DNA of 64,000 bases. It comes from an uncultured Shimia sp. (lineage in GTDB: Bacteria > Pseudomonadota > Alphaproteobacteria > Rhodobacterales > Rhodobacteraceae). The stretch spans positions 186,001 through 250,000 of the forward strand of contig NZ_CANLRL010000001.1 in NCBI RefSeq assembly GCF_947493595.1. Reading direction: 5' to 3'. Under the pieces are notes generated by a model. The model worked only from the letters and a program-made list of their open reading frames with translations, made no database searches and was not told the DNA's origin. The translations under genes and the position numbers were made by a program. Shown one piece after another: positions 1-64,000 of the stretch. Numbering within the stretch: position 1 is the stretch's first letter; each line of letters starts with the position of its first letter.

Positions 1-153
1 GCCGAGGCCGAAGGTCATCACACCGCCTAGGAAGCCACGGCGGGACAGGGCGGTGTCCACGACGCGGTCAAAGTCGGTTTCTTCCGCACGTGGCGAGATC
101 AGCTCGTCAATTTCGTCAAATGACAGGTCGTCGATTTGGTGGTCAGAGGACAT
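1..153 (-). CDS. Partial PhoX-like (DUF839) Tat-exported phosphatase, N-terminus only
   Basis: Only the first 51 codons are in the window; the gene runs off the left edge. The minus-strand translation starts MSSDHQIDDLSF and includes ETDFDRVV followed by a twin-arginine signal, SRRGFLGG, and a hydrophobic stretch. An acidic leader of about 40 residues before the Tat motif is typical of the PhoX-like alkaline phosphatases of Rhodobacterales, which act in the periplasm on phosphate esters. The Tat motif is seen directly. The family assignment rests on the N-terminus alone and is inference. Another Tat-exported oxidoreductase is possible. Confidence 0.6.
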   Translation of the reverse strand, partial: MSSDHQIDDLSFDEIDELISPRAEETDFDRVVDTALSRRGFLGGVMTFGLG

Positions 154-255
154 TCCTGGCTCCGTAGGCTTGGATCGTTGGTTGATGCCAAGACTAGGAG
201 GCCGCTGATTCAGATTCGTGACAAGCGGTTTGCAGTTTTGTGACGCTGGCCGGCG

Positions 256-741
256 TTAGGCCGCCTCTGCGAGTAGCGCTTCGAGTTGCAAGGGGCGGCT
301 GTACATTTGCAGACTGCCGTCACAGTGGCGCGGCCACTCAGCGGTGTGGCGGTCACGGTAGAGCTCAACCCCGTTGCCGTCAGGATCGTTGAAATAGATG
401 GCTTCTGACACACCGTGATCGGAGGCGCCCAGAACAGGATAGCCCGCGTCAATGACCCGCCGCACGGCGGTGGCGAGGTCGGCGCGGGAGGGGTAGAGGA
501 TGGCGGTGTGAAACAGGCCGGTGTGGTGCTCCGGCGCGGGGCCGCTGCCTTTGCTGCGCCAGGTGTTGAGGCCGATATGGTGGTGATAGCCGTCCGATCC
601 GAGGAAGGCGGCGTCATTGCCGAGGCGGCTTTGGACCTCAAAGCCCAGGACATCGGCATAAAACACAATCGCGCGGTCAAGGTCTGCGACTTTCAGATGC
701 ACATGGCCGATGCGGGCGGAGGGGGCGTAGGGCGCGGTCAT
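256..741 (-). CDS. VOC family (glyoxalase/dioxygenase-fold) protein
   Basis: A 161-residue single-domain vicinal-oxygen-chelate protein. It opens with GHVHLKVADLDRAIVFY and has an FHTAILYPSR strand near the middle. It also carries the characteristic NDPDGNGVELYRD end of a VOC module, whose Glu is the usual metal ligand together with the His near residue 15 and the His of FHTAIL. The layout resembles CatE-like catechol dioxygenase relatives, but it is too short for a full extradiol dioxygenase, so the substrate is unknown. The ATG has a strong Shine-Dalgarno (AAAGGAGA) six bases upstream. It is monocistronic. Confidence 0.85.
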   Translation of the reverse strand: MTAPYAPSARIGHVHLKVADLDRAIVFYADVLGFEVQSRLGNDAAFLGSDGYHHHIGLNTWRSKGSGPAPEHHTGLFHTAILYPSRADLATAVRRVIDAGYPVLGASDHGVSEAIYFNDPDGNGVELYRDRHTAEWPRHCDGSLQMYSRPLQLEALLAEAA

Positions 742-935
742 GAGTGGTCTCCTTTGTTAGCAACAAAGGTAGGCGCGGGGCTGGGCGCTGAAAACTTGCG
801 ATTTGGCGCGGATTATGTGCGGAAATGCGGAGACACATTGTTGTTGGTGGCGGCGACTTGGTGGCAAGAAAGGATTGCGTTTTGGGAAGGCGTTCTCAAG
901 TCTAACTGACAGAGTTTGAGCGAAGGGCGGATACT

Positions 936-1478
936 ATGGCGCAGAAAGAAGTGCCGATTTTGGAGACCAATAGGCTGATCCTGCGAGGACATAAGCTGGC
1001 GGATTTTGAGGACAGTGCGGCGATGTGGGCGGATCCGGATGTGGTGGCACGGATTTCGGGTGTGCCGTCGACGGCAGCAGAGTCGTGGTCGCGACTGCTG
1101 CGCTACATCGGGCACTGGCAGGCGCTGGGCTATGGCTACTGGGTGCTGCAGAGCAAGGTGGATGGCGCGTTTGTGGGTGAGGCCGGGTTGGCGGATTATC
1201 ATCGAGACACAAAGCCCAGTGTGCATGGCAAGCCAGAAGCTGGTTGGGCGCTGAAGACCTCTGCGCAGGGGCAGGGTCTGGCGACGGAGGCCGTGAACGC
1301 AGTGATGGCCTGGGCGGATGATGTGCTGGCCAAGGAGTTTCCGATGGCCTGTGCGATTTTTGATCCAGAGCATGCGGGCTCTGTGCGGGTGGCGAAGAAG
1401 GTCGGGTTTGGCAATCCGGTGATGGGTAGGTTTGGAGATCAAGAGGCGTTGTTTTTGGAGCGTGCGTTGGGGACGTGA
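936..1478 (+). CDS. GNAT family N-acetyltransferase (RimJ/RimL-like)
   Basis: A 180-residue acetyltransferase of the RimJ/RimL subgroup. The opening ETNRLILRGHKLADFED is the standard start of this family. GWALKTSAQGQGLATEAVNA contains the acetyl-CoA pyrophosphate loop (Q-G-x-G-x-A), and the C-terminal segment SVRVAKKVGFG is the usual last helix and strand. Members acetylate protein N-termini or small amines, and the substrate here cannot be read from sequence. It stands alone, convergent with trpS, and shares a bidirectional terminator with it. Confidence 0.88.
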   Translation: MAQKEVPILETNRLILRGHKLADFEDSAAMWADPDVVARISGVPSTAAESWSRLLRYIGHWQALGYGYWVLQSKVDGAFVGEAGLADYHRDTKPSVHGKPEAGWALKTSAQGQGLATEAVNAVMAWADDVLAKEFPMACAIFDPEHAGSVRVAKKVGFGNPVMGRFGDQEALFLERALGT

Positions 1479-1490
1479 CTGGTGCCCAAC

Positions 1491-1526
1491 AAAAAAGCCC
1501 CGCCAGTGGCGGGGCTGATTGTTTTT
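1491..1526. terminator. Bidirectional rho-independent terminator between GNAT gene and trpS
   Basis: A perfect 9-bp stem (AGCCCCGCC / GGCGGGGCT) with a three-base loop is flanked by an A-run on the left and a T-rich stretch on the right. It can therefore serve the GNAT gene on the plus strand and trpS on the minus strand. Confidence 0.85.
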
Positions 1527-1541
1527 AGCGGTGTGGAAGGC

Positions 1542-2579
1542 TTAGGCGCCGACCATGCCGACAATCTCGTAGGTCTTTTTCAGGATCGGCGCGGCGATTT
1601 CGCGGGCCTGACCTGCGCCGTGGGCAAGGATTTTGTCGATCTCGTCCTGGTGCTCCATCAGGCGGGCCATTTCTGTGCTGATCGGGGACAGTTTGGACAC
1701 TGCGAGATCAGAGAGCATCGGTTTGAATTCGGAGAACTGTTTACCGCCAACATCGGCCAGAACCTGATCCACGGTCAGGCCAGACAGACCGGCGTAGATG
1801 TTGACCAGGTTGCGGGCCTCTGGGCGCTCTTCCAGACCTTTGGCTTCTGATGGCAGCGCCTCCGGATCGGTTTTGGCCTTGCGGATCTTCTTGGCGATGG
1901 TGTCCGCGTCGTCAGTCATGTTGATGCGGGAGGCATCAGACGGGTCGGATTTGGACATCTTTTTGGTGCCATCGCGGAAGGACATTACACGGGTGGCCGC
2001 GCCTTCGATCACCGGTTCGGTGATGGGGAAGAAGTCCACGCCAAAGTCGTGGTTGAACTTGGTCGCCACGTCACGTGTCAGCTCGAGGTGCTGTTTCTGA
2101 TCCTCGCCCACGGGTACGTGGGTGGCGTGGTAAACCAGAATGTCGGCAGCCATGAGAGCCGGATACGCCAACAGACCGAGTGAGGCGTTTTGCTGATTTT
2201 TGCCAGCCTTGTCTTTCCATTGGGTCATGCGCTGCATCCAGCCCATGCGTGCGACGCAGTTAAAAATCCAGGCCAGTTGAGTGTGTTCAGCCACTGCGGA
2301 CTGATTGAACAGGATCGATTTCTCGGGGTCGATGCCTGCGGCAATGAAACCGGCGCAGAGTTCGCGGGTGGCGCGTTGCAGCTTGGCAGGGTCTTGCCAG
2401 ACTGTGATGGCGTGCAGGTCAACCATGCAGAACACGGTCTCATGTGTACCGGCCTCTTGCATGTCGACAAAGCGCTTCATCGCGCCGAGGTAATTGCCCA
2501 GCGTCAGACCGCCCGAGGGTTGAATCCCGGAAAAGACGCGTGGGGTAAAGGTGGAGGACGTTTGGACCGCCTCGTTCAT
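1542..2579 (-). CDS. trpS: Tryptophanyl-tRNA synthetase
   Basis: This class Ic aminoacyl-tRNA synthetase charges tRNA-Trp in the cytosol. The nucleotide-binding HIGH-type signature appears as [13 protein letters not shown] near residue 20, and the KMSKS loop as KKMSKSDPS near residue 215. The tRNA/Trp-binding core contains the expected QMT-like RMTQWKDKA segment. The ORF track extends to 2825, but that would add about 80 basic, low-complexity residues and overlap the rhomboid gene. The ATG at 2579 has GGAG seven bases upstream and gives 345 residues, the usual family length. It is divergent from the rhomboid gene. Confidence 0.96.
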
Positions 2580-2666
2580 TGGAAATACTCCGTCTGGATT
2601 TGTTAGCCTGCTTGGCTTATCTCCGAGGCCAAACACCGTCAAGCAGGACGGGTAAGGAGTACAGGC

Positions 2667-3353
2667 ATGTCGCACCCAGATGATCAAAGCCCCGTGAACC
2701 CGTTGCCTCCGGTGGTGACAGCGTTGTTTTTGCTGTTGGTCGGGGTTGAGGCGGCGCTGTGGCTGGGCTCCAAAGGGATTGTGGGTGGTCCGACAGCGGT
2801 GGGGTGGCGGCTGGATGCCATCCAACGCTACGCGTTTTCACCCGATATCTTTGATTGGATGGTGAGCAATGGGCAGTTCCCGGCCGAGCATATGATCCGT
2901 TTCGTGAGCTATCTGTTTGTGCACTACAACTTCACCCATGCGCTGTTTGGCGGTGTGTTGCTTTTGGCAATGGGCAAGATGGTCGGAGAAGTGTTCTCCG
3001 GCTGGGCCACTCTGGCGATTTTTGTGGTGTCCGGCGCTGTGGGTGCGCTGGGCTATGCGGTGATTTTGGATGCGTCCGCACCGCTACTGGGCAGTTACCC
3101 CGGTGTGTATGGTCTGATCGGGGCGTTTACATTCCTGCTGTGGACCAGCCTGGGGGCCGTGGGCGAACCGCAAGTCCGCGCGTTTTCGCTGATTGGCATG
3201 CTGGTGGCCATTCAGTTGGGCTTTAGCCTGGTTTTTGGCGGAGGTCCGGATTGGGTGGCCGATGTGATCGGCTTTGGCGCAGGGTTTTTGATGTCCTTTG
3301 CGCTGATCCCCGGAGGGTGGCAGCGGATCCGCGAAAAAATCCGCCGCCAGTGA
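2667..3353 (+). CDS. Rhomboid-fold membrane protein, probable pseudoprotease
   Basis: A 228-residue protein with about six membrane segments in the rhomboid (GlpG) pattern: [17 protein letters not shown] for TM2, [11 protein letters not shown] for TM4 and [10 protein letters not shown] for TM6. Aligned by motif, the catalytic Ser of GxSG is Tyr144 (GSYPGVYG). The catalytic His of the TM6 AHxGG motif is Asp199, and the oxyanion Asn of TM2 HxxxN is Gly. It therefore looks proteolytically dead while keeping the fold, like iRhoms and derlins. The ATG is preceded by AAGGAG. The gene is convergent with the DUF308 gene. Function unknown; binding or trafficking of membrane clients is inference. Confidence 0.85.
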
Positions 3354-3362
3354 TGTGACCGC

Positions 3363-3908
3363 TTAGGTGGCGTCTTCTTGTGGGGCGTCCGCGTTGTTAG
3401 CGCTGCGCACGGCGAAGGCCAGCGCGATGGCGCTGATGCCGTTGGACAGAAGTTCAATGGCGAGCAACACACCCAGCAGCACGGCTGCGGATTGTGGGAA
3501 GTTGTTGAGCACCATCAGGCCCAGGATCACAGAGACCAGACCAGACAGCAGCAGAGCCCAGCGGGCGCTGCCTTCGAAGTTGGAGAAGCCAAACACACCT
3601 TTGAACACGCCGGACACCAGGAACAGAATACCCGCGGCGAAGGTCAGAGACAGCAGGCCCTGAAGCGGTTGTGCGATGATGTGCACACCGATGACCAGAG
3701 CCAGCAGGCCCAAGATCACACCGGCGATTTTTGCACCTGTGGATGGCGCGCTAAAGGCGGCAAAGGTTTGAAATGCGCCCAAGAACAGGAAGCTCCAGCC
3801 TGCAAAAACTGTGGCGGTTATTGACGCGGCGAAAGGGTTGGCCAAAGCCAGAATGCCCAAGATCACGGCCAGGACGCCGATGATCATCATAATGATCCAA
3901 TTATTCAT
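3363..3908 (-). CDS. HdeD/DUF308 family membrane protein
   Basis: A 181-residue integral membrane protein made of three pairs of hydrophobic helices, each with the small-residue pattern of DUF308 (for example IIGVLAVILGILALANP and VILGLLALVIGVHIIAQP). This internal repeat defines the HdeD acid-resistance membrane protein family. In E. coli HdeD contributes to acid tolerance at high cell density, but the mechanism is not established and may not transfer. The C-terminus is a short acidic tail. The start has GGGAG six bases upstream. It is a single gene convergent with the rhomboid homologue. Confidence 0.85.
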   Translation of the reverse strand: MNNWIIMMIIGVLAVILGILALANPFAASITATVFAGWSFLFLGAFQTFAAFSAPSTGAKIAGVILGLLALVIGVHIIAQPLQGLLSLTFAAGILFLVSGVFKGVFGFSNFEGSARWALLLSGLVSVILGLMVLNNFPQSAAVLLGVLLAIELLSNGISAIALAFAVRSANNADAPQEDAT

Positions 3909-4003
3909 GTCTCACTCCCGAGATTAAAGAATGCCCAAGGTTAACGGCACATTAGGGTTCGGGAGCAACTGGTTTCTGAGTCTTTTTCTCGGTTTGTGCC
4001 CGC

Positions 4004-5545
4004 TCAACCACGGCGGGCGGCAGCCTTCAATTCGCTGGGGACATAGGCGCCGATCAGGCGGCCAACGGCAAAATACACAACCGCGCCGAGCGTGAGCAGG
4101 ATCAGCAAAGCGACGTAGCGCCAGCCGGGCAGGCCGAACCATGGCACCAGAATGACCCAGGTCACCCAGAGCGCGCCGCCCATGGCGGCGGCGGCTAGAC
4201 AGATGCGCCAGAGGCGTTTGCGCAGACGGGTGTCAAACTTGGCAACTGTGCCGTAGCCGCGCGCGCCAAAGCCAAGTTGAGCGACCATGATCCAGGCGGA
4301 GACAGTGGCTGCAATGGCGGGGGCCATCCATTGGATGTAGGGCGCAAGGCCAAAGGCCAGCGCGGCGTTCACCACCATGGCCCAGACGGCATAGTGGAAC
4401 GGGCGTTTGGTGTCTTCGCGGGCGAAATACAACGGTTGTAGAAGCTTTTGCAGCACGAAAGCTGGCAGACCAAGCGCGTAGATTGCCAGTGCGACAGAGA
4501 TGGCGGCGACGTCATCAGATCCCGTAGCACCGCGCTCATAGAGCACGGAGACAATTGGCAAGGGGATCACGAGGAACGCTACGGCGCAGGGGATGGTCAA
4601 GAACAAGGCAAACTCACTGGCACGCGAGAAGGCGTTTTGGGCCCCAGCTTGGTCGTCCGCTTTGAGGCGGCGCGAGAGGTCGGGCAGGAGCACAATGCCG
4701 ATGGCGATGCCAATCACGCCCAATGGCAATTGATAAAGGCGGTCGGCTGCATATAGCCAACTGACCGCGCCTTCAGTGTTGGAGGCCACGATTTGTCCAA
4801 CCACAAGGTTGATCTGCATGACGCCGGAGGCCAGCGCGGCAGGTACGGCGACCCGTACCATACGGGCCATGTCCGGCGTCCACTTAGGCAGGCGCAGGTT
4901 GATGCGCAAACCGGCGCGACGGGTGGCACTCCAAACTAGGCCAAGCTGCGCGACGCCTGCGACAGGAATGGTCCAGACCAACCATGTGATGACTTCGCCG
5001 CCAGACAAATACCCGAGGATCAGGGCCGGAATAATCAAGATGTTGAGCAGCACGGGCGCAGCCGCTGCGGCAGCAAATCTGCCGGTGGCGTTGAGCACGC
5101 CGGAAAACAGCGCGGCCAAAGACATAAAGAAGATGTAGGGGAAGACAATGCGTCCATAGCCGACTGTCAGGTCAAAGCGCGCGTCCCCGGCAAAACCTTC
5201 GGCGGTGAGCCAGACCAGCGCAGGCATGAAGATCATGCCAAGTGCTGTGAGGGTCATCACGGCGGCAAACAACAGGCTCAGTGCCTCGCTGGCAAAATGC
5301 TCTGCGTTTTCCTCGCCCTCCAGCTTTTTCGAAAACATCGGCACAAAAGCGGCGTTAAAGGCACCTTCGGCAAAAAAACGGCGGAACATGTTGGGCAGGC
5401 GGAATGCGGCGACAAAGGCGTCCAGCAGTGGGCCTGGGCCGATGAAGCTCAGCAACAAGATTTCGCGCACAAAGCCAAGAAGACGGCTCAGCAGCGTCCA
5501 AAAGCCAACCGTCAGAAAGCCGCGCATCAGGCGGATGGGCTTCAT
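4004..5545 (-). CDS. murJ: Lipid II flippase MurJ
   Basis: A 513-residue MOP-superfamily transporter with about 14 membrane helices, which moves lipid II across the inner membrane for peptidoglycan synthesis. Diagnostic segments are GFWTLLSRLLGFVREI at the N-terminus, with the conserved arginines, and FAEGAFNAAFVPMFSKKLE near residue 60. Its start overlaps the glnD stop by four bases (ATGA), so translation is coupled to glnD. The upstream lipoprotein gene completes a three-gene operon. Essential in most bacteria. Confidence 0.95.
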   Translation of the reverse strand: MKPIRLMRGFLTVGFWTLLSRLLGFVREILLLSFIGPGPLLDAFVAAFRLPNMFRRFFAEGAFNAAFVPMFSKKLEGEENAEHFASEALSLLFAAVMTLTALGMIFMPALVWLTAEGFAGDARFDLTVGYGRIVFPYIFFMSLAALFSGVLNATGRFAAAAAAPVLLNILIIPALILGYLSGGEVITWLVWTIPVAGVAQLGLVWSATRRAGLRINLRLPKWTPDMARMVRVAVPAALASGVMQINLVVGQIVASNTEGAVSWLYAADRLYQLPLGVIGIAIGIVLLPDLSRRLKADDQAGAQNAFSRASEFALFLTIPCAVAFLVIPLPIVSVLYERGATGSDDVAAISVALAIYALGLPAFVLQKLLQPLYFAREDTKRPFHYAVWAMVVNAALAFGLAPYIQWMAPAIAATVSAWIMVAQLGFGARGYGTVAKFDTRLRKRLWRICLAAAAMGGALWVTWVILVPWFGLPGWRYVALLILLTLGAVVYFAVGRLIGAYVPSELKAAARRG

Positions 5546-8355
5546 ACTTTGGCCCTTTCTGCGCCTTGCAAAATGGCTTCGCGCAGTTTCTTCTCCAGCG
5601 CCTTTTGTTTGCTTTCGGCGTGGAATTTTAGGCCAAACATGTCTTTGACGTAAAAGGTGTCGACCACTTGCTCGCCAAAGGTCGCGATCACCGCAGAGGC
5701 GATATAGACGTTGTTGTTTGCCAAAGCTCGGGTGAGGTCAAACAACAGGCCAGGGCGGTCACGGGTGTCGACCTCGATGATCGTGTAAATTTCGGAGCCT
5801 TCGTTATCAAACAACACCGTGGTCGGAACCTTGAAGGCGCGCTCGCGTTTCTTGATCACATCGCGGGATTTGATTGCTTCGGTGGTGACCACTTCGCCAG
5901 CCAGTGTGCGCTCGATCATTTTGCGCAAGCGGGGCAGGCGGGCGGCCTCATAAGGCGCGTCATCTGAATCCTGTATCCAGAAGGCGGCGGTGGCGTAGCC
6001 GTCTTTGGAGGTGAAAGTACGCGCGTCGACGATGTTTGCCCCGACCAAGGCCAGAGCGCCGCACATGCGGGAAAAGATGCCTGGGTGATCGGCCATGGCA
6101 AAACATACACGGGTGGCGTCGCGGTCTTCATCGGGGTGCAGGTCGATACGGATTTCATCGTCCGGAATGTCACGCAACAGATCAGCAAAGACTTTGTGGG
6201 CGGTGATGTGCAGGCCCTGCCAGTACGGCTCGTAATGGCGGGCGGTCTCTTTCTTGAGATCCTTGCTGGGCCAGTCGCAGAGCTCTTCACGCAGAAGTTT
6301 CTTGGCCTTGGTGCCGCGGTTTTCGCGGGTGATGGCTTCCATACCATCCTCAAGCACCAGCTTGGTCTGACCGTAAAGCGCGCGCAGCAGCACGGCTTTC
6401 CAGTTGTTCCAGGTGTCCGGTCCCACGCCGCGAATGTCGCAAACGGTCAGAATGGTCAGCAGGTTGAGGCGGTCCACGGTTTTCACGGCTTTGGCAAAGT
6501 CGCGCACGGTGCGCGGGTCAGCAATGTCGCGTTTTTGCGCGGTGTCTGACATCAGCAGGTGATAACGCACCAGCCATTCAACGGTTTCGCTGTCCGCTTT
6601 GTTCAAGCCGAGGTTGGGCGCGACCTTCCGGGCGATTTGGGCGCCGAGTACCGAGTGATCGATGTCGCGGCCTTTGCCAATATCGTGCAGCAGCATGGCG
6701 ACCATGAGGGCCTTTCGGTTGATGCCGCTGGAGGCAAGGATTTCGGAACTGAGGGGCAATTCTTCCTCAAGGTCCTTGCGCTCGATGTCCATGAAATTGG
6801 AGATCACCTGAATGGTGTGCTCATCCACCGTGTAGGAGTGATACATGTTGAACTGCATCATCGCCACGATGGGCTCAAACTCCGGAATAAAGGCTGAGAG
6901 CACGCCAAGCTCGTTCATGCGGCGCAGCGCCCGTTCCGGGTTGCCGTGCTTGAGCAGCAGATCTAGGAACAGACGGCGGGCTTCTTTGTTGGCGCGGAAA
7001 TCTTCGTCAATCAGATGCAGGTTGGCAGTGACCAGACGCATGGCGTCCGGGTGAATCAACATGCCGGTGCGCAAGCCTTCTTCGAACAGGCGCAGCAGGT
7101 TGAGCGGGTCTTCGAGAAAGACTTTTTCGTCTGCCACGTCGAGGCGATTGTGCACCACTTTGTAGCCCGGTTTCATACGGGGGCGGCGGCGGAAAATGCG
7201 CTCGAGCAGGGGTTCGGCCTTGGCGTGGTTTGCTTCAAGTTTGGTCAGCAGAATGCGGGTCAGATCGCCCACGGCTGTGGCTTGGCGGAAGAACTCCTGC
7301 ATGAAGTGTTCCACGCCACGACGGCCCCCTTTGTCGGTGTACCCCATCTGATCAGCGATCTCGACTTGCACGTCAAACGTCAACTGCTCCATAGGGCGAC
7401 CGGCGGTCAGATGCAGGTGGCCACGTACCGCCCAGAGGAAGTTTTCAGCTTCGATGAAGCGTTCCAACTCGTCTTGCGCCAAGACCTCTTTTTCAACAAG
7501 CTCAGAGACTTCGGAGACATGGTAGACGTATTTGGCGATCCAGAAGAGGGATTGCAGGTCGCGCAATCCGCCTTTGCCTTCTTTGACGTTGGGCTCCACT
7601 ACGTAGCGCTGGCCTTGCTTGTTGTGGCGTTCATCCCGTTCATTGAGTTTGGCTTCGATGAACTCCTGCTCGGTGCCTTTGAAGAGTTCTTCTTCGAGAC
7701 GGGTGTTGAGCTCCTCATCCAAGGGCTCATGGCCACGCAAGAAGCGATTTTCCAATAGCGCGGTGCGGATGGTGAAGTCTTCACGGCCCAAGCGCAGGCA
7801 GTCTTTCACGGTGCGCGAGCTGTGACCCACTTTCAGACGCAAGTCCCAAAGCAGATAGAGCATGGATTCAATCACACTCTCCGCCCATGGCGTGATTTTG
7901 TAGGGCGTCAAAAACAGCAGGTCGACGTCGGATTGCGGCGCCATTTCGCCACGGCCATATCCCCCTACGGCAAACAGAGCGATGCGTTCGGCTTCGGTGG
8001 GCGTGGCCAGAGGATAGAACCTGACGGTGGCGACATGGAAGGCGCAGCTGACCAGGCAATCGGTCAGCCAAGTATAAGAGCGCGTCATCGCGCGGGCGGC
8101 ACGCGGCTGTTCCCGGAAAGAGGTCGCAATTTGGGCCATGGCGGCTTTGCGCCGGGCCATAAGGAGTGGCACAATCTCTTTGCGCAGCTCGCTTTCCTTG
8201 CCGTCCTTTTTGAGGATTTCGGCAAGTTCAGCCGTCACTTCGGCACGATTGAAAATCTCGTCAGCAGAGCAGATCAGCCCCGCGCTGGGCGGGGCTGGAA
8301 AGATTGCGCCAGCCTTAGCTGCCAGCGCCTCCAAATCGGGTTGGGGCAGGGTCAA
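5542..8355 (-). CDS. glnD: [Protein-PII] uridylyltransferase/uridylyl-removing enzyme
   Basis: A 937-residue bifunctional nitrogen sensor that uridylylates PII (GlnB/GlnK) under low glutamine and reverses this under high glutamine. The nucleotidyltransferase motif GGYGRGEMAPQSDVDLL is at 131-147, with KEGKGGLRDL at 259-268. The HD phosphohydrolase has His513 (DEHT) and LLHDIGKG near 557. Two C-terminal ACT domains that sense glutamine begin near 750 (DHPGIFSRM) and 860 (DRPGLLFDL). The ORF starts with TTG, preceded by AAGGTGG; a stop codon lies two codons upstream and the next Met would delete 65 residues. The start overlaps the upstream gene by 41 bases. Confidence 0.95.
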   Translation of the reverse strand: MTLPQPDLEALAAKAGAIFPAPPSAGLICSADEIFNRAEVTAELAEILKKDGKESELRKEIVPLLMARRKAAMAQIATSFREQPRAARAMTRSYTWLTDCLVSCAFHVATVRFYPLATPTEAERIALFAVGGYGRGEMAPQSDVDLLFLTPYKITPWAESVIESMLYLLWDLRLKVGHSSRTVKDCLRLGREDFTIRTALLENRFLRGHEPLDEELNTRLEEELFKGTEQEFIEAKLNERDERHNKQGQRYVVEPNVKEGKGGLRDLQSLFWIAKYVYHVSEVSELVEKEVLAQDELERFIEAENFLWAVRGHLHLTAGRPMEQLTFDVQVEIADQMGYTDKGGRRGVEHFMQEFFRQATAVGDLTRILLTKLEANHAKAEPLLERIFRRRPRMKPGYKVVHNRLDVADEKVFLEDPLNLLRLFEEGLRTGMLIHPDAMRLVTANLHLIDEDFRANKEARRLFLDLLLKHGNPERALRRMNELGVLSAFIPEFEPIVAMMQFNMYHSYTVDEHTIQVISNFMDIERKDLEEELPLSSEILASSGINRKALMVAMLLHDIGKGRDIDHSVLGAQIARKVAPNLGLNKADSETVEWLVRYHLLMSDTAQKRDIADPRTVRDFAKAVKTVDRLNLLTILTVCDIRGVGPDTWNNWKAVLLRALYGQTKLVLEDGMEAITRENRGTKAKKLLREELCDWPSKDLKKETARHYEPYWQGLHITAHKVFADLLRDIPDDEIRIDLHPDEDRDATRVCFAMADHPGIFSRMCGALALVGANIVDARTFTSKDGYATAAFWIQDSDDAPYEAARLPRLRKMIERTLAGEVVTTEAIKSRDVIKKRERAFKVPTTVLFDNEGSEIYTIIEVDTRDRPGLLFDLTRALANNNVYIASAVIATFGEQVVDTFYVKDMFGLKFHAESKQKALEKKLREAILQGAERAKV

Positions 8356-9487
8356 TGATTACCACCTTTTTGTCGCGGATTGTGGCCACGGCCAGCCCGC
8401 GTTCGTTTGTGCCGTCGGTGCGCAGGCGGAAGATGCCGTTCACACCCTGGAAGCCTGCGCCTTGCGTCAATGCGCCTGTGGTCAGTGCATCAGATTTGCC
8501 TTGTTTGACCAGCGCGCCGATTGCCGCAATGCCGTCATACGCCAGGCCGCCAATCGAATGCGGCAGGCCACCGTAGGCTTGTGCATAGCGGGTTTGGAAT
8601 TGGTTGGTCAGGGTTGGGTCCGGCATGGCGTACCAGCCACCCTGCACGCCAGGCAGTTCGAGCGTTTGTGCCGGGATGTCCCACCGAGTCAGCCCCATGT
8701 ATTGGGTGGTTGCAGGGCTGAGGCCGGCTTCTGGCAGAAGTTGGGTCAGCAGAGGCAGTGCGCCGGAGGTGTTGGCGGTGAGGAATAGGGTGTCAGCGCC
8801 ATTTTGGTCTGCGTTCAGCTTGATCTGGCTGACAGCGGCAATCACGCCTTCTTGGGAAAACTCATAGCCCACAGCGCCCGCGTTGTTTGCGCCCTTGCGT
8901 GTGATGGCGTTGGCGATGGCGGTGTTGCCCAGAAGACCAGCCGAGTTGTTGGCATGCACCGTCATGATGTTGCCTTTGCCTTGGCCTTTGGCAAAGGCGA
9001 CCAGGCGGTCGGCAGTGTTGTCAAAGGTTGGCCCAAGCACAAACAGGTTGCCGCCGGCGATGGTGGTGTTGTTGGAGAAGGACAGCACGTTCACGTTGCG
9101 CGCAGCCACAGCTTTCGCAGCGGCGTTGGCGGCTTCACCAAACACTGGACCAAGAATGACTTTGGCACCTTCGTTCACAGCTTGCACTGCGGCAGCCTGA
9201 GCCGTGTTCGGGTTGCCAGCCGTTGGGTAGACACGCAGGTCGATTTTCACGCCGTCAAGATCCGCAATGGCCAGTTTGGCCGCGTTCTCAAGGCTTTGCG
9301 CCAGAAGCGCATCACCGGAGTTACTGGAGCCTTTAGGCACCAGAAGCGCCACAGGCACGGGGGCGGAGGCGTCAATTTTGGGACCGGAGCTTCCGGTGGT
9401 TTCCACGCAAGAGACCAGCGCCAGCGTGGACAGTCCTGCGACCGCCCCTTTCACAAAGCGGTGGGCGGGTTTAAGAAAAGACAACAT
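8315..9487 (-). CDS. Penicillin-binding protein activator (LpoA/LppC-like) lipoprotein
   Basis: A 390-residue periplasmic type-1-binding-protein-fold protein. The N-terminus has a lipoprotein signal ending LSTLALVSCVET, so Cys27 is the probable lipidated residue. The fold is indicated by VPVALLVPKGS, AVNEGAKVILGPVFGEA and IGGLAYDGIAAIGALV, as in the YraM/LppC/LpoA family that activates class A penicillin-binding proteins in E. coli. It is shorter than LpoA because it lacks the N-terminal TPR domain, so PBP activation is inferred from family and neighbours. As elsewhere in proteobacteria it sits beside rsmI and yraN, here divergently. It leads the operon with glnD and murJ. Confidence 0.82.
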   Translation of the reverse strand: MLSFLKPAHRFVKGAVAGLSTLALVSCVETTGSSGPKIDASAPVPVALLVPKGSSNSGDALLAQSLENAAKLAIADLDGVKIDLRVYPTAGNPNTAQAAAVQAVNEGAKVILGPVFGEAANAAAKAVAARNVNVLSFSNNTTIAGGNLFVLGPTFDNTADRLVAFAKGQGKGNIMTVHANNSAGLLGNTAIANAITRKGANNAGAVGYEFSQEGVIAAVSQIKLNADQNGADTLFLTANTSGALPLLTQLLPEAGLSPATTQYMGLTRWDIPAQTLELPGVQGGWYAMPDPTLTNQFQTRYAQAYGGLPHSIGGLAYDGIAAIGALVKQGKSDALTTGALTQGAGFQGVNGIFRLRTDGTNERGLAVATIRDKKVVIIDPAPTRFGGAGS

Positions 9488-9580
9488 AGGTAAGCTCCAC
9501 TCCCGTTGGGGTCACGCCCGTGATTGAGGTCCGGCCGCGTTGCTGCCGAATAATAAACGAGTGAAAAGGCGGGTCCAGCT

Positions 9581-10441
9581 ATGAATCACCAGACCGTGAA
9601 ATTGCAGCCCGGTTTGTACTTTGTCGCCACACCAATTGGCAGTGCGCGAGACATCACCTTGCGGGCGCTGGATGTGCTGGCAAGTGCCGATGTGATTGCC
9701 GCGGAAGACACGCGGTCGATGAAGAAACTCCTTGAAATACACGGTGTGCCGCTGAATGGGCGGCACGTTTTGTCGTATCACGATCATTCGGGAGAGGGCG
9801 CGCGGGGCAAGCTGTTGAGCTATCTGGAGGCTGGAAAATCGGTGGCGTATGCGTCCGAGGCGGGCACGCCATTGATTGCCGATCCGGGCTATCATTTGTC
9901 CGTTGCGGCGGCTGAAGCGGGGCATCTGGTGACCAGTGCGCCGGGGCCAAGCGCGATTATCACCGCGTTGTCGCTGGCAGGATTGCCGACGGATTCGTTT
10001 TTCTTCGCTGGTTTCCTGCCCAATGCCAAGAAAGCGCGGCAGACGGCGCTGGAGGCCGTTCGGGAAGTGCCGGGCACGCTGGTGTTTTACGAATCGCCCA
10101 AGCGGGTCGCGGCCATGGTTTCTGACGCAGCTGAGGTTTTGGGGGGTGGCCGCAAAGCGGCTGTGGCGCGGGAGTTGACCAAGAAGTTTGAGGAAGTGCT
10201 GCGCGGGTCGTTGGATGAGTTGGTGGTGGAGCTACCGGAGCGTACGATCAAAGGCGAGATTGTTGTCTTGATCGACCGGCAACGCGGAGAGGCGGCCAGC
10301 GAGGATGATATTGAGAGCGCGTTAAGAGAGGCGCTGGAGACTTTGTCGGTGCGCGATGCGTCAGATGCGATTGCCAAGGCCTATGGCATCAACCGGCGCA
10401 AAGTGTACCAATTGGCCTTGAAGCTTCAGAAAGCGAGTTAG
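9581..10441 (+). CDS. rsmI: 16S rRNA (cytidine(1402)-2'-O)-methyltransferase
   Basis: A 286-residue SAM-dependent tetrapyrrole-methylase-fold enzyme that 2'-O-methylates C1402 in the decoding centre of 16S rRNA. Family signatures are LYFVATPIGSARDITLRALDVL at the N-terminus, AAEDTRSMKKLL, EAGTPLIADPGY and SAPGPSAIITALSLAGLP. The C-terminal 50 residues form the usual helical RsmI tail. It is first in rsmI-yraN-gshB, 16 bases ahead of yraN, and divergent from the LpoA-like gene. Confidence 0.96.
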   Translation: MNHQTVKLQPGLYFVATPIGSARDITLRALDVLASADVIAAEDTRSMKKLLEIHGVPLNGRHVLSYHDHSGEGARGKLLSYLEAGKSVAYASEAGTPLIADPGYHLSVAAAEAGHLVTSAPGPSAIITALSLAGLPTDSFFFAGFLPNAKKARQTALEAVREVPGTLVFYESPKRVAAMVSDAAEVLGGGRKAAVARELTKKFEEVLRGSLDELVVELPERTIKGEIVVLIDRQRGEAASEDDIESALREALETLSVRDASDAIAKAYGINRRKVYQLALKLQKAS

Positions 10442-10457
10442 CCCACAGAGGTTTGGT

Positions 10458-10829
10458 ATGAGTGACACGCGCAGGGAAGATACCGGGCGCAGTAATTATT
10501 TGGCGGGGCAGGCCGCCGAGGATGTGGTCCTACGCCACTATGAGGCACGGGGGCTGACGCTGGCCAAAACGCGTTGGCGGGGCAAAGCGGGTGAGGTGGA
10601 CCTGATCCTGAGAGATGGTGAAGAGCTGGTGTTTGTCGAAGTCAAACACAGCCGTAGTTTTGATGGCGCTGCTGCACGGTTGTTGCCGAAACAGGTGCAG
10701 CGGTTGATGAAGGCTGCGGAGGAGTTTGCCGGTGGGGAACCCAAAGGGCTTTTAACCGAGATGCGGTTTGATGTGGCTCTGGTGAATGGCCAGGGCGAAG
10801 TTCACATCCTTGAGAATGCGCTCTGGTAA
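10458..10829 (+). CDS. yraN: YraN family (UPF0102) putative endonuclease-fold protein
   Basis: A 123-residue protein with the nuclease-like core of the UPF0102 family: GQAAEDVVLRHYEARGLT, then the KAGEVDLILRDGEELVFVEVKH segment that supplies the Asp/Glu-x-Lys residues of a Holliday-junction-resolvase-type fold. Biochemical function is not established for the family. It conventionally follows rsmI, as here, and precedes gshB by 71 bases. Confidence 0.92.
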   Translation: MSDTRREDTGRSNYLAGQAAEDVVLRHYEARGLTLAKTRWRGKAGEVDLILRDGEELVFVEVKHSRSFDGAAARLLPKQVQRLMKAAEEFAGGEPKGLLTEMRFDVALVNGQGEVHILENALW

Positions 10830-10900
10830 GATCATGCGCCCCATTGCAAGCGGGGGTGGCATGGGCCATGTAAGTGTGGACTTATTATCAGGGTGCGCAC

Positions 10901-11836
10901 ATGAAAATCGCCTTTCAAATGGATCCGATCACCTCGGTCGACATCAATGCAGACAGCTCTTTTCGCATCGCCGAAGAGGCGCAGGCGCGGGGGCATGAGC
11001 TGTTTTTCTACTCACCTGATCATCTGGCCTACGAAGAAGGCGAGATCACTGCGCGGGGCCATTCCATGGTGGTGCGCCGTGAGCAGGGCAATCATGTAGA
11101 CCTGGGACCGTTTGAACGGGTGAACCTGAAGGATTTTGACGTGGCTTGGCTGCGTCAGGACCCGCCGTTTGACATGCACTACATCACCAGCACGCATCTG
11201 TTGGACCGCTTGGCGCCGGACACGTTGGTGGTGAATGATCCGTTCTGGGTGCGCAACTACCCTGAGAAGCTGTTGGTGCTGGATTTCCCAGACCTGACAC
11301 CACCAACCACAATTGCCCGCGATCTGGAAACCATCAAGGAATTCAAAGCCAAGCACGGCGATGTGATTTTGAAACCGCTCTACGGCAATGGCGGTGCGGG
11401 TGTGTTCCGCCTGGATGCCAATGACCGCAACCTGACCTCGCTGCATGAGCTCTTCACCGGCTTCAGCCGCGAGCCGCTGATTGTGCAGAAATTCCTGCCG
11501 GATGTGAGCAATGGCGATAAACGGGTGATCCTGGTGAATGGTGAGCCGGTTGGCGCCATCAACCGCGTGCCTGCGGCTGGGGAGACGCGGTCCAACATGC
11601 ATGTGGGCGGGCGTCCGGAAAAGGTTGGGTTGACCGAACGGGATCTGGAAATCTGTGCCGCGATTGGGCCGTTGCTGCGCGAAAAGGGGCAGGTTTTTGT
11701 TGGGATCGACGTGATTGGCGATTACCTGACCGAGATCAACGTGACCTCACCAACCGGCATTCAGGAACTGGAGCGGTTTGACGGGGTGAACATCGCCGAG
11801 AAGATCTGGGAAGCGATTGAAGGCAAGCTGTCCTAA
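10901..11836 (+). CDS. gshB: Glutathione synthetase
   Basis: A 311-residue ATP-grasp enzyme that joins gamma-glutamylcysteine and glycine to make glutathione. Family features are MKIAFQMDPI at the start, the KPLYGNGGAGVFR ATP-grasp loop near residue 155, and YLTEINVTSPTG near residue 280, which supplies the Mg ligands. The track start (10874) adds nine residues not shared by the family, and MKIAFQ at 10901 is the standard GshB N-terminus. It is third in the rsmI-yraN-gshB run, and its stop overlaps the convergent comM stop by four bases. Confidence 0.96.
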   Translation: MKIAFQMDPITSVDINADSSFRIAEEAQARGHELFFYSPDHLAYEEGEITARGHSMVVRREQGNHVDLGPFERVNLKDFDVAWLRQDPPFDMHYITSTHLLDRLAPDTLVVNDPFWVRNYPEKLLVLDFPDLTPPTTIARDLETIKEFKAKHGDVILKPLYGNGGAGVFRLDANDRNLTSLHELFTGFSREPLIVQKFLPDVSNGDKRVILVNGEPVGAINRVPAAGETRSNMHVGGRPEKVGLTERDLEICAAIGPLLREKGQVFVGIDVIGDYLTEINVTSPTGIQELERFDGVNIAEKIWEAIEGKLS

Positions 11837-13347
11837 ACCTCTTGTGAGGTGGACAGGCGGAAGCTGATGGCTTCTGCCAGATGGGGGCGGCGGATTTGCT
11901 CGGCGCCCTCTAGGTCCGCGATGGTGCGGGCCACGCGCAAGACGCGGTGATAGCCACGCGCAGTGAGGCCAAAGCGTTCTGCCACTTGGGACAGCAATGC
12001 GCGGCCTTCGGCGTCTGGTGTGGCGATCTCTTCCAAAGCTTGACCGTGGGCATCGGCGTTCACGCGGATTCCGTCGTGGTCCTCGAAGCGGTGCGTTTGG
12101 AGGGCGCGGGCGGCGGCGACGCGCTGGGCGACCTGCTCGGATGTGTCGCCATCGTTAGGTAAATCCAAGTCACGGAAAGCAACCGGCGGGACTTCTATGC
12201 GCAAATCAAGGCGATCCATAAGCGGGCCGGAGAGGCGACCAAGGTAGTCTTGACCACAGTCAGGCACGCGGGCGCAGGCTTGGGAGGCATCATACATGTG
12301 GCCACAGCGGCAGGGGTTGGCGGCGGCGATCAGCATAAATTTGCAGGGATAGGTGACGTGCGCATTGGCGCGGGCGATCATGACCTGACCGGTTTCAATC
12401 GGTTGGCGCAGAGTTTCGAGCACGGGGCGAGAGAACTCTGGCATTTCATCCATGAACAGCACGCCATTGTGGGCGAGGGAGATTTCGCCGGGCTGCGCAC
12501 GTCGACCACCGCCTACGATGGCTGCCATGGACGCAGAGTGATGTGGTTCGCGAAACGGGCGGGCGCGGGAGATGCCACCCTGATCCAAGATGCCCGCCAC
12601 CGAATGGATCATCGAGGTTTCCAGCGCTTCGGCAGGGCTCATTGGGGGGAGGATGGTGGGCAGGCGGGCGGCCAGCATGGATTTTCCGGACCCCGGCGAG
12701 CCGACCATAAACAAATGATGGCGTCCGGCGGCGGCGATCTCCAAGGCCCGTTTGGCGCGTTCCTGGCCTTTCACGTCGCGCAGGTCGAGGGAGCTGCTTT
12801 CGCCCTGAACTTCGCCGGGTTGCGATGGGGCGAGCGGCGACTGGCCGGTGTAGTGGCGGACCACATCCGCCAAAGAAGCCGCGCCAATCACCTGGGTGGC
12901 GGCAACCCAAGCGGCTTCGGGGCTGCTGGCCGCGGGGCAGAGCAACATGCGGTCGTCTTCGGCGGCACTCATGGCGGCAGGTAAAGCCCCGGTGACGCCG
13001 ACAAGCGAGCCATCAAGGGAAAGTTCGCCAAGGCTCACGGTGCTTTCCGAGGCATCTTCAGGGATGATGCCGAGCGCGGCCAGCAGGGCGACGGCGATGG
13101 GGAGGTCAAAGTGGCTGCCTTCTTTCGGCAAGTCGGCCGGGGACAGATTGATGGTGATGCGTTTGGAGGGCAGGGCGATGGCCATGGAAGCGAGTGCGGC
13201 GCGGATACGGTCGCGGGCCTCGGAGACGGCTTTGTCAGGCAGGCCGACAATGGCAAAGGCGGGGAGGCCGGGCGCCAATGCGCATTGAACCTCAACCTGA
13301 TGCGCCTCAACGCCTTCAAACGCCACGGTGTAGGCCCGTGCAACCAT
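11833..13347 (-). CDS. comM: YifB/ComM family Mg-chelatase-like AAA+ ATPase
   Basis: A 504-residue protein with an N-terminal Lon-protease-like domain (GLPAFAIVGLPDKAVSEARDR). The central Mg-chelatase AAA+ module has Walker A (GSPGSGKSML, near residue 215) and Walker B (FMDEMPEF), and the sequence ends with a C-terminal MgCh helical domain. ComM is a hexameric helicase that promotes branch migration during natural transformation in Vibrio. Its role in non-competent bacteria is uncertain. A GTG at 13371 is in frame, but the ATG at 13347 (MVARAYTVAF) matches the family N-terminus and follows a G-rich SD. Confidence 0.93.
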   Translation of the reverse strand: MVARAYTVAFEGVEAHQVEVQCALAPGLPAFAIVGLPDKAVSEARDRIRAALASMAIALPSKRITINLSPADLPKEGSHFDLPIAVALLAALGIIPEDASESTVSLGELSLDGSLVGVTGALPAAMSAAEDDRMLLCPAASSPEAAWVAATQVIGAASLADVVRHYTGQSPLAPSQPGEVQGESSSLDLRDVKGQERAKRALEIAAAGRHHLFMVGSPGSGKSMLAARLPTILPPMSPAEALETSMIHSVAGILDQGGISRARPFREPHHSASMAAIVGGGRRAQPGEISLAHNGVLFMDEMPEFSRPVLETLRQPIETGQVMIARANAHVTYPCKFMLIAAANPCRCGHMYDASQACARVPDCGQDYLGRLSGPLMDRLDLRIEVPPVAFRDLDLPNDGDTSEQVAQRVAAARALQTHRFEDHDGIRVNADAHGQALEEIATPDAEGRALLSQVAERFGLTARGYHRVLRVARTIADLEGAEQIRRPHLAEAISFRLSTSQEV

Positions 13348-13425
13348 GGCAAAACCCCCGCCACAAAACACTTAACAATTGTTAACAATTGGTAGCGGGG
13401 GATGGTTAGCGAAAGGTTAATTCGC

Positions 13426-14292
13426 CTATTGTAGGGCCATAAAGGCGGGCCAGGCCTCAGGATCCGCCACGGTTTTATCGCGGCAGAAAGCGTTGCACAT
13501 GCCAAAGGTGCGTCCGTTGAGCTCCATCAGATGTGTGGAAGGTTTGCCGGAGTAGGGGCAGTTGGCGTTCTCAGGTGTACCTTCGTCCACGGCTTTGGCT
13601 GCAAGCGGTACGGGGCCAGGCCAGGTGCGTGTTGGGTAGTCTTTGGCGTACCAAGGCAGAGTTTCGCCGCGCACAAGCCCCATGGCCCGCCAGCGACGGA
13701 ATGCCGGGTCAGATAGGGTGGTGTCTACATAGGCCTGCGCAACGGTTCCTACGGGCAAATTGTAGCCGGCAATGCGTCCGGCTACCGGTGCAAAGAAAGC
13801 ATCCGCGATGCTGTAAGATCCGCACAGCCAGGGACCATCAGTGCCATAGGTGGCGCGGGCGTGTTCCCAAATGGTTTCAAGGCGTTGCAGGTCTTTGAAC
13901 AGATCGTCGGAGGGGGACGAGTCCGCGTAGGCTTGGCGCAGGTTCATTGGGCAGTCGTTGCGCAGGGTGAAGAAGCCGGCGTGCATTTCTGCCGCCAGGT
14001 TACGGGCAGTGGCACGGGCGCCGGGATCGGTTGGCCACAACCCGGCGTCCGGATGACGGGTTGCGAGCTCTTCCGCAATGGCGAGACTGTCGGAGACAAT
14101 CGCGCCCTCTGGTGTCACCATGGTGGGCACAGTGCGCGCTGGCGCGATTTTTTGCAATTGCTCAGCCACGGATTGGTCGGAGAAGTCGACCAATGTGAGA
14201 TTGCGGCTGATGCCGAATTTTTCAAACAGAAGCCAGCCGCGCAGCGACCAGGAGGAATAGGCGTAGTCGCCAAGATACAAATCATAGGTCAT
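13426..14292 (-). CDS. Glutathione S-transferase with C-terminal YHS-like zinc-finger tail
   Basis: A 288-residue protein. Residues 1-80 form the thioredoxin-like GST domain (YSSWSLRGWLLFEKFGI, then the glutathione-binding TVPTMV and SDSLAIAEEL). Residues 90-215 form the helical GST C-domain with the DGPWLCGSYSIADAFFAPV helix cap. The extra 48-residue tail contains CPYSGKP, FGMCNAFCRDK and ADPEAWPAF. That is the Cys, CxxxC and terminal aromatic pattern of YHS/TRASH metal-binding modules, with Cys245, Cys266 and Cys270. The substrate is unknown. It is monocistronic between comM and the cobalamin pair. Confidence 0.85.
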   Translation of the reverse strand: MTYDLYLGDYAYSSWSLRGWLLFEKFGISRNLTLVDFSDQSVAEQLQKIAPARTVPTMVTPEGAIVSDSLAIAEELATRHPDAGLWPTDPGARATARNLAAEMHAGFFTLRNDCPMNLRQAYADSSPSDDLFKDLQRLETIWEHARATYGTDGPWLCGSYSIADAFFAPVAGRIAGYNLPVGTVAQAYVDTTLSDPAFRRWRAMGLVRGETLPWYAKDYPTRTWPGPVPLAAKAVDEGTPENANCPYSGKPSTHLMELNGRTFGMCNAFCRDKTVADPEAWPAFMALQ

Positions 14293-14350
14293 GCTGAGAA
14301 ACTAGCATGGAAATTTGCATCACATAATTAAAACATTTTGACGATTTCCA

Positions 14351-14929
14351 TCACGGAATGTGATTAATCAGGTCTGTGATCCAGCCGTCTTCGGTAATTT
14401 TGATTGAGGTGACCGAAAGGTTGTCGATGCGGTGCGCAAAGGCCTCGTCTGCGGTTAGCTGCTCAGCACGTTGGATCTGTGTCAGGATCACGCCAAAGTG
14501 CACAACAACGATCAGTTTGGCACCTTGATGCGCGGTGATCAAGCGATCAATGGCGCTATCCACACGGGTGGTGACCTCATTCCAGCTTTCGCCATTGGGG
14601 GGGCGGACATCGCCGGGGGTTTCCCAATAGGCGCGGATGCGGTCTGGGTCGTTGGCCTCGATTTCTGCAAAAGACTTGAGTTCCCAGTCACCAAAGTGGA
14701 TTTCCCGTAAGGTTGGATCGTGGGGCAACCGGTGCCGGTCCCGCTGGATGGCATCCGCAGTGGCGACGCAGCGTTGCAGGTCGGAGCTTATGACAATGCC
14801 GTCAGAGGGCAGGTGGTCCGCAAGGCGGGCGACTTGGGCGGTGTTGGAGAGATCGGCGGGTAAATCAGACCAGCCCACCATGGTTTTGGCGTGGGTGGGG
14901 CCGTGGCGGACCAAATGCAGTTCTGTCAT
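14351..14929 (-). CDS. Histidine phosphatase family protein, possible alpha-ribazole phosphatase
   Basis: A 192-residue phosphoglycerate-mutase-like phosphatase. The nucleophile motif LHLVRHGPTHA is at the N-terminus, ISSDLQRCVATA carries the second Arg, LREIHFGDWE the acid/base Glu, and VVVHFGVI the second His. Its start overlaps the cobP stop by four bases, so it is translationally coupled to a cobalamin nucleotide-loop gene. That makes CobC-type alpha-ribazole-5'-phosphate phosphatase the best inference, but a general phosphatase is possible. Confidence 0.85.
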   Translation of the reverse strand: MTELHLVRHGPTHAKTMVGWSDLPADLSNTAQVARLADHLPSDGIVISSDLQRCVATADAIQRDRHRLPHDPTLREIHFGDWELKSFAEIEANDPDRIRAYWETPGDVRPPNGESWNEVTTRVDSAIDRLITAHQGAKLIVVVHFGVILTQIQRAEQLTADEAFAHRIDNLSVTSIKITEDGWITDLINHIP

Positions 14930-15447
14930 GGCAGCTCTCCTTTGAGCACCATCGGCAATCCGGCCACGACAAGCACAGCCAAATCCGCTTGTTTGGCAAT
15001 CGCTTGGTTGAGCGCGCCTTGGGCGTCGCGGAACCGGCGGGCAAGAGCGTTTTCCGGCACGACATCCAAGCCAACTTCGTTGGAGACAACCACCACACGC
15101 GCCGGGCAGGCGTTCAATGCGTCAAGCAGTTTGACTTGTTCCGTCGCGAGGTCGCTCTCCGCAAGCATGTGATTGGACAGCCACATTGTGGCGCAGTCCA
15201 AAAGGACAATCGCGTCTGCAGGCAGATTTGCTAGCGCATCAGATGTGGTGAGTGGTGCTTCGATGGTTTTCCAATCGGGGCCGCGCTGCGCCAGATGTCT
15301 CTGCACCTTCTGGCGCATTTCGTCGTCAAAGGCCTGCGCAGTTGCAATGTATATGCGCGGGTGTGACTCTGCCATGACCAGGGCTTCAGCAAACGCTGAC
15401 TTGCCGGAACTGGCACCACCTAAAATCAGGCTCAGTTTGGGGAGCAT
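14926..15447 (-). CDS. cobP: Bifunctional adenosylcobinamide kinase/adenosylcobinamide-phosphate guanylyltransferase
   Basis: A 173-residue enzyme (CobP/CobU) that phosphorylates adenosylcobinamide and then makes GDP-cobinamide for nucleotide-loop assembly of vitamin B12. The P-loop is GGASSGKSAFAEAL at the N-terminus. IYIATAQAFDDEM, LLDCATMWLSN and VVSNEVGLDVVPENALARRFRD are the family blocks, the last carrying the guanylyl-acceptor region. The ORF track extends to 15918, but the first 157 codons are antisense to chaN and non-homologous. ATG at 15447 with upstream AAAGGATG is the start. Confidence 0.95.
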   Translation of the reverse strand: MLPKLSLILGGASSGKSAFAEALVMAESHPRIYIATAQAFDDEMRQKVQRHLAQRGPDWKTIEAPLTTSDALANLPADAIVLLDCATMWLSNHMLAESDLATEQVKLLDALNACPARVVVVSNEVGLDVVPENALARRFRDAQGALNQAIAKQADLAVLVVAGLPMVLKGELP

Positions 15448-15569
15448 GGGGTCATCCTTTGCACATTGACAGGCACCCTGCGTCATTCGTTTTTGATGGG
15501 CAAGCTGGAAAGCGGCATGCGACACGACGTGGGCTTGCATCTGGCCGTGGTGCGCGGTCTTGTGGTGCC
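15448..15569 (-). other. Possible structured leader of cobP (divergent cobP/chaN intergenic region)
   Basis: Reading the minus strand toward cobP, this 122-bp stretch contains a long-range helix in which GATGCAAGC can pair with GCTTGC-CC-ATC around a GC-rich internal segment. A later GGGT/ACCC pairing encloses the cobP ribosome-binding site. Cobalamin genes are often under AdoCbl riboswitches, but I could not recognise the canonical B12 box here, so no riboswitch is called. Confidence 0.25.
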
Positions 15570-16361
15570 ATGAAAATGATGTTTGCCCCTCTGATCGCTG
15601 CCCTGTTTGCGGGTTCTGTTGCCGCACAAACGGTGTCCTACGATGTGTTCCACGACGCGGATGTGGTTTTTCTTGGGGAAATCCATGACAATCCGATCCA
15701 TCATGATAATCAGACCCAAGCTTTGCTGGCGATTGCGCCAAAGGCGGTTGTGTTTGAGATGTTGGTGCCGGAACAGGCGGCGCAGGTGACACAAGAATTG
15801 CTGGATGATCAACTCGCACTGGACGCGGCGCTGGGCTGGGCGGAGAGCGGATGGCCAGATTTTGCGATGTACTCTCCGATATTTGCCGTGCTTGGGGATG
15901 CCAAAGTTTTTGGGGCACAGGTGCCGCGAGAGGCCGCCGGGATTGCGTTTAAGGGTGGCGACATGAGTGGCGTTCTTGACGGGGCGGGAGCGGATTTTGG
16001 CCTGACTTTGCCGTTGCCGAAAGCGCAACAGGAAGAACGCGAGGCGCTGCAACTGGCGGCGCATTGTGATGCGTTGCCAGATGAAATGTTGCCAGGCATG
16101 GTTATGGCGCAGCGGTTGCGCGATGCGCGGTTGGCGCAAGCGGTGACCGAAGCTTTGGCGGAAACTGGTGGGCCGGTGGCGGTGATCACAGGTAATGGCC
16201 ACGCGCGCACGGATTGGGGCGCCCCGGTGCTGTTGCCTAAAGAGGTGTCTTCGATGTCTTTGGGTCAGTTTGAGAGTGAACCCGAGGGGGCGCAGCCTTA
16301 TGATCTCTGGATTGTGACTGAAGCGGCCGAGCGGGACGACCCGTGTGAAGCCTTCAAATAA
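15570..16361 (+). CDS. ChaN family haem-binding-type periplasmic protein
   Basis: A 263-residue exported protein with the ChaN/PF04187 fold. A Sec signal peptide (MKMMFAPLIAALFAGSVAAQ) is followed by DADVVFLGEIHDNPIHHDNQ, the defining Glu-His-Asp segment. PKAVVFEML and the C-terminal VITGNGHARTDWGAP block complete the family pattern. Campylobacter ChaN is an outer-membrane lipoprotein that binds haem. This homologue lacks a lipobox, so it is probably soluble in the periplasm. The in-frame upstream ATG at 15459 would bury the signal peptide and is rejected. Confidence 0.88.
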   Translation: MKMMFAPLIAALFAGSVAAQTVSYDVFHDADVVFLGEIHDNPIHHDNQTQALLAIAPKAVVFEMLVPEQAAQVTQELLDDQLALDAALGWAESGWPDFAMYSPIFAVLGDAKVFGAQVPREAAGIAFKGGDMSGVLDGAGADFGLTLPLPKAQQEEREALQLAAHCDALPDEMLPGMVMAQRLRDARLAQAVTEALAETGGPVAVITGNGHARTDWGAPVLLPKEVSSMSLGQFESEPEGAQPYDLWIVTEAAERDDPCEAFK

Positions 16362-16427
16362 GCATGCTTGCTCCTTTGGCTCATGCGGCCTAGATTTGGG
16401 CACCCTAGCGCGAAAGAGCTCTGCTAA

Positions 16428-17624
16428 ATGCTGACAGACAAACGAATTCTCCTGATTATTGCCGGCGGAATCGCGGCCTATAAGTCGCTTGAGCTGATCC
16501 GGAGGTTACGCGAGCGCGGCGCTTGGGTGACGCCAGTGTTGACCCGTGCGGCGGAAGAATTTGTCACGCCTCTGTCAGTGTCGTCACTCGCGGGAGAGAA
16601 AGCCTATCGCGATCTGTTTGATCTGACCGATGAGGCCGATATGGGCCACATACAATTGTCACGCTCTGCGGATTTGATTGTGGTTGCGCCGGGGACGGCA
16701 GATTTGATGGCGAAGATGGCCAATGGTCTGGCCAATGACATGGCGTCGACGCTGTTGTTGGCGACGGATACGCCCGTGTTGGTGGCACCTGCGATGAATG
16801 TACGCATGTGGGATCATCCGGCAACGCAGCGCAATCTGGCGCAGTTGAAGGCAGACGGTTTGACGTTTGTTGGCCCCAACGAAGGGGATATGGCCTGTGG
16901 TGAGTTTGGCCCGGGGCGGATGTCTGAGCCGATGGAAATTGTGCAAGCAATTCAAGGCGCTCTGTCAGAAGGCCCGTTGCAAGGGAAGCGGGTGTTGGTG
17001 ACCTCGGGGCCGACACATGAGCCAATTGACCCGGTGCGTTACATTGCAAATCGCTCGTCCGGGGCACAGGGCACTGAGATTGCCAATGCGCTGGTGAAAC
17101 TCGGCGCGGAGGTGGTGTTTGTCACGGGACCAGCAGGTGCGGCGCGGCCGGATGGTGTGCATTTGGTCGAGGTACAGACGGCGGCGGAAATGATGGACTC
17201 GGTGCGGGGATGTTTGCCGGCGGACGCGGCGATTTTCTGTGCGGCGGTGGCTGACTGGCGGGTGGCAAGTGCCTCTGACAGCAAGATAAAAAAGACCAAA
17301 GGCGGCTTGCCGACTCTGGAGTTTGCCGAGAACCCCGACATTTTGGCCACCGTGAGCCAGATGGGCGACGGGCGCCCTGGCTTGGTGGTTGGCTTTGCCG
17401 CGGAAACCGATGATGTGATTGACAACGCCACAGCAAAGCGATTGCGCAAAGGCTGTGATTGGATTGTTGCCAATGACGTGAGCCCGGCGACCGGGATTAT
17501 GGGCGGCAGCGAAAATGCGGTGACTCTGATTTCGGACGCTGGATCAGAGGCTTGGCCGCGCATGGGCAAGGCTGACGTTGCAGAGAAACTGGCGGCACGT
17601 GTTGCGGAGATGCTGATAAAGTGA
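16428..17624 (+). CDS. coaBC: Bifunctional phosphopantothenoylcysteine decarboxylase/phosphopantothenate-cysteine ligase
   Basis: A 398-residue coenzyme A biosynthesis enzyme. The flavin-dependent decarboxylase half (1-180) shows IAGGIAAYKSLELIRRLRERG, the VAPAMNVRMWDHPA motif and the substrate-loop Cys in DMACGEFGPGRM. The ligase half (190-398) opens with LVTSGPTHEPIDPVRYIANR and contains the dimer-interface and CTP-binding segments. It heads a probable coaBC-dut-moeB operon, with 48 bases to dut. Confidence 0.97.
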   Translation: MLTDKRILLIIAGGIAAYKSLELIRRLRERGAWVTPVLTRAAEEFVTPLSVSSLAGEKAYRDLFDLTDEADMGHIQLSRSADLIVVAPGTADLMAKMANGLANDMASTLLLATDTPVLVAPAMNVRMWDHPATQRNLAQLKADGLTFVGPNEGDMACGEFGPGRMSEPMEIVQAIQGALSEGPLQGKRVLVTSGPTHEPIDPVRYIANRSSGAQGTEIANALVKLGAEVVFVTGPAGAARPDGVHLVEVQTAAEMMDSVRGCLPADAAIFCAAVADWRVASASDSKIKKTKGGLPTLEFAENPDILATVSQMGDGRPGLVVGFAAETDDVIDNATAKRLRKGCDWIVANDVSPATGIMGGSENAVTLISDAGSEAWPRMGKADVAEKLAARVAEMLIK

Positions 17625-17632
17625 CGCGCTAG

Positions 17633-17661
17633 GGCGCGGCCTCCGGCGGGGATATTTGGGG
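17633..17661 (+). repeat. Short GGGGATATTT intergenic element (copy C)
   Basis: The coaBC-dut gap carries CCTCCGGC followed by GGGGATATTTGGGG. This matches the 3' part of the fuller hairpin elements at 22695 and 30601, though only a short stem can form here. Confidence 0.5.
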
Positions 17662-17672
17662 ACAGTGAAGAC

Positions 17673-18140
17673 ATGGCAGCGGTTCCAATTAGGCTAAAAT
17701 GGATGCACGATGCGGATCGGTCAGTGGCTTTGCCGTCGTATGAAACACCTGGCGCGGCAGGGGCGGATGTGCGGGCAAATTTCCCAGCAGATCAACGGGA
17801 TGGCGTGACTTTGGCACCCGGCACACGGGTGTTGGTGCCGACTGGCTTGTCGCTGGAAATCCCAAAGGGGTATGAGGTGCAGATGCGACCGCGGTCTGGG
17901 TTGGCTTTGAAACACGGTCTGACGTTGCCCAACAGCCCCGGCACCATTGACAGTGACTATCGTGGGCCGCTTGGGGTGATTGTCCTAAACGCAGGTCAGG
18001 AGGCCTTTGAAATCAGCCACGGTATGCGCATTGCGCAGATGGTTGTGGCACCGGTCGTGATGGCAGAGTTTCAATTGGATCAAGAGCTTAGTGAGACCAG
18101 CCGTGGGTCCGGCGGGTTTGGCTCGACGGGAGTGCTTTGA
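17673..18140 (+). CDS. dut: dUTP diphosphatase
   Basis: A 155-residue trimeric dUTPase that hydrolyses dUTP to dUMP and keeps uracil out of DNA. The five family motifs are present: [11 protein letters not shown] (I), [14 protein letters not shown] (II), [14 protein letters not shown] (III), [10 protein letters not shown] (IV), and the C-terminal glycine-rich arm [11 protein letters not shown] (V). Its stop overlaps the start of the moeB-like gene (TGATG), implying translational coupling. Confidence 0.97.
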
Positions 18141-19195
18141 TGCTTTTGGTGCTTGCAATGGTTGCCGGGCTTTGGGCGATTGGCATGGTGATGGGCGCGC
18201 CTAAGTCTGCGCGCTGGACCATGATTGGGCTGCTGTATCTCGCCGTTGTCGGCGTGCAGGCGGTGTTTCCACCAGAACATCAATTGGTGATTGCGACCGG
18301 CGGCAGTCTGGCGATGTGGCTGATGATTGGCGGGGCAGTTGCGGTTGTATTGGGCTATTCCACAATGGTGCAGAAACTGCGCCAAAAAGCGGATGCCAAA
18401 ACTGCAGATGCGGCGCAGGAGAGTGCCGCGCAAGAGCTGTTTACCGACACCGAATTGAACCGCTATGCACGTCATATTGTGCTGCGCGAACTGGGTGGTT
18501 TGGGGCAGAAAAAACTTAAAGATGCCAAGGTGTTGGTGATCGGAGCCGGAGGGCTTGGATCGCCGGTTTTGCTGTATCTGGCAGCGTCTGGCGTGGGCAC
18601 AATCGGGGTGGTGGATGACGACGTTGTCGACAACTCCAATTTGCAGCGTCAGGTGATCCACAAAGATGAGGCGATTGGCACGCCGAAGGTGCTGTCGGCG
18701 GCGGAGGCGATGACGGCGCAGAATCCGTTTGTGACGGTGGTGCCGTATCCGCGTCGGCTGACCGAAGAAGATGCGGCGGAGATCATTGGCGAATACGATC
18801 TGGTGCTGGATGGCACGGACAATTTTGACACACGCTATTTGGTGAACGAGGTCTGTGTGGCACAAGCCAAGCCGTTGATTTCCGGCGCGCTTTCGCAATG
18901 GGAAGGCCAGTTGAGCGTGTTTGACCCTTCCGGTGGAACCCCTTGTTATCAATGTATTTTCCCGGAAGCCCCTGCACCAGGCATGGCGCCAAGCTGCTCT
19001 GAGGCTGGGGTGGTTGGGCCACTGCCGGGTGTGGTTGGCACGATGATGGCAGCAGAGGCAATCAAGGTGATCACTGGAGCGGGTGCGGCACTGCGTGGCG
19101 AGATGATGATCTATGACGCGCTGTGGGGAGAGACCCGCAAGATTGGGTTAAAACCGCGCTCCGATTGCCCAACTTGCGGTGGCAAAAACGGCTGA
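18140..19195 (+). CDS. moeB: MoeB/ThiF/HesA-type adenylyltransferase with N-terminal membrane anchor
   Basis: A 351-residue E1-like enzyme. Residues 1-70 contain two hydrophobic segments (LVLAMVAGLWAIGMVMG and WLMIGGAVAVVLGYS). The E1 domain follows, with LNRYARHIVLRELGG, the ATP loop GAGGLGSPVLLYLAASGVG, and the adenylation Asp in LVLDGTDNFDTRYLVN. Two CxxC pairs (PCYQC and DCPTCGG) bind Zn. Members adenylate the C-terminus of MoaD or ThiS for sulfur transfer in molybdopterin or thiamine synthesis. Which partner is used cannot be read here. The track start (TTG, 18137) is replaced by the ATG that overlaps the dut stop. Confidence 0.9.
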   Translation: MLLVLAMVAGLWAIGMVMGAPKSARWTMIGLLYLAVVGVQAVFPPEHQLVIATGGSLAMWLMIGGAVAVVLGYSTMVQKLRQKADAKTADAAQESAAQELFTDTELNRYARHIVLRELGGLGQKKLKDAKVLVIGAGGLGSPVLLYLAASGVGTIGVVDDDVVDNSNLQRQVIHKDEAIGTPKVLSAAEAMTAQNPFVTVVPYPRRLTEEDAAEIIGEYDLVLDGTDNFDTRYLVNEVCVAQAKPLISGALSQWEGQLSVFDPSGGTPCYQCIFPEAPAPGMAPSCSEAGVVGPLPGVVGTMMAAEAIKVITGAGAALRGEMMIYDALWGETRKIGLKPRSDCPTCGGKNG

Positions 19196-19351
19196 TTTTC
19201 CCATCGGTATTGCGTCTGTATCACGACTGTATTGCAACTGTGGCGATGGATGCACATGCCGCGTGTCGTTGTGCAGCTGCGCACGGATTGGTGAGGTGGA
19301 TTGCACCTCCTTTGAGCGCTGCCTAGGGTGGGCGCAAAGGAGATTCACCTG

Positions 19352-21364
19352 ATGACAAATCCGCTGCTGTCCGATTGGGACACCCCGTTTAAGCTCGCCC
19401 CGTTTGATAAGATTTCTGACGAAGATTTTGCGCCTGCCTTTGAAGAGGCTTTGGTCGCGCATAAGGCTGAGATCGACGCGATTGCCGACAGTGCCGAGGC
19501 ACCCAGCTTTGCCAACACCATCGAGGCGATGGAAGTGGCGGGTGAGGGGCTCGACAAAGTGCTGTCGGTGTTCTTTTCGGTGGCCGGTGCAGACAGCAAT
19601 CCGGCGCGGGAGGAGTTGCAGCGGGCGTTCTCGCCGAAGCTGGCGGCGCATTCGGCGGAGATTTCGGCGAACAAAGCGTTGTTTGGCCGGATCAAAGCCA
19701 TTTGGGACGCGCGGGACACGTTGGACCTAACGGAAGAGCAGCAGCGGGTGCTGATGTTGACCCATCGCGGCTTTGTGCGCGGCGGGGCTGCGCTTGAAGG
19801 CGACGCGGATACACGCATGAAAGAGATCAAAGGACGGTTGGCAGTTCTAGGCACAGAATTCACGCAGAACCTTCTGGCGGATGAGCGCGACTGGTTCATG
19901 CCGCTGGCGGAGGAAGACCTAGAGGGGTTACCCGCCTTTGCCGTGGATGCGGCGCGGGCGGCTGGCGAAGAGAAAGGCGCTGATAGGCCGGTTGTGACCC
20001 TGTCGCGGTCGATTATTGTGCCGTTCTTGCAGTTCTCGCCGCGGCGCGACCTGCGGGAGAAGGCGTTTGAGGCCTGGGCCGCGCGTGGGGCCAATGGGGG
20101 CGAGACCGATAATCGCGCGATTGCGGGGGAGATCCTGGCGCTGCGTGAGGAACGGGCGAAGCTTTTGGGCTACGCAAGTTTTGCCGACTACAAGCTGGAA
20201 ACCGAGATGGCCAAGACGCCCGACGCGGTGCGCGGGTTGTTGATGGATGTCTGGGCGCCGGCCAAGGCGCGGGCAGAAGCGGATGCCGCCATGCTGACCG
20301 AGATGATGCACGCAGACGGGATCAACGGCGATCTGGCGCCGTGGGATTGGCGCTTTTACGCAGAGAAGCGGCGCAAGGCGGAGCATGATCTGGATGAGGC
20401 AGCGCTCAAGCCGTACTTGCAGCTGGATCGTATGATCGAGGCGAGCTTTTCCTGTGCGACCAAGCTGTTTGGGTTACAGTTCAAAGAGTTGGATGTGCCA
20501 CTGTACCATGAGGATTGCCGAGCCTGGGAAGTGACACGCGACGGGGATCATGTGGCGGTATTTATTGGCGACTATTTTGCGCGTGGTGGCAAACGCTCGG
20601 GTGCGTGGTGTTCGGCGATGCGGGGGCAGGCGAAATTTCCTGAGGTGCAGGGGCCGGTTGTGATCAACGTCTGCAACTTTGCAAAGGGTGATCCGGCGTT
20701 ACTTTCCTATGACGATGCCCGCACGCTGTTCCACGAGTTTGGCCATGCGCTGCATCAGATGCTGTCCAATGTGACCTATGAGAGCATTTCCGGTACGTCG
20801 GTGGCGCGGGACTTTGTAGAGTTGCCGAGCCAGCTGTATGAACACTGGCTGGAGGTTCCTGAGGTGTTGGCGGAGTATGCCACACATGCGGAGACCGGGG
20901 AGCCGATGCCGCAGGTGATGTTGGAGAAAGTGCTGGGCGCGGCGAACTTTGATCAGGGCTTTGCCACGGTGGAATATGTTGCCTCCGCGCTGGTTGATTT
21001 GGCGTTCCACGAAGGCGCGGCCCCAAACGATCCGATGGCGAAACAGGCGGAGGTTCTGGCAGAACTGGGCATGCCAGCCGCGATTACTATGCGCCACGCC
21101 ACGCCGCATTTTGCCCATGTGTTTGCCGGGGACGGCTATAGCTCCGGCTACTACAGCTACATGTGGTCTGAGGTGATGGATGCGGATGCGTTTGCGGCCT
21201 TTGAGGAGGCGGGTAGTGCGTTTGATCCGGAGACGGCCAAGGCGTTGGAGCGGCATATCCTGTCGACCGGTGGATCGGTGGAGGCGGATGAGCTGTATAA
21301 ACGGTTCCGCGGGCGTTTGCCGGGCGTTGAGGCGCTTTTGAAGGGGCGCGGCTTGGCGGCCTAA
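19352..21364 (+). CDS. M3 family metallopeptidase (oligopeptidase A/dipeptidyl carboxypeptidase type)
   Basis: A 670-residue cytosolic zinc peptidase. The active-site motif LFHEFGHALHQML (HExxH with Glu downstream) is near residue 460. DRPVVTLSRSIIVPFLQFS and SYYSYMWSEV-type segments (here YYSYMWSEVMDADAF) are characteristic of PrlC/Dcp enzymes, which degrade small peptides, including cleaved signal peptides. Start ATG 19352 has AAAGGAG nine bases upstream; the ORF-track start adds eight unneeded residues. It is followed by a strong terminator. Confidence 0.95.
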   Translation: MTNPLLSDWDTPFKLAPFDKISDEDFAPAFEEALVAHKAEIDAIADSAEAPSFANTIEAMEVAGEGLDKVLSVFFSVAGADSNPAREELQRAFSPKLAAHSAEISANKALFGRIKAIWDARDTLDLTEEQQRVLMLTHRGFVRGGAALEGDADTRMKEIKGRLAVLGTEFTQNLLADERDWFMPLAEEDLEGLPAFAVDAARAAGEEKGADRPVVTLSRSIIVPFLQFSPRRDLREKAFEAWAARGANGGETDNRAIAGEILALREERAKLLGYASFADYKLETEMAKTPDAVRGLLMDVWAPAKARAEADAAMLTEMMHADGINGDLAPWDWRFYAEKRRKAEHDLDEAALKPYLQLDRMIEASFSCATKLFGLQFKELDVPLYHEDCRAWEVTRDGDHVAVFIGDYFARGGKRSGAWCSAMRGQAKFPEVQGPVVINVCNFAKGDPALLSYDDARTLFHEFGHALHQMLSNVTYESISGTSVARDFVELPSQLYEHWLEVPEVLAEYATHAETGEPMPQVMLEKVLGAANFDQGFATVEYVASALVDLAFHEGAAPNDPMAKQAEVLAELGMPAAITMRHATPHFAHVFAGDGYSSGYYSYMWSEVMDADAFAAFEEAGSAFDPETAKALERHILSTGGSVEADELYKRFRGRLPGVEALLKGRGLAA

Positions 21365-21390
21365 AGTTTGCTTTCATTGAGAAACTAAGA

Positions 21391-21425
21391 CACCCGCAGG
21401 CGGAGGACGCCTGCGGGTGTTTTTA
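21391..21425. terminator. Strong rho-independent terminator after the M3 peptidase gene
   Basis: A perfect 12-bp stem (CACCCGCAGGCG / CGCCTGCGGGTG) with loop GAGGA is followed by TTTTTAT. It lies between convergent genes and terminates the peptidase transcript. It may also serve the minus-strand lipoprotein gene. Confidence 0.92.
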
Positions 21426-21430
21426 TCTGG

Positions 21431-21799
21431 TTAGCCGATCACGTCGTGGCCGCGATTTTGCATGCAGCGGATCAGCACGTTGCGGCGTTCGTCATCGGTT
21501 TTGGAGGCGTTTTCAGCTGCACCAATGGCACCGCCAACCACCGCTCCGGCCAAAGCGCCTTCCCATTCATCATCCGCTTCAATTGCGCCAACACCTGCGC
21601 CAATCACCGCGCCTATGGCGGCGCTTTCGGCCTCGGCGCCGTTGGTGAATGAAGCGGCTTGAGCGTGGCACGCGTTGTAATCGCCATCAAAATTGGCGTT
21701 GCGTGTTCCGTCTACAGTCAGGGGGCGATCCACTGGCGCGGTGCAGGCCGCCAAGGAGAGAGAAGCAATCAGGCTGAGCATCAAAGTGTTGTGTGTCAT
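21431..21799 (-). CDS. Small glycine-zipper lipoprotein
   Basis: A 122-residue protein with a lipoprotein signal ending ASLSLAACTAP, so the lipidated residue is Cys19. A glycine-zipper region (IGAVIGAGVGAI and GAVVGGAIGAA) resembles OmpA-associated or SlyB/17-kDa-type surface antigens and can insert in membranes. Two further Cys (YNACHAQ and IRCMQNRG) could form a disulfide. Exact role is unknown. It is a single gene, divergent from the DUF2975/HTH pair. Confidence 0.8.
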   Translation of the reverse strand: MTHNTLMLSLIASLSLAACTAPVDRPLTVDGTRNANFDGDYNACHAQAASFTNGAEAESAAIGAVIGAGVGAIEADDEWEGALAGAVVGGAIGAAENASKTDDERRNVLIRCMQNRGHDVIG

Positions 21800-21882
21800 T
21801 TGGGTGGGTCCTTTTCGAAATGAGTCTGTCTTGGGATGGTGGCCATTTAAGGAGGGCTGATTTTTATTTCAAGGCAAAAGAT

Positions 21883-21918
21883 TTACGTTTTACATAAAAG
21901 CTTGCCTGTAAAACGTAA
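21883..21918. promoter_or_regulatory. 12-bp inverted repeat, probable operator of the DUF2975/HTH operon
   Basis: A perfect inverted repeat, TTACGTTTTACA and TGTAAAACGTAA, with 12 bases between the arms lies 39 bases upstream of the DUF2975 start. The neighbouring HTH protein is the natural candidate ligand (inference). Confidence 0.65.
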
Positions 21919-21930
21919 TTGATTTATTGA
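21902..21930 (+). promoter_or_regulatory. Possible sigma-70 promoter overlapping the operator
   Basis: TTGCCT and TATTGA are spaced 17 bases apart, and the right operator arm lies between the two boxes, so repressor binding would block polymerase. The -10 match is weak (three of six), so this is tentative. Confidence 0.35.
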
Positions 21931-21956
21931 GGGTCAACAGGTTTTAGGAGAAAAAC

Positions 21957-22466
21957 ATGAAGCTAGTGGCCCGTCTCGCCATGCTGATCACGCTGGTCTA
22001 TTTCACCTTTGGTTGGGCCGTTTTGTGGATGTCCGCCTTCCTCGGTACAGGCGAAATGCTGGCGGATGCCTTCGATTTACCGCTGGATATGCCGGTGCCG
22101 CCGCTCTGGGCGATTCTGGTTGGCATGGCGATGATGTGGCCTGCGTTGGTCAGTTTGGGCGTCGGGTTCTGGGCGCTGGACCGCATCCTGCTTTTGAAGA
22201 ATCCGCAGGACTTTGCGCAGATGGGGAAACATCTGCGGCTGTGCGCCTATGCGTTTTTGGCGTTTTGGTTGCTCAACGCGTTGAATGTGTCGATGCAGCC
22301 GGTGGTGTTGAGCGCGCATTTGGCACCGGAGTTACGCCCGGAGTTTGTGCTGATCGACATTGATATTGATGTGGTTTTCCTGGTGCTTGCGGCGGTGTTT
22401 TTTGCAATCAGCCGGTCGCTCAATCAAGCGCAAGAAATTGCTGACGAAAACAACCAGTTCCTGTAG
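21957..22466 (+). CDS. DUF2975-type four-helix membrane protein
   Basis: A 169-residue integral membrane protein with four hydrophobic helices (near 5-27, 48-72, 95-113 and 130-148). It matches the DUF2975 family, whose members are typically encoded just ahead of a tiny Cro/C1-type regulator, as here. The segment VDVVFLVLAAVFFAISRSLNQAQEIADENNQFL is a typical last helix and tail. It has a good SD (AGGAG). The membrane protein probably controls or is controlled by the partner regulator, but the pair's physiological role is unestablished. Confidence 0.8.
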   Translation: MKLVARLAMLITLVYFTFGWAVLWMSAFLGTGEMLADAFDLPLDMPVPPLWAILVGMAMMWPALVSLGVGFWALDRILLLKNPQDFAQMGKHLRLCAYAFLAFWLLNALNVSMQPVVLSAHLAPELRPEFVLIDIDIDVVFLVLAAVFFAISRSLNQAQEIADENNQFL

Positions 22467-22474
22467 GAGGCCCT

Positions 22475-22687
22475 ATGCCCATACGCATCAACCTTGATTT
22501 AGAACTGGTGAAACGCAAGATGACCTCGCGCGAGTTGGCGCAGGCCATTGGATTGACCGAAACCAACCTGAGCCTACTGAAATCCGGCAAGGTAAAAGGT
22601 ATTCGTTTCAATACGCTAGAGGCGATTTGCGCGCATCTTGGCTGTCAGCCCGGCGATATTCTGGAGTATGTGCCAGAGGAGGAGTGA
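22475..22687 (+). CDS. Small Cro/C1-type HTH regulator (YozG-like)
   Basis: A 70-residue DNA-binding protein consisting of one XRE helix-turn-helix: MTSRELAQAIGLTETNLSLLKSG is the HTH, and FNTLEAICAHLGCQPGDILEYVPEE is the standard YozG-like C-terminus. It starts eight bases after the DUF2975 gene, so the two are cotranscribed. It presumably binds the inverted repeat at 21883-21918 and autoregulates the operon (inference). Confidence 0.9.
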   Translation: MPIRINLDLELVKRKMTSRELAQAIGLTETNLSLLKSGKVKGIRFNTLEAICAHLGCQPGDILEYVPEEE

Positions 22688-22694
22688 GGGTTTC

Positions 22695-22752
22695 AGGGGC
22701 GCTGCCCCTGCCACATCTGCGATGTGGCCACCCCGGGATATTTCAGGAATGA
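22695..22752 (+). repeat. Two-hairpin + CCCCGGGATATTT intergenic element (copy A)
   Basis: Hairpin 1 is AGGGGC/GCCCCT and hairpin 2 is CCACATC/GATGTGG. They are followed by CCCCGGGATATTTC. The same order of modules recurs on the minus strand at 30601-30660. Confidence 0.7.
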
Positions 22753-22754
22753 GA

Positions 22755-22782
22755 AAAGCCCGGGTGTTGGAGCCCGGGCTTT
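22755..22782. terminator. Terminator between HTH gene and phosphomannomutase gene
   Basis: A perfect 10-bp stem (AAAGCCCGGG / CCCGGGCTTT) with an eight-base loop carries an A-run before the left arm. It can work in both directions for the two convergent genes. Confidence 0.85.
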
Positions 22783-22809
22783 CGTGTCTTGTAGAGGTGG
22801 CGACGTGCG

Positions 22810-24306
22810 TCAGATGGTTTGATCGTAGTCGCCGACACCCGGTTCCGTGCGGATCACCGCGTCGATTTCGGCAAAGATTTGGCGCATTTCGGCGTCGCTT
22901 TCGTTGCTTTCGATCACCACCACTAGGTTTGGCGTGTTGGAGGAGGCGCGCACGAGGCCCCAGCTGCCGTTGTCCAGGATCACGCGGGCGCCGTTCACGG
23001 TGACAACTTCGCTGATCGCGCGACCGGCGATTTTTTCACCTGCGTCGTGCATGGCAGAGAGCTTGGCCACGATGCGCTCGAGAATGTCGTATTTCTCGGT
23101 GTCAGCCGCATAGGGCGACATGGTGGGCGTGGACCAGGTTTTGGGCAGGGCCTTGCGCATGTCTGACATTTTCATGTCCGGATTTCGGTCGAGCATTTTG
23201 CAGATTTCCACAGCCACGCGCATACCGCAGTCGTAACCACGGCCCACGTCACCTGCGAGGAAGTAGTGGCCGGATTTTTCAAAGCCTGCCAGCGCGCCAA
23301 GCTCGTGTACGCGGCGTTTCATGTGGCTGTGGCCGGTTTTCCAGTAGTCGGTTTTGGCACCGGTGGCCAAAAGGTCCGGATCAGCGGCGTAGAGGCCGGT
23401 GGATTTCACATCAGCCACGAAGGTGGCGTTGGGGTAGAGTTTGCCAAGGTCCTTGGCCATGATCACGCCGACCTTATCGGCAAAGATTTCCTCGCCCTCA
23501 TCGTCCACCACACCGCAGCGGTCGCCGTCGCCGTCAAAGCCAAGCGCGAGGTCGGCGCCGGAGGCTTTGACTGAAGCAGACATGTCGTGCAGCATTTCCA
23601 TGGCTTCGGGGTTCGGGTTGTAGTGGGGGAAGGTGTAGTCGAGTTCGCAGTGGCTTTCGACCACTTCAACACCCATACGTTTGAAGAGTTCCGGCGCAAA
23701 GGCGGCGGCGGTGCCATTGCCGGTGGCGCAGACAACTTTCAGAGGACGGGACATTTTGAAGTCGCCGACCAGATCATCAAGGTAGGCTTCGCGCACGCCG
23801 TCGATAAACTCGTGTTTGCCACCTTCATGGGCGTCAAAGTCGCCATTGAGCACGATGTCGCGCAGCTCTGCCATCTCATCCGGGCCGTGGGTCAGGGGCT
23901 TTTCAAAGCCCATCTTCACGCCGGTCCAGCCGTTGGGATTGTGGGACGCAGTCACCATGGCCACGGCAGGCGCATCGAGGTGGAACTGGGAGAAATACGC
24001 CATGGGCGACAGGGCGGGGCCGATGTCCTTCACGTGGATACCAGCCTTCATCAGGCCAACAATCAGGGCCATTTTGATGGATACGGAATAGTCGCGGTAG
24101 TCGTTGCCCACGGCAATCACCGGCTCGATGCCACGGCGCTGCATCTGGGTGCCAAGGCCAAAGCCAAGCGCCGTCATGCCGGGGAGGTTGATCGCCTCCG
24201 GGAATTGCCAGCGGGCGTCATATTCACGAAAGCCGGTGGGGGCGATCATTGGGTCGCGCAGGAATTCCCAGGTATTTGGGCGCACTTCGGGCAAAGGTTT
24301 TTTCAT
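22810..24306 (-). CDS. Phosphomannomutase/phosphoglucomutase
   Basis: A 498-residue alpha-D-phosphohexomutase that interconverts hexose 6- and 1-phosphates for nucleotide-sugar synthesis. The phosphoserine loop is MVTASHNPNGWTG near residue 115, and the Mg loop GFDGDGDRCGVVDD lies near residue 260. The sugar-specificity loop and the C-terminal phosphate-binding RASSNTPNLVV follow. It belongs to the AlgC/ManB-like group, but the preferred sugar cannot be settled. Start ATG 24306 (MKKPLPEVRP) replaces the longer track ORF. It is the last gene of the kpsT-kpsE-kdsA locus, suggesting a surface-polysaccharide role. Confidence 0.9.
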   Translation of the reverse strand: MKKPLPEVRPNTWEFLRDPMIAPTGFREYDARWQFPEAINLPGMTALGFGLGTQMQRRGIEPVIAVGNDYRDYSVSIKMALIVGLMKAGIHVKDIGPALSPMAYFSQFHLDAPAVAMVTASHNPNGWTGVKMGFEKPLTHGPDEMAELRDIVLNGDFDAHEGGKHEFIDGVREAYLDDLVGDFKMSRPLKVVCATGNGTAAAFAPELFKRMGVEVVESHCELDYTFPHYNPNPEAMEMLHDMSASVKASGADLALGFDGDGDRCGVVDDEGEEIFADKVGVIMAKDLGKLYPNATFVADVKSTGLYAADPDLLATGAKTDYWKTGHSHMKRRVHELGALAGFEKSGHYFLAGDVGRGYDCGMRVAVEICKMLDRNPDMKMSDMRKALPKTWSTPTMSPYAADTEKYDILERIVAKLSAMHDAGEKIAGRAISEVVTVNGARVILDNGSWGLVRASSNTPNLVVVIESNESDAEMRQIFAEIDAVIRTEPGVGDYDQTI

Positions 24307-24338
24307 AACAATGTCTTTCTTCGTCAAAAAAAGGTGGT

Positions 24339-25172
24339 TCAAATGGCAATTGGGTTGGCTTTGGCCAACACATCAAACTGCATCAATGTGTCAATCAGTT
24401 GCGGCATTTGGTCAAGGTGGATCATGTTGGGCCCATCAGACGGCGCCTTGTCCGGATCTTGATGCGTTTCGATGAACACGGCGGCGGTTCCAATAGAGAC
24501 GGCGGCGCGGGCCATCACCGGTGCAAATTCGCGCTGGCCGCCGGAGCTGCCGCCCTGGCCGCCGGGCTGTTGCACGGAGTGGGTGGCGTCCATCACCACA
24601 GGGTAGCCGGTTTTGGCCATCTGCGGCAGGGAGCGCATATCGGCCACCAGCGTGTTGTAGCCAAAGGAGGTGCCGCGTTCGGTCAGCAGGATGTTGGTGT
24701 TGCCTGTGCTTTCGATCTTGGTGACGATATTGCCCATCTCCCAAGGGGCCAGAAATTGGCCTTTCTTCACGTTCACTGCGGCGCCGGTTTTGCCAGCAGC
24801 CACCAGCATGTCGGTCTGACGGCACAGGAAAGCCGGGATTTGCAAGATGTCGACAGCTTCGGCCGCCAAGGCGCATTGCTCTTCGGTATGCACGTCGGTC
24901 AGCACGGGCACGTCAAAGTCCTTGCGGATGCCGTCCAGAACGGACAGGCCCGCGTCGAGACCCAGACCGCGGATGCCGGTGAGGGAGGTGCGGTTTGCTT
25001 TGTCGTAGCTGGCTTTGAAGACATATTGCGCACCTGCCTTGGCGCAGGCTTCTTTCATGGTGCCTGCGATCATTTCGGCGTGGTCTTTGCTCTCCAATTG
25101 GCACGGGCCTGCAATGACCGTCAAAGGAAGGTCATTGCCGATGGTGAGAGCACCAACATTTACATGTTTCAT
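24339..25172 (-). CDS. kdsA: 3-deoxy-8-phosphooctulonate (Kdo-8-P) synthase
   Basis: A 277-residue enzyme that condenses phosphoenolpyruvate with arabinose-5-phosphate to Kdo-8-phosphate. Family blocks are VIAGPCQLESKDHAEMIAG, the YVFKASYDKANRTSL active-site segment, DVHTEEQC, QIPAFLCRQTDML and VMDATHSVQQPGG. Kdo is needed for LPS and for the Kdo linker of group 2-type capsules. Its position inside a kps-type locus suggests it feeds capsule export. Its start overlaps the kpsE stop by one base. Confidence 0.96.
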   Translation of the reverse strand: MKHVNVGALTIGNDLPLTVIAGPCQLESKDHAEMIAGTMKEACAKAGAQYVFKASYDKANRTSLTGIRGLGLDAGLSVLDGIRKDFDVPVLTDVHTEEQCALAAEAVDILQIPAFLCRQTDMLVAAGKTGAAVNVKKGQFLAPWEMGNIVTKIESTGNTNILLTERGTSFGYNTLVADMRSLPQMAKTGYPVVMDATHSVQQPGGQGGSSGGQREFAPVMARAAVSIGTAAVFIETHQDPDKAPSDGPNMIHLDQMPQLIDTLMQFDVLAKANPIAI

Positions 25173-26830
25173 TACGAGGACACCTGTTCTCTGAGGATGG
25201 ACGCGGTCAGCGAGATCATCAGATAAATGCCCGAAAAGATCAGGAAGGCCAAGATCGTGTTTTCAAAGCTGCGCGGGTAAGACGGGTCCTGCGCCGATAC
25301 AGGATCCACCGAGGTGGTCAGGTAGCGCACCTGGCGGTTGGCCTCCAATTCGGTCTGTTTCAGAGTTTGCAGCGCGGTCTGCATTTGCAGGTCGGCTGCG
25401 GCCAAGTCAGCTTGAGCGATCTGGATTTGCGAGGTTTTGGAGGCGAGGGATTCCTCGCCTGCGGTGGCTTCTGTCATGCGCGCACGTTGGGTGGCCAAGG
25501 CAGCCTGTAGGCGGCGCACGTCCCCCCGGACCCCTTCGACACGGGCCTTGTTGGGGCGCGCGTTGTCTTCGAGTGCGGCCAGTTGCAGCTGCTTTTCCTG
25601 CAATTGGATTTCAAGATTGGTGATCTGTTGACGCAGGGAGGCGATCACGCCTTCCGGGTCAAGCACGGTGCTTTCCTGCAGTCGGACCAGCTCAATTTGC
25701 GCGTTGCGGCGCTCTTCTTTAGCGGTGTCCAGGCTGTTGCGAGCGTCGCGCAATTGGTCCTTGCGTTTGCGTTGTGATAGGTCGTCAACCCGTTGTTCTG
25801 CATAGGAAATAAGGGCCTTGGAGAACTGAGTTGCGATTTCCGGATCCGATGCGCTGACCTCCATGCGGATGGAGCCTTCGGTCGGGTCGTAACCGATTTT
25901 CACAAACTTCTTGTAGACCTTATAGGCCTTTTCGTTGGACGGGTTTTCGTCCAGCCGCTGGATTGGGTCGATCTCCGGATTGGAGAAATGGTCTTTGAAG
26001 CCCACATCGTTGTCCAATCGGATCATCGCGTCTTTACTGGTCAGGTAATCCTGCACCGCGATGGCGTCCTGGTTGGAATTGAGCTGCGCCGGAAGCAGGC
26101 CGCCGAGGCCACCACCACCAGTGCTGTCGGCTTGTTGGACAAGGAAGGCGGATTTGGTGGAGTACATTGGCGTGGCGACGTTGTAGAAATACCAACCGGC
26201 AAAGAGGGTGGGCAGGAAAACAAAGGCCGAGAGGCGGGCCAGCAGCAGGAGCAGGCGGCGACGACGGCGACGGGCGATGTCTTTCTGGATTTCACCAATT
26301 TCCAGCGCGCGCATTTCTGCCGGAGACATGGTCTCAGTGGAGGGCAGGTTGGATTTGCCCATCGGCATGGTCTGCGGCAGTTGCACCTTGCCGGCTTTGG
26401 CGGGGGGCTTGGCACCTTTGTCCGACGGCATGAGATCCAGCATGTTGGTGCGCTGGAACGGATCTATGCCCGCCTCGCGCAATAGGCGCACGGCGTCATA
26501 GTCAGACGTAGGTGCCAGATTGTTTTTCTGCGCCATGCGGCGGGCCATACGCAGCTGGCGACCGGTGAGGCCTTCGCGTTTGATCGCGTCAATCGCGGCC
26601 TCTGCACCTTGCGGTGTGGGCTGCGCTGCGTTGGCGGCAGCGGGCTGCGGCCTTGGTTGCGGCGCGGCTTGGCCCTGCGGCTGGGCGCCCGGATTGGGCA
26701 GGTTCACAGCGTGTGGACGCGGTTGCGGCGCGGCTTGAGGGGCGGGCGCGGTGCCGTCCGCAGCTGGCTGTGCGGGCGGGGTTTCGCTGCGGCGGACGCG
26801 GAATTTCTTAGCCTTGGGTTTGGTAGTCAT
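25172..26830 (-). CDS. Capsule polysaccharide export inner-membrane protein (KpsE-like)
   Basis: A 552-residue PCP-type protein. Residues 1-190 are a Pro/Ala/Gln-rich cytosolic extension ending in a run of arginines. A transmembrane helix near 200-220 (LPTLFAGWYFYNVATPMY) is followed by a Wzz-like periplasmic domain and a long coiled coil (about 360-490). A second helix lies near 525-545. This is the KpsE/BexC/CtrB layout that bridges the ABC transporter and the outer-membrane exporter. The N-terminal extension is unusually long. Its first codons overlap the end of kpsT by 23 bases. Confidence 0.85.
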   Translation of the reverse strand: MTTKPKAKKFRVRRSETPPAQPAADGTAPAPQAAPQPRPHAVNLPNPGAQPQGQAAPQPRPQPAAANAAQPTPQGAEAAIDAIKREGLTGRQLRMARRMAQKNNLAPTSDYDAVRLLREAGIDPFQRTNMLDLMPSDKGAKPPAKAGKVQLPQTMPMGKSNLPSTETMSPAEMRALEIGEIQKDIARRRRRRLLLLLARLSAFVFLPTLFAGWYFYNVATPMYSTKSAFLVQQADSTGGGGLGGLLPAQLNSNQDAIAVQDYLTSKDAMIRLDNDVGFKDHFSNPEIDPIQRLDENPSNEKAYKVYKKFVKIGYDPTEGSIRMEVSASDPEIATQFSKALISYAEQRVDDLSQRKRKDQLRDARNSLDTAKEERRNAQIELVRLQESTVLDPEGVIASLRQQITNLEIQLQEKQLQLAALEDNARPNKARVEGVRGDVRRLQAALATQRARMTEATAGEESLASKTSQIQIAQADLAAADLQMQTALQTLKQTELEANRQVRYLTTSVDPVSAQDPSYPRSFENTILAFLIFSGIYLMISLTASILREQVSS

Positions 26831-27467
26831 AGAGCTGCTTGGCCTCTTCCAAGGTGTCGAACATATAGAGTTTGCCGTTCAGCAGCACCGCCGCCGATCT
26901 GGCAAATTTTTCCAGCACTTGCGGCTGGTGTGACACAATCACAATTGTGGTGGTGCGCAGGCGTTCGCGGAGCACCTCACCGGCTTTCTTGTTGAAATCC
27001 ACATCGGTGGAAGAGGGCATGCCCTCGTCAATCAGGTAGATGTCGAAGTCCAGCGCGAGCATCAGCGCAAAGGTGAAGCGCGAACGCATGCCGGACGAAT
27101 AGGTGCCCAGCGGTTGGTCGAAATATTCGCCAAGGTTGCAGAGCCAGCGGCAGAACGCCTCGACATAATCCGGGTCCAGCCCGTAAAGGCGCGCGATGTA
27201 GCGGCTGTTTTCCACGGCGGTGTGTTTGTTCACCACGCCGCCCATGAACCCCAGCGGGAAGGAGATGCGGCAGTCGCGGCGGATGGTGCCTTCGTCAGGT
27301 TTCTCCAGCCCCGCCATCATATTGATCAGCGTGGTTTTACCGGTGCCGTTGGGGGCGAGGATGCCTAGAGAGTTGCCCAATTCGACACGGAAAGAGACGC
27401 GCTCAAGGATGACCTTGCGCTGCGTGCCGGTCCAGAAGGACTTACTCACATTGTCGAACTCGAGCAT
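26808..27467 (-). CDS. kpsT: Capsule polysaccharide ABC transporter ATPase (KpsT-like)
   Basis: A 219-residue ATP-binding subunit. Walker A is APNGTGKTTLINM, the signature is YSSGMRSRFTFAL (a KpsT/Wzt-type variant of LSGGQ), Walker B is DIYLIDEGMPS, and the switch His is in IVIVSHQPQVLEKF. It energises export of lipid-linked polysaccharide across the inner membrane. The ATG at 27467 has CAGGAG six bases upstream; the TTG one codon earlier in the track is not needed. No KpsM permease gene is adjacent. Confidence 0.92.
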   Translation of the reverse strand: MLEFDNVSKSFWTGTQRKVILERVSFRVELGNSLGILAPNGTGKTTLINMMAGLEKPDEGTIRRDCRISFPLGFMGGVVNKHTAVENSRYIARLYGLDPDYVEAFCRWLCNLGEYFDQPLGTYSSGMRSRFTFALMLALDFDIYLIDEGMPSSTDVDFNKKAGEVLRERLRTTTIVIVSHQPQVLEKFARSAAVLLNGKLYMFDTLEEAKQLYDYQTQG

Positions 27468-27695
27468 CAACTGCTCCTGATACTGCTCTCACGTGCCGTT
27501 ATAGCACAAAACTATACACCAAAGTGGTTAACGCTCTGACGGCGTTTTGCCCAATATGTCGGATATGACAGGCAGATAGCAACTGTCTGCGGCGGGAATG
27601 GGGCAAGAAATGTAGAAAATTGAAACAGAAAGCGGAAGTCTCGGAGAAATTTGAGGAAATTCAGTGTTTTCGGTTGCTTTGTTAAGTACTTATGC

Positions 27696-27729
27696 AAAAA
27701 CCACCGATGCGTTTGGGCACCGGTGGTTT
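27696..27729 (-). terminator. Terminator of the arsR-permease operon
   Basis: A 9-bp stem (AAACCACCG / CGGTGGTTT) lies 27 bases beyond the permease stop. On the minus strand the second arm runs into TTTTTGC. The rest of the 288-bp gap (27468-27755) is AT-rich, holds no ORF, and presumably carries the kpsT promoter, which I could not place with confidence. Confidence 0.75.
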
Positions 27730-27755
27730 GCATGTGTTTTGGTTAAGAGATTTGC

Positions 27756-28793
27756 TTATGCAACCGCTTGCCAGACGGTGCCTGCGATCAGTGCGCCGGT
27801 TAAGGCAAAGGTGAGGTAGGCGGCAAAGATGCGCGGTTTCACCAAGGCCCAGACCGCGATGGCGGCGGGGATGCAGCTGACGCCACCAGCAATCACAAAA
27901 GACATGGCTGCGCCCTGGGACATGCCTTGCTCCATCAGGCCGCTGATGAAACCCACGGCGGCGAAACCGTTAAGGTAGGCGGGCATGCCAATGAGGGCCG
28001 CGATCAGGATGGTGCCAAAACCTTCGCCACCAAGGAACTGGCCGACCCAAGCTGTGGTGTCATAAACCACCATCAGGGCTTCGAACATGTAGGCGATCAG
28101 CAGCCATTTCACCAGGAAGAGCGCGTTGTCCACCCAGGTGGTGCGGAAGATGGTCCGACGATCCGCGTCGCCCCAGAACGTCCAGACAGGTTTGGCCGAG
28201 AAGGGCGCTTTGGTGCCGCAACATCCACCAACCTGAGGTTTCTCGCGCAGAGGTTCGGCAAAGACCGCGGTGTTGGAGAAGGTCATGGTCAGGAAGCCGC
28301 CCATCATGCCGATGCTCACAGCCGCGACGGTTTTGGCCAGCGCGAAGTCCAGCCCCAATTCGCCCCAAGTGATTGTAAACATGGCGGGATCCATTAGCGG
28401 GGAGGCCAGCCAGAAGGCCATCACCGCACCCAAGGGGGCACCAACCGCCAGCAAGGCGGCAATGAAGGGAATGACTTCACAGGAACAGAAGGGCGACATG
28501 CCGCCCATAAAGGCTGCGAGGATGATCATGCGCACCTGGTTGCCTTGGAACGCCTTGGCAATCAGGTTGTCTGCGCCGGTGGCTTTCACAAAGGCCACCA
28601 ATGTGATGGCGATGATGATGAAGATGCCGGTGTGGCTCATTGCCTCAAAAACGATCTCGGATGCGGGCAGGAATTTTTCTGGCGCGACCAGCAGCAGGAT
28701 CAGCGGGATAATCCCCACCGCGAGCCAGGCTTTGTCGAGTTTTTTCCATCGCGATCGCCAAGGGGCGGGGGCGTTTTGGGTGGTGTCAGCCAT
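27756..28793 (-). CDS. ArsP/PF03773-type permease
   Basis: A 345-residue membrane protein with about eight helices. The family motif GGMSPFCSCEVIPFIAALLA (FCSC) and the later GVSCIPAAIAVW are as in ArsP-type permeases, some of which export organoarsenicals. A cytosolic loop carries GGCCGTKAPF, a plausible metal or thiol-reactive Cys pair. The track start at 28889 runs back through arsR. ATG 28793 overlaps the arsR stop by eight bases, so the two are coupled. The substrate (metalloid, organometal or other) is not determined. Confidence 0.85.
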   Translation of the reverse strand: MADTTQNAPAPWRSRWKKLDKAWLAVGIIPLILLLVAPEKFLPASEIVFEAMSHTGIFIIIAITLVAFVKATGADNLIAKAFQGNQVRMIILAAFMGGMSPFCSCEVIPFIAALLAVGAPLGAVMAFWLASPLMDPAMFTITWGELGLDFALAKTVAAVSIGMMGGFLTMTFSNTAVFAEPLREKPQVGGCCGTKAPFSAKPVWTFWGDADRRTIFRTTWVDNALFLVKWLLIAYMFEALMVVYDTTAWVGQFLGGEGFGTILIAALIGMPAYLNGFAAVGFISGLMEQGMSQGAAMSFVIAGGVSCIPAAIAVWALVKPRIFAAYLTFALTGALIAGTVWQAVA

Positions 28794-29130
28794 GGTCGTG
28801 CTCCTTGCACTTTTTGGCAACGTCGGCGCAGCACTCTCGCAACAGGAAGGTGGAGAGATCACGTACGGCGTCATAAGCGATGGCGGCACAGATGATCGAC
28901 CGCCCTTGTTTTTCCTGAGTTACCAGCCCGGCCTGGGCGAGGATCTTCATATGATGGGTCAAGGTGGAGCCGGTCACGCCTGTGCGTTTGCCAAGCTCAC
29001 CAATGGAGAGGCCCTCATGGCCAGCGCGCACCAGGCAGCGCAGAACCGAGAGCCGTTGCTCCGATCCAAGCGCCGCAAAGGTGGAGGCGGCCACTTCGAG
29101 GGAGATATCTGTGGGGTCTGTATGTTCCAT
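28786..29130 (-). CDS. ArsR/SmtB family repressor with C-terminal Cys/His cluster
   Basis: A 114-residue winged-helix regulator. The HTH is SIGELGKRTGVTGSTLTHHMKIL and the wing is LVTQEKQGRSIICAAI. The classical ELCVCDL alpha-3 metal site is absent. Instead the C-terminus has ECCADVAKKCKEHDHG, which could form a thiolate/imidazole sensor site. It precedes and overlaps the permease gene it probably controls. No Shine-Dalgarno is visible upstream, where an operator abuts the start codon. Confidence 0.9.
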   Translation of the reverse strand: MEHTDPTDISLEVAASTFAALGSEQRLSVLRCLVRAGHEGLSIGELGKRTGVTGSTLTHHMKILAQAGLVTQEKQGRSIICAAIAYDAVRDLSTFLLRECCADVAKKCKEHDHG

Positions 29131-29150
29131 ATTTCTAAAAATATCGAAAT
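29131..29150. promoter_or_regulatory. ArsR operator copy 1 (imperfect)
   Basis: ATTTCTA-N6-TCGAAAT directly abuts the arsR start codon. It differs from copy 2 by one base in the arms. Confidence 0.65.
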
Positions 29151-29168
29151 GAATGAGTCGCGCAAGTC

Positions 29169-29192
29169 TTATTTCGAATATTGTCGAAATAA
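29169..29192. promoter_or_regulatory. ArsR operator copy 2 (perfect palindrome)
   Basis: Perfect 9-bp arms TTATTTCGA and TCGAAATAA are separated by six bases. The element lies in the divergent gap between arsR and the UDG-family gene, so either direction could be affected. Confidence 0.75.
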
Positions 29193-29216
29193 CTTTGGGC
29201 CGCTATCAGGGGAGGC

Positions 29217-29798
29217 ATGTCACTACGTCAGGAAATAGAGGGCTGCCGGATCTGTGTAGGCCGATTTGCCGCCACTGCGACAGGCCATGAGCCGCGACCT
29301 GTGGTGTGGTTTGAAGGAAAGCCGAGGCTTTTGATTGTCGGACAGGCCCCCGGCGCGCGGGTGTATGAAAGCGGGCGGCCGTTTACTGATCCCAGCGGGG
29401 ACAGGCTGCGGGATTGGATGGGCGTGGATGAGGCTGTTTTTTATGACACATCCCGTATGGCGATTGTGCCGATGGCGTTCTGTTTTCCCGGCTACAACGC
29501 GGCTGGCAGCGACCTGCCACCGCCGCCGATCTGCGCCAAAACTTGGCGGGGAAGGGTTATGGGGGCGCTGGGTGACGTGCCGCTGACGCTTGTGGTGGGG
29601 GGCTATGCCCAAAAGTGGCATCTGGGCACCAAGGCGGGGGTGACGGTCACTGTTGAAGGGTGGCGCGACCATGCGCCCAAGGTCTTCCCCTTGCCACATC
29701 CGTCCTGGCGCAATACGGCATGGCTGAAGAAGAAACCCTGGTTTGAGGCCGAGCTGTTGCCCGCGCTGCAAACCCGTATCAAGGAGGTGCTGACATGA
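29217..29798 (+). CDS. Uracil-DNA glycosylase family protein
   Basis: A 193-residue protein of the UDG superfamily (PF03167). Motif 1 is LLIVGQAPGARVYESGRPF and motif 2 is FPLPHPSWRN, with an intervening FCFPGYNAAGSDLPPP. CRICVGR near the N-terminus retains only part of the 4Fe-4S ligand set of family 4/5 enzymes. Activity on uracil in DNA is inferred from family only. The stop overlaps the next gene by four bases (ATGA). Confidence 0.85.
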   Translation: MSLRQEIEGCRICVGRFAATATGHEPRPVVWFEGKPRLLIVGQAPGARVYESGRPFTDPSGDRLRDWMGVDEAVFYDTSRMAIVPMAFCFPGYNAAGSDLPPPPICAKTWRGRVMGALGDVPLTLVVGGYAQKWHLGTKAGVTVTVEGWRDHAPKVFPLPHPSWRNTAWLKKKPWFEAELLPALQTRIKEVLT

Positions 29799-30586
29799 GT
29801 GACCTGACCCCATTGGACAAGGCCCATGCGGCAATGGAAGCGGCGCCGGAAGATGATGCGGCACGCCTGCGCTTCTATGAGCGGCTTGCGGATGCGGAGC
29901 TGTTCTTGCTGCTGGAAAAAGAGCCGGAAGGCGACCGCATCGCGCCGGAGATTTTTGAAACCTCGGATGCGAGCTTTGTGCTGGTGTTTGATACCGAAGA
30001 CCGGTTGGCGCAGTTTGTCGGGCGGGTGGCGCCGTATGCCGGGCTGTCCGGTCGGGTGATTGCCAACATGCTGGCGGGGCAGGGCATTGGCTTGGCGGTC
30101 AATCCCGAGGTGGCGCCGTCCTCGATCTTGATCCCGAACGAGGCGCTGGGCTGGCTGGCGGACACGCTGGAGCATGCGCCGGATGAGGTTGAGGCCAAAG
30201 TGGAGAGCTTTGCGCCGCCTGCAGGGTTGCCAGAAGTGCTGATCACGGCGCTGGATGCCAAGCTGAGCACTGCCGGTGGGTTGGCCAAAATGGCTTATCT
30301 CGTTGGTACGACTTATGAGAGCGGGAGCCGGTCGCACATGTTGGGCTTTGTCGATGTTGTGCCCGGCGCAGAAGGCGCGTTGGCGAAAGCTGTGAACGAG
30401 GCGCTGACCTTCTCTGGCATCGAGGCGGGCGCGCTGGATGTGGGGTTCTTTGCTATCAACGATCCGGTGGCGGCTCAGCTGGCGCGGGTTGGATTGCGGT
30501 TTGATCTGCCAGAGCCACCCAAGGCGGAAGACCACGTGCCTGTCACACCCGGCAGTGATCCAGACAAACCGCCAATTCTGCGCTGA
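29795..30586 (+). CDS. SseB-like protein
   Basis: A 263-residue cytosolic protein with the SseB N-terminal domain (DAELFLLLEKEP, FVLVFDTEDRLAQFVG, GLAVNP and SILIPNEALGWL). A second alpha/beta half (EALTFSGIEAGALDVGFF) is the SseB C-terminal domain. SseB in E. coli is named for enhanced serine sensitivity, and its molecular role is unclear. It is translationally coupled to the UDG-family gene. Confidence 0.75.
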   Translation: MSDLTPLDKAHAAMEAAPEDDAARLRFYERLADAELFLLLEKEPEGDRIAPEIFETSDASFVLVFDTEDRLAQFVGRVAPYAGLSGRVIANMLAGQGIGLAVNPEVAPSSILIPNEALGWLADTLEHAPDEVEAKVESFAPPAGLPEVLITALDAKLSTAGGLAKMAYLVGTTYESGSRSHMLGFVDVVPGAEGALAKAVNEALTFSGIEAGALDVGFFAINDPVAAQLARVGLRFDLPEPPKAEDHVPVTPGSDPDKPPILR

Positions 30587-30600
30587 TTAAACTCTTCTCT

Positions 30601-30660
30601 TTCCCCAAAGTATCCCGGGGTGAATGGCGCAGCGGGCTGCGCCAGAGGGGCTGGCCCCTC
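30601..30660 (-). repeat. Two-hairpin + CCCCGGGATACTTT intergenic element (copy B)
   Basis: On the minus strand, hairpin 1 is GAGGGGC/GCCCCTC and hairpin 2 is GGCGCAGC/GCTGCGCC, both perfect with two-base loops. CCCCGGGATACTTT follows. It lies between convergent sseB-like and ghrA genes and could act as a transcript end. Confidence 0.7.
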
Positions 30661-30671
30661 AGGCATGAGTT

Positions 30672-31601
30672 TTAGTACCCCGCGCTGCGGTCGACGACAT
30701 GCACAAAGGGTTCACCCGCTTCCCCCCGGCGCACGTTTTCAACCACCACTTCGCTTGAGGTTTTCACGCGGGTTTCCGAGGCGATGTGCGGCGTGACTGT
30801 GACTCTAGGATGCGCCCAAAAGGGGTGCTCTCTTGGCAGCGGCTCCACACGGAAGACATCCAACGTGGCATGGGCAATGTGGCCGCTATCGAGCGCGGCC
30901 AGCAAGGCGTCGTCGTCGATCAGTGGCCCTCGGCCAGGGTTTACGATCATCGCGCCTTTGGGCATCCACGACAGGCGCTCTGCGTTGAGCAGGTTTTCTG
31001 TTTCGGTGGTTTTGGGCAAGAGCAGCACAAGGATGTCGGCGTGTGACAAGGCGGTTTTGAGCCCGTCATCGCCGTGCAGGCAGGTGACGCCGGGAATGTC
31101 TTTGGCGCGGCGGCTCCAGCCCGCGACGTCAAAGCCCAGATCGCGCAGGGCTTCGGCGCAGGCGCTGCCCAATTCGCCGAGGCCCATGATGGTCACGCGG
31201 CGGTCTTGCGCAAGTGGCGGCACATGCGGGGTCCAGTCGCCGTTTTGACCAAGGATGTTGCGGTCCATGCCAAGGTGATGGCGCATCACATGACCCACCA
31301 CCCATTCTTTCATGCCCTGGGTCATGCCGGGATCGACCATACGGCAGAGCGGCATGGTCAGGGTTTTGTTGCCGACTATGCTCTCCACACCGGCCCAGAG
31401 GTTGAGCACGGCTTTGCAGCGGGTGTACGGCGTGAAGTCCTGTACGGGGCTGTTGGGAGCGTAGACGATGTAGTCGACGTCTTCAGGCACGAAGTCTGTC
31501 TGCAGGTTGGCGTCCACACCGGCGGCTTTGAAGGCTTCCTTGAGCGGGGTCTCATACTCCGCCCAGCGTTCGGGCTTGGCGGCAAAGAGGACGTTGATCA
31601 T
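30672..31601 (-). CDS. ghrA: Glyoxylate/hydroxypyruvate reductase (GhrA-type)
   Basis: A 309-residue D-2-hydroxyacid dehydrogenase. The NAD(P)-binding Rossmann motif is IMGLGELGSACAEAL. The catalytic Arg lies near VEPL and GRGPLIDDDAL, with Glu in FRVEPLPREHPFW and His in VTPHIASET. The family reduces glyoxylate and hydroxypyruvate with NADPH. Its start overlaps the end of the upstream VOC gene by four bases; both are divergent from a LysR regulator. Confidence 0.93.
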   Translation of the reverse strand: MINVLFAAKPERWAEYETPLKEAFKAAGVDANLQTDFVPEDVDYIVYAPNSPVQDFTPYTRCKAVLNLWAGVESIVGNKTLTMPLCRMVDPGMTQGMKEWVVGHVMRHHLGMDRNILGQNGDWTPHVPPLAQDRRVTIMGLGELGSACAEALRDLGFDVAGWSRRAKDIPGVTCLHGDDGLKTALSHADILVLLLPKTTETENLLNAERLSWMPKGAMIVNPGRGPLIDDDALLAALDSGHIAHATLDVFRVEPLPREHPFWAHPRVTVTPHIASETRVKTSSEVVVENVRRGEAGEPFVHVVDRSAGY

Positions 31602-32008
31602 GTGGCAAACACTCCAGACATGTCGGCAAAGCCTTTGATTTCGATGGGGTTCCCAAAGGGGTCGTTGAAGAACATGGTGCTTTGTTCGCCGGGTTCACCG
31701 GCAAAGCGCGTGAACGGCTTGAGCACAAAGTCCAAACCAGCCTCGGTGAGGCTCTGCGCGAGGGCGTCCCACTGGGCTTTTGGCAGGATCACACCGAGGT
31801 GCGGCATGGGCACCATGTGCTCGCCGACCTTGCCGGTGGCGGCGGTGGCAAAAGGTTCACCGATGTGTAGCGAAAGCTGATGGCCAAAGAAGTTGTAGTC
31901 CACCCAGGTGGCGGTGCTGCGGCCTTCGGTGCAGCCCAGCAGGTCGCCATAGAAGGCGCGGGCTTGATCAAGATCGCGGACGTTATAAGCGAGATGAAAG
32001 ATGGTCAT
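31598..32008 (-). CDS. VOC family (glyoxalase-like) protein
   Basis: A 136-residue single-domain VOC protein: FHLAYNVRDLDQARAFYGDLLGC at the N-terminus, FFGHQLSLHIGEP in the middle, and FFNDPFGNPIEIKGFA at the end with the metal-ligand Glu. The track extends upstream to 32404, but those residues are antisense to the LysR gene. ATG 32008 gives the family N-terminus. It is cotranscribed with ghrA, suggesting a shared small-carbonyl substrate (inference). Confidence 0.88.
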   Translation of the reverse strand: MTIFHLAYNVRDLDQARAFYGDLLGCTEGRSTATWVDYNFFGHQLSLHIGEPFATAATGKVGEHMVPMPHLGVILPKAQWDALAQSLTEAGLDFVLKPFTRFAGEPGEQSTMFFNDPFGNPIEIKGFADMSGVFAT

Positions 32009-32111
32009 GCGCGGTTCCTTTGAAGGAGGAGAATAGGGTCTTAGCGCATAGGTAGAAGCGCAAAGTGAAGAAGGGTAGCTTGTTTTTGCATCTTCAGACA
32101 TAAGAAAAACT

Positions 32112-32957
32112 ATGGATGTGAGATTTGTGGAAACATTGCTGGCGGCGGTGGAAGAGGGATCTTTGGCGGCTGCCGCGCGGCGCCAGGGCATCACGGCGGC
32201 GGCTGCGGCGCAGCGGATAGGCGCATTGGAGGCGGCATTGAAAGTGCCGCTTTTGGTGCGGGACGGACGCCGCATGACAGCCACACCGGATTGCGAGGCG
32301 TTGTTGGCGGATTTGCGACAGATGGTGGCGTTGAAAGCCGGGCTTGCCGGGCGGTTGGCGCAGGAACAGCTTGGGGGACGGTTGCGCCTGGGCGCGGTGT
32401 CCACAGCGCTGAGTGATTATGGCCCGACAGTTGTGCAACAGCTGGAGGCAGAGGCGCCAGCGGTGGAGCTGGCTTTGATCCCGGCGGCCAGTGAGGCGGT
32501 GCTTCGTCAGTTTGAAGAGGGCGCGCTGGATGCGGCGCTGATTGTGGCGCCGCCGTTTGCGTTGCCCAAGACAATGCAGTTTGACGTATTGGCAAAACAG
32601 CCGATTGGCTTTGTGCGGCCCGTGGGCGAGGGGCAAGCCAATGACGTGCCCTTTTTGGTGTATAGTCGGACGTCCTGGGGTGGCGCGGCCTGTTGGCGAG
32701 CGTTGACGTCACAGGTCTCTGCGCCTCAGGTGCGGTGTGAGTTGGATGCGGTGGAGATCATTGCGCAGATGGTTGAGGACGGTCTGGGGCAGGCGGTCCT
32801 GCCGCGGTGGCAGGGGCTGGTGAAGCACCATCAGGACTTGCAGTTTGTGGAAATCCCAGACGCCTTCCGGGAGGTTGGGTTGCTCACGTGGCGCCGGGAT
32901 GCGCGACGGCCGTTGGTGCGGCTGTTGCGTAAGACTGTCGGTGTGGAGAGCGCTTAG
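32112..32957 (+). CDS. LysR family transcriptional regulator
   Basis: A 281-residue regulator. The N-terminal winged HTH is FVETLLAAVEEGSLAAAARRQGITAAAAAQRIGALEAAL, with the standard LysR spacing. The remaining 200 residues form the periplasmic-binding-protein-like effector domain, with IAQMVEDGLGQAVLPRW as the usual hinge-proximal block. It is divergent from the VOC-ghrA pair 103 bases away, the classical arrangement for control of the neighbouring operon. Confidence 0.9.
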   Translation: MDVRFVETLLAAVEEGSLAAAARRQGITAAAAAQRIGALEAALKVPLLVRDGRRMTATPDCEALLADLRQMVALKAGLAGRLAQEQLGGRLRLGAVSTALSDYGPTVVQQLEAEAPAVELALIPAASEAVLRQFEEGALDAALIVAPPFALPKTMQFDVLAKQPIGFVRPVGEGQANDVPFLVYSRTSWGGAACWRALTSQVSAPQVRCELDAVEIIAQMVEDGLGQAVLPRWQGLVKHHQDLQFVEIPDAFREVGLLTWRRDARRPLVRLLRKTVGVESA

Positions 32958-32964
32958 GTCGCGT

Positions 32965-34110
32965 TTAGACTTGCCGCGGACGATGCACGTGGGCGGATTG
33001 CACGAGCCCAAAGCCTGCCATCAAAACCAACATGGCGGAGCCCCCGTAACTGACCAATGGAAGCGGCACGCCCACGACGGGCGCGAGGCCCATCACCATC
33101 GACATGTTCACAGCGAAGAACAGGAAAAATGCGCCTGAGATGCCGAGAATAACCAGAGAGGAGTAGCGGTCTTTGTTGGATATGGCGGAGGCGATGCAGA
33201 ACACCACAATCAAGGCGTAAAGCGACAGTAGAGACACCGCGCCGACGTAGCCAAACTCTTCGGCCAGGGTGGTGAAGATGAAGTCGGTGTGTTTTTCCGG
33301 CAGGAAGTTCAGGCGGCTCTGGGTGCCTTGCATAAAGCCGCGCCCGGTCCAGCCACCAGAGCCAAGCGCAATTTTGGATTGGGTAATGTGGTAGCCTGCG
33401 CCGAGTGGGTCAGACGATGGGTCGAGAAAAGTGTCGATACGGCGATATTGGTAGTTCTTCAACAGTTGCCATTCGGTGCCGCGCGATTGGAACACGGCGA
33501 CCACCAGCCCCACAACCATGCTGATCACAGCGGCGAAGTAGCCCCAATGCACACCGGCGAGGAACATCACAATGGCGCCGCCGGTGAGCAACAGGATCGA
33601 GGTGCCAAGGTCCGGCTGGCGTAGGACCAACATGGTGGGGATGATGATCAGCAGGACGGGGATCAGCACCCAGAGCGGTTTGCTGGTTTTTTCCGTCGGT
33701 AACCAGTCGTAATAGGCCGCCAAGCACATCACCAGGGTGATTTTCATCAGCTCGGAAGGCTGAAGGCGCATGAAACCAAGGTCGATCCAGCGCTGGGCGC
33801 CCATGCCGACGCTGCCCATGACCTCCACCAGTACCAGCAGGATCAGCGTGACCAGATAGGCAAAGCCCGAGATTGATCGCCAGAACCAAATCGGGACCAT
33901 GGCGACAAAGAACATGACAAACACCCCAAGAGCGTAGCGCTTCATTTGCGGCTCGGCCCAGGGTGAGAATGATCCACCGGCGACAGAGTAGAGCATCAAA
34001 AAGCCTACGCCAGCCACGGCGGTGATTAGCAGCAGCAGTGCCCAGTTGAGGTGCAGCACTTTGCGCAGCCCTGACGGCACATGTTTGACGTTATATTCGA
34101 GATAACTCAT
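32965..34110 (-). CDS. rodA: Rod shape-determining peptidoglycan glycosyltransferase RodA
   Basis: A 381-residue SEDS-family polymerase with about ten membrane helices. Signature segments are LMLYSVAGGSFSPWAEPQ, IDLGFMRLQPSELMKI, RQPDLGTSILLL, FLPEKHTDFIFTTLAEEFG and the C-terminal VGVPLPLVSYGGSAM. The Asp in RQPDLGT is the conserved loop residue of active SEDS proteins. It pairs with PBP2. The track ORF (to 34308) includes about 66 residues antisense-like to mrdA; ATG 34110 is the start. It is the last gene of the mre operon. Confidence 0.95.
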   Translation of the reverse strand: MSYLEYNVKHVPSGLRKVLHLNWALLLLITAVAGVGFLMLYSVAGGSFSPWAEPQMKRYALGVFVMFFVAMVPIWFWRSISGFAYLVTLILLVLVEVMGSVGMGAQRWIDLGFMRLQPSELMKITLVMCLAAYYDWLPTEKTSKPLWVLIPVLLIIIPTMLVLRQPDLGTSILLLTGGAIVMFLAGVHWGYFAAVISMVVGLVVAVFQSRGTEWQLLKNYQYRRIDTFLDPSSDPLGAGYHITQSKIALGSGGWTGRGFMQGTQSRLNFLPEKHTDFIFTTLAEEFGYVGAVSLLSLYALIVVFCIASAISNKDRYSSLVILGISGAFFLFFAVNMSMVMGLAPVVGVPLPLVSYGGSAMLVLMAGFGLVQSAHVHRPRQV

Positions 34111-34117
34111 CTGCGCC

Positions 34118-36061
34118 TCATGCCCGGTTGCGGCGCGTGATTTCGCGGCCTGGCACCAGTTTCTCCAGCTCTTCTTGCTGTATCTTGATGCTGTTGCGGT
34201 CTTTGGTGGGATAGGCAGACAGGGGCGGGGTACCGCCATAGAGCGCCTGTAGCGTGATGTCGCGGCCAATCGGCGTGGCGGCCTTGGAACCGCTGCCGTG
34301 TTCCACAACTACGGCCACTGCGATCTTCGGGTTTTCAAACGGCGCGTAATTCACAAACAGACCGTGGTCGCGGCGGTTCCACGGCAGGTCTTCGTTGCGG
34401 GTCACACCACGCGCACGCTCAGCGGCTGTGATGTTGCGGACCTGAGAGGTGCCGGTCTTGCCTGCCATGCGGAACTCATCTTCGATGATGCGTTTGCTGT
34501 AGGCCGTTCCACGGCGGTGGTTGGAAACCGCATACATGCCGCGTTGCACCTCGGCGAGATGGGTCGGGCTGATGTCCAGACGGGGCGCTTCGGCAATTGG
34601 CTGTTCCACGCCGTTGATGGATTTCACCAGACGGGGCGGCACAGCTTTGCCAGTGGCGAGGCGTGCAGTCATCACCGCGAGTTGCAGCGGTGAGGCAAGC
34701 ACAAACCCCTGCCCAATGGAGGCGTTGGCGGTGTCGCCCACCACCCAATCTTCGCCGCGCACCGAGCTTTTCCAGTCGCGCGACGGGTTCAGGCCGCGCG
34801 CCACGCCGGACAGCGGCAGGTCAAATTTCACGCCAATGCCAAATTTGGCTGCCACTTCGGACATCTTGTCGATGCCGACTTGCAGGGCGATGTCGTAGAA
34901 GTAGACGTCGCAGCTTTCGCGGATGGCTTGCGCGAGGTTCATTTGGCCGTGGCCGCCGCGCTTCCAACAGTGAAAGCGGCGGTTGGAGATTTCCATGTGG
35001 CCGGGGCAGTAAACCGTGTCGTCGTAGCCGATGATGCCCTCTTCGAGCGCGGCCAGCGCGGTGATCATTTTGAACGTGGACCCCGGAGGGTAGGTGCCTT
35101 GGACCGATTTGGCCGCGAGAGGGCGGTGGTCGTTGCCGGTCAGCTCACCGTAGTCGGCAACCGAGATGCCCTCGACAAAGAGGTTGGGGTCAAAGGTCGG
35201 AGCCGAGGCGACGGCCAGCAAGTCGCCGGTTTCGCAATCCATAACCACGGCGGCGGCGCTTTCTTCGCCCAGTCGCGCCTGCGCATAAGATTGCAGCCCT
35301 TGGTCGATGGTCAGCTGAATGTCGTCGCCCTGTTCACCTTCGCGGCGGTCCAACTCGCGCATGATGCGGCCAACGGCGTTGACCTCGACACGTTTGGTGC
35401 CTGCCACGCCGCGCAGATCATCCTCCATTCGGCCTTCCAGCCCCACCTTGCCAATTTGGAAGCGCGGGATGCGCAGCAGTTGGTCAGGGTTGTCGATCTT
35501 GGACAGGTCGTAGTCGGAGACCGGGCCAACGTAGCCCAGCACATGTGCCATGTCGCCGCGCAAGGGGTAGTAGCGCGAGAGGCCCACCTCAGGTGTGATG
35601 CCGGGCAGGGCGGGGGTGTTGACAGCTACCCGAGAGAGTTCGTCCCAACTGACGCGGTCGGCAATCGTGACCGGCAGGAACGGTGGCGAGCGGCGCATTT
35701 CAGTGACGGCGCGGTCCAACTCCTTGGGGTCAAGTTCCACCAAGGTTGCCAGTTTGTCGATCACCGCGTCCACGTCGCCGGCGTCTTCGGGCACCAGCGT
35801 GACGCGGTAAGACGGCTCGTTTCGGGCGAGCACAATGCCGTTTCGGTCAAAAATCTCACCACGGGCCGGTGGGATCAGGCGAATGTTGATGCGGTTTTCT
35901 TCGGCCAGAAGGCGGTATTGATCTGCTTGGTCCAGTTGCAAATGGCGCATGCGGAAACCGAGACCGGTCATGAAGGCGAGCATGGTGCCGCCAAGCAAGA
36001 GCGCGCGGCGGGAGAGGCGGCCGTGGACCTCGGTGACTTCGGTGGGAGTTTTGGCGCGCAT
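34118..36061 (-). CDS. mrdA: Penicillin-binding protein 2
   Basis: A 647-residue class B transpeptidase of the elongasome. One membrane anchor lies near 20-40 (LLLGGTMLAFMTGLGFRM), then the pedestal domain with GRMEDDLRG. The transpeptidase domain has SxxK in PGSTFKMITAL, the second motif in RESCDVYFYD, and KTG in MAGKTGTSQV. It crosslinks the glycan made by RodA. The gene overlaps the mreD stop by one base and lies seven bases before rodA. Confidence 0.96.
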   Translation of the reverse strand: MRAKTPTEVTEVHGRLSRRALLLGGTMLAFMTGLGFRMRHLQLDQADQYRLLAEENRINIRLIPPARGEIFDRNGIVLARNEPSYRVTLVPEDAGDVDAVIDKLATLVELDPKELDRAVTEMRRSPPFLPVTIADRVSWDELSRVAVNTPALPGITPEVGLSRYYPLRGDMAHVLGYVGPVSDYDLSKIDNPDQLLRIPRFQIGKVGLEGRMEDDLRGVAGTKRVEVNAVGRIMRELDRREGEQGDDIQLTIDQGLQSYAQARLGEESAAAVVMDCETGDLLAVASAPTFDPNLFVEGISVADYGELTGNDHRPLAAKSVQGTYPPGSTFKMITALAALEEGIIGYDDTVYCPGHMEISNRRFHCWKRGGHGQMNLAQAIRESCDVYFYDIALQVGIDKMSEVAAKFGIGVKFDLPLSGVARGLNPSRDWKSSVRGEDWVVGDTANASIGQGFVLASPLQLAVMTARLATGKAVPPRLVKSINGVEQPIAEAPRLDISPTHLAEVQRGMYAVSNHRRGTAYSKRIIEDEFRMAGKTGTSQVRNITAAERARGVTRNEDLPWNRRDHGLFVNYAPFENPKIAVAVVVEHGSGSKAATPIGRDITLQALYGGTPPLSAYPTKDRNSIKIQQEELEKLVPGREITRRNRA

Positions 36062-36591
36062 CAGTTGGCCCCCAAGGCATCATGAGCTGTGGCGCGGCGC
36101 ACGCCAAACAGCAGATGAGACAGGAAGACCACACCGGGGTAGATGGCGATGTTCATGATGGTTTGCATCAGCATCAGGCCCAGCGACGGCAGTGGCAGCA
36201 GGAAAATGGTGCCGATCAGGCGATACCCCACGGTTATGGCCAGCATGATCACGGCGGCGGTGAGCCATTCGGTCGCAAAAGTGGCGTCGCGTAGGCGGGG
36301 TGCGCGGCTGCGTTGGATTTCGCAGGCAAAGACCATGATCGCGGCGGCCAGTCCCGGGGGACGCAGGAGCAGGAAGTCAGCCAGCAGAAAGACGCCAGCG
36401 ATCAGAAGCGGCGGCGTGTAGTCCGGTTGGCGCACGGCCCATGCCAGCGCCAGAACCACCATGAATTCCGGCCCGGCCCAGCGGCGCGGGGTGGTTTCCA
36501 ACGGCAGAAGCTGTGCAAAGACCAAGAGCAGGCACAACAGGGCAAAGACAAACCGCATCAACCACTTATTGGACAGTGCTGCGTCAGCCAT
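36061..36591 (-). CDS. mreD: Rod shape-determining protein MreD
   Basis: A 176-residue inner-membrane protein with about five hydrophobic helices and the family pattern PEFMVVLALAWAVRQPDYTPPLLIAGVFLLADFLLLRPPG. MreD bridges MreC and the RodA/PBP2 pair. ATG 36591 (MADAALSNKW) overlaps the mreC stop by eight bases. The longer track start adds a basic 13-residue stretch and is not used. Confidence 0.9.
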   Translation of the reverse strand: MADAALSNKWLMRFVFALLCLLLVFAQLLPLETTPRRWAGPEFMVVLALAWAVRQPDYTPPLLIAGVFLLADFLLLRPPGLAAAIMVFACEIQRSRAPRLRDATFATEWLTAAVIMLAITVGYRLIGTIFLLPLPSLGLMLMQTIMNIAIYPGVVFLSHLLFGVRRATAHDALGAN

Positions 36592-37477
36592 CGGTGGTCT
36601 CCGAGAAGGCTTCGGGGCTATCCGGGGCAATCACGGTGCCAGGGCTGTCAAGCCGTTCCTGGCCGTGGTGGCGCAGGACGCGCAGGAACTCGAGACGCTC
36701 ATAGTCCGCGGCGAGGCGCACACGCAGGCGACCGGAGGGGTCCACCGCAACTTGACCGATTAGCAATCCGCCGGGGAAGACGCCGCCGTCACCGGAGGTC
36801 ACAACCCGGTCTCCGGGGCGGACGAGATCAGGCGTTTCGAGGAAGTCCACATGCGGCGCAACTGAGTTGTCGCCCACGATCAGCGCTGATTGACCCGACG
36901 GCTGGATGCGGGCGGGAATACGGCTGGAGCTGTCGGTCAGCAGCATCACGCGGGAGCTGGATTGGCCAACGCCAGAGATACGGCCAACGAGGCCGATGCC
37001 ATCCATCGCCGCCCAGCCGTCAATGATGCCGTCGCGCGCGCCGATGTTGAGCAGCACGGATTGGCGGAACGGGGAGCCGCTGTCGGCCAAAACAACGCCG
37101 GTGACATAGGTCAGGCGTGGATCAAGGCGCACATTGTTGAGATCCAGCAGCCGGGCGTTTTCCTGTTCCAGCTGCAAAGCGGCTTCTTTCCAGGCCTTCA
37201 TGTCCTGCAATTCACGACGCAGGTCACGGTTCTGTGCGACGATGCGGGTGTAGCTTTGGAAGTTGCGCAGCATGTTCACTGCGCCAGTGACCGGCGCCAT
37301 GGCCCAGTCAAAATTGGGCACCACAGTGTCGGTGATTTGAGCGCGGAAGCGTTCCACGCGGGGGCTGTCGATGCGCCAGATCAGGAAGACGCCCAGCAAC
37401 AGTAGGATCAGCACACCCAGAAGCAACCGCCGCAGCGGTGCTGAGAAATCTTCGCTCTGGCTGCGATCTTTGGCCAA
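36584..37477 (-). CDS. mreC: Rod shape-determining protein MreC
   Basis: A 297-residue bitopic protein with a membrane helix near 16-35 (LLLGVLILLLLGVFLIW) and a coiled coil near 75-105. The periplasmic beta-barrel domain includes YVTGVVLADSGSPFRQSVLLNIGARDGI and VTSGDGGVFPGGLLIG. MreC links MreB filaments to PBP2. It starts with TTG, preceded by GGAGACACC, and is second in the operon. Confidence 0.94.
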   Translation of the reverse strand: MAKDRSQSEDFSAPLRRLLLGVLILLLLGVFLIWRIDSPRVERFRAQITDTVVPNFDWAMAPVTGAVNMLRNFQSYTRIVAQNRDLRRELQDMKAWKEAALQLEQENARLLDLNNVRLDPRLTYVTGVVLADSGSPFRQSVLLNIGARDGIIDGWAAMDGIGLVGRISGVGQSSSRVMLLTDSSSRIPARIQPSGQSALIVGDNSVAPHVDFLETPDLVRPGDRVVTSGDGGVFPGGLLIGQVAVDPSGRLRVRLAADYERLEFLRVLRHHGQERLDSPGTVIAPDSPEAFSETTDG

Positions 37478-37558
37478 GGTGTCTCCGGATCAGAGATGGT
37501 GGGCGTTATGCTACACCGCCGGAAGGCTGACGCCAAACCGGCGCGAGATCAGGCCGGG

Positions 37559-38623
<1,065 letters not shown>

Positions 38624-38659
38624 TCAAAGCCCGCGACTCTCTCGAGTCCGGGCGGCCTT

Positions 38660-38687
38660 CTTATAGGAACTCGAAGGCTGTTGTGAA
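38660..38687 (-). promoter_or_regulatory. Predicted sigma-70 promoter of the mreB operon
   Basis: On the minus strand TTCACA (five of six) and TATAAG (five of six) are spaced 16 bases apart, ending 61 bases upstream of the mreB ATG. Confidence 0.6.
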
Positions 38688-38725
38688 AGACCCGCAATAA
38701 AACAAAGGCGACATTCCGCCGCGTG

Positions 38726-38748
38726 GGGTGGTCACGGCGCGACCACCC
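38726..38748 (-). terminator. Hairpin downstream of the TorF-like porin gene
   Basis: A perfect 8-bp stem (GGGTGGTC / GACCACCC) with a seven-base loop lies 17 bases past the porin stop. The U-rich stretch follows only after about 20 bases, so termination is likely but not canonical. Confidence 0.5.
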
Positions 38749-38764
38749 GGATGTGAGAGCTCGT

Positions 38765-39403
38765 TTAGAAGGCAAATTTCAACATGCCAACAACCCCTTC
38801 GTCATCACCGTCTCGGCCGTGATAACGCATGTCAAACGAGATGGTGTCGGTGAAGGCGTATTCCGCGCCAACGTCCCAGTAATAGTCGCTGGATGCCCCG
38901 TCATCGACGCCGTAGAGGGCAGAGGTTTTCCAGCGGTCGCCGATGTCATAGCCAACCTGTGCGTAGCGATTGTAGTTCTTGTTGGTCCAGTCGTAGGCGG
39001 CGTAGCCTTTGACATACATGGCGTTGTCAAACGTATAGGTGAGGCCGACGGCGGCTTCGCTGCTGTCATAGCCGGTGTCATCATAAGATTTGCGCACCAG
39101 GCCAAGGTCATAGGCAAAGTTGTTACCCACGTTGGAACGGTAGCCCGTGTAGAGGTTGTATTGCCATTTGTCAGCGGTGCCGAAGTCGACGTTGGAGCCC
39201 CAGGCCCCAAAATAGAACCCACTGTTTTCCACTTCGACCCAAGGTTGGATCGCAAAGCCGTCTGACTTTGATACACCTGAGTCGATGTAGTCGGACGTCA
39301 TGTCCGCGCCATATGACCAGTTCCAGCCTTGTGCGGCGGCGCCACTGGCGAAGGCAAGGGGAGCACAAAGCGCGGCGGCGCAAATTGGTGTGCGATAGTT
39401 CAT
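38765..39403 (-). CDS. TorF family putative porin
   Basis: A 212-residue outer-membrane beta-barrel. A Sec signal (CAAALCAPLAFASGAAAQ) precedes GADMTSDYIDSGVSKSDGFAIQPWV, the signature start of the Gcw_chp/TorF family. Alternating strands rich in Tyr, Asp and Gly continue to a terminal Phe (LKFAF), the BAM recognition end. The transported solute is unknown. SD AGAGGAAA is present. It is a single gene divergent from rlmJ; the 205-bp gap between them holds no further recognisable feature. Confidence 0.85.
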   Translation of the reverse strand: MNYRTPICAAALCAPLAFASGAAAQGWNWSYGADMTSDYIDSGVSKSDGFAIQPWVEVENSGFYFGAWGSNVDFGTADKWQYNLYTGYRSNVGNNFAYDLGLVRKSYDDTGYDSSEAAVGLTYTFDNAMYVKGYAAYDWTNKNYNRYAQVGYDIGDRWKTSALYGVDDGASSDYYWDVGAEYAFTDTISFDMRYHGRDGDDEGVVGMLKFAF

Positions 39404-39608
39404 GGGTCTTTCCTCTCATGCGTGAGTGGTGTTTTTGTTTTTGTGAGACTTGTCTGTCTCGGGACGCATTTGGCAGCCGCTCACGGGGCTTTGAAGAGGG
39501 GCGCAAAAAACCGCCTAGACTTGGGCAGGAAGTTGCAAAATCTGATAGTTTTGGTGGGCCGAAATCTGCCGTCTGGGCATTGGCGCGCAGGCAGGCTATT
39601 GAAAGCTC

Positions 39609-40388
39609 ATGCTGAGTTACCAACACATCTACCACGCCGGCAATCTGGCCGATGTTCAGAAACACGCGCTTTTGGCGGTGATGCTGGAATACATGGGGCA
39701 AAAGCCCAAACCAATGAGCTATTTGGAGACCCACGCGGCGCGTGGTGTCTATCAGTTGGACGATGCGGCGGCTGTGAAAACCGGTGAGGCGGAGGCTGGT
39801 ATTGCCAAAGTGGCGCAGTGGTTTGCGTCGGACCATCCCTACAAACGGGCGTTAACAGCTGTGCAGGAGCGGCATGGCGACGTGGCTTATCCGGGCTCGC
39901 CCGCCATTGCGCAGGCGTTGTTGCGAGCGCAGGACAGCATGCAGCTTTGCGAATTGCACCCGCAGGAAGCGACGGCGCTACGGCAAGCCATGCGCGGCAG
40001 TGGCGCGAAAGTGCATCAAAAAGACGGGTTTGAGGCCGTCATGGGGATTTGCCCACCAACTCCGCGCCGTGGTGTTCTGTTGATTGATCCAAGCTATGAG
40101 ATCAAGGACGATTACAAGACCCTGCCTGGGTGGATCGCCAATGTGCACCGCAAGTGGAATGTCGGTGTGATCGCGCTGTGGTATCCGATCTTGCGAGACG
40201 GGACACACAAGCAGATGGTGCAGGCCTTGGAGGCGAAAGGTTTCCCTAAGGTCCTACGGCATGAGGTGGAATTCCCCCCTGCAAAAGAGGGCCATCGTAT
40301 GATAGGGTCGGGCATGTTCATCATAAACGCGCCTTATGGATTACAAGCGGAGGCGCAGGACCTGACGAAGAGGTTTGCCAGCCTCTGA
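39609..40388 (+). CDS. rlmJ: 23S rRNA (adenine(2030)-N6)-methyltransferase
   Basis: A 259-residue SAM-dependent enzyme. The N-terminus MLSYQHIYHAGNLADVQKHALL is diagnostic for RlmJ. MSYLETHAARGVYQL contains the SAM-contacting residues, and the catalytic LIDPSYEIKDDY is the D/NPPY-type motif in its RlmJ form. LWYPI and the C-terminal GMFIINAPYGL complete the pattern. No clear SD. Monocistronic. Confidence 0.95.
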   Translation: MLSYQHIYHAGNLADVQKHALLAVMLEYMGQKPKPMSYLETHAARGVYQLDDAAAVKTGEAEAGIAKVAQWFASDHPYKRALTAVQERHGDVAYPGSPAIAQALLRAQDSMQLCELHPQEATALRQAMRGSGAKVHQKDGFEAVMGICPPTPRRGVLLIDPSYEIKDDYKTLPGWIANVHRKWNVGVIALWYPILRDGTHKQMVQALEAKGFPKVLRHEVEFPPAKEGHRMIGSGMFIINAPYGLQAEAQDLTKRFASL

Positions 40389-40440
40389 CCTCCGTTGACC
40401 CTGTGTCCCACGGCCAGATTTCGCATTCTCTAGGGTTGTG

Positions 40441-40455
40441 TTTCACATTGTGAAA
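40441..40455. promoter_or_regulatory. Perfect palindrome 1 upstream of the sulfatase operon
   Basis: TTTCACATTGTGAAA has 7+1+7 perfect symmetry. It directly abuts palindrome 2 and lies 26 bases upstream of a consensus TTGACA. Confidence 0.7.
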
Positions 40456-40470
40456 TCCACAAATTGTGGA
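40456..40470. promoter_or_regulatory. Perfect palindrome 2 upstream of the sulfatase operon
   Basis: TCCACAAATTGTGGA is also 7+1+7 and shares the CACA...TGTG core with palindrome 1. The two centres are 15 bases apart, so dimers would bind about one and a half turns apart. Confidence 0.7.
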
Positions 40471-40480
40471 GTAATTTCAA

Positions 40481-40509
40481 TTGACAGTAGAGTGAGGGTT
40501 GCGCACATT
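40481..40509 (+). promoter_or_regulatory. Possible promoter of the sulfatase operon
   Basis: A perfect -35 TTGACA lies 11 bases beyond the palindromes. The matching -10 (CACATT after 17 bases) is weak, so an activator may be needed (inference). Confidence 0.4.
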
Positions 40510-40594
40510 TTTGGCGTGGCACCTGACGGTTTTTGTTTGCCAAGATTTTTAGCCAAGATGTCTTTCAGGTGTGCTTATTTAAGGGAGTTTTGTT

Positions 40595-42169
40595 ATGGGT
40601 CTGAACCCAAAGAAGGCTGTCGTGCGCCTTTCAGCGGTGGCCGCTGTAATGACGACAGTTGCGACCGCACTGACGGCGCAGGAAAAACCCAACATTCTTG
40701 TGATCTGGGGCGATGATATCGGGCAATCCAATATCTCGGCCTACACCATGGGAATGATGGGCTATCAAACGCCAAACATAGACCGTGTGGCCGAAGAGGG
40801 CATGATTTTCACCGACTATTACGGTGAGCAATCTTGTACCGCAGGCCGTTCATCATTCATCACCGGCCAATCGGTGTTCCGCACAGGTCTGTCCAAAGTG
40901 GGCATGCCGGGCGCGCCAGAAGGTATGCAGGTGGAAGATCCAACGATTGCGGGTCTTTTGAAGGCAGAAGGCTATGTCACCGGGCAGTTTGGCAAAAACC
41001 ACCTGGGTGACCGCGATGAGATGCTGCCAACCAACCATGGTTTTGATGAGTTCTTTGGCAACCTCTACCACCTGAACGCAGAAGAAGAGCCAGAGAATGA
41101 GGACTACCCTCAGGATCCTGAATTCCGTGAGCGGTTTGGCCCTCGCGGTGTGATCAAGTCGTCGGCAGATGGCACAATCGAAGACACCGGTCCGCTGACC
41201 AAGAAGCGTATGGAGACTGTGGATGAAGAGACCGTTGCTGCGGCAATTGACTTCATCAAGCGCTCCAACGAGCAGGGTCAGCCATTCTTTGTCTGGTGGA
41301 GCGGCACGCGGATGCACTTCCGCACCCACGTCAAAGACGAGATGCGTCTGAAGGCGGATGAGATCGCTGGCAAACACATGGACGAGTACCAGGCAGGCAT
41401 GATCGAGCACGACATGCATGTGGGTCAGCTTCTGGATGTGCTGGACGAGCTTGGCATCTCTGATAACACCATTGTGCACTATTCCACCGACAACGGCCCG
41501 CATATGAACAGCTGGCCTGATGCGGCGATGACTCCGTTCCGCGGTGAGAAGAACACCAACTGGGAAGGTGGCTGGCGTGTGCCGTCCATGGTGCGTTGGC
41601 CGGGTAATATTGAAGCCGGATCGATCTCCAACAACATCATGCACCACATGGATTGGTTGCCAACATATCTTGCGGCGGCTGGTAACGCGGACATCAAGGA
41701 AAATCTGAAAGCCGGTGGCGTTCAGGCGATTGGCCGTGAGTACAAGGTGCATCTGGATGGCTACAACTTCCTGCCCTACCTGACCGGTGAGACCGAGGAG
41801 AGCCCACGTCGTGAGATTTTCTATTTCTCTGATGACGGCGATCTGACCGCGCTGCGCTACAACGACTGGAAGGTGATCTTCCTGGAGCACCGCTATCCGC
41901 AGACACTGCGGGCCTGGGCAGAGCCTTGGACAGAGCTGCGTATCCCGCTGTTGTTCAACCTGCGTCGTGACCCGTATGAGCGCTCTAATATCACCTCCAA
42001 CACCTACTGGGATTGGTATCTGGATCGCGTCTACCTACTGTTGCCAGCGGCTGGCTATGTGGGTGAATTCCTTGCAACATTTGAAGAATTCCCCCCACGT
42101 CAGAAGCCAGGCAGTTTCACCATTGGGGATGCCAAGGACAAGATCTTCAGCCAGATCGGCTCCAAGTAA
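40595..42169 (+). CDS. Exported arylsulfatase
   Basis: A 524-residue formylglycine sulfatase with a signal peptide (residues 1-28, ending ATALTAQ). PNILVIWGDDIGQSNISAY carries the Asp pair for Ca, the modified Cys81 lies in SCTAGRSSFITGQ (C-x-A-x-R), and GQFGKNHLGDRDE has the catalytic Lys/His. STDNGPHMNSW supplies the distal Asp-Asn ligands. A C-terminal GSFTIGDAKDK block is shared by this arylsulfatase group. It hydrolyses sulfate esters in the periplasm, but the natural substrate is unknown. No formylglycine-generating enzyme is in the window. SD AAGGGAG is strong. First gene of the MoxR/VWA/cytochrome cluster. Confidence 0.93.
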   Translation: MGLNPKKAVVRLSAVAAVMTTVATALTAQEKPNILVIWGDDIGQSNISAYTMGMMGYQTPNIDRVAEEGMIFTDYYGEQSCTAGRSSFITGQSVFRTGLSKVGMPGAPEGMQVEDPTIAGLLKAEGYVTGQFGKNHLGDRDEMLPTNHGFDEFFGNLYHLNAEEEPENEDYPQDPEFRERFGPRGVIKSSADGTIEDTGPLTKKRMETVDEETVAAAIDFIKRSNEQGQPFFVWWSGTRMHFRTHVKDEMRLKADEIAGKHMDEYQAGMIEHDMHVGQLLDVLDELGISDNTIVHYSTDNGPHMNSWPDAAMTPFRGEKNTNWEGGWRVPSMVRWPGNIEAGSISNNIMHHMDWLPTYLAAAGNADIKENLKAGGVQAIGREYKVHLDGYNFLPYLTGETEESPRREIFYFSDDGDLTALRYNDWKVIFLEHRYPQTLRAWAEPWTELRIPLLFNLRRDPYERSNITSNTYWDWYLDRVYLLLPAAGYVGEFLATFEEFPPRQKPGSFTIGDAKDKIFSQIGSK

Positions 42170-42187
42170 GTTTTTGACAGAGAACAC

Positions 42188-42223
42188 CCCTTCCGGCCCC
42201 ATGTGGCCGGGAGGGATATTTTT
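42188..42223 (+). terminator. Terminator/attenuator between sulfatase and HAD genes (element copy D)
   Basis: An 11-bp stem (CCCTTCCGGCC / GGCCGGGAGGG, one G-U) with a six-base loop is followed by ATATTTTT. It lies inside an otherwise continuous gene run and shares GGGATATTT with the other intergenic elements in the window. Confidence 0.75.
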
Positions 42224-42261
42224 GATCTGGGGTGCGGCCCTGATGCAATTTGGATGGTCCT

Positions 42262-43254
42262 ATGACTTTGTTGACTTCGTTTAAAACAACTTGTTTGTCT
42301 TTGGCTCTGGTAGGCGTTGCCGGTGTTGGTTTGGCCGATCCGTTGCCGTCCTGGCAGGGGGCGTCCAAAGACCGGATCATCGCATTTGTCGAAGCGGTGT
42401 CTGAGGTTGGCGGGGCGGACTATGTGACGCCGGCAGACCGGATTGCGGTGTTTGATAATGACGGCACGCTTTGGGCCGAGCAGCCGATGTATTTCCAACT
42501 GTTTTTTGCGCTCGACCGTGTGGCCAAGATTGGGGCGGAAGATCCGTCTAAGTTGACCAGTGATGTGCTGAAGGCCGCCGCCGCGGGCGACATGGACGGT
42601 GTTTTGGCCGGTGGCAAGGAAGGGCTGATCGAGATTTTGGCGCTGTCCCATGCCAATCAGAACCTGGATGAGTTTTCTGCTGATGTGGCGGCGTGGGTTT
42701 CAGAGGCAAAGCACCCGACCACGGGGCTTGGCTATGATGAGATGACCTATCAGCCGATGGTCGAGCTGTTGCGGTACCTGCGGGACGAGGAGTTTAAGAC
42801 CTACATCGTCTCCGGCGGCGGTATCGATTTTATGCGGGTCTTCGCCGAGGACGTTTATGGCATTTCACCTGAGCAGACGATTGGCTCGTCGCTGACGTCA
42901 ACCTATGAGGTGGTCGACGGCGTTCCGACGATCATCAAGAATGACACGTTGTTCTTTAACGATGACAAAGGCGGCAAGCCGGTTGCGATCAACCACCATA
43001 TTGGCAAGCGGCCCATTATGGCAGTGGGCAACTCGGACGGCGATTTTGAGATGCTGGAATACACCACGGCGGGCGAGGGCGCACGGTTGGGCGTCTATAT
43101 CCACCACACCGATGGCGAGCGCGAATGGGCCTATGACCGTGAAGGGCACATTGGGGTGCTGAACCGCGGGTTGGATGAGGCTGACGCGCGTGGCTGGGTG
43201 CTGGTCGACATGAAAAACGAATGGACTCGGATTTTCACCGGTGAGGTGGAGTGA
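42262..43254 (+). CDS. Exported HAD-superfamily phosphatase
   Basis: A 330-residue protein with a Sec signal peptide (CLSLALVGVAGVGLADP). The HAD motif I FDNDGTLWAEQ is at 64-74 (nucleophile Asp65, general acid Asp67), motif II is YIVSGGGIDFMRVF, and motif IV is MAVGNSDGDFEML. The phosphoserine-phosphatase-like subfamily is indicated. It would act in the periplasm, where HAD enzymes are less common. The start has no clear SD and lies 92 bases after the sulfatase, behind a terminator-like hairpin. Its stop overlaps the moxR start (TGATG). Confidence 0.88.
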   Translation: MTLLTSFKTTCLSLALVGVAGVGLADPLPSWQGASKDRIIAFVEAVSEVGGADYVTPADRIAVFDNDGTLWAEQPMYFQLFFALDRVAKIGAEDPSKLTSDVLKAAAAGDMDGVLAGGKEGLIEILALSHANQNLDEFSADVAAWVSEAKHPTTGLGYDEMTYQPMVELLRYLRDEEFKTYIVSGGGIDFMRVFAEDVYGISPEQTIGSSLTSTYEVVDGVPTIIKNDTLFFNDDKGGKPVAINHHIGKRPIMAVGNSDGDFEMLEYTTAGEGARLGVYIHHTDGEREWAYDREGHIGVLNRGLDEADARGWVLVDMKNEWTRIFTGEVE

Positions 43255-44249
43255 TGGCGGCACTGGACGAGATCAATGCGCTGCGGGAGCGCATGGGTGA
43301 GAGCATCATTGGCCAGCGCGATGTGATTGACCGCTTGCTGATTGGGCTTTTGGCCAATGGCAACCTGCTATTGGAGGGCCTGCCGGGTTTGGCCAAGACG
43401 CGCGCGGTGAAGGCTCTGGCGAAGAACTTGGAATGTGACTACTCGCGGATCCAGTTCACGCCGGACCTGTTGCCAGCGGATGTGACCGGCACGGAGATGT
43501 ATGTGCAAGGCGCGGCGGATGGCGAGCAGTTCCGGTTTCAGCCGGGGCCGATTTTTGCCAATGTTGTGTTGGCTGATGAGATCAACCGCGCACCGGCAAA
43601 GGTGCAGGCGGCTCTGCTTGAAGCGATGGAAGAGCGGCAGGTGACGGTGGCAGGAACCACGCACCAGATGGAGCCATTGTTCATGGTGATGGCGACGCAG
43701 AACCCGGTGGAGCAAGAGGGGACGTATCCGCTGCCGGAAGCGCAGATGGACCGGTTCCTGATGCATGTGAACATTCTCTATCCACCGCTTGAGGACGAGA
43801 TCGAAGTGATCCGGCTGGTGCGCGGCGAGGAGCAGGTACAGTTGCAGGAACAGACAGCGGAGAAGGCTTCAAAAGCGCCGCGTGCACCGATTTCGCAGGA
43901 TGTGGTGTTCCAAGCGCGGCGCGAGATCGCAGGTCTGCATTGCGCCGAGGCGATGGAGGTCTATATGGCCACAATTGTGCAGGCCACGCGCACGCCAGTG
44001 GAGTTTGGCGAGAACCTGGCCAAATGGATTGAACTTGGTGGCAGCCCGCGGGCGTCACTGGCGCTGGATCGCTGTTCTCGGGCGCATGCCTGGATGAAGG
44101 GGCGCGATTACGTTGATCCCGAGGACATTCAAGCAATTGCGCCGGATGTGCTGCGGCATCGGTTGGCGTTGAGCTATGAGGCGCAGGGCAGCGGCGTGTC
44201 TGCCGATGACGTGGTGTCCGAATTGCTGACCTTGGTGGCGGTGCCGTAA
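43254..44249 (+). CDS. MoxR family AAA+ ATPase
   Basis: A 331-residue AAA+ chaperone-like ATPase. Walker A is LLEGLPGLAKTRAVKAL, Walker B is VVLADEINRAPAKVQAALLEAMEE, sensor 1 is MATQNPVEQEGTYPLPEAQMDRF, and the lid has GGSPRASLALDRCSRAHAW. MoxR proteins work with VWA-domain partners to mature or activate protein complexes, often by metal or cofactor insertion. The following five genes encode DUF58, DUF4381, two VWA proteins and BatD, the standard partner set. Confidence 0.95.
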   Translation: MAALDEINALRERMGESIIGQRDVIDRLLIGLLANGNLLLEGLPGLAKTRAVKALAKNLECDYSRIQFTPDLLPADVTGTEMYVQGAADGEQFRFQPGPIFANVVLADEINRAPAKVQAALLEAMEERQVTVAGTTHQMEPLFMVMATQNPVEQEGTYPLPEAQMDRFLMHVNILYPPLEDEIEVIRLVRGEEQVQLQEQTAEKASKAPRAPISQDVVFQARREIAGLHCAEAMEVYMATIVQATRTPVEFGENLAKWIELGGSPRASLALDRCSRAHAWMKGRDYVDPEDIQAIAPDVLRHRLALSYEAQGSGVSADDVVSELLTLVAVP

Positions 44250-44261
44250 GCGGAGGACGCG

Positions 44262-45245
44262 ATGCGAAACCGTGCAGCCTTATCGCGTGCCGGGGTGGCC
44301 CCGGATCGGTCGCCGTCTGAGGCCGCAGATGACCCGCGCATTCATGTGAGTTTGCAGGGGCTGCGGTCGTTGGAGCCAGCGGCGCGGGCGATTTCCTTTT
44401 TGCCAAAACAGCCCGCGCGGTCGGCTTTGCAGGGGCGGCATCGCTCGCGCATTCGCGGACGCGGTTTGGATTTTGAAGAACTGCGGGATTACCTGCCGGG
44501 TGATGATGTGCGCGCAATTGACTGGAAGGTCACGGCGCGGGCGGGGTCGCCCTATGTGCGGGTTTACACCGAGGAGCGGGACCGGCCGACACTGATAGTG
44601 GTCGATCAGCGCATGTCGATGTTTTATGGTACGGTGCACAATACCAAGGCGGTCACAGCGGCTGAATGTGCGGCGATTGTGGCGCATCGGGTGGCCAAAC
44701 AAGGCGACCGGGTGGGCGGTGTGGTGTTTGGCGACAGCGACATGGACGAGCTGCGCCCCGGACGGGGGCGGGCGGCGGTGACGCGATTTTTGACCTCGCT
44801 TGAGACGGCCAATCATGGGCTCACAGCGGATGCACCGAAAGTGACCCCGATGCCGTTTAACGATGTGCTGGCGGCGGTGGCACGGCTCGCGACGCGGGAT
44901 CATCTGGTGATCCTGATCAGTGATTTTGACGCCTGTGATGATGAGACAGAGCGACGGTTGGGCGCAATTGCGCTGAACAATGATGTGGTGCTTGGGCTGG
45001 TGGGTGATCCCAGCGCGGACGTGGTGCCAGAAACCGGCGAGGTGACGGCCTCAGACGGCCAGAAGCAAACCTTGTTGGATTTTCGGGCGGAAGAGGTGCG
45101 CGCAGGGTTGGCGCAGGTGACCGGATCACGGCGGGATCAGGTGGCAAAGTGGCAGACGAGGATGCGTCTTTCGGTTCTGTCGTTGACCACCGCTGAAGAC
45201 ACACTCGCGCAGGTGGTGCGGTTGCTGGGAGGGCGGGTGCGATGA
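44262..45245 (+). CDS. DUF58 domain protein
   Basis: A 327-residue cytosolic protein of the DUF58/VWA-like family found next to moxR. It shows HRSRIRGRGLDFEELRDYLPGDDVRAIDWKVTARAG, the invariant DUF58 block. VVDQRMSMFYG follows at the MIDAS position in altered form (D-x-x-x-S). The C-terminal half completes the VWA-like fold (LVILISDFDACDD). It probably docks on MoxR. It starts 12 bases after moxR and overlaps the next gene by four. Confidence 0.93.
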   Translation: MRNRAALSRAGVAPDRSPSEAADDPRIHVSLQGLRSLEPAARAISFLPKQPARSALQGRHRSRIRGRGLDFEELRDYLPGDDVRAIDWKVTARAGSPYVRVYTEERDRPTLIVVDQRMSMFYGTVHNTKAVTAAECAAIVAHRVAKQGDRVGGVVFGDSDMDELRPGRGRAAVTRFLTSLETANHGLTADAPKVTPMPFNDVLAAVARLATRDHLVILISDFDACDDETERRLGAIALNNDVVLGLVGDPSADVVPETGEVTASDGQKQTLLDFRAEEVRAGLAQVTGSRRDQVAKWQTRMRLSVLSLTTAEDTLAQVVRLLGGRVR

Positions 45246-45727
45246 GCGATGAGGCCACCGAAACCGTGGACAACGACAGCCTTGTGGGGCTGCTCAATCA
45301 GCTTGCCGAAGTGCCGGACACAGCGCCCGTGTCGATGATGCCGCAGACGGCCGGCTGGCTGATGGTGGCAGGGATTGTCTTGGCTGTGGCCCTGTGGCGC
45401 GGCTGGCGGATGTGGCAGCATTATCGGGCCAATGCCTATCGGCGGGCGGCGATGAAGGCATTGGCGCAGGCGGGGGAAGATCCGGCGGCAGTTTCAGGAA
45501 TTCTAAAGCGCGCAGCAATGGTGGCCTATGGGCGGCGGCGTGTGGCCGGGTTGAGCGGGCAGACTTGGGTTACGTTTTTGAGCGAGACCGGCGCGGGGCA
45601 GTTTCAGGATACCGCCTTGGTGAGTGCCGCCTATCAGAGCGGTCCAGCGCAAGCTGATCCGCAGTTGCTGGCGGCGGCGCGCGCGTGGATTACATCGCAT
45701 AAGGCACCGGAGGTGGAGGATGTTTGA
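45242..45727 (+). CDS. DUF4381 membrane protein
   Basis: A 161-residue protein with a single membrane helix near 38-57 (GWLMVAGIVLAVALWRGW) after an acidic N-terminus containing LVGLLNQLAEVP, a hallmark of DUF4381. The cytosolic C-terminal part is helical (RRAAMKALAQAGEDPAAV, RKR-type and AGLSGQTWVTFL). Always found in moxR/VWA operons; its biochemical role is unknown. It overlaps both neighbours, by four and eight bases. Confidence 0.85.
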   Translation: MSDEATETVDNDSLVGLLNQLAEVPDTAPVSMMPQTAGWLMVAGIVLAVALWRGWRMWQHYRANAYRRAAMKALAQAGEDPAAVSGILKRAAMVAYGRRRVAGLSGQTWVTFLSETGAGQFQDTALVSAAYQSGPAQADPQLLAAARAWITSHKAPEVEDV

Positions 45728-46703
45728 GCTGAGCCATCCTTGGGTGCTGTTGCTGCTGCCTTTGCCGCTGATCTGGCGGCGGGTGGTGCCGCCGTTTCGC
45801 CAACGGCAAGACGCGCTGCGGGTGCCGTTTTTTGACCAGATCGCGGAGGCCGCTGGGCTGACCGTGCGGAACGGTGCGGCGATTGTCGCGCATAAACGGC
45901 GGGCGTTGATTGGGGGCGGCCTAATGTGGGCGCTGTTGGTTTTGGCATTGGCAGGACCTGTGCGGCTGGGACCGCCGCAGGAGATCACCATGGCGACGCG
46001 GGATGTGATCCTGGCGATTGATATTTCCGGCAGCATGGACACACGCGATTTTCCCGGTGAGGATGGCAAGCCGGTGCAGCGTCTGGCGGCGGTGCAAGAG
46101 GTGGTCGAGGCGTTTCTGGCGGATCGGTCTGGTGACCGCGTGGCGCTGATTGTGTTTGGCACGCGGGCCTATGTACAGGCGCCATTAACCGAGGATCTGG
46201 ACACGGTGCGGGCGTTGTTGGCGCAAACCGAAGTGGGCATGGCGGGGCCGCATACGGCGCTGGGCGACTCGATTGGTTTGGCGATCAACACCTTTGAGGC
46301 CAGTGAGGTTGAGGAGCGGCTATTAATCCTGCTGTCGGATGGCAACGACACGGCGAGCCGGATGAGCCCGGTGAATGCCGCCGAAATTGCGCGGGACAAA
46401 GGTGTGCGCATGTTTGCGATTGGGGTGGGCGATCCGAAGGCAAGCGGCGAGGACCGGCTGGACATGACGTTGCTGAGAAATTTGGCGCAACGCACTGGGG
46501 GGGATGCGTATTTTGCCGCTGATGCGGACGCTTTGGACAGCATCTACGACGAGATTGATGCGCTGAATCCGCAGGAGGCCGACACGTTGAGTTGGCGGCC
46601 GCAGCAGGATTTGGCGCATTGGCCGTTGATGGCGGCTTTGGCGGTAGGGTTGATCTTGTTGATGTCGCTTTGGTTGCGGGATCAGGAGAGGATGCGGGCA
46701 TGA
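45720..46703 (+). CDS. VWA domain membrane protein (BatA-like)
   Basis: A 327-residue inner-membrane protein. The N-terminal helix SHPWVLLLLPLPLIWRRVVPP and a second helix near 60-78 precede a VWA domain. That domain has an intact MIDAS: ILAIDISGSMDTRD (DxSxS), GPHTALGDSIG (Thr) and LLSDGNDTAS (Asp). A last helix lies near 303-322. BatA-type proteins bind metal-dependent ligands and partner MoxR. ATG 45720 has GGAGG upstream; the longer track ORF is rejected. Confidence 0.93.
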   Translation: MFELSHPWVLLLLPLPLIWRRVVPPFRQRQDALRVPFFDQIAEAAGLTVRNGAAIVAHKRRALIGGGLMWALLVLALAGPVRLGPPQEITMATRDVILAIDISGSMDTRDFPGEDGKPVQRLAAVQEVVEAFLADRSGDRVALIVFGTRAYVQAPLTEDLDTVRALLAQTEVGMAGPHTALGDSIGLAINTFEASEVEERLLILLSDGNDTASRMSPVNAAEIARDKGVRMFAIGVGDPKASGEDRLDMTLLRNLAQRTGGDAYFAADADALDSIYDEIDALNPQEADTLSWRPQQDLAHWPLMAALAVGLILLMSLWLRDQERMRA

Positions 46704-48265
46704 CAGTGGACCTGTCGCTGTTCTTGGAGGCGTTCCACTTTCTGCGGCCCTGGTTGCTTGTGCTGGCTTTGCCGGTTGTGGTGACCTGGTGGCGGTTGCG
46801 TCAGAGGCGTGGCGCAACTGGGGGCAATGATGGCTGGTTGGCGCCGCATTTGGCAGAAGCGCTGACGGTGCCGGGGAATACGGCGGGCCGGGTGCAGCCG
46901 ATCGATGTGATCTCATTGGTGCTTTTGTTGTTGGCGGCGGCCGTGGCTGGCCCGAGTTGGACCCGTGCACCGACACCTTTTGCGGCCCAAACCGCGCCGC
47001 TGGTGGTGGTGATGCAGGTCACGCCGTCGATGGAGCAAACCGATGTGGCGCCGCAGCGGTTGGCGCGGGCGCGGCAGAAGACCATGGATTTGCTTGCCTT
47101 GCGCAGCGGCGCGCGCACGGCACTGGTGGCCTTTGCCGGAACCGCGCATGTGGTGGTGCCGATGAGTGAAGACCCTGGGGTGATGCAGCCCTATTTGGAA
47201 GGGCTGACGACAGAAGTGATGCCAATTGAAGGGTTGGACATTCAGGCCGGGTTTGCCACGGCGCAGGCGTTGTTGGCGCGGGAAGGGGCACCGGGGGGCG
47301 TGGTGTTCATGGTTGATGAGTTGTCCGCCAGTGCGGCAGCCGAGCTGGCGGAGGCTTGGGGACGGGATGGGGCTGAAGAGGGTGACGCCGCTGAGACTGT
47401 GGCTTCGATGAGTTTCCTGTTCCTGTTGCCGGAGGGCAAAGCCTTGCCTCAGGTGCCAGACGGAGCGTCGGCGACACGGGTGACGCCGGACAATCAGGAT
47501 GTGGCGGAGGTGGAGCGCTCGTTGGCATCGGCCTATCGCCGTGCGCAGTTGGAGGATGAGGCCCAGCCGTGGGAGGATCGCGGCGCGTGGTTGGCCTGGC
47601 CCGCGTTGATGCTGTTGCTGCTGTGGTTTCGACGTGGCATGGCAGTGCGCTGGGCGGGGCAGGCCGCGTTGGCGCTGTGGCTTTTGCATCCGGGGCAGGT
47701 GCAGGCAGAGGGCTGGCGCGATTGGTTTTTGACGCCGGATCAGCAGGGGTGGCGGGCCTTTGAGCGCAAGGAATACGTCGATGCTGCGGAGGCGTTTGAA
47801 GACCCGTATTTGCGGGGCGTCGCGCTTTATCGAAGTGGTCAATATGAGATCGCGGCACAAGAGATGGCGCGTCTGGACACGGCGGAGGCGGCGTTTTTAC
47901 AGGGCATGGCTCACCTGAAGTCGCGCGGCTACCGCGATGGTGTCCGGGCGTTTGAGCGGGCTTTGGAGATCGATCCAGAGCACAAGGGCGCGCAGCAGAA
48001 CTTGCAGATTTCTAAAGCCATTGTTGAGTATGTTGAGACCACTCGGGAGCAATCTGACACGGGTGAGGACACCGGGATTGGCGCGGATGATGTGGTGTTT
48101 GACAATGAAAGTGGGCGTGGGGAGGACACGCAAATCGAGGTGCCGGAAGAAGACGCACCGGCGCATTTGTCAACGGAACAATGGATGCGCACGGTGGACA
48201 CGCGCACGGAGGATTTCCTGAAACAGCGGTTCCGACTTGAAGCGGCGCGGGGGGAGCGGCCATGA
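46700..48265 (+). CDS. VWA-TPR fusion membrane protein (BatB/BatC-like) with degenerate MIDAS
   Basis: A 521-residue protein. Helices lie near 16-32 and 66-84. A VWA domain (95-270) follows, then a helix near 305-322, a periplasmic region and TPRs (about 355-450: AFERKEYVDAAEAFE, AFLQGMAHLKSRGYRDGVRAFERALEIDP), ending in an acidic tail. The MIDAS reads VVVMQVTPSMEQTD, with Gln for the metal Asp, so metal binding is probably lost, unlike BatA next door. It fuses what are separate BatB and BatC proteins in some species. ATGA overlaps on both sides. Confidence 0.9.
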   Translation: MTVDLSLFLEAFHFLRPWLLVLALPVVVTWWRLRQRRGATGGNDGWLAPHLAEALTVPGNTAGRVQPIDVISLVLLLLAAAVAGPSWTRAPTPFAAQTAPLVVVMQVTPSMEQTDVAPQRLARARQKTMDLLALRSGARTALVAFAGTAHVVVPMSEDPGVMQPYLEGLTTEVMPIEGLDIQAGFATAQALLAREGAPGGVVFMVDELSASAAAELAEAWGRDGAEEGDAAETVASMSFLFLLPEGKALPQVPDGASATRVTPDNQDVAEVERSLASAYRRAQLEDEAQPWEDRGAWLAWPALMLLLLWFRRGMAVRWAGQAALALWLLHPGQVQAEGWRDWFLTPDQQGWRAFERKEYVDAAEAFEDPYLRGVALYRSGQYEIAAQEMARLDTAEAAFLQGMAHLKSRGYRDGVRAFERALEIDPEHKGAQQNLQISKAIVEYVETTREQSDTGEDTGIGADDVVFDNESGRGEDTQIEVPEEDAPAHLSTEQWMRTVDTRTEDFLKQRFRLEAARGERP

Positions 48266-49542
48266 GGTGGTGTGTTGTCTTTGTTCTGTGGTTGGCAAAT
48301 GTTGCTGCGGTTTGGGCGCAGGATGTGCAGCCTAAGCTTGAGGTGACTTTTGAGGAAAACGAGACCGTGCCGGGGCAACCGCTGACCCTGCGGCTAACGG
48401 TGTTGGTGCCGACGTTTATGCCTGACCCGCCAATGTGGCCGGATTTTGAAACGCCGAACCTGATGGTGCGGCTGCCGTCCAAGGCGAGCTCGCCGACCAG
48501 CAAGAGCATTGGCGGGGAAACCTGGTCCGGAATTTCTCGGCGCTATCAAATCACACCGGTGGTGCCGGGCACGTTTGAGATTCCGGCGGGTGAGGTGAAG
48601 GTGCGCTATCGGGCACTTGAGGGCAGCGATGTTGTGGAAGCGTCGTTGCCAGTGCCTGCGCAAACGGTGACGGGTGTTGTGCCGGAGGGGGCTGAAGGGT
48701 TGGACCCTTTTGTGGCGGCAGATAGGCTGACCCTGACGCAGACCGTTGAGGGGGAGACCACGGGGCTGGACGCCGGTGCAAGTTTTACGCGGGTCCTTGA
48801 GGTGAAGATCGAAGGTGTGTCGCCGATGTTCTTGCCATCTGTGACGCCGGAAGAAGGGCTTGCGGGGCTGCGTGCGTATCTAGAAAGCCCTATGGCCGAG
48901 GAGACGGAAAACCGCGGCGTGGTCAGTGGTTCACGCGTGGAGAAGACGGTTTACGTGGTTGAAGGCGGCGTGGATGGCGTGCTGCCTGAGGTGCGTTTGC
49001 AGTGGTTCAATCTGAAAAGCGGGAAAGTGGAAGAGGCCGTGGTGGAGGCCATTGAGGTGCAGGCGGATGCGCCGGTTTTGGCGTCCAATGCGGAGCCGCT
49101 GGATGTTGACAATATCGTGCGGTGGGGCGCGGCATTGGTGGCTTTCTTCCTTGTTGTATGGGCTATTGTGCGTTGGGGTATGCCGGTTCTGCACCGATCT
49201 TGGGAGAGAGCCCAGGAGCGGCGGTTGCAGAGCGCGGGGTACGCTTATAGCGGCATCAAGGCTGCGATGCAGAAACGGGATTTGAGTGCCGCCAAACAGG
49301 CCTATTTGCGTTGGGCGCGCAAGGTGCCACTTGCCGGGCAGAAGACCGAGAAAGCGATTGAAGAAGCCTTTTTGCAGATTGGCGCGGCGCGGTTTGGCAA
49401 TGGCAGTGCAACCGAGGAAGCGCGGGCTTGGGCGCAGCTCAAAACACTCTGCCATAGCAAACACCGCGAAACTCGCTATCGTCACGACACGAAGACACCG
49501 GATTTGCCCCCGCTTAATCCGGTCTCCACGCATCAGAACTGA
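48262..49542 (+). CDS. BatD-like membrane protein
   Basis: A 426-residue exported protein: signal peptide (CVVFVLWLANVAAVWAQ), about 250 periplasmic residues of beta-sandwich character (VPGQPLTLRLTVLVPTF, GISRRYQITPVVPGTFEIPAGEVKV), a membrane helix near 280-300 and a cytosolic helical tail. This is the BatD/oxygen-tolerance layout. It presumably presents a periplasmic surface for the substrate of the module (inference). It is coupled to the VWA-TPR gene by a four-base overlap. Confidence 0.85.
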   Translation: MRWCVVFVLWLANVAAVWAQDVQPKLEVTFEENETVPGQPLTLRLTVLVPTFMPDPPMWPDFETPNLMVRLPSKASSPTSKSIGGETWSGISRRYQITPVVPGTFEIPAGEVKVRYRALEGSDVVEASLPVPAQTVTGVVPEGAEGLDPFVAADRLTLTQTVEGETTGLDAGASFTRVLEVKIEGVSPMFLPSVTPEEGLAGLRAYLESPMAEETENRGVVSGSRVEKTVYVVEGGVDGVLPEVRLQWFNLKSGKVEEAVVEAIEVQADAPVLASNAEPLDVDNIVRWGAALVAFFLVVWAIVRWGMPVLHRSWERAQERRLQSAGYAYSGIKAAMQKRDLSAAKQAYLRWARKVPLAGQKTEKAIEEAFLQIGAARFGNGSATEEARAWAQLKTLCHSKHRETRYRHDTKTPDLPPLNPVSTHQN

Positions 49543-49553
49543 AAGACAGCTGT

Positions 49554-51491
49554 ATGACATTTAAGACTTTTTTCGGCATGGCCCTAGCGTGCTTGATACT
49601 GGGCTCCGCCGGATATGCGCAGACGCCGCATGGCGCGGGTGTGCCGGACTATGTTGGGTCAGAGGCCTGTCAGGACTGTCATGCAGAAGCCTACGACGCG
49701 TGGAAAATCTCGCATCATGGCGAGGCCTGGCGAATGCCAGGAGACGACAGTTTTGTCGGGGCATTCGCGGGAGAAAGTTATGAACATGACGGCATGCGCG
49801 CGACGTTTGATAGAGATGGCGACGCCTATGTGGTGACGGTGCGCGAGAAAGACGGCGTGGAAGCGCGTTATGAGATGCAGTCCGTGGGCGGGGTGCATCC
49901 GCTAGAACATCCGATCCTGTCGACCGGCAAGGGGCGGTTGCAAAGCTTTGATGTGGTCTGGGATGTGGAGCAGCAGCGGTGGTATCACCTTTATCCGGAG
50001 CAGGACTTGCCACCCGAAGATGCGTTTCACTGGACCGGTGTTTACAAAAACTGGAACAGCCGGTGTGCGGAATGTCACGCGACCGGGTTTGAGAAGAATT
50101 ACGATTTTCAGACCAAGCGATACGCAAGCCAGCAGGTTGAAATTGGCGTGGGCTGTGAGGCGTGTCATGGCCCCGGTGCGGCGCATTTAACTATTGTCGA
50201 GGGCGCTAAGCCAGAGAGTTTTGCGGTGGCTTTGGGTGACTGGGGATTTACGGCGACGATGTCAGAACCTGTGGCGGCAATGGAGCAATGTGCGGGCTGT
50301 CATGCGCGGCGTGAGGGTTTTGGCAATGGCAATCCGCTGCCGGGAGAGGCCTTTGCTGACAACTACAACCTCGCGATGCTGCGACCCGGATTGTATCATG
50401 CCGACGGTCAGATTTTGGATGAGGTCTATGTCTACGGGTCCTTCCTGCAGTCCAAGATGTCTCAGAAAGGCGTGACCTGCGCCAATTGCCATGAGCCACA
50501 TTCGGCGGAGGTTGTGGCGGAGGGCAACGCGGTTTGCACGCAGTGCCATTCGCCAGCGGGCAATCGCGAGTTCGAGAGCTTGCGGTTGGCTGATTATGAG
50601 GATGTGGCGCACACCAACCACCCCGAGGGCACCGAGGCAGCGCAATGTGTGAGCTGTCACATGGTGGACAAGGTCTACATGGGCACCGATCCGCGCCGGG
50701 ATCACAGCTTTCGTGTGCCGCGTCCTGATCTGAGCGATGCGCTGGACAGCCCGAATGCCTGTACCACCTGTCACGACGACAAAAGCAATGACTGGGCAGC
50801 AGGCAAAGTGCGCGACTGGTTCCCCGAAGGGCGCTGGCAGGAGCCGCATTATGGTGAGGTTTTGGCGAAAGGGCGCGCCAATCCGCGCGCTGCGGCGGGA
50901 GACTTGATGGGGCTGGCACAGGATGAAACTAAGCCGAATTTGGTGCGGGCAACCGCCTTGTGGCTTTTGGGGCCGGGGGCGACAACACTGGACTTGTTGG
51001 AGCTGGGGGTGTTCTTGGAGAATGAGGATCCGCAAATTCGTGTTGGCGCACTCAATGCGTTGCGCGCGCGGGCAGTCGTGGCGACCGCGCCTTATTTGTT
51101 GCAAGGCTTGAATGACGAAGTGCGGGCGGTGCGCTTGGCGGCGGCGCGGGCAATTATGAGCCAGAGGCCGGATCGCTTGCCGGATAGCCTGCGGGCGGCT
51201 TTGGGACAGGCGTATCGCGAGTTTGGCACGGTGGTGCAGAACCAGATGGATTTTGCCGAAGCGCATTTGCAAGTGGCGGGCTATTCGATGGTGTCGGGCA
51301 ACTTACCATCTGCCATTGCGGCCTTGTCTGAGGCGGTAAAGCTCAATCCGCAAAACCCTCAAGCCTGGAGCAGCCTGATCCGCATGACCGCACAGGTCGA
51401 AGGGCGCCGGGCGGCGCAAAAACGCATGCGACAGGCGTTGGCCTACAATCCTGACGATCCGGATTTGCAGCAGTTGGCGGAGCAATTCTGA
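49554..51491 (+). CDS. Octaheme c-type cytochrome with C-terminal HEAT/TPR region
   Basis: A 645-residue periplasmic protein with a signal peptide (ALACLILGSAGYAQ). Eight CxxCH haem c motifs have His at 43, 175, 205, 250, 313, 332, 369 and 407 (CQDCH, CAECH, CEACH, CAGCH, CANCH, CTQCH, CVSCH, CTTCH). Residues about 460-540 resemble HEAT repeats (DPQIRVGALNALRAR, DEVRAVRLAAARAIM) and 565-640 form TPRs. It belongs to the cytochrome c554/NrfB-like multihaem group, but the electron partner is unknown. It starts 11 bases after the BatD-like gene, so it is almost certainly part of the same operon. Confidence 0.93.
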   Translation: MTFKTFFGMALACLILGSAGYAQTPHGAGVPDYVGSEACQDCHAEAYDAWKISHHGEAWRMPGDDSFVGAFAGESYEHDGMRATFDRDGDAYVVTVREKDGVEARYEMQSVGGVHPLEHPILSTGKGRLQSFDVVWDVEQQRWYHLYPEQDLPPEDAFHWTGVYKNWNSRCAECHATGFEKNYDFQTKRYASQQVEIGVGCEACHGPGAAHLTIVEGAKPESFAVALGDWGFTATMSEPVAAMEQCAGCHARREGFGNGNPLPGEAFADNYNLAMLRPGLYHADGQILDEVYVYGSFLQSKMSQKGVTCANCHEPHSAEVVAEGNAVCTQCHSPAGNREFESLRLADYEDVAHTNHPEGTEAAQCVSCHMVDKVYMGTDPRRDHSFRVPRPDLSDALDSPNACTTCHDDKSNDWAAGKVRDWFPEGRWQEPHYGEVLAKGRANPRAAAGDLMGLAQDETKPNLVRATALWLLGPGATTLDLLELGVFLENEDPQIRVGALNALRARAVVATAPYLLQGLNDEVRAVRLAAARAIMSQRPDRLPDSLRAALGQAYREFGTVVQNQMDFAEAHLQVAGYSMVSGNLPSAIAALSEAVKLNPQNPQAWSSLIRMTAQVEGRRAAQKRMRQALAYNPDDPDLQQLAEQF

Positions 51492-51522
51492 GCCTGCCTG
51501 CGGCATCTTCGCACAAACCGCG

Positions 51523-51539
51523 AAAAACACGGAGTTTTT
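51523..51539 (+). terminator. Weak AT-rich hairpin after the cytochrome gene
   Basis: AAAAAC and GTTTTT pair around ACGGA and end in a T-run. The stem is only six base pairs, so termination is uncertain. Confidence 0.35.
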
Positions 51540-51620
51540 CTAAGGTATTTTGGGTAGACGCCGGTTGTTTTAGGATAGGCGGATGCTTATCAGTCTGAGG
51601 CAACGAACAGGAGGGCGCCG

Positions 51621-54497
51621 ATGAACGACGGCAGTATTCTGGCTTTTATCGCCATTTTACCATTTCTTGGCGCATTGGTGCCGGGAATTATGATCCGCGC
51701 CGGGCGCAATGCCTGCGCTTCTTTCACTGCCGTTCCAACCGTTTTGGCGCTGATATTGCTGGGCACGCAGGTGCCTGCGGTGATGCGCGGCGAGGTGGTC
51801 AGCACAACCATTGAATGGTTGCCACAGTTAGGCCTCTCGGCAAGCTTTTTTCTGGACGGTTTGGGGCTGTTGTTTGCGGGCATGATCCTTGGGGTTGGCC
51901 TGCTGATCATCCTGTATGCGCGGTTCTACCTGTCCGGTGACGATCCGATGGGGCAGTTCTATACCTATTTGCTGCTGTTCCAAGGCGCGATGCTGGGTAT
52001 TGTTCTGTCCGACAACATCCTGCTTTTGTTGATTTTCTGGGAGTTGACCAGCCTGTCATCCTTCCTGTTGATTGGCTATTGGAAGCACCTGCCGGAGGGT
52101 CGTCAGGGCGCGCGGATGGCGTTGACAGTGACCGGTGCAGGTGGCTTGGCGATGATCGGCGGCATGCTGATCCTTGGCAATATCGTGGGCAGCTACAACC
52201 TGACCGACATTCTGGCGCAGGGCGATGTGATCAAGGCGAGTGAATGGTACATGCCGGCGCTGATCCTGATCCTGATTGGGGCGTTCACGAAGTCCGCCCA
52301 GTTCCCGTTCCACTTCTGGCTGCCACATGCGATGGCTGCGCCAACGCCGGTGTCTGCCTATCTGCACTCTGCAACCATGGTGAAGGCAGGCGTGTTCCTG
52401 ATGGCACGGATGTGGCCTGTTCTGGCGGGCACGGATGCGTGGTTCTATATCGTGGCGACCACCGGTTTGATCACTATGGTGCTCGGCGCGGTGATTGCGC
52501 TGTTTAAAGATGATCTCAAAGGCTTGTTGGCATTTTCGACCGTAAGCCATTTGGGCCTGCTGACCATGTTGTTGGGCTTTGGCACCAAGGCGGCGGCGAT
52601 TGCGGCGGTGTTCCACATCATCAACCACCTGACCTTTAAAGCGGCGTTGTTTATGACCGCCGGGATTGTCGACCATGAGGCGCACACGCGGGACATCAAG
52701 CGGCTGGGTGGTTTGGCGAAACTGATGCCGATCACGGCTATCATCGGCACCATCACCGCGTTGTCGATGGCGGGGACCATTCCGTTAAACGGGTTCATTT
52801 CCAAAGAGATGATGCTCGAAGAAGCAGCGCACACGGTGTGGTATAACAACCCGTGGATTGTGCCGGTTCTGGCGACCTTGGGGGCCTGTTTTTCTGTGGC
52901 GTATTCTTTCCGGTTTATCTTCCACGTGTTTGGTGGGCCGGTGCGCGACGACTACCCGTCCACGCCGCATGATCCGCCCTTTGGGCTCTACGCCGCACCG
53001 GCCTTGTTGACCGTGCTTGTGGTTGCGATTGGTGCGATGCCGTTTTTGGCAGAGCCGTTGGTGACCGTGGCGGCCAATGCGGTCACCGGTTTGGACACAC
53101 ATCCACATCTGAAACTGTGGCACGGTGTGACACCGGCGCTGTGGATGTCTGTGATTGCATTTGCGGTGGGCGGCGTTCTGCTGGCTGTGCATGGCAAGCT
53201 GGACGCGATTTGGCTGCGGATGCCGCGGCCTGAGGCCAAGGCGATTTTCGATGCGATCATGGAAAGCTGTGTGGCGCTGGCGAAAGCCTTTGCCGGTGGC
53301 ACCCATAATGGTGTGATGAGCCGATATCTGGCGCTCTTGGTGGTGGCCGCAGTTGCGGTGGGCGCACATGCCTATTTCACTGGTGGTATCAGCGCGCCAA
53401 CGCGGGAGATCCTGCCGGTGCCGCCCTTGGTTTGGGTTGGCTGGCTTTCTCTTGTGGTGGCGACCTGGCTGGTGGTGAGCCAGCATCGCAACCGCTTCCG
53501 CTCTTTGGTGTTTATCTCGATCATCGGCCTCGTGATCTCGGGCGGGTTTGTCTACCTCTCTGCCCCAGACCTCGCGCTGACGCAGATTTCGGTTGAGACC
53601 GTGACCATCATGTTGCTGCTTTTGGCGCTGTACTTCCTGCCAAAGGATACGCCTGCGGAAAGCACCAACGGCAAGCGTCTGCGCGATGCGGTGGTGGCGA
53701 TTGCCGGTGGTGGCGCGGTGGCCGCTTTGGCGATGGCCTTCCTGACCCGCGATGTGGACAGCATTTCGGCTTATCACCTCGCCAATTCCTACAAAGGGGG
53801 CGGCGGCACCAATGTGGTGAACGTGATCCTCGTGGATTTCCGGGGCTATGATACCTACGGCGAGATCATCGTGCTTGGCATTGCGGGTCTGACGATCTTT
53901 GCGCTGATGGATGCGCTGTTGCGGGGGCCAGCGGCGAAGCGTTTGCGGGATCGGGCGTTCTCTCCTGATCGCTCGCGTGACCGTCACCCGCTGATGATGG
54001 TGGTGGCGACCCGAGCGATGTTGCCAATGGCGGTGATGGTGGGACTCTACATCTTCCTGCGCGGTCACAACCAGCCGGGTGGCGGTTTTGTCGCTGGTCT
54101 GGTGATCTCCATTGCCTTGCTGATGCAGTACATGGCGTCTGGCTTTGCCTGGGCGCAGTTGCGGCAGCGGATCGAGTATCATTCGATGATTGGCTGGGGC
54201 GTGATCATCGCCGGATTGACCGGTGCGGGCGCATGGTTGGCGGGCAAGCCGTTCCTGACCAGTGCTTATGGTTATCTGCATTTCCCACCGATCGAAGAGT
54301 TTGAATGGGCCACGGCGATGGCGTTTGATTTGGGCGTGTTCCTGGCAGTGTTGGGCGCGGTGATGCTGATGCTCTACAGCCTGTCGCGGATTGCGCGGTT
54401 TGCCGGGGAAACCATCAACGTGACCCCTATGGATCACGATCCGTCCGAGGCGCCGGAGGATGGCGCGGACGAGCAAGAACAGAAGGAGGGCCAATGA
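51621..54497 (+). CDS. mrpA: Mrp Na+/H+ antiporter subunit A (MrpA-MrpB fusion)
   Basis: A 958-residue membrane protein. Residues 1-500 are the NuoL-like proton channel (FWELTSLSSFLLIGYWKHL, SAQFPFHFWLPHAMAAPTPVSAYLHSATMVKAG, FNHLTFKAALFMTAGIVDHE-type block). Residues 600-740 form the MrpA-specific extension, and residues 790-935 match MrpB (MLPMAVMVGLYIFLRGHNQPGGGFVAGLVISI). Fusion of A and B is typical of group 2 Mrp systems of alphaproteobacteria (pha1/mnh). The complex exchanges cytosolic Na+ or K+ for H+. SD ACAGGAGGG is strong. Confidence 0.95.
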   Translation: MNDGSILAFIAILPFLGALVPGIMIRAGRNACASFTAVPTVLALILLGTQVPAVMRGEVVSTTIEWLPQLGLSASFFLDGLGLLFAGMILGVGLLIILYARFYLSGDDPMGQFYTYLLLFQGAMLGIVLSDNILLLLIFWELTSLSSFLLIGYWKHLPEGRQGARMALTVTGAGGLAMIGGMLILGNIVGSYNLTDILAQGDVIKASEWYMPALILILIGAFTKSAQFPFHFWLPHAMAAPTPVSAYLHSATMVKAGVFLMARMWPVLAGTDAWFYIVATTGLITMVLGAVIALFKDDLKGLLAFSTVSHLGLLTMLLGFGTKAAAIAAVFHIINHLTFKAALFMTAGIVDHEAHTRDIKRLGGLAKLMPITAIIGTITALSMAGTIPLNGFISKEMMLEEAAHTVWYNNPWIVPVLATLGACFSVAYSFRFIFHVFGGPVRDDYPSTPHDPPFGLYAAPALLTVLVVAIGAMPFLAEPLVTVAANAVTGLDTHPHLKLWHGVTPALWMSVIAFAVGGVLLAVHGKLDAIWLRMPRPEAKAIFDAIMESCVALAKAFAGGTHNGVMSRYLALLVVAAVAVGAHAYFTGGISAPTREILPVPPLVWVGWLSLVVATWLVVSQHRNRFRSLVFISIIGLVISGGFVYLSAPDLALTQISVETVTIMLLLLALYFLPKDTPAESTNGKRLRDAVVAIAGGGAVAALAMAFLTRDVDSISAYHLANSYKGGGGTNVVNVILVDFRGYDTYGEIIVLGIAGLTIFALMDALLRGPAAKRLRDRAFSPDRSRDRHPLMMVVATRAMLPMAVMVGLYIFLRGHNQPGGGFVAGLVISIALLMQYMASGFAWAQLRQRIEYHSMIGWGVIIAGLTGAGAWLAGKPFLTSAYGYLHFPPIEEFEWATAMAFDLGVFLAVLGAVMLMLYSLSRIARFAGETINVTPMDHDPSEAPEDGADEQEQKEGQ

Positions 54498-54498
54498 C

Positions 54499-54861
54499 AT
54501 GGAGATGATTGTTGCCAGTGCCATTGGCGTGCTGACGGCAGGGGGGATTTACCTGATCCTGCGCCTGCGGGCTTTCCCTGTGATCCTCGGGATGGCGTTG
54601 CTGTCTTATGCGGTGAACGTGTTCCTGTTTGCCACCGGTCGTCTGGCGGTGAATGCGCCGCCGATCCTGAACAAATACGCGGATGTCAGCTATTCTGACC
54701 CGCTGCCGCAGGCTTTGGTGCTGACTGCGATTGTGATCAGCTTTGGCATGACGGCAGTCTTGGTAATGATCGCGCTGGGCGCCTACCTTGAGGCGGACAG
54801 CGATGAGATCAACATGACAGACGAAGATGATGCGCAGGACACAGAGGGGCAGGGCGTATGA
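54499..54861 (+). CDS. mrpC: Mrp antiporter subunit C
   Basis: A 120-residue NuoK-like subunit with three helices: VLTAGGIYLILRLRAFPVILGMALLSYAVNVFLF includes the conserved Glu-free loop, then PLPQALVLTAIVISFGMTAVLVMIAL. Start ATG 54499 is one base after the mrpA stop, with GGAGGG upstream; the track start lies inside mrpA. It overlaps mrpD by four bases. Confidence 0.95.
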   Translation: MEMIVASAIGVLTAGGIYLILRLRAFPVILGMALLSYAVNVFLFATGRLAVNAPPILNKYADVSYSDPLPQALVLTAIVISFGMTAVLVMIALGAYLEADSDEINMTDEDDAQDTEGQGV

Positions 54862-56390
54862 ACCACTGGATTATTGCTCCTGTAGTGTTGCCAGCGCTGC
54901 TGGCGCCGGTGATTGCCTATGTGATGCGGCACGACATTAAGCTGGCGCGCTATGCCTCGGTGGCGGGCACGGTGATGCTGGCGGCGATTTCGCTGGGCCT
55001 GCTGGCCACGGCCGCAGATGGCGAGACACATGTTTATTACCTTGGCGACTGGCCGGCGCCCTTTGGCATTGTGCTGGTGCTGGATCGCCTGTCGGCGATG
55101 ATGGTGCTGTTGACGTCGATACTGGCGCTGATTGTGTTGTGGCATGCAATTGCGACGGAGTGGGACAACCGCGGTCGGCACTTTCATGCGCTGTTCCAGT
55201 TCCAGCTGATGGGGGTCTGTGGCGCCTTCCTGACTGGTGATGCGTTCAACCTGTTTGTTTTCTTCGAAGTGCTTCTGATCGCCTCCTATGGTCTGATGAT
55301 CCACGGCGGTGGCAAGGTGCGGCTGAAGGCTGGCCTACAGTATGTGGTGATGAACCTCGCAGGCTCCACGTTGTTTCTGTTTGCGCTTGGGGCGCTTTAT
55401 GCGTCGACTGGCACGCTGAACCTCGCAGACCTGGCTGTGAAAGTGCGGGAACTTCCGGTCGAAGAAGCGGCCATTCTGCGGGTGTCGGCGGTGTTGTTGC
55501 TCATGGTGTTTGCCATCAAGGCGGCGTTGTTTCCGGTGCAGTTCTGGCTGCCCGCGACCTATGCCAATGCACCCGCGCCAGTGGCGGCGCTGTTTGCGAT
55601 CATGACCAAAGTGGGTGCCTACGCGATCATCCGGTTCTACACGCTGGTGTTTGGCCCGGATGTGGCCGCCGTGGACGGTTTGATCGGCAGCTGGGTGATG
55701 CCGGCGGCGGTGATCACCGTGGCAATTGGAGCGATTGGCGTTCTTGGCGCGCGGCGGTTGATGCCGATGCTGTCTTTCGCAGTGGTCGGCTCCATGGGCA
55801 CGCTGTTGCTCGCTGTGGCGGCGTTTACGCCTGAAGCGATTGGCGCAGGGCTGTATTACCTGCTGCACTCGACCTTTGCGGCTGCGGCGCTGTTCCTGCT
55901 TGCGGATCTGGTGGTCACGCGACGCGGTAGCGATGCCTTGAGCGCGCAGCCGCCCATCTATCAGAACGGCCTGTTTGCGGCGTTCTTTTTTGTTGGGGCC
56001 ATTGGCGTGACCGGGATGCCGCCGCTGAGCGGGTTCCTGGGCAAGCTGCTGGTGTTGGACGGTGTGCGAGACATGCCGTGGATGGCCACCGCCTGGGCGG
56101 CGATCCTGATCGGTTCGTTGGTGACCATCGTGGGCTTTGCACGGGCCGGCAGCGTGGTGTTCTGGAAAGCCACGGCCTTGGCCGATCCTGAGGCGGAGGA
56201 GCCAGAAGATGCGGAGCCTATTGGTGTAAATGCGCTGACCGGCGTGAGCTTGTCTCTGGCGGCATTGGTGCTGTTGGCAGTGTTTGCCGGGCCAGTGATG
56301 GGCTATCTGGAGCAAACTTCGGCGCAGTTGTTTGACGTGTCAGCCTATGTTGAGGCGGTGCTTGGGCAGCCTGGGGAGGATCTGAAATGA
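54858..56390 (+). CDS. mrpD: Mrp antiporter subunit D
   Basis: A 510-residue NuoN/M-like channel subunit with about 14 helices. Conserved segments are GDAFNLFVFFEVLLIASYGLMIHGG, AIKAALFPVQFWLPATYANAPAPVAALFAIMTKVGAYAI (with the Lys residues of the proton path) and MPPLSGFLGKLLVLDGV. It forms the second antiporter-like channel of the Mrp complex. Four-base overlaps occur with both neighbours. Confidence 0.96.
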   Translation: MNHWIIAPVVLPALLAPVIAYVMRHDIKLARYASVAGTVMLAAISLGLLATAADGETHVYYLGDWPAPFGIVLVLDRLSAMMVLLTSILALIVLWHAIATEWDNRGRHFHALFQFQLMGVCGAFLTGDAFNLFVFFEVLLIASYGLMIHGGGKVRLKAGLQYVVMNLAGSTLFLFALGALYASTGTLNLADLAVKVRELPVEEAAILRVSAVLLLMVFAIKAALFPVQFWLPATYANAPAPVAALFAIMTKVGAYAIIRFYTLVFGPDVAAVDGLIGSWVMPAAVITVAIGAIGVLGARRLMPMLSFAVVGSMGTLLLAVAAFTPEAIGAGLYYLLHSTFAAAALFLLADLVVTRRGSDALSAQPPIYQNGLFAAFFFVGAIGVTGMPPLSGFLGKLLVLDGVRDMPWMATAWAAILIGSLVTIVGFARAGSVVFWKATALADPEAEEPEDAEPIGVNALTGVSLSLAALVLLAVFAGPVMGYLEQTSAQLFDVSAYVEAVLGQPGEDLK

Positions 56391-56878
56391 GACGGAAACT
56401 TCTACCACACCCGATCTTGAGCCTGACCTTGTTGGTGATCTGGCTGATGCTGGTCAACAAAGTGACGGTTGGCAACGTGCTCTTGGGGGCGATCTTTGGG
56501 GTGATTGTGCCAATTCTGACCGCGCCCTATTGGCCGGGTCGTCCGCGTATCCAGAACTACTTCAAAGTGGTGGAATATGTGCTGGTGGTGCTGTGGGACA
56601 TTGTGGTCGCGAACTTCCACGTCGCCGCGATTATCCTGTTCAAGCGCAACAAGGACATTCACGCCAAGTGGGTTACGGTGCCGCTCGATGTCACATCGCC
56701 TGAGGCAATCACAATTTTGGCAGGCACCATCACAATGACGCCGGGCACGGTGTCGGCGATGTTGTCGGCTGATGGCTCCAGCGTGCTGGTGCATTGTCTG
56801 GATTGTGAAGACCCGGATGCGGTGCGCGATGAGATCAAAAACCGCTACGAGCGCCGGTTGAAGGAGATTTTCTCATGA
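56387..56878 (+). CDS. mrpE: Mrp antiporter subunit E
   Basis: A 163-residue subunit with two N-terminal membrane helices (LPHPILSLTLLVIWLMLVNKV, VLLGAIFGVIVPIL) and a cytosolic domain. The domain carries the family block VTVPLDVTSPEAITILAGTITMTPGT and the final HCLDCEDPDAVRDEI. It is required for assembly or activity of Mrp complexes. Confidence 0.95.
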   Translation: MRRKLLPHPILSLTLLVIWLMLVNKVTVGNVLLGAIFGVIVPILTAPYWPGRPRIQNYFKVVEYVLVVLWDIVVANFHVAAIILFKRNKDIHAKWVTVPLDVTSPEAITILAGTITMTPGTVSAMLSADGSSVLVHCLDCEDPDAVRDEIKNRYERRLKEIFS

Positions 56879-57144
56879 TCACAATGGCTCTCTATTTTGG
56901 CTTTGCCTGCTTTGGGCTTGGCATGTTGATGTGCGTTCTGCGCATCGCCAAAGGCCCCACCGCGGCGGATCGGATATTGGCGCTCGATACGCTTGTGATC
57001 AACGTGATTGCGTTGTTGATCCTTTATGGCGTGCACAAGGGCACAGCGATTTACTACGAAGCCTCCATGTTGGTGGCGATGGTCGGGTTTGTGTCCACGG
57101 TTGCCTACTGCCGCTTTGTGCTGCGCGGCGACATCATCGAGTAA
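56875..57144 (+). CDS. mrpF: Mrp antiporter subunit F
   Basis: An 89-residue protein with three helices and the conserved RIAKGPTAADRILALDTLVINVIALLILYG segment, whose Asp is implicated in ion translocation. It overlaps mrpE by four bases and precedes mrpG by 11. Confidence 0.95.
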   Translation: MITMALYFGFACFGLGMLMCVLRIAKGPTAADRILALDTLVINVIALLILYGVHKGTAIYYEASMLVAMVGFVSTVAYCRFVLRGDIIE

Positions 57145-57155
57145 GGGAGAGACAA

Positions 57156-57524
57156 ATGTTTGCAGAAATCCTTGTGTCCTTCTTCATCGTGCTGGCGGGT
57201 GTGTTTGGGCTGGTCGGCAGCTTTGGCATGCTGAAGCTCAAAGACACCATGCAGCGCCTACATGCCCCCACCAAGGCGACCACACTTGGGGTTGGCGGGG
57301 TGCTGATTGCCTCGATGCTCTACTTCCTACTGGTGAAAGGCACCCTGTCGTTTCATGAGCTTTTGATCACCATCTTCCTGTTCCTGACCGCACCGGTGAG
57401 CGCGCATTTCGTTGCCAAGACATACATTCAGGCCAAGATGAAGCCGGAGGAGTTGCCAGGCTCGGACGGGGAGTTTGGTTGGGCGATCTATGATGATCCG
57501 CCAGCCTATTACGACAACGATTGA
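57156..57524 (+). CDS. mrpG: Mrp antiporter subunit G
   Basis: A 122-residue subunit with three helices and the family motifs FGLVGSFGMLKLKDTMQRLHAPTKATTLGVGG and LFLTAPVSAHFVAKTYIQ. The tail is acidic and tyrosine-rich. The track ORF begins inside mrpF; ATG 57156 follows AAGGGAGA. It completes the six-gene Mrp operon and is followed by a strong terminator. Confidence 0.95.
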   Translation: MFAEILVSFFIVLAGVFGLVGSFGMLKLKDTMQRLHAPTKATTLGVGGVLIASMLYFLLVKGTLSFHELLITIFLFLTAPVSAHFVAKTYIQAKMKPEELPGSDGEFGWAIYDDPPAYYDND

Positions 57525-57549
57525 TCGGTTTGGTCTCATGAAGATCTTA

Positions 57550-57578
57550 AAAAACGCGCCCCACGTCGGCGCGTTTTT
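57550..57578 (+). terminator. Rho-independent terminator of the mrp operon
   Basis: An 11-bp stem (AAAAACGCGCC / GGCGCGTTTTT) with a seven-base loop ends in T-runs. Confidence 0.9.
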
Positions 57579-57719
57579 GCTTTTTCTGCCAGATGCTTGG
57601 CATTTGTGGTTAACGCACGCTTGCCGCTTGCGGCGGGCCATGTTTCTATGGCGTGAATTGTCATGTGATCACCGCCGTTGCATTTGGCCCTGATCTCCAA
57701 GCCATTGGGATAAGACACC

Positions 57720-58856
57720 ATGAAGTTTCCGATTTTCACTCCACTGTCAGCGGCCATGCTCTCGGCGAGCCTTTTGGCGTCCAGTGCCATGGCACAAGAT
57801 GCCGCATCCCCAAAAGTTGCGATTGCGGCGGCTTACACGGATGAGCTGGTCGATGAGGTCATTTTCATCGGCAAAGGGGAAGCCGTGGACAAGGTCGATC
57901 TTGTCGCGCGGGTAAGTGGGTTTGTTGAAAAAATTCACGGTCTGGATGGAGATGAAGTTGCGGCGGGAGACCTGTTGTTTGAGATCGAGCCGGAGGTCTA
58001 TCAGGCGGCAGTTGATGCGCGCAAAGCGGATCTGTCTCAAGCGGAAGCCAATCTGCGTCTGAGCGAAGTGGAACTGGTCCGCAAAACTGAGCTGTTTGAG
58101 CGTGATGTGGGTACTGAGGCGGATCGCGACGTGGCCGTTGCTGACAACGAAGTGGCTAAAGCGCAGGTGGAAATTGCCAAAGCGGCTATTGCACAGGCGC
58201 AGTTGGATTTGGATTACACCAAAATCCACGCTCCGTTTGATGGGCGCATTGGGCGGTCCAATGTCAGTGTGGGCGAGTTGGTGGGGCCAAACAGTGCGTC
58301 GCTGATCAACATTGTGCGCACAGCACCGATCTTTGTGGAGTTCTCGCTCACTGAAAAGCAATTGGTGGAAGTGATGGAGCATCACGAAGCCGAGCTTCAG
58401 GAACTGGCTGACAAGGAGAAGGCACCGAAAGTTTACGCCATTTTGCCAAACGGGGACGAGCTCGAAGAAGTTGGACAGGTGGTTTTTGTAGACAACCGGA
58501 TCAACCCCGCCACGGGCACCATCACCTTGCGAGCAGAGTTTGAAAACGCGCGTGGGTTGCTGCTGGACGGGGCGTTCCTGAACATCCGTATTGCCAGCGC
58601 GGCACCAAGTCAGGTGTTGATGATCCCACAGGCGGCCGTGCAGCGCGATCAGCGTGGTGATTTTGTGCTGGTTGTTGGCCAACAGCAGACTGTGGAGCAA
58701 CGCTACGTGACGCTGGGTCGTCAGGTTGAGGCGGCTGTGGTTGTTGAGGATGGCATGCGGGAAGGCGAATCCGTGATTGTCGAAGGCCTGCAACGTGTGC
58801 GCCCCGGTGTGACCGTGGATGCCGTGCTGGCCGGTCAGTCGACAGAGGAGCAGTAA
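57720..58856 (+). CDS. RND efflux periplasmic adaptor (MFP subunit)
   Basis: A 378-residue membrane-fusion protein. Signal peptide (SAAMLSASLLASSAMAQ), barrel-sandwich half motif RVSGFVEKIHGLDGDEVAAGDLLFEIEP, an alpha-hairpin coiled coil (about 100-160), then LDYTKIHAPFDGRIGRSNVSVGELV closing the lipoyl domain, and beta-barrel and proximal domains. It lacks a lipobox. It couples the downstream RND pump to an outer-membrane channel that is not encoded here. Three bases separate it from the pump gene. Confidence 0.93.
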   Translation: MKFPIFTPLSAAMLSASLLASSAMAQDAASPKVAIAAAYTDELVDEVIFIGKGEAVDKVDLVARVSGFVEKIHGLDGDEVAAGDLLFEIEPEVYQAAVDARKADLSQAEANLRLSEVELVRKTELFERDVGTEADRDVAVADNEVAKAQVEIAKAAIAQAQLDLDYTKIHAPFDGRIGRSNVSVGELVGPNSASLINIVRTAPIFVEFSLTEKQLVEVMEHHEAELQELADKEKAPKVYAILPNGDELEEVGQVVFVDNRINPATGTITLRAEFENARGLLLDGAFLNIRIASAAPSQVLMIPQAAVQRDQRGDFVLVVGQQQTVEQRYVTLGRQVEAAVVVEDGMREGESVIVEGLQRVRPGVTVDAVLAGQSTEEQ

Positions 58857-58859
58857 CCC

Positions 58860-61800
58860 GTGTTTTCAGCGATCTTCATCCAGCGCCCCAAAACGGCGTT
58901 TGTGATTTCCCTGGTGCTCTCCATTATGGGGTTCATCGGGTATAACACGCTTCCAGTGGAGCAGTTTCCGGACATCACCCCCCCTGTGGTGACAGTGTCG
59001 ACCAACTACACCGGGGCCAACTCTGAAACGGTGGAAAACACCGTCGCCGCGCCAATCGAGGCGCAAGTGAACGGTGTGGATGACATGATTTATATGTCGT
59101 CTGATAGTACAGATACGGGGTCTTACAACCTGTCGGTGACGTTTGAAGTGGGCACAGACCCGGACATCGCCTCGGTGAACGTGCAGAACCGCGTGGCACA
59201 GGCCACTGCGCAACTGCCAACCGAGGTGACCAATAGCGGGGTGGTGACACAGAAGTCCTCCACCAACATGCTGTTGATTGTGACTTTGGCATCCCCAAAC
59301 GGCACCTACGACGAGGTGTTTTTGTCCAATTACGCTTCTATCAATCTGCGTGACGCACTGGCGCGCGTGAAGGGCGTTGGTAAAGCGGACGTGATGACCA
59401 ACTTTGAATACTCCATGCGGATGTGGATGGATCCAGACCGCATGGCGGGACTCGGTTTGACGCCCGGCGATCTGGTTGCGGCCATTCGTGAGCAGAACCT
59501 TGAGGTGTCCGCCGGTCAGATCGGCACGCCGCCAATCCCGACTGGTCAGCAGTTTCAATACACCATCAAATCCAAAGGCCGTTTGACCACGGTGAAGGAA
59601 TTTGAAGAGATTGTGCTGCGGACCGGCGAAGCAGGCAGCATAGTGCGTATGAAAGACGTTGCGCGTGTCGAATTGGGCGCAAACTACTACAACGCGTCTG
59701 GTCGGGCCGACGGCAACCCAGCGACGGTTTTGGCGATTTATCAGGCGCCAGGTGAAAACGCTTTGGCGGTTGCTGATGCTGTAAAGGCTGAAGTGGAGCG
59801 GCTCTCCAGCGCCTTCCCGGATGATGTGGAATATGCCATTCCTTATGACAGTACGCTGTTTGTGGAACAATCGCTGAGCGATGTGGTTTCGACCCTGATC
59901 TTGACCTTCATTCTTGTGATCTCGGTTGTATTTGTCTTTCTGGGCAATGTGCGGGCGACCGCCATTCCGGCGGTGGCCATTCCTGTGTCTTTGATTGGCA
60001 CGTTTGCGTTCCTGCTGCTGTTTGGCATGTCGCTAAACACGATCTCGCTGTTCGCTCTGGTGTTGGCTATCGGGATCGTGGTGGATGACGCCATCGTGGT
60101 GGTGGAGAACGTCGAGCGGATCATTGCGGAAGAGGGGCTTTCGGCTGCGGACGCAACCCGCAAAGCCATGGGGCAAATCACCGGTCCGGTGATTGCCACC
60201 ACCCTGGTTTTGCTGGCGGTGTTTGTGCCGGTGACGTTTATGCCCGGCATCACCGGACGTTTGTACACGCAGTTTGCCGTGACCATTTCGACCGCGGTGG
60301 TGATTTCGTCAATCAACGCGTTGACACTGTCTCCGGCGCTTTGCTCGCTGATTTTGAAAGCACGTGATCCAGGTGGCCCCAAAGGGGTGATGGCGGTGTT
60401 TGAAAAAGGTGTGGACGGAGCACGGGGGGCTTATGTCGGCGTTGTGCGTCGCTTTGTGCGTATTCCGATCCTGGCAATTGTTGTGCTGGTGGGGATAATG
60501 GTTGGTTCTGGCACGTTGATGAAGACCATCCCGGCCGGCTTTATCCCATTGGAAGACAACGGCACGCTGTTTGTGGATGTTCAGCTGCCGGATGCAGCGT
60601 CGCTTGAGCGGACCGAGACCGTGACGGCCCGTTTGAATGAGCAGTTGATGGAACTCCCTGGCGTGGCCGGCTCTGTGCTGGTGAACGGCTTTAGTTTGCT
60701 CAACGGTTCCGGATCTAACGGGGCAATGATCATTTTGAACCTTGAACCTTGGGACGATCGGCAGACGGATGAGTTGAGCGCGGATGGGATTTTGGCGAAG
60801 GTCTACGGTGTTGCGAACCAGGAGATTTCCGCCAGCGTGATTGCCTTCAACCCGCCGCCAATTTCCGGACTCGGCTTGAGTGCTGGTGTGGAAATGAAAG
60901 TGCAACAAACCGGTGGCGGTTCGGCACAAGACCTCTCGGCGGCGATTGGTTCCTTGGTGTATGCGGCCAACCAGCGCCCGGAGATGGCACAGAGCTACTC
61001 CACCTTCCGCGCGAACGTGCCCAAGGTCTATGTGGATCTGGATCGTGAAAAGGCCAAGTCTCTCAATGTGTCGATCTCTGACGTGTTCACGACGTTGCAA
61101 GGCTATATGGGCTCGATCTATGTGAACGACTTCAACCTGTTTGGTCGGGTGTACCGCGTGATGATCCAGGCGGATGGCGAGTTCCGCTCTCAGGTCGAAG
61201 ACATCAATGCGCTTTATGTGCGCTCTCAAACCGGTGAAATGGTGCCCATGGGCACATTGGTAAACGTGCGCAATGAGTTGGGGCCGGTGGCCTTGAACCG
61301 TTACAACATGTTCCGTTCTGCCACGGTAACGGGTGTGCCAAAAGAAGGTCTGTCGACTGGCGATGCGATCCGCGTGCTGGAAGAGGAGGCGGCGAATGCG
61401 CTGCCGCCGGGCTACAGCTTTGAGTGGACCGGGACAGCGCAGCAACAACAGTCCGGTAGCGGGCTTGTGATCATCATCCTGATTATGGCGGTGGTCTTCG
61501 CTTACCTGTTCCTAGTGGCCCAGTATGAAAGCTGGACCATGCCGGTGGGCATTTTGCTCTCCGTGTCTGTGGCGTTGTTTGGCGCCCTTGCAGCGGTGGC
61601 TGTGTCAGGCGGGGATGTGAACCTCTATACTCAGATCGGGATGATCATGTTGATTGGCCTGGCCTCCAAAAACGCCATTCTCATCGTGGAATTTGCGATG
61701 GAGCGGCGGGCCGCCGGGTTGAGCATCAAGGAGGCCGCGATTGAGGCCGCCAGTCAGCGTTTCCGCGCGGTGATGATGACAGCGCTGTCGTTCCTGTTGG

Positions 61801-61997
61801 GCGTGGTGCCATTGCTGGTGGCCAACGGCGCTGGTGCGGCCAGCCAGAAAGCGATCGGTGTGGCTGTGTTTGGCGGTATGTTGGCGGCGACAGTGATTGG
61901 CGTCATCATCGTGCCCATCCTCTATGTGCTGCTGCAAGGCGTGCGCGAATGGGTCAAAGGCACCAACAAGCAAGTGGTGCCGTCAGACGCGGCTTAA
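58860..61997 (+). CDS. RND multidrug efflux permease (HAE1/AcrB type)
   Basis: A 1045-residue inner-membrane proton/drug antiporter with 12 helices and two large periplasmic loops. The N-terminus [22 protein letters not shown] is typical. TM4 carries the proton-relay Asp pair in [18 protein letters not shown]10 the Lys in [15 protein letters not shown], and the porter domain GSNGAMIIL-type segments. It starts with GTG. Likely substrates are amphiphilic drugs or bile-salt-like compounds, but specificity is not readable. No regulator gene is adjacent. Confidence 0.95.
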
Positions 61998-62027
61998 ACC
62001 GCTCTGAACACCAACGTAAACATAGTC

Positions 62028-62072
62028 TGTGGCGGCACATACCTTTGACGGGTTGCCGCCACAGTGCGTTTT
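62028..62072 (+). terminator. Terminator of the RND efflux operon
   Basis: A perfect 10-bp stem (TGTGGCGGCA / TGCCGCCACA) with a 16-base loop is followed shortly by TTTT. Confidence 0.7.
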
Positions 62073-62155
62073 GGACCGGGTGTTGTTTCGGTGACGCGTG
62101 GATTTTGGAACCCTGGAGGCGCCGTGGCAGTCGAATGGCGGAAGGTCAGAAAAAC

Positions 62156-62578
62156 ATGGAATCGTTGGATGCTTTCATCGCAAAACTTAGTCTTGGAGCG
62201 GCGAGTAAGTTCTTGATAGTGCTGCCGTCTCTGTTTCTGATCTTCCATCTGCTTATCATCGCAGGTGTCTTACCCCATAGCATTGTGTGGGGCGGGCGTT
62301 TGACCGACCAAACCATGCTGCCGTTTGAGCTTTTGGCCTTGGTGTTAAACCTGTTGTTGATGCTTGTGGGCGGTGTTGCAGGGGGATTTGTGACAAGCTC
62401 AGTGGCCCGGTCTGTGGTTGCGAGAATTCAGTGGTTCTTGTTCTATTTTGTGGTCGTCAATACTGTTTTGGCGCTGTTCTCGACCACCTTGTTTGAGGTG
62501 CTTTTGACGCCGGTCACCGCGATCTATGCGGTGTGTTTGTATCGGATCGCTAGATTTGGTGGGGTCGACGTTGTGTGA
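62156..62578 (+). CDS. Uncharacterised small membrane protein
   Basis: A 140-residue protein of unrecognised family with three or four hydrophobic helices (KFLIVLPSLFLIFHLLIIAGV, LLALVLNLLLMLVGGVAGGFV, WFLFYFVVVNTVLALFSTTLFEVLL). The track start in the RND gene is rejected; ATG 62156 fits the hydrophobicity pattern, and ATG 62135 is an alternative. It precedes the next gene by nine bases, so the two are probably cotranscribed. Confidence 0.6.
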   Translation: MESLDAFIAKLSLGAASKFLIVLPSLFLIFHLLIIAGVLPHSIVWGGRLTDQTMLPFELLALVLNLLLMLVGGVAGGFVTSSVARSVVARIQWFLFYFVVVNTVLALFSTTLFEVLLTPVTAIYAVCLYRIARFGGVDVV

Positions 62579-62587
62579 GGTTCGGCA

Positions 62588-63160
62588 ATGATTCGGGGCA
62601 TTTCTACACTCTTTGCAGTGTTTGTGACGGCACTGTCAGCGTCCTCGGAGGAGCGACCTCAGGGGCTGTTGTGGAACCGGTCTGGGTTGCCCGCCACTCT
62701 GCCATTGTTGATCAAAACAACGGAAGATGCCGACTATTTCCTCCATTTGCGGGATGTCGAGAAGGATAGGGTCGTCTTGGCGGCTTACGTACGCGGCGGC
62801 GAGTTTTTTCAGGTCTTGGTGCCGCCGGGGCGGTTTGAGCTTGTTTTTGCGTCCGGTGAGAACTGGCAAGGTGAGGCCAAGCTGTTTGGGGTGAACACGC
62901 ATATATTCACACTGGATCAACCTTTGAAGTTTTGGGCGACGATGAGCCAGCGGAAGGGGCATTTGATTGACCTCACACAGGCGAGCGGCACAACCATCAG
63001 CGACTTGGCAAAGTGTCAGAGATTGGCGCTGGATCCAGACAGCTTGCGCTACCGTAAGGGGCTGTTTGATCCTTTGCTGCGCGACCCAAGCGGAGCGACT
63101 GAGGCTTGGTCGGAGATGCCGTCGCCGCATTACGATATACGGGTTCACGTGTGTAGTTAA
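62588..63160 (+). CDS. Uncharacterised exported protein
   Basis: A 190-residue protein with a short Sec signal (GISTLFAVFVTALSASS). The mature part is predicted beta-rich, including PATLPLLIKTTEDADYFLHL and a stretch GEFFQVLVPPGRFELVFASGENW. The two Cys near the end (AKCQRLAL and HVCS) could form a disulfide. No family recognised. SD GAGG is nine bases upstream. It is probably cotranscribed with the preceding membrane protein. Confidence 0.65.
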   Translation: MIRGISTLFAVFVTALSASSEERPQGLLWNRSGLPATLPLLIKTTEDADYFLHLRDVEKDRVVLAAYVRGGEFFQVLVPPGRFELVFASGENWQGEAKLFGVNTHIFTLDQPLKFWATMSQRKGHLIDLTQASGTTISDLAKCQRLALDPDSLRYRKGLFDPLLRDPSGATEAWSEMPSPHYDIRVHVCS

Positions 63161-63230
63161 AGACGCCCATTCGTCAATTCTTTTGCCCGCACTATGGACC
63201 CCTGAGGGCTGCTCACCTACGAGTTAAGTC

Positions 63231-63863
63231 ATGTCAAAATCTAGTATTTCTGTTCAGAACAATCCAAGTCTTGAAGATATTTTGGCCGACGACGAAAAAG
63301 TGCTTTGGTCTGGCGCTCCAGATTTTGGAAAGAAGCTATATGAGATGGCACAAACGGAGCGGGTCTTGGGGATTGGCTTCGCCATTGGCTCGGTCGCCAT
63401 GCTCAGCTCGTTGCCGTTTGTCAGTACAAAAATGGGCGGATGGACCATTGCTGCTTGGGTGTACGGCGCGGTGATTGTTGTCTTCTTTTTTGCCCTATTC
63501 GCCATGGCCTTTGATCGTCAGTTTGTGTTGTCAAACCAAGCCTATTTCGTGACGGATCGGCGTTCTATTGTCTTGCGTTTGGGGAGAAATTGGCGATTAG
63601 CCAGCAGGATTTACGTGGTGTCTTGTCCGCACGCAAAAGCGTTTACCTATGCGGTGCGTCGGAACCACCCCTACGGCTGTCTTCGGGTGGGAACCCTTTT
63701 GGACAAGGACTTGGTGCAGCCATTTGGTTTTGGCTTGGCCCAACCTGGGCAGCCGTTTTTGCATGGGCGAACGCTTGTTCCGGTGGAGTTCGAAAACATT
63801 CGGGAAGCGGACTACGTGCGCTCGCTTATTCTGGCCGCCATGCCTAAAGAGAGGGTGGATTAA
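63231..63863 (+). CDS. Uncharacterised membrane protein with PH-like domain
   Basis: A 210-residue protein. SLEDILADDEKVLWSGAPD at the N-terminus and AYFVTDRRSIVLRLG after two helices (near 46-66 and 72-92) are the pattern of bacterial PH-domain membrane proteins of the YdbT/bPH2 kind. The remainder is a beta-rich cytosolic domain. Close relatives are often misannotated, and no function is known. Confidence 0.65.
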   Translation: MSKSSISVQNNPSLEDILADDEKVLWSGAPDFGKKLYEMAQTERVLGIGFAIGSVAMLSSLPFVSTKMGGWTIAAWVYGAVIVVFFFALFAMAFDRQFVLSNQAYFVTDRRSIVLRLGRNWRLASRIYVVSCPHAKAFTYAVRRNHPYGCLRVGTLLDKDLVQPFGFGLAQPGQPFLHGRTLVPVEFENIREADYVRSLILAAMPKERVD

Positions 63864-63941
63864 CGTCGTCGCCATACAAAGCGGTGCCGCTGCAAACAAA
63901 GGGCCGGAGAAAACTCCAACCCCTTGTGATTGTGTTTGATT

Positions 63942-64000
63942 TCAAAGCTGAATGCGGAAGCGGGCGAAGCCGTCTGGGCCTTCGCCTGCGGCCTCGATGG
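63942..64000 (-). CDS. Partial unidentified gene, C-terminal end only
   Basis: An open minus-strand frame enters from the right edge and ends at TGA, reading EAAGEGPDGFARFRIQL. It is too short to assign. Codon use is like the neighbouring genes, so it is probably real. Confidence 0.5.
   Translation of the reverse strand, partial: IEAAGEGPDGFARFRIQL

Follow-up and report, generated by a model that had tools for sequence, protein, structure and literature searches.

What controls the sulfatase operon of this locus, and through which sequence? The 206-bp gap between rlmJ (39609-40388, +) and the gene for a predicted secreted sulfatase contains two abutting palindromes, which the first-pass annotation had taken for tandem operators under the control of a distant regulator gene. 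Both 15-mers are indeed perfect 7+1+7 palindromes, and the TTGACA reported downstream of them lies 10 nt past the second one. The features of the gap and of the operon that follows are listed below; positions refer to the window, that is, the whole 64,000-nt stretch of DNA analysed here, and G000 is the source genome.

40419-40423, +: upstream half-site TTTCG, starting 22 nt ahead of the core
40441-40455, +: first palindrome, core operator TTTCACATTGTGAAA (TTYCA-N5-TGAAA), predicted recognition site of a sulfatase-linked LysR-type regulator
40456-40470, +: second palindrome TCCACAAATTGTGGA, which G000, G311 and G312 (and L099) alone possess and which fits no motif found
40475-40480, +: TTTCAA abutting the -35 box; TTCAATTGACA is common to all seven site-bearing promoters
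40481-40486, +: predicted -35 box TTGACA, invariant in the seven promoters
40504-40509, +: predicted -10 box CACATT, separated from the -35 box by 17 nt, with A2, T5 and T6 invariant in 7/7
40595-42169, +: predicted secreted sulfatase (PF00884, PF14707) with a C-T-A-G-R active-site motif, first gene of the operon
42250-51491, +: probable rest of the operon, encoding a HAD hydrolase, a MoxR ATPase, a DUF58 protein, a DUF4381 protein, two VWA proteins, one protein without a Pfam family and a multihaem cytochrome c with HEAT/TPR repeats

Judging from strand and spacing, the genes at 42250-51491 are probably co-transcribed with the sulfatase gene. Linkage of sulfatase, HAD, MoxR, DUF58 and VWA genes was also observed in many Rhodobacterales and Gammaproteobacteria (L107, L118, L138, L157, L162, L164, L169, L173), with a multihaem cytochrome gene near the cluster in some of these genomes.

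The chance occurrence of such a pair had been called very unlikely, and among 5000 dinucleotide shuffles of the gap one palindrome of this type arose in 46 and two arose in only 1. Once the first palindrome is accepted as functional, however, a second one arising by chance costs only about 1%. In the window as a whole, nine palindromes of at least 7+1+7 were observed against roughly four expected (64000/4^7, a rough estimate). Inverted repeats elsewhere in the window include an overlapping pair of perfect palindromes at 13372-13391 (TTAACAATTGTTAA and CAATTGTTAACAATTG) and, at 29169-29192, TTATTTCGAATATTGTCGAAATAA, with 9-bp arms and a 6-bp spacer. The core said to be common to the two palindromes of the gap is shared as far as the half-sites CACA and TGTG go, but these are spaced differently, as CACA-T-TGTG (1 nt) in the first and CACA-AAT-TGTG (3 nt) in the second.

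Conservation upstream of orthologous sulfatase genes separated the two palindromes. We aligned promoters from genomes in which rlmJ lies upstream of the sulfatase gene, seven of which bear the site (G000, G311, G312, G316, G305, G317 and G303); the source genome belongs to a genus near Shimia, a Shimia metagenome-assembled genome carrying the sulfatase at 97%. Both palindromes are intact in G311 and G312. In G316, G305 and G317 the first is present as TTYCATATTGTGAAA and the right arm of the second is absent, and the more distant G303 has TTTCACTTTCTGAAA at the same position, again without the second. The check thus favoured the first palindrome, present in all seven promoters, and went against the second, which is absent from four of them (G316, G305, G317, G303). 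In each of these Shimia-like promoters, TTYCA-N5-TGAAA stands exactly 25 nt ahead of TTGACA; most of the intervening sequence varies, as does the middle of the dyad between its constant TTYCA and TGAAA arms. The upstream half-site reads TTTCA in four promoters, TTTCG in two and TGTCG in one, so that TTTCR occurs 22 nt upstream of the core in 6/7. The -10 box follows the pattern [CG]A[CT][AT]TT, 17 nt past TTGACA, and its poor match to TATAAT is what we infer would be expected of an activator-dependent promoter. At other sulfatase orthologues in Rhodobacterales and Gammaproteobacteria, the first-palindrome site was not found. Among the three closest genomes (G000, G311, G312) only 27 of the 206 gap positions vary, and at that rate 15 consecutive unchanged positions are expected about 12% of the time; the unchanged second palindrome in these genomes is therefore no evidence of function.

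A candidate for the regulator gene that the genome scan proposed earlier was to find is a LysR-type gene, G000:C4:142523-143437, which is divergent from a second sulfatase gene and whose product contains HTH_1 (PF00126) and LysR_substrate (PF03466) domains above cut-off. In the source genome, TTTCA lies between these two genes, with TTTCAGATTGCGAAA 21 nt further on. This composite (TTTCA, 21 nt, TTYCA-N5-YGAAA) adjoins the LysR gene divergent from the second sulfatase gene in 11 genomes of the genus, with a distance from half-site to core that is always 21 nt, both at the close LysR orthologues and at the LysR genes most nearly related to them. Scanning 25 whole genus genomes gave 22 composite matches against one for the backward control pattern (11 adjoining LysR, six at the sulfatase-operon promoter and five at unrelated places elsewhere), although these counts are not blind and describe rather than test, as the pattern had been widened (N16 or N17, TTTCR, TTYCA) to admit the window site. 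The 4.28-Mb source genome has just two matches, one at the sulfatase-operon promoter and the other in the LysR gap. Across the family, a stricter pattern returned 25 further matches; one outside the genus falls between genes of the same kinds, a LysR and a sulfatase (L307), and the others are apparently due to chance. A cleaner measure than these counts is a weight matrix trained on the LysR loci alone, which scored the first-palindrome site at 22.5 bits, a value reached nowhere else in 1.84 million background positions, window included, and the second palindrome at -12.3 bits, like random sequence.

Near-copies of the first palindrome occur elsewhere in the source genome (L002, L003, L005 and others), and the composite pattern did not recover them. 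At L002 (G000:C1:61561-61575) and in G307 (G307:C9:6296-6312, L195), the perfect palindrome TTTCACAAWGTGAAA is followed by AAGTC; a gene for a peptide ABC transporter ATPase lies downstream, and the arrangement is conserved. The second sulfatase gene (G000:C4:140859-142400; L254, and L008 1-1440) appears split into two frames near the N-terminus in the source genome, through decay or a sequencing error. If it is truly frameshifted, the operon in the window would be the main target of the LysR protein in this organism.

The site and the regulator also travel together. Across 21 genus genomes with a sulfatase orthologue, the site was present in all seven that encode a close LysR (at least 63% identity) and in none of the other 14 (Fisher test, 9e-6, without correction for relatedness). 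G298, G299, G308, G309 and G320, which have no site at the sulfatase-operon promoter, encode more distantly related LysR proteins (40-53%); when these genomes are counted as LysR-positive, the association has p = 0.007. G307 is nested among site-bearing genomes in both the sulfatase and the rlmJ trees, yet has neither site nor LysR, and G303, with both, groups with the site-less G308 and G309 in the same two trees. In G316 the second sulfatase is gone while the LysR (93%) and the sites at both loci remain, as expected if the operon in the window is a target. In G305, a second sulfatase was not seen within the stretch read beside the LysR gene.

What we observe is a composite that is shared by the two loci, is nearly unique in the genome, is co-distributed with the regulator and keeps a fixed distance to the promoter. 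On this sequence evidence, the first palindrome together with the upstream TTTCR is probably (roughly 0.8) the recognition site of the distant, sulfatase-linked LysR protein encoded at G000:C4:142523-143437, with the same composite used there and in trans. The earlier proposal of control by a regulator encoded elsewhere is thereby supported, the composite and its co-distribution both pointing to this gene. Two differences speak against the assignment, as do the distant LysR relatives in site-less genomes: the half-site lies 22 nt from the core at the window promoter but 21 nt at the LysR loci, where the dyad also comes about 9 bp closer to the -35 box than at the window promoter.

Could the second palindrome nevertheless have a role? 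The idea of tandem operators, serving either a single dimeric regulator or two regulators related to each other, draws support from the palindromes' perfection, their abutment, their rarity as a pair in the gap and their unchanged state in G311 and G312. We consider it very improbable, given that the second is missing from G316, G305, G317 and G303 (its invariance in the three closest genomes being uninformative), that the spacing of the half-sites differs between the two, and that the second scores -12.3 bits to the first one's +22.5; the real second element appears to be the TTTCR at 40419-40423. Tandem IclR sites have centres 18-22 bp apart (PMC8222616), compared with 15 bp here. Nor is there a genome-wide family for the second palindrome: every further copy that a search of the genome gave has two or more mismatches, and the matches are fewer than those of the backward control. 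No other good copy in the genome and no partner regulator were found, which makes it unlikely that this sequence is a recent extra operator through which an unrelated regulator provides a second input in the G000/G311/G312 subclade. Retention in three species of this perfect 15-bp dyad, positioned between the LysR core and the -35 box, would fit such an addition, but neutral conservation explains its persistence. The second palindrome is probably a coincidence.

The first palindrome has a rival interpretation of its own, as an IclR-type operator of BhcR, which responds to glyoxylate and regulates the beta-hydroxyaspartate cycle. The IclR consensus, WTTYCRYW3RYGRAAW (PMC8222616), is matched by the window site and by five relatives with a single mismatch each, and by G303 with two. 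Furthermore, the bhcR-proximal operator of the genus reads TTTTCATATTGTGAAT, and two other genera carry TTTCATATTGTGAAAT ahead of bhcR, a sequence that agrees with the G305/G317 site at each of 16 nt. Distribution argues against it: G303 has the site, with BhcR undetected at E 1e-15, and G307 encodes BhcR at 91% and has no site, the opposite of what control by BhcR predicts, and BhcR is rejected on these grounds. The centre of the G303 site, CTTTC, breaks the IclR half-site and leaves TTTCA/TGAAA intact, the upstream half-site is left unexplained, and across the genus the site tracks LysR. Taken together, a BhcR operator is an improbable reading. The regulator families suggested at first (IclR, GntR or LacI) are accordingly not favoured, as the distribution points to the LysR type and the best IclR candidate fails in two genomes. 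Two other IclR genes were considered and rejected. The conserved region upstream of the one at G000:C6:74972 carries TTYCATTATTTGAAA and a group-2-like element, without the ATTGTG core; the upstream gap of that at G000:C3:439685 (L182) contains TTTCCGCATGGTGGAA-like sequence, with half-sites that resemble the second palindrome but a 3-nt spacer. The bhc locus itself carries a conserved probable BhcR (IclR) operator, ATTCACAATATGAAAA, adjoining bhcR in the genus (G000:C9:71572-71586; L011, L212); another conserved element, TGAAATCATTTTTCA, is found next to bhcA.

Returning to the LysR protein, it probably activates the sulfatase operon in trans. A tetramer would be bound over about 40419-40486, with the dyad centre (40448) some 68 bp before the predicted start (near 40516), a position from which such regulators activate; the spacing to the -35 box is fixed in all seven promoters. 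A cognate inducer, which may be a sulfate ester or what remains of it after desulfation, would shift the second LysR dimer onto the -35 region, possibly contacting TTTCAA (40475-40480) as an activation site, and the shifted dimer would help RNA polymerase at the weak -10 box. The second palindrome would have no essential part in this. Activation is suggested by a dyad centre at about -68 from the predicted start, a good -35 box, a poor -10 box and the conserved sequence abutting the -35 box. More tentatively, and with the odds somewhat against it, the LysR protein may sense a sulfate ester and coordinate two unlinked sulfatase loci with the MoxR/VWA (Bat-like)/multihaem cytochrome operon, which might encode an envelope electron-transfer or chaperone machine.

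An unexplained palindrome has thus become a testable link between a regulator and its target. This is very probably a case of ordinary, well-supported gene regulation, in which the likely regulator of an uncharacterised operon can be named. The LysR protein and its inducer would offer a handle on an operon in which the gene for a secreted sulfatase stands with those for MoxR/VWA proteins and a multihaem cytochrome; many marine bacteria have this combination. The locus also holds two lessons: of two palindromes that stand out equally, one can be a coincidence, and a core identical to the operator of another regulator, here BhcR, can mislead unless presence and absence of the regulator are checked.

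We found no literature on LysR control of sulfatases in Rhodobacteraceae; among the nearest known systems are two from Pseudomonas. SftR of Pseudomonas putida is reportedly a LysR-type regulator of sulphate ester metabolism (Kahnert et al. 2002, cited in PMC3827995), and the likeness would be that of a LysR-type protein tied to this metabolism. SdsB1 is linked to the alkylsulfatase SdsA1, a sulfatase of the metallo-beta-lactamase fold. It resembles the present case as a LysR-type transcriptional regulator (LTTR) adjoining a sulfatase gene, but the sulfatases here belong to the formylglycine-type family. SdsB1 (PA0739) of Pseudomonas aeruginosa is an LTTR of known role (PMC8407307). The BhcR operator of Paracoccus and relatives (IclR family) has a near-identical core, TTTCAYATTGTGAA, but differs in its mismatched genome distribution and in that the upstream half-site is not part of it. 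In general, an LTTR spans 50-60 bp: its T-N11-A recognition site, a dyad whose arms are conserved and whose middle varies, is near -65, and the activation site is at -35 (PMC8407307). The window site departs from this LTTR box in its predicted action in trans, far from the regulator gene, and in its extra promoter-distal TTTCR. In other respects the two are alike: T-N11-A is present inside the first palindrome (40441-40455) as TTCACATTGTGAA, and the site is an interrupted dyad with conserved arms and a variable middle, upstream of a sigma-70-like promoter and at about -68 from its predicted start. As in LTTR systems, the regulator combines HTH_1 with LysR_substrate, and its divergent partner gene has the same site.
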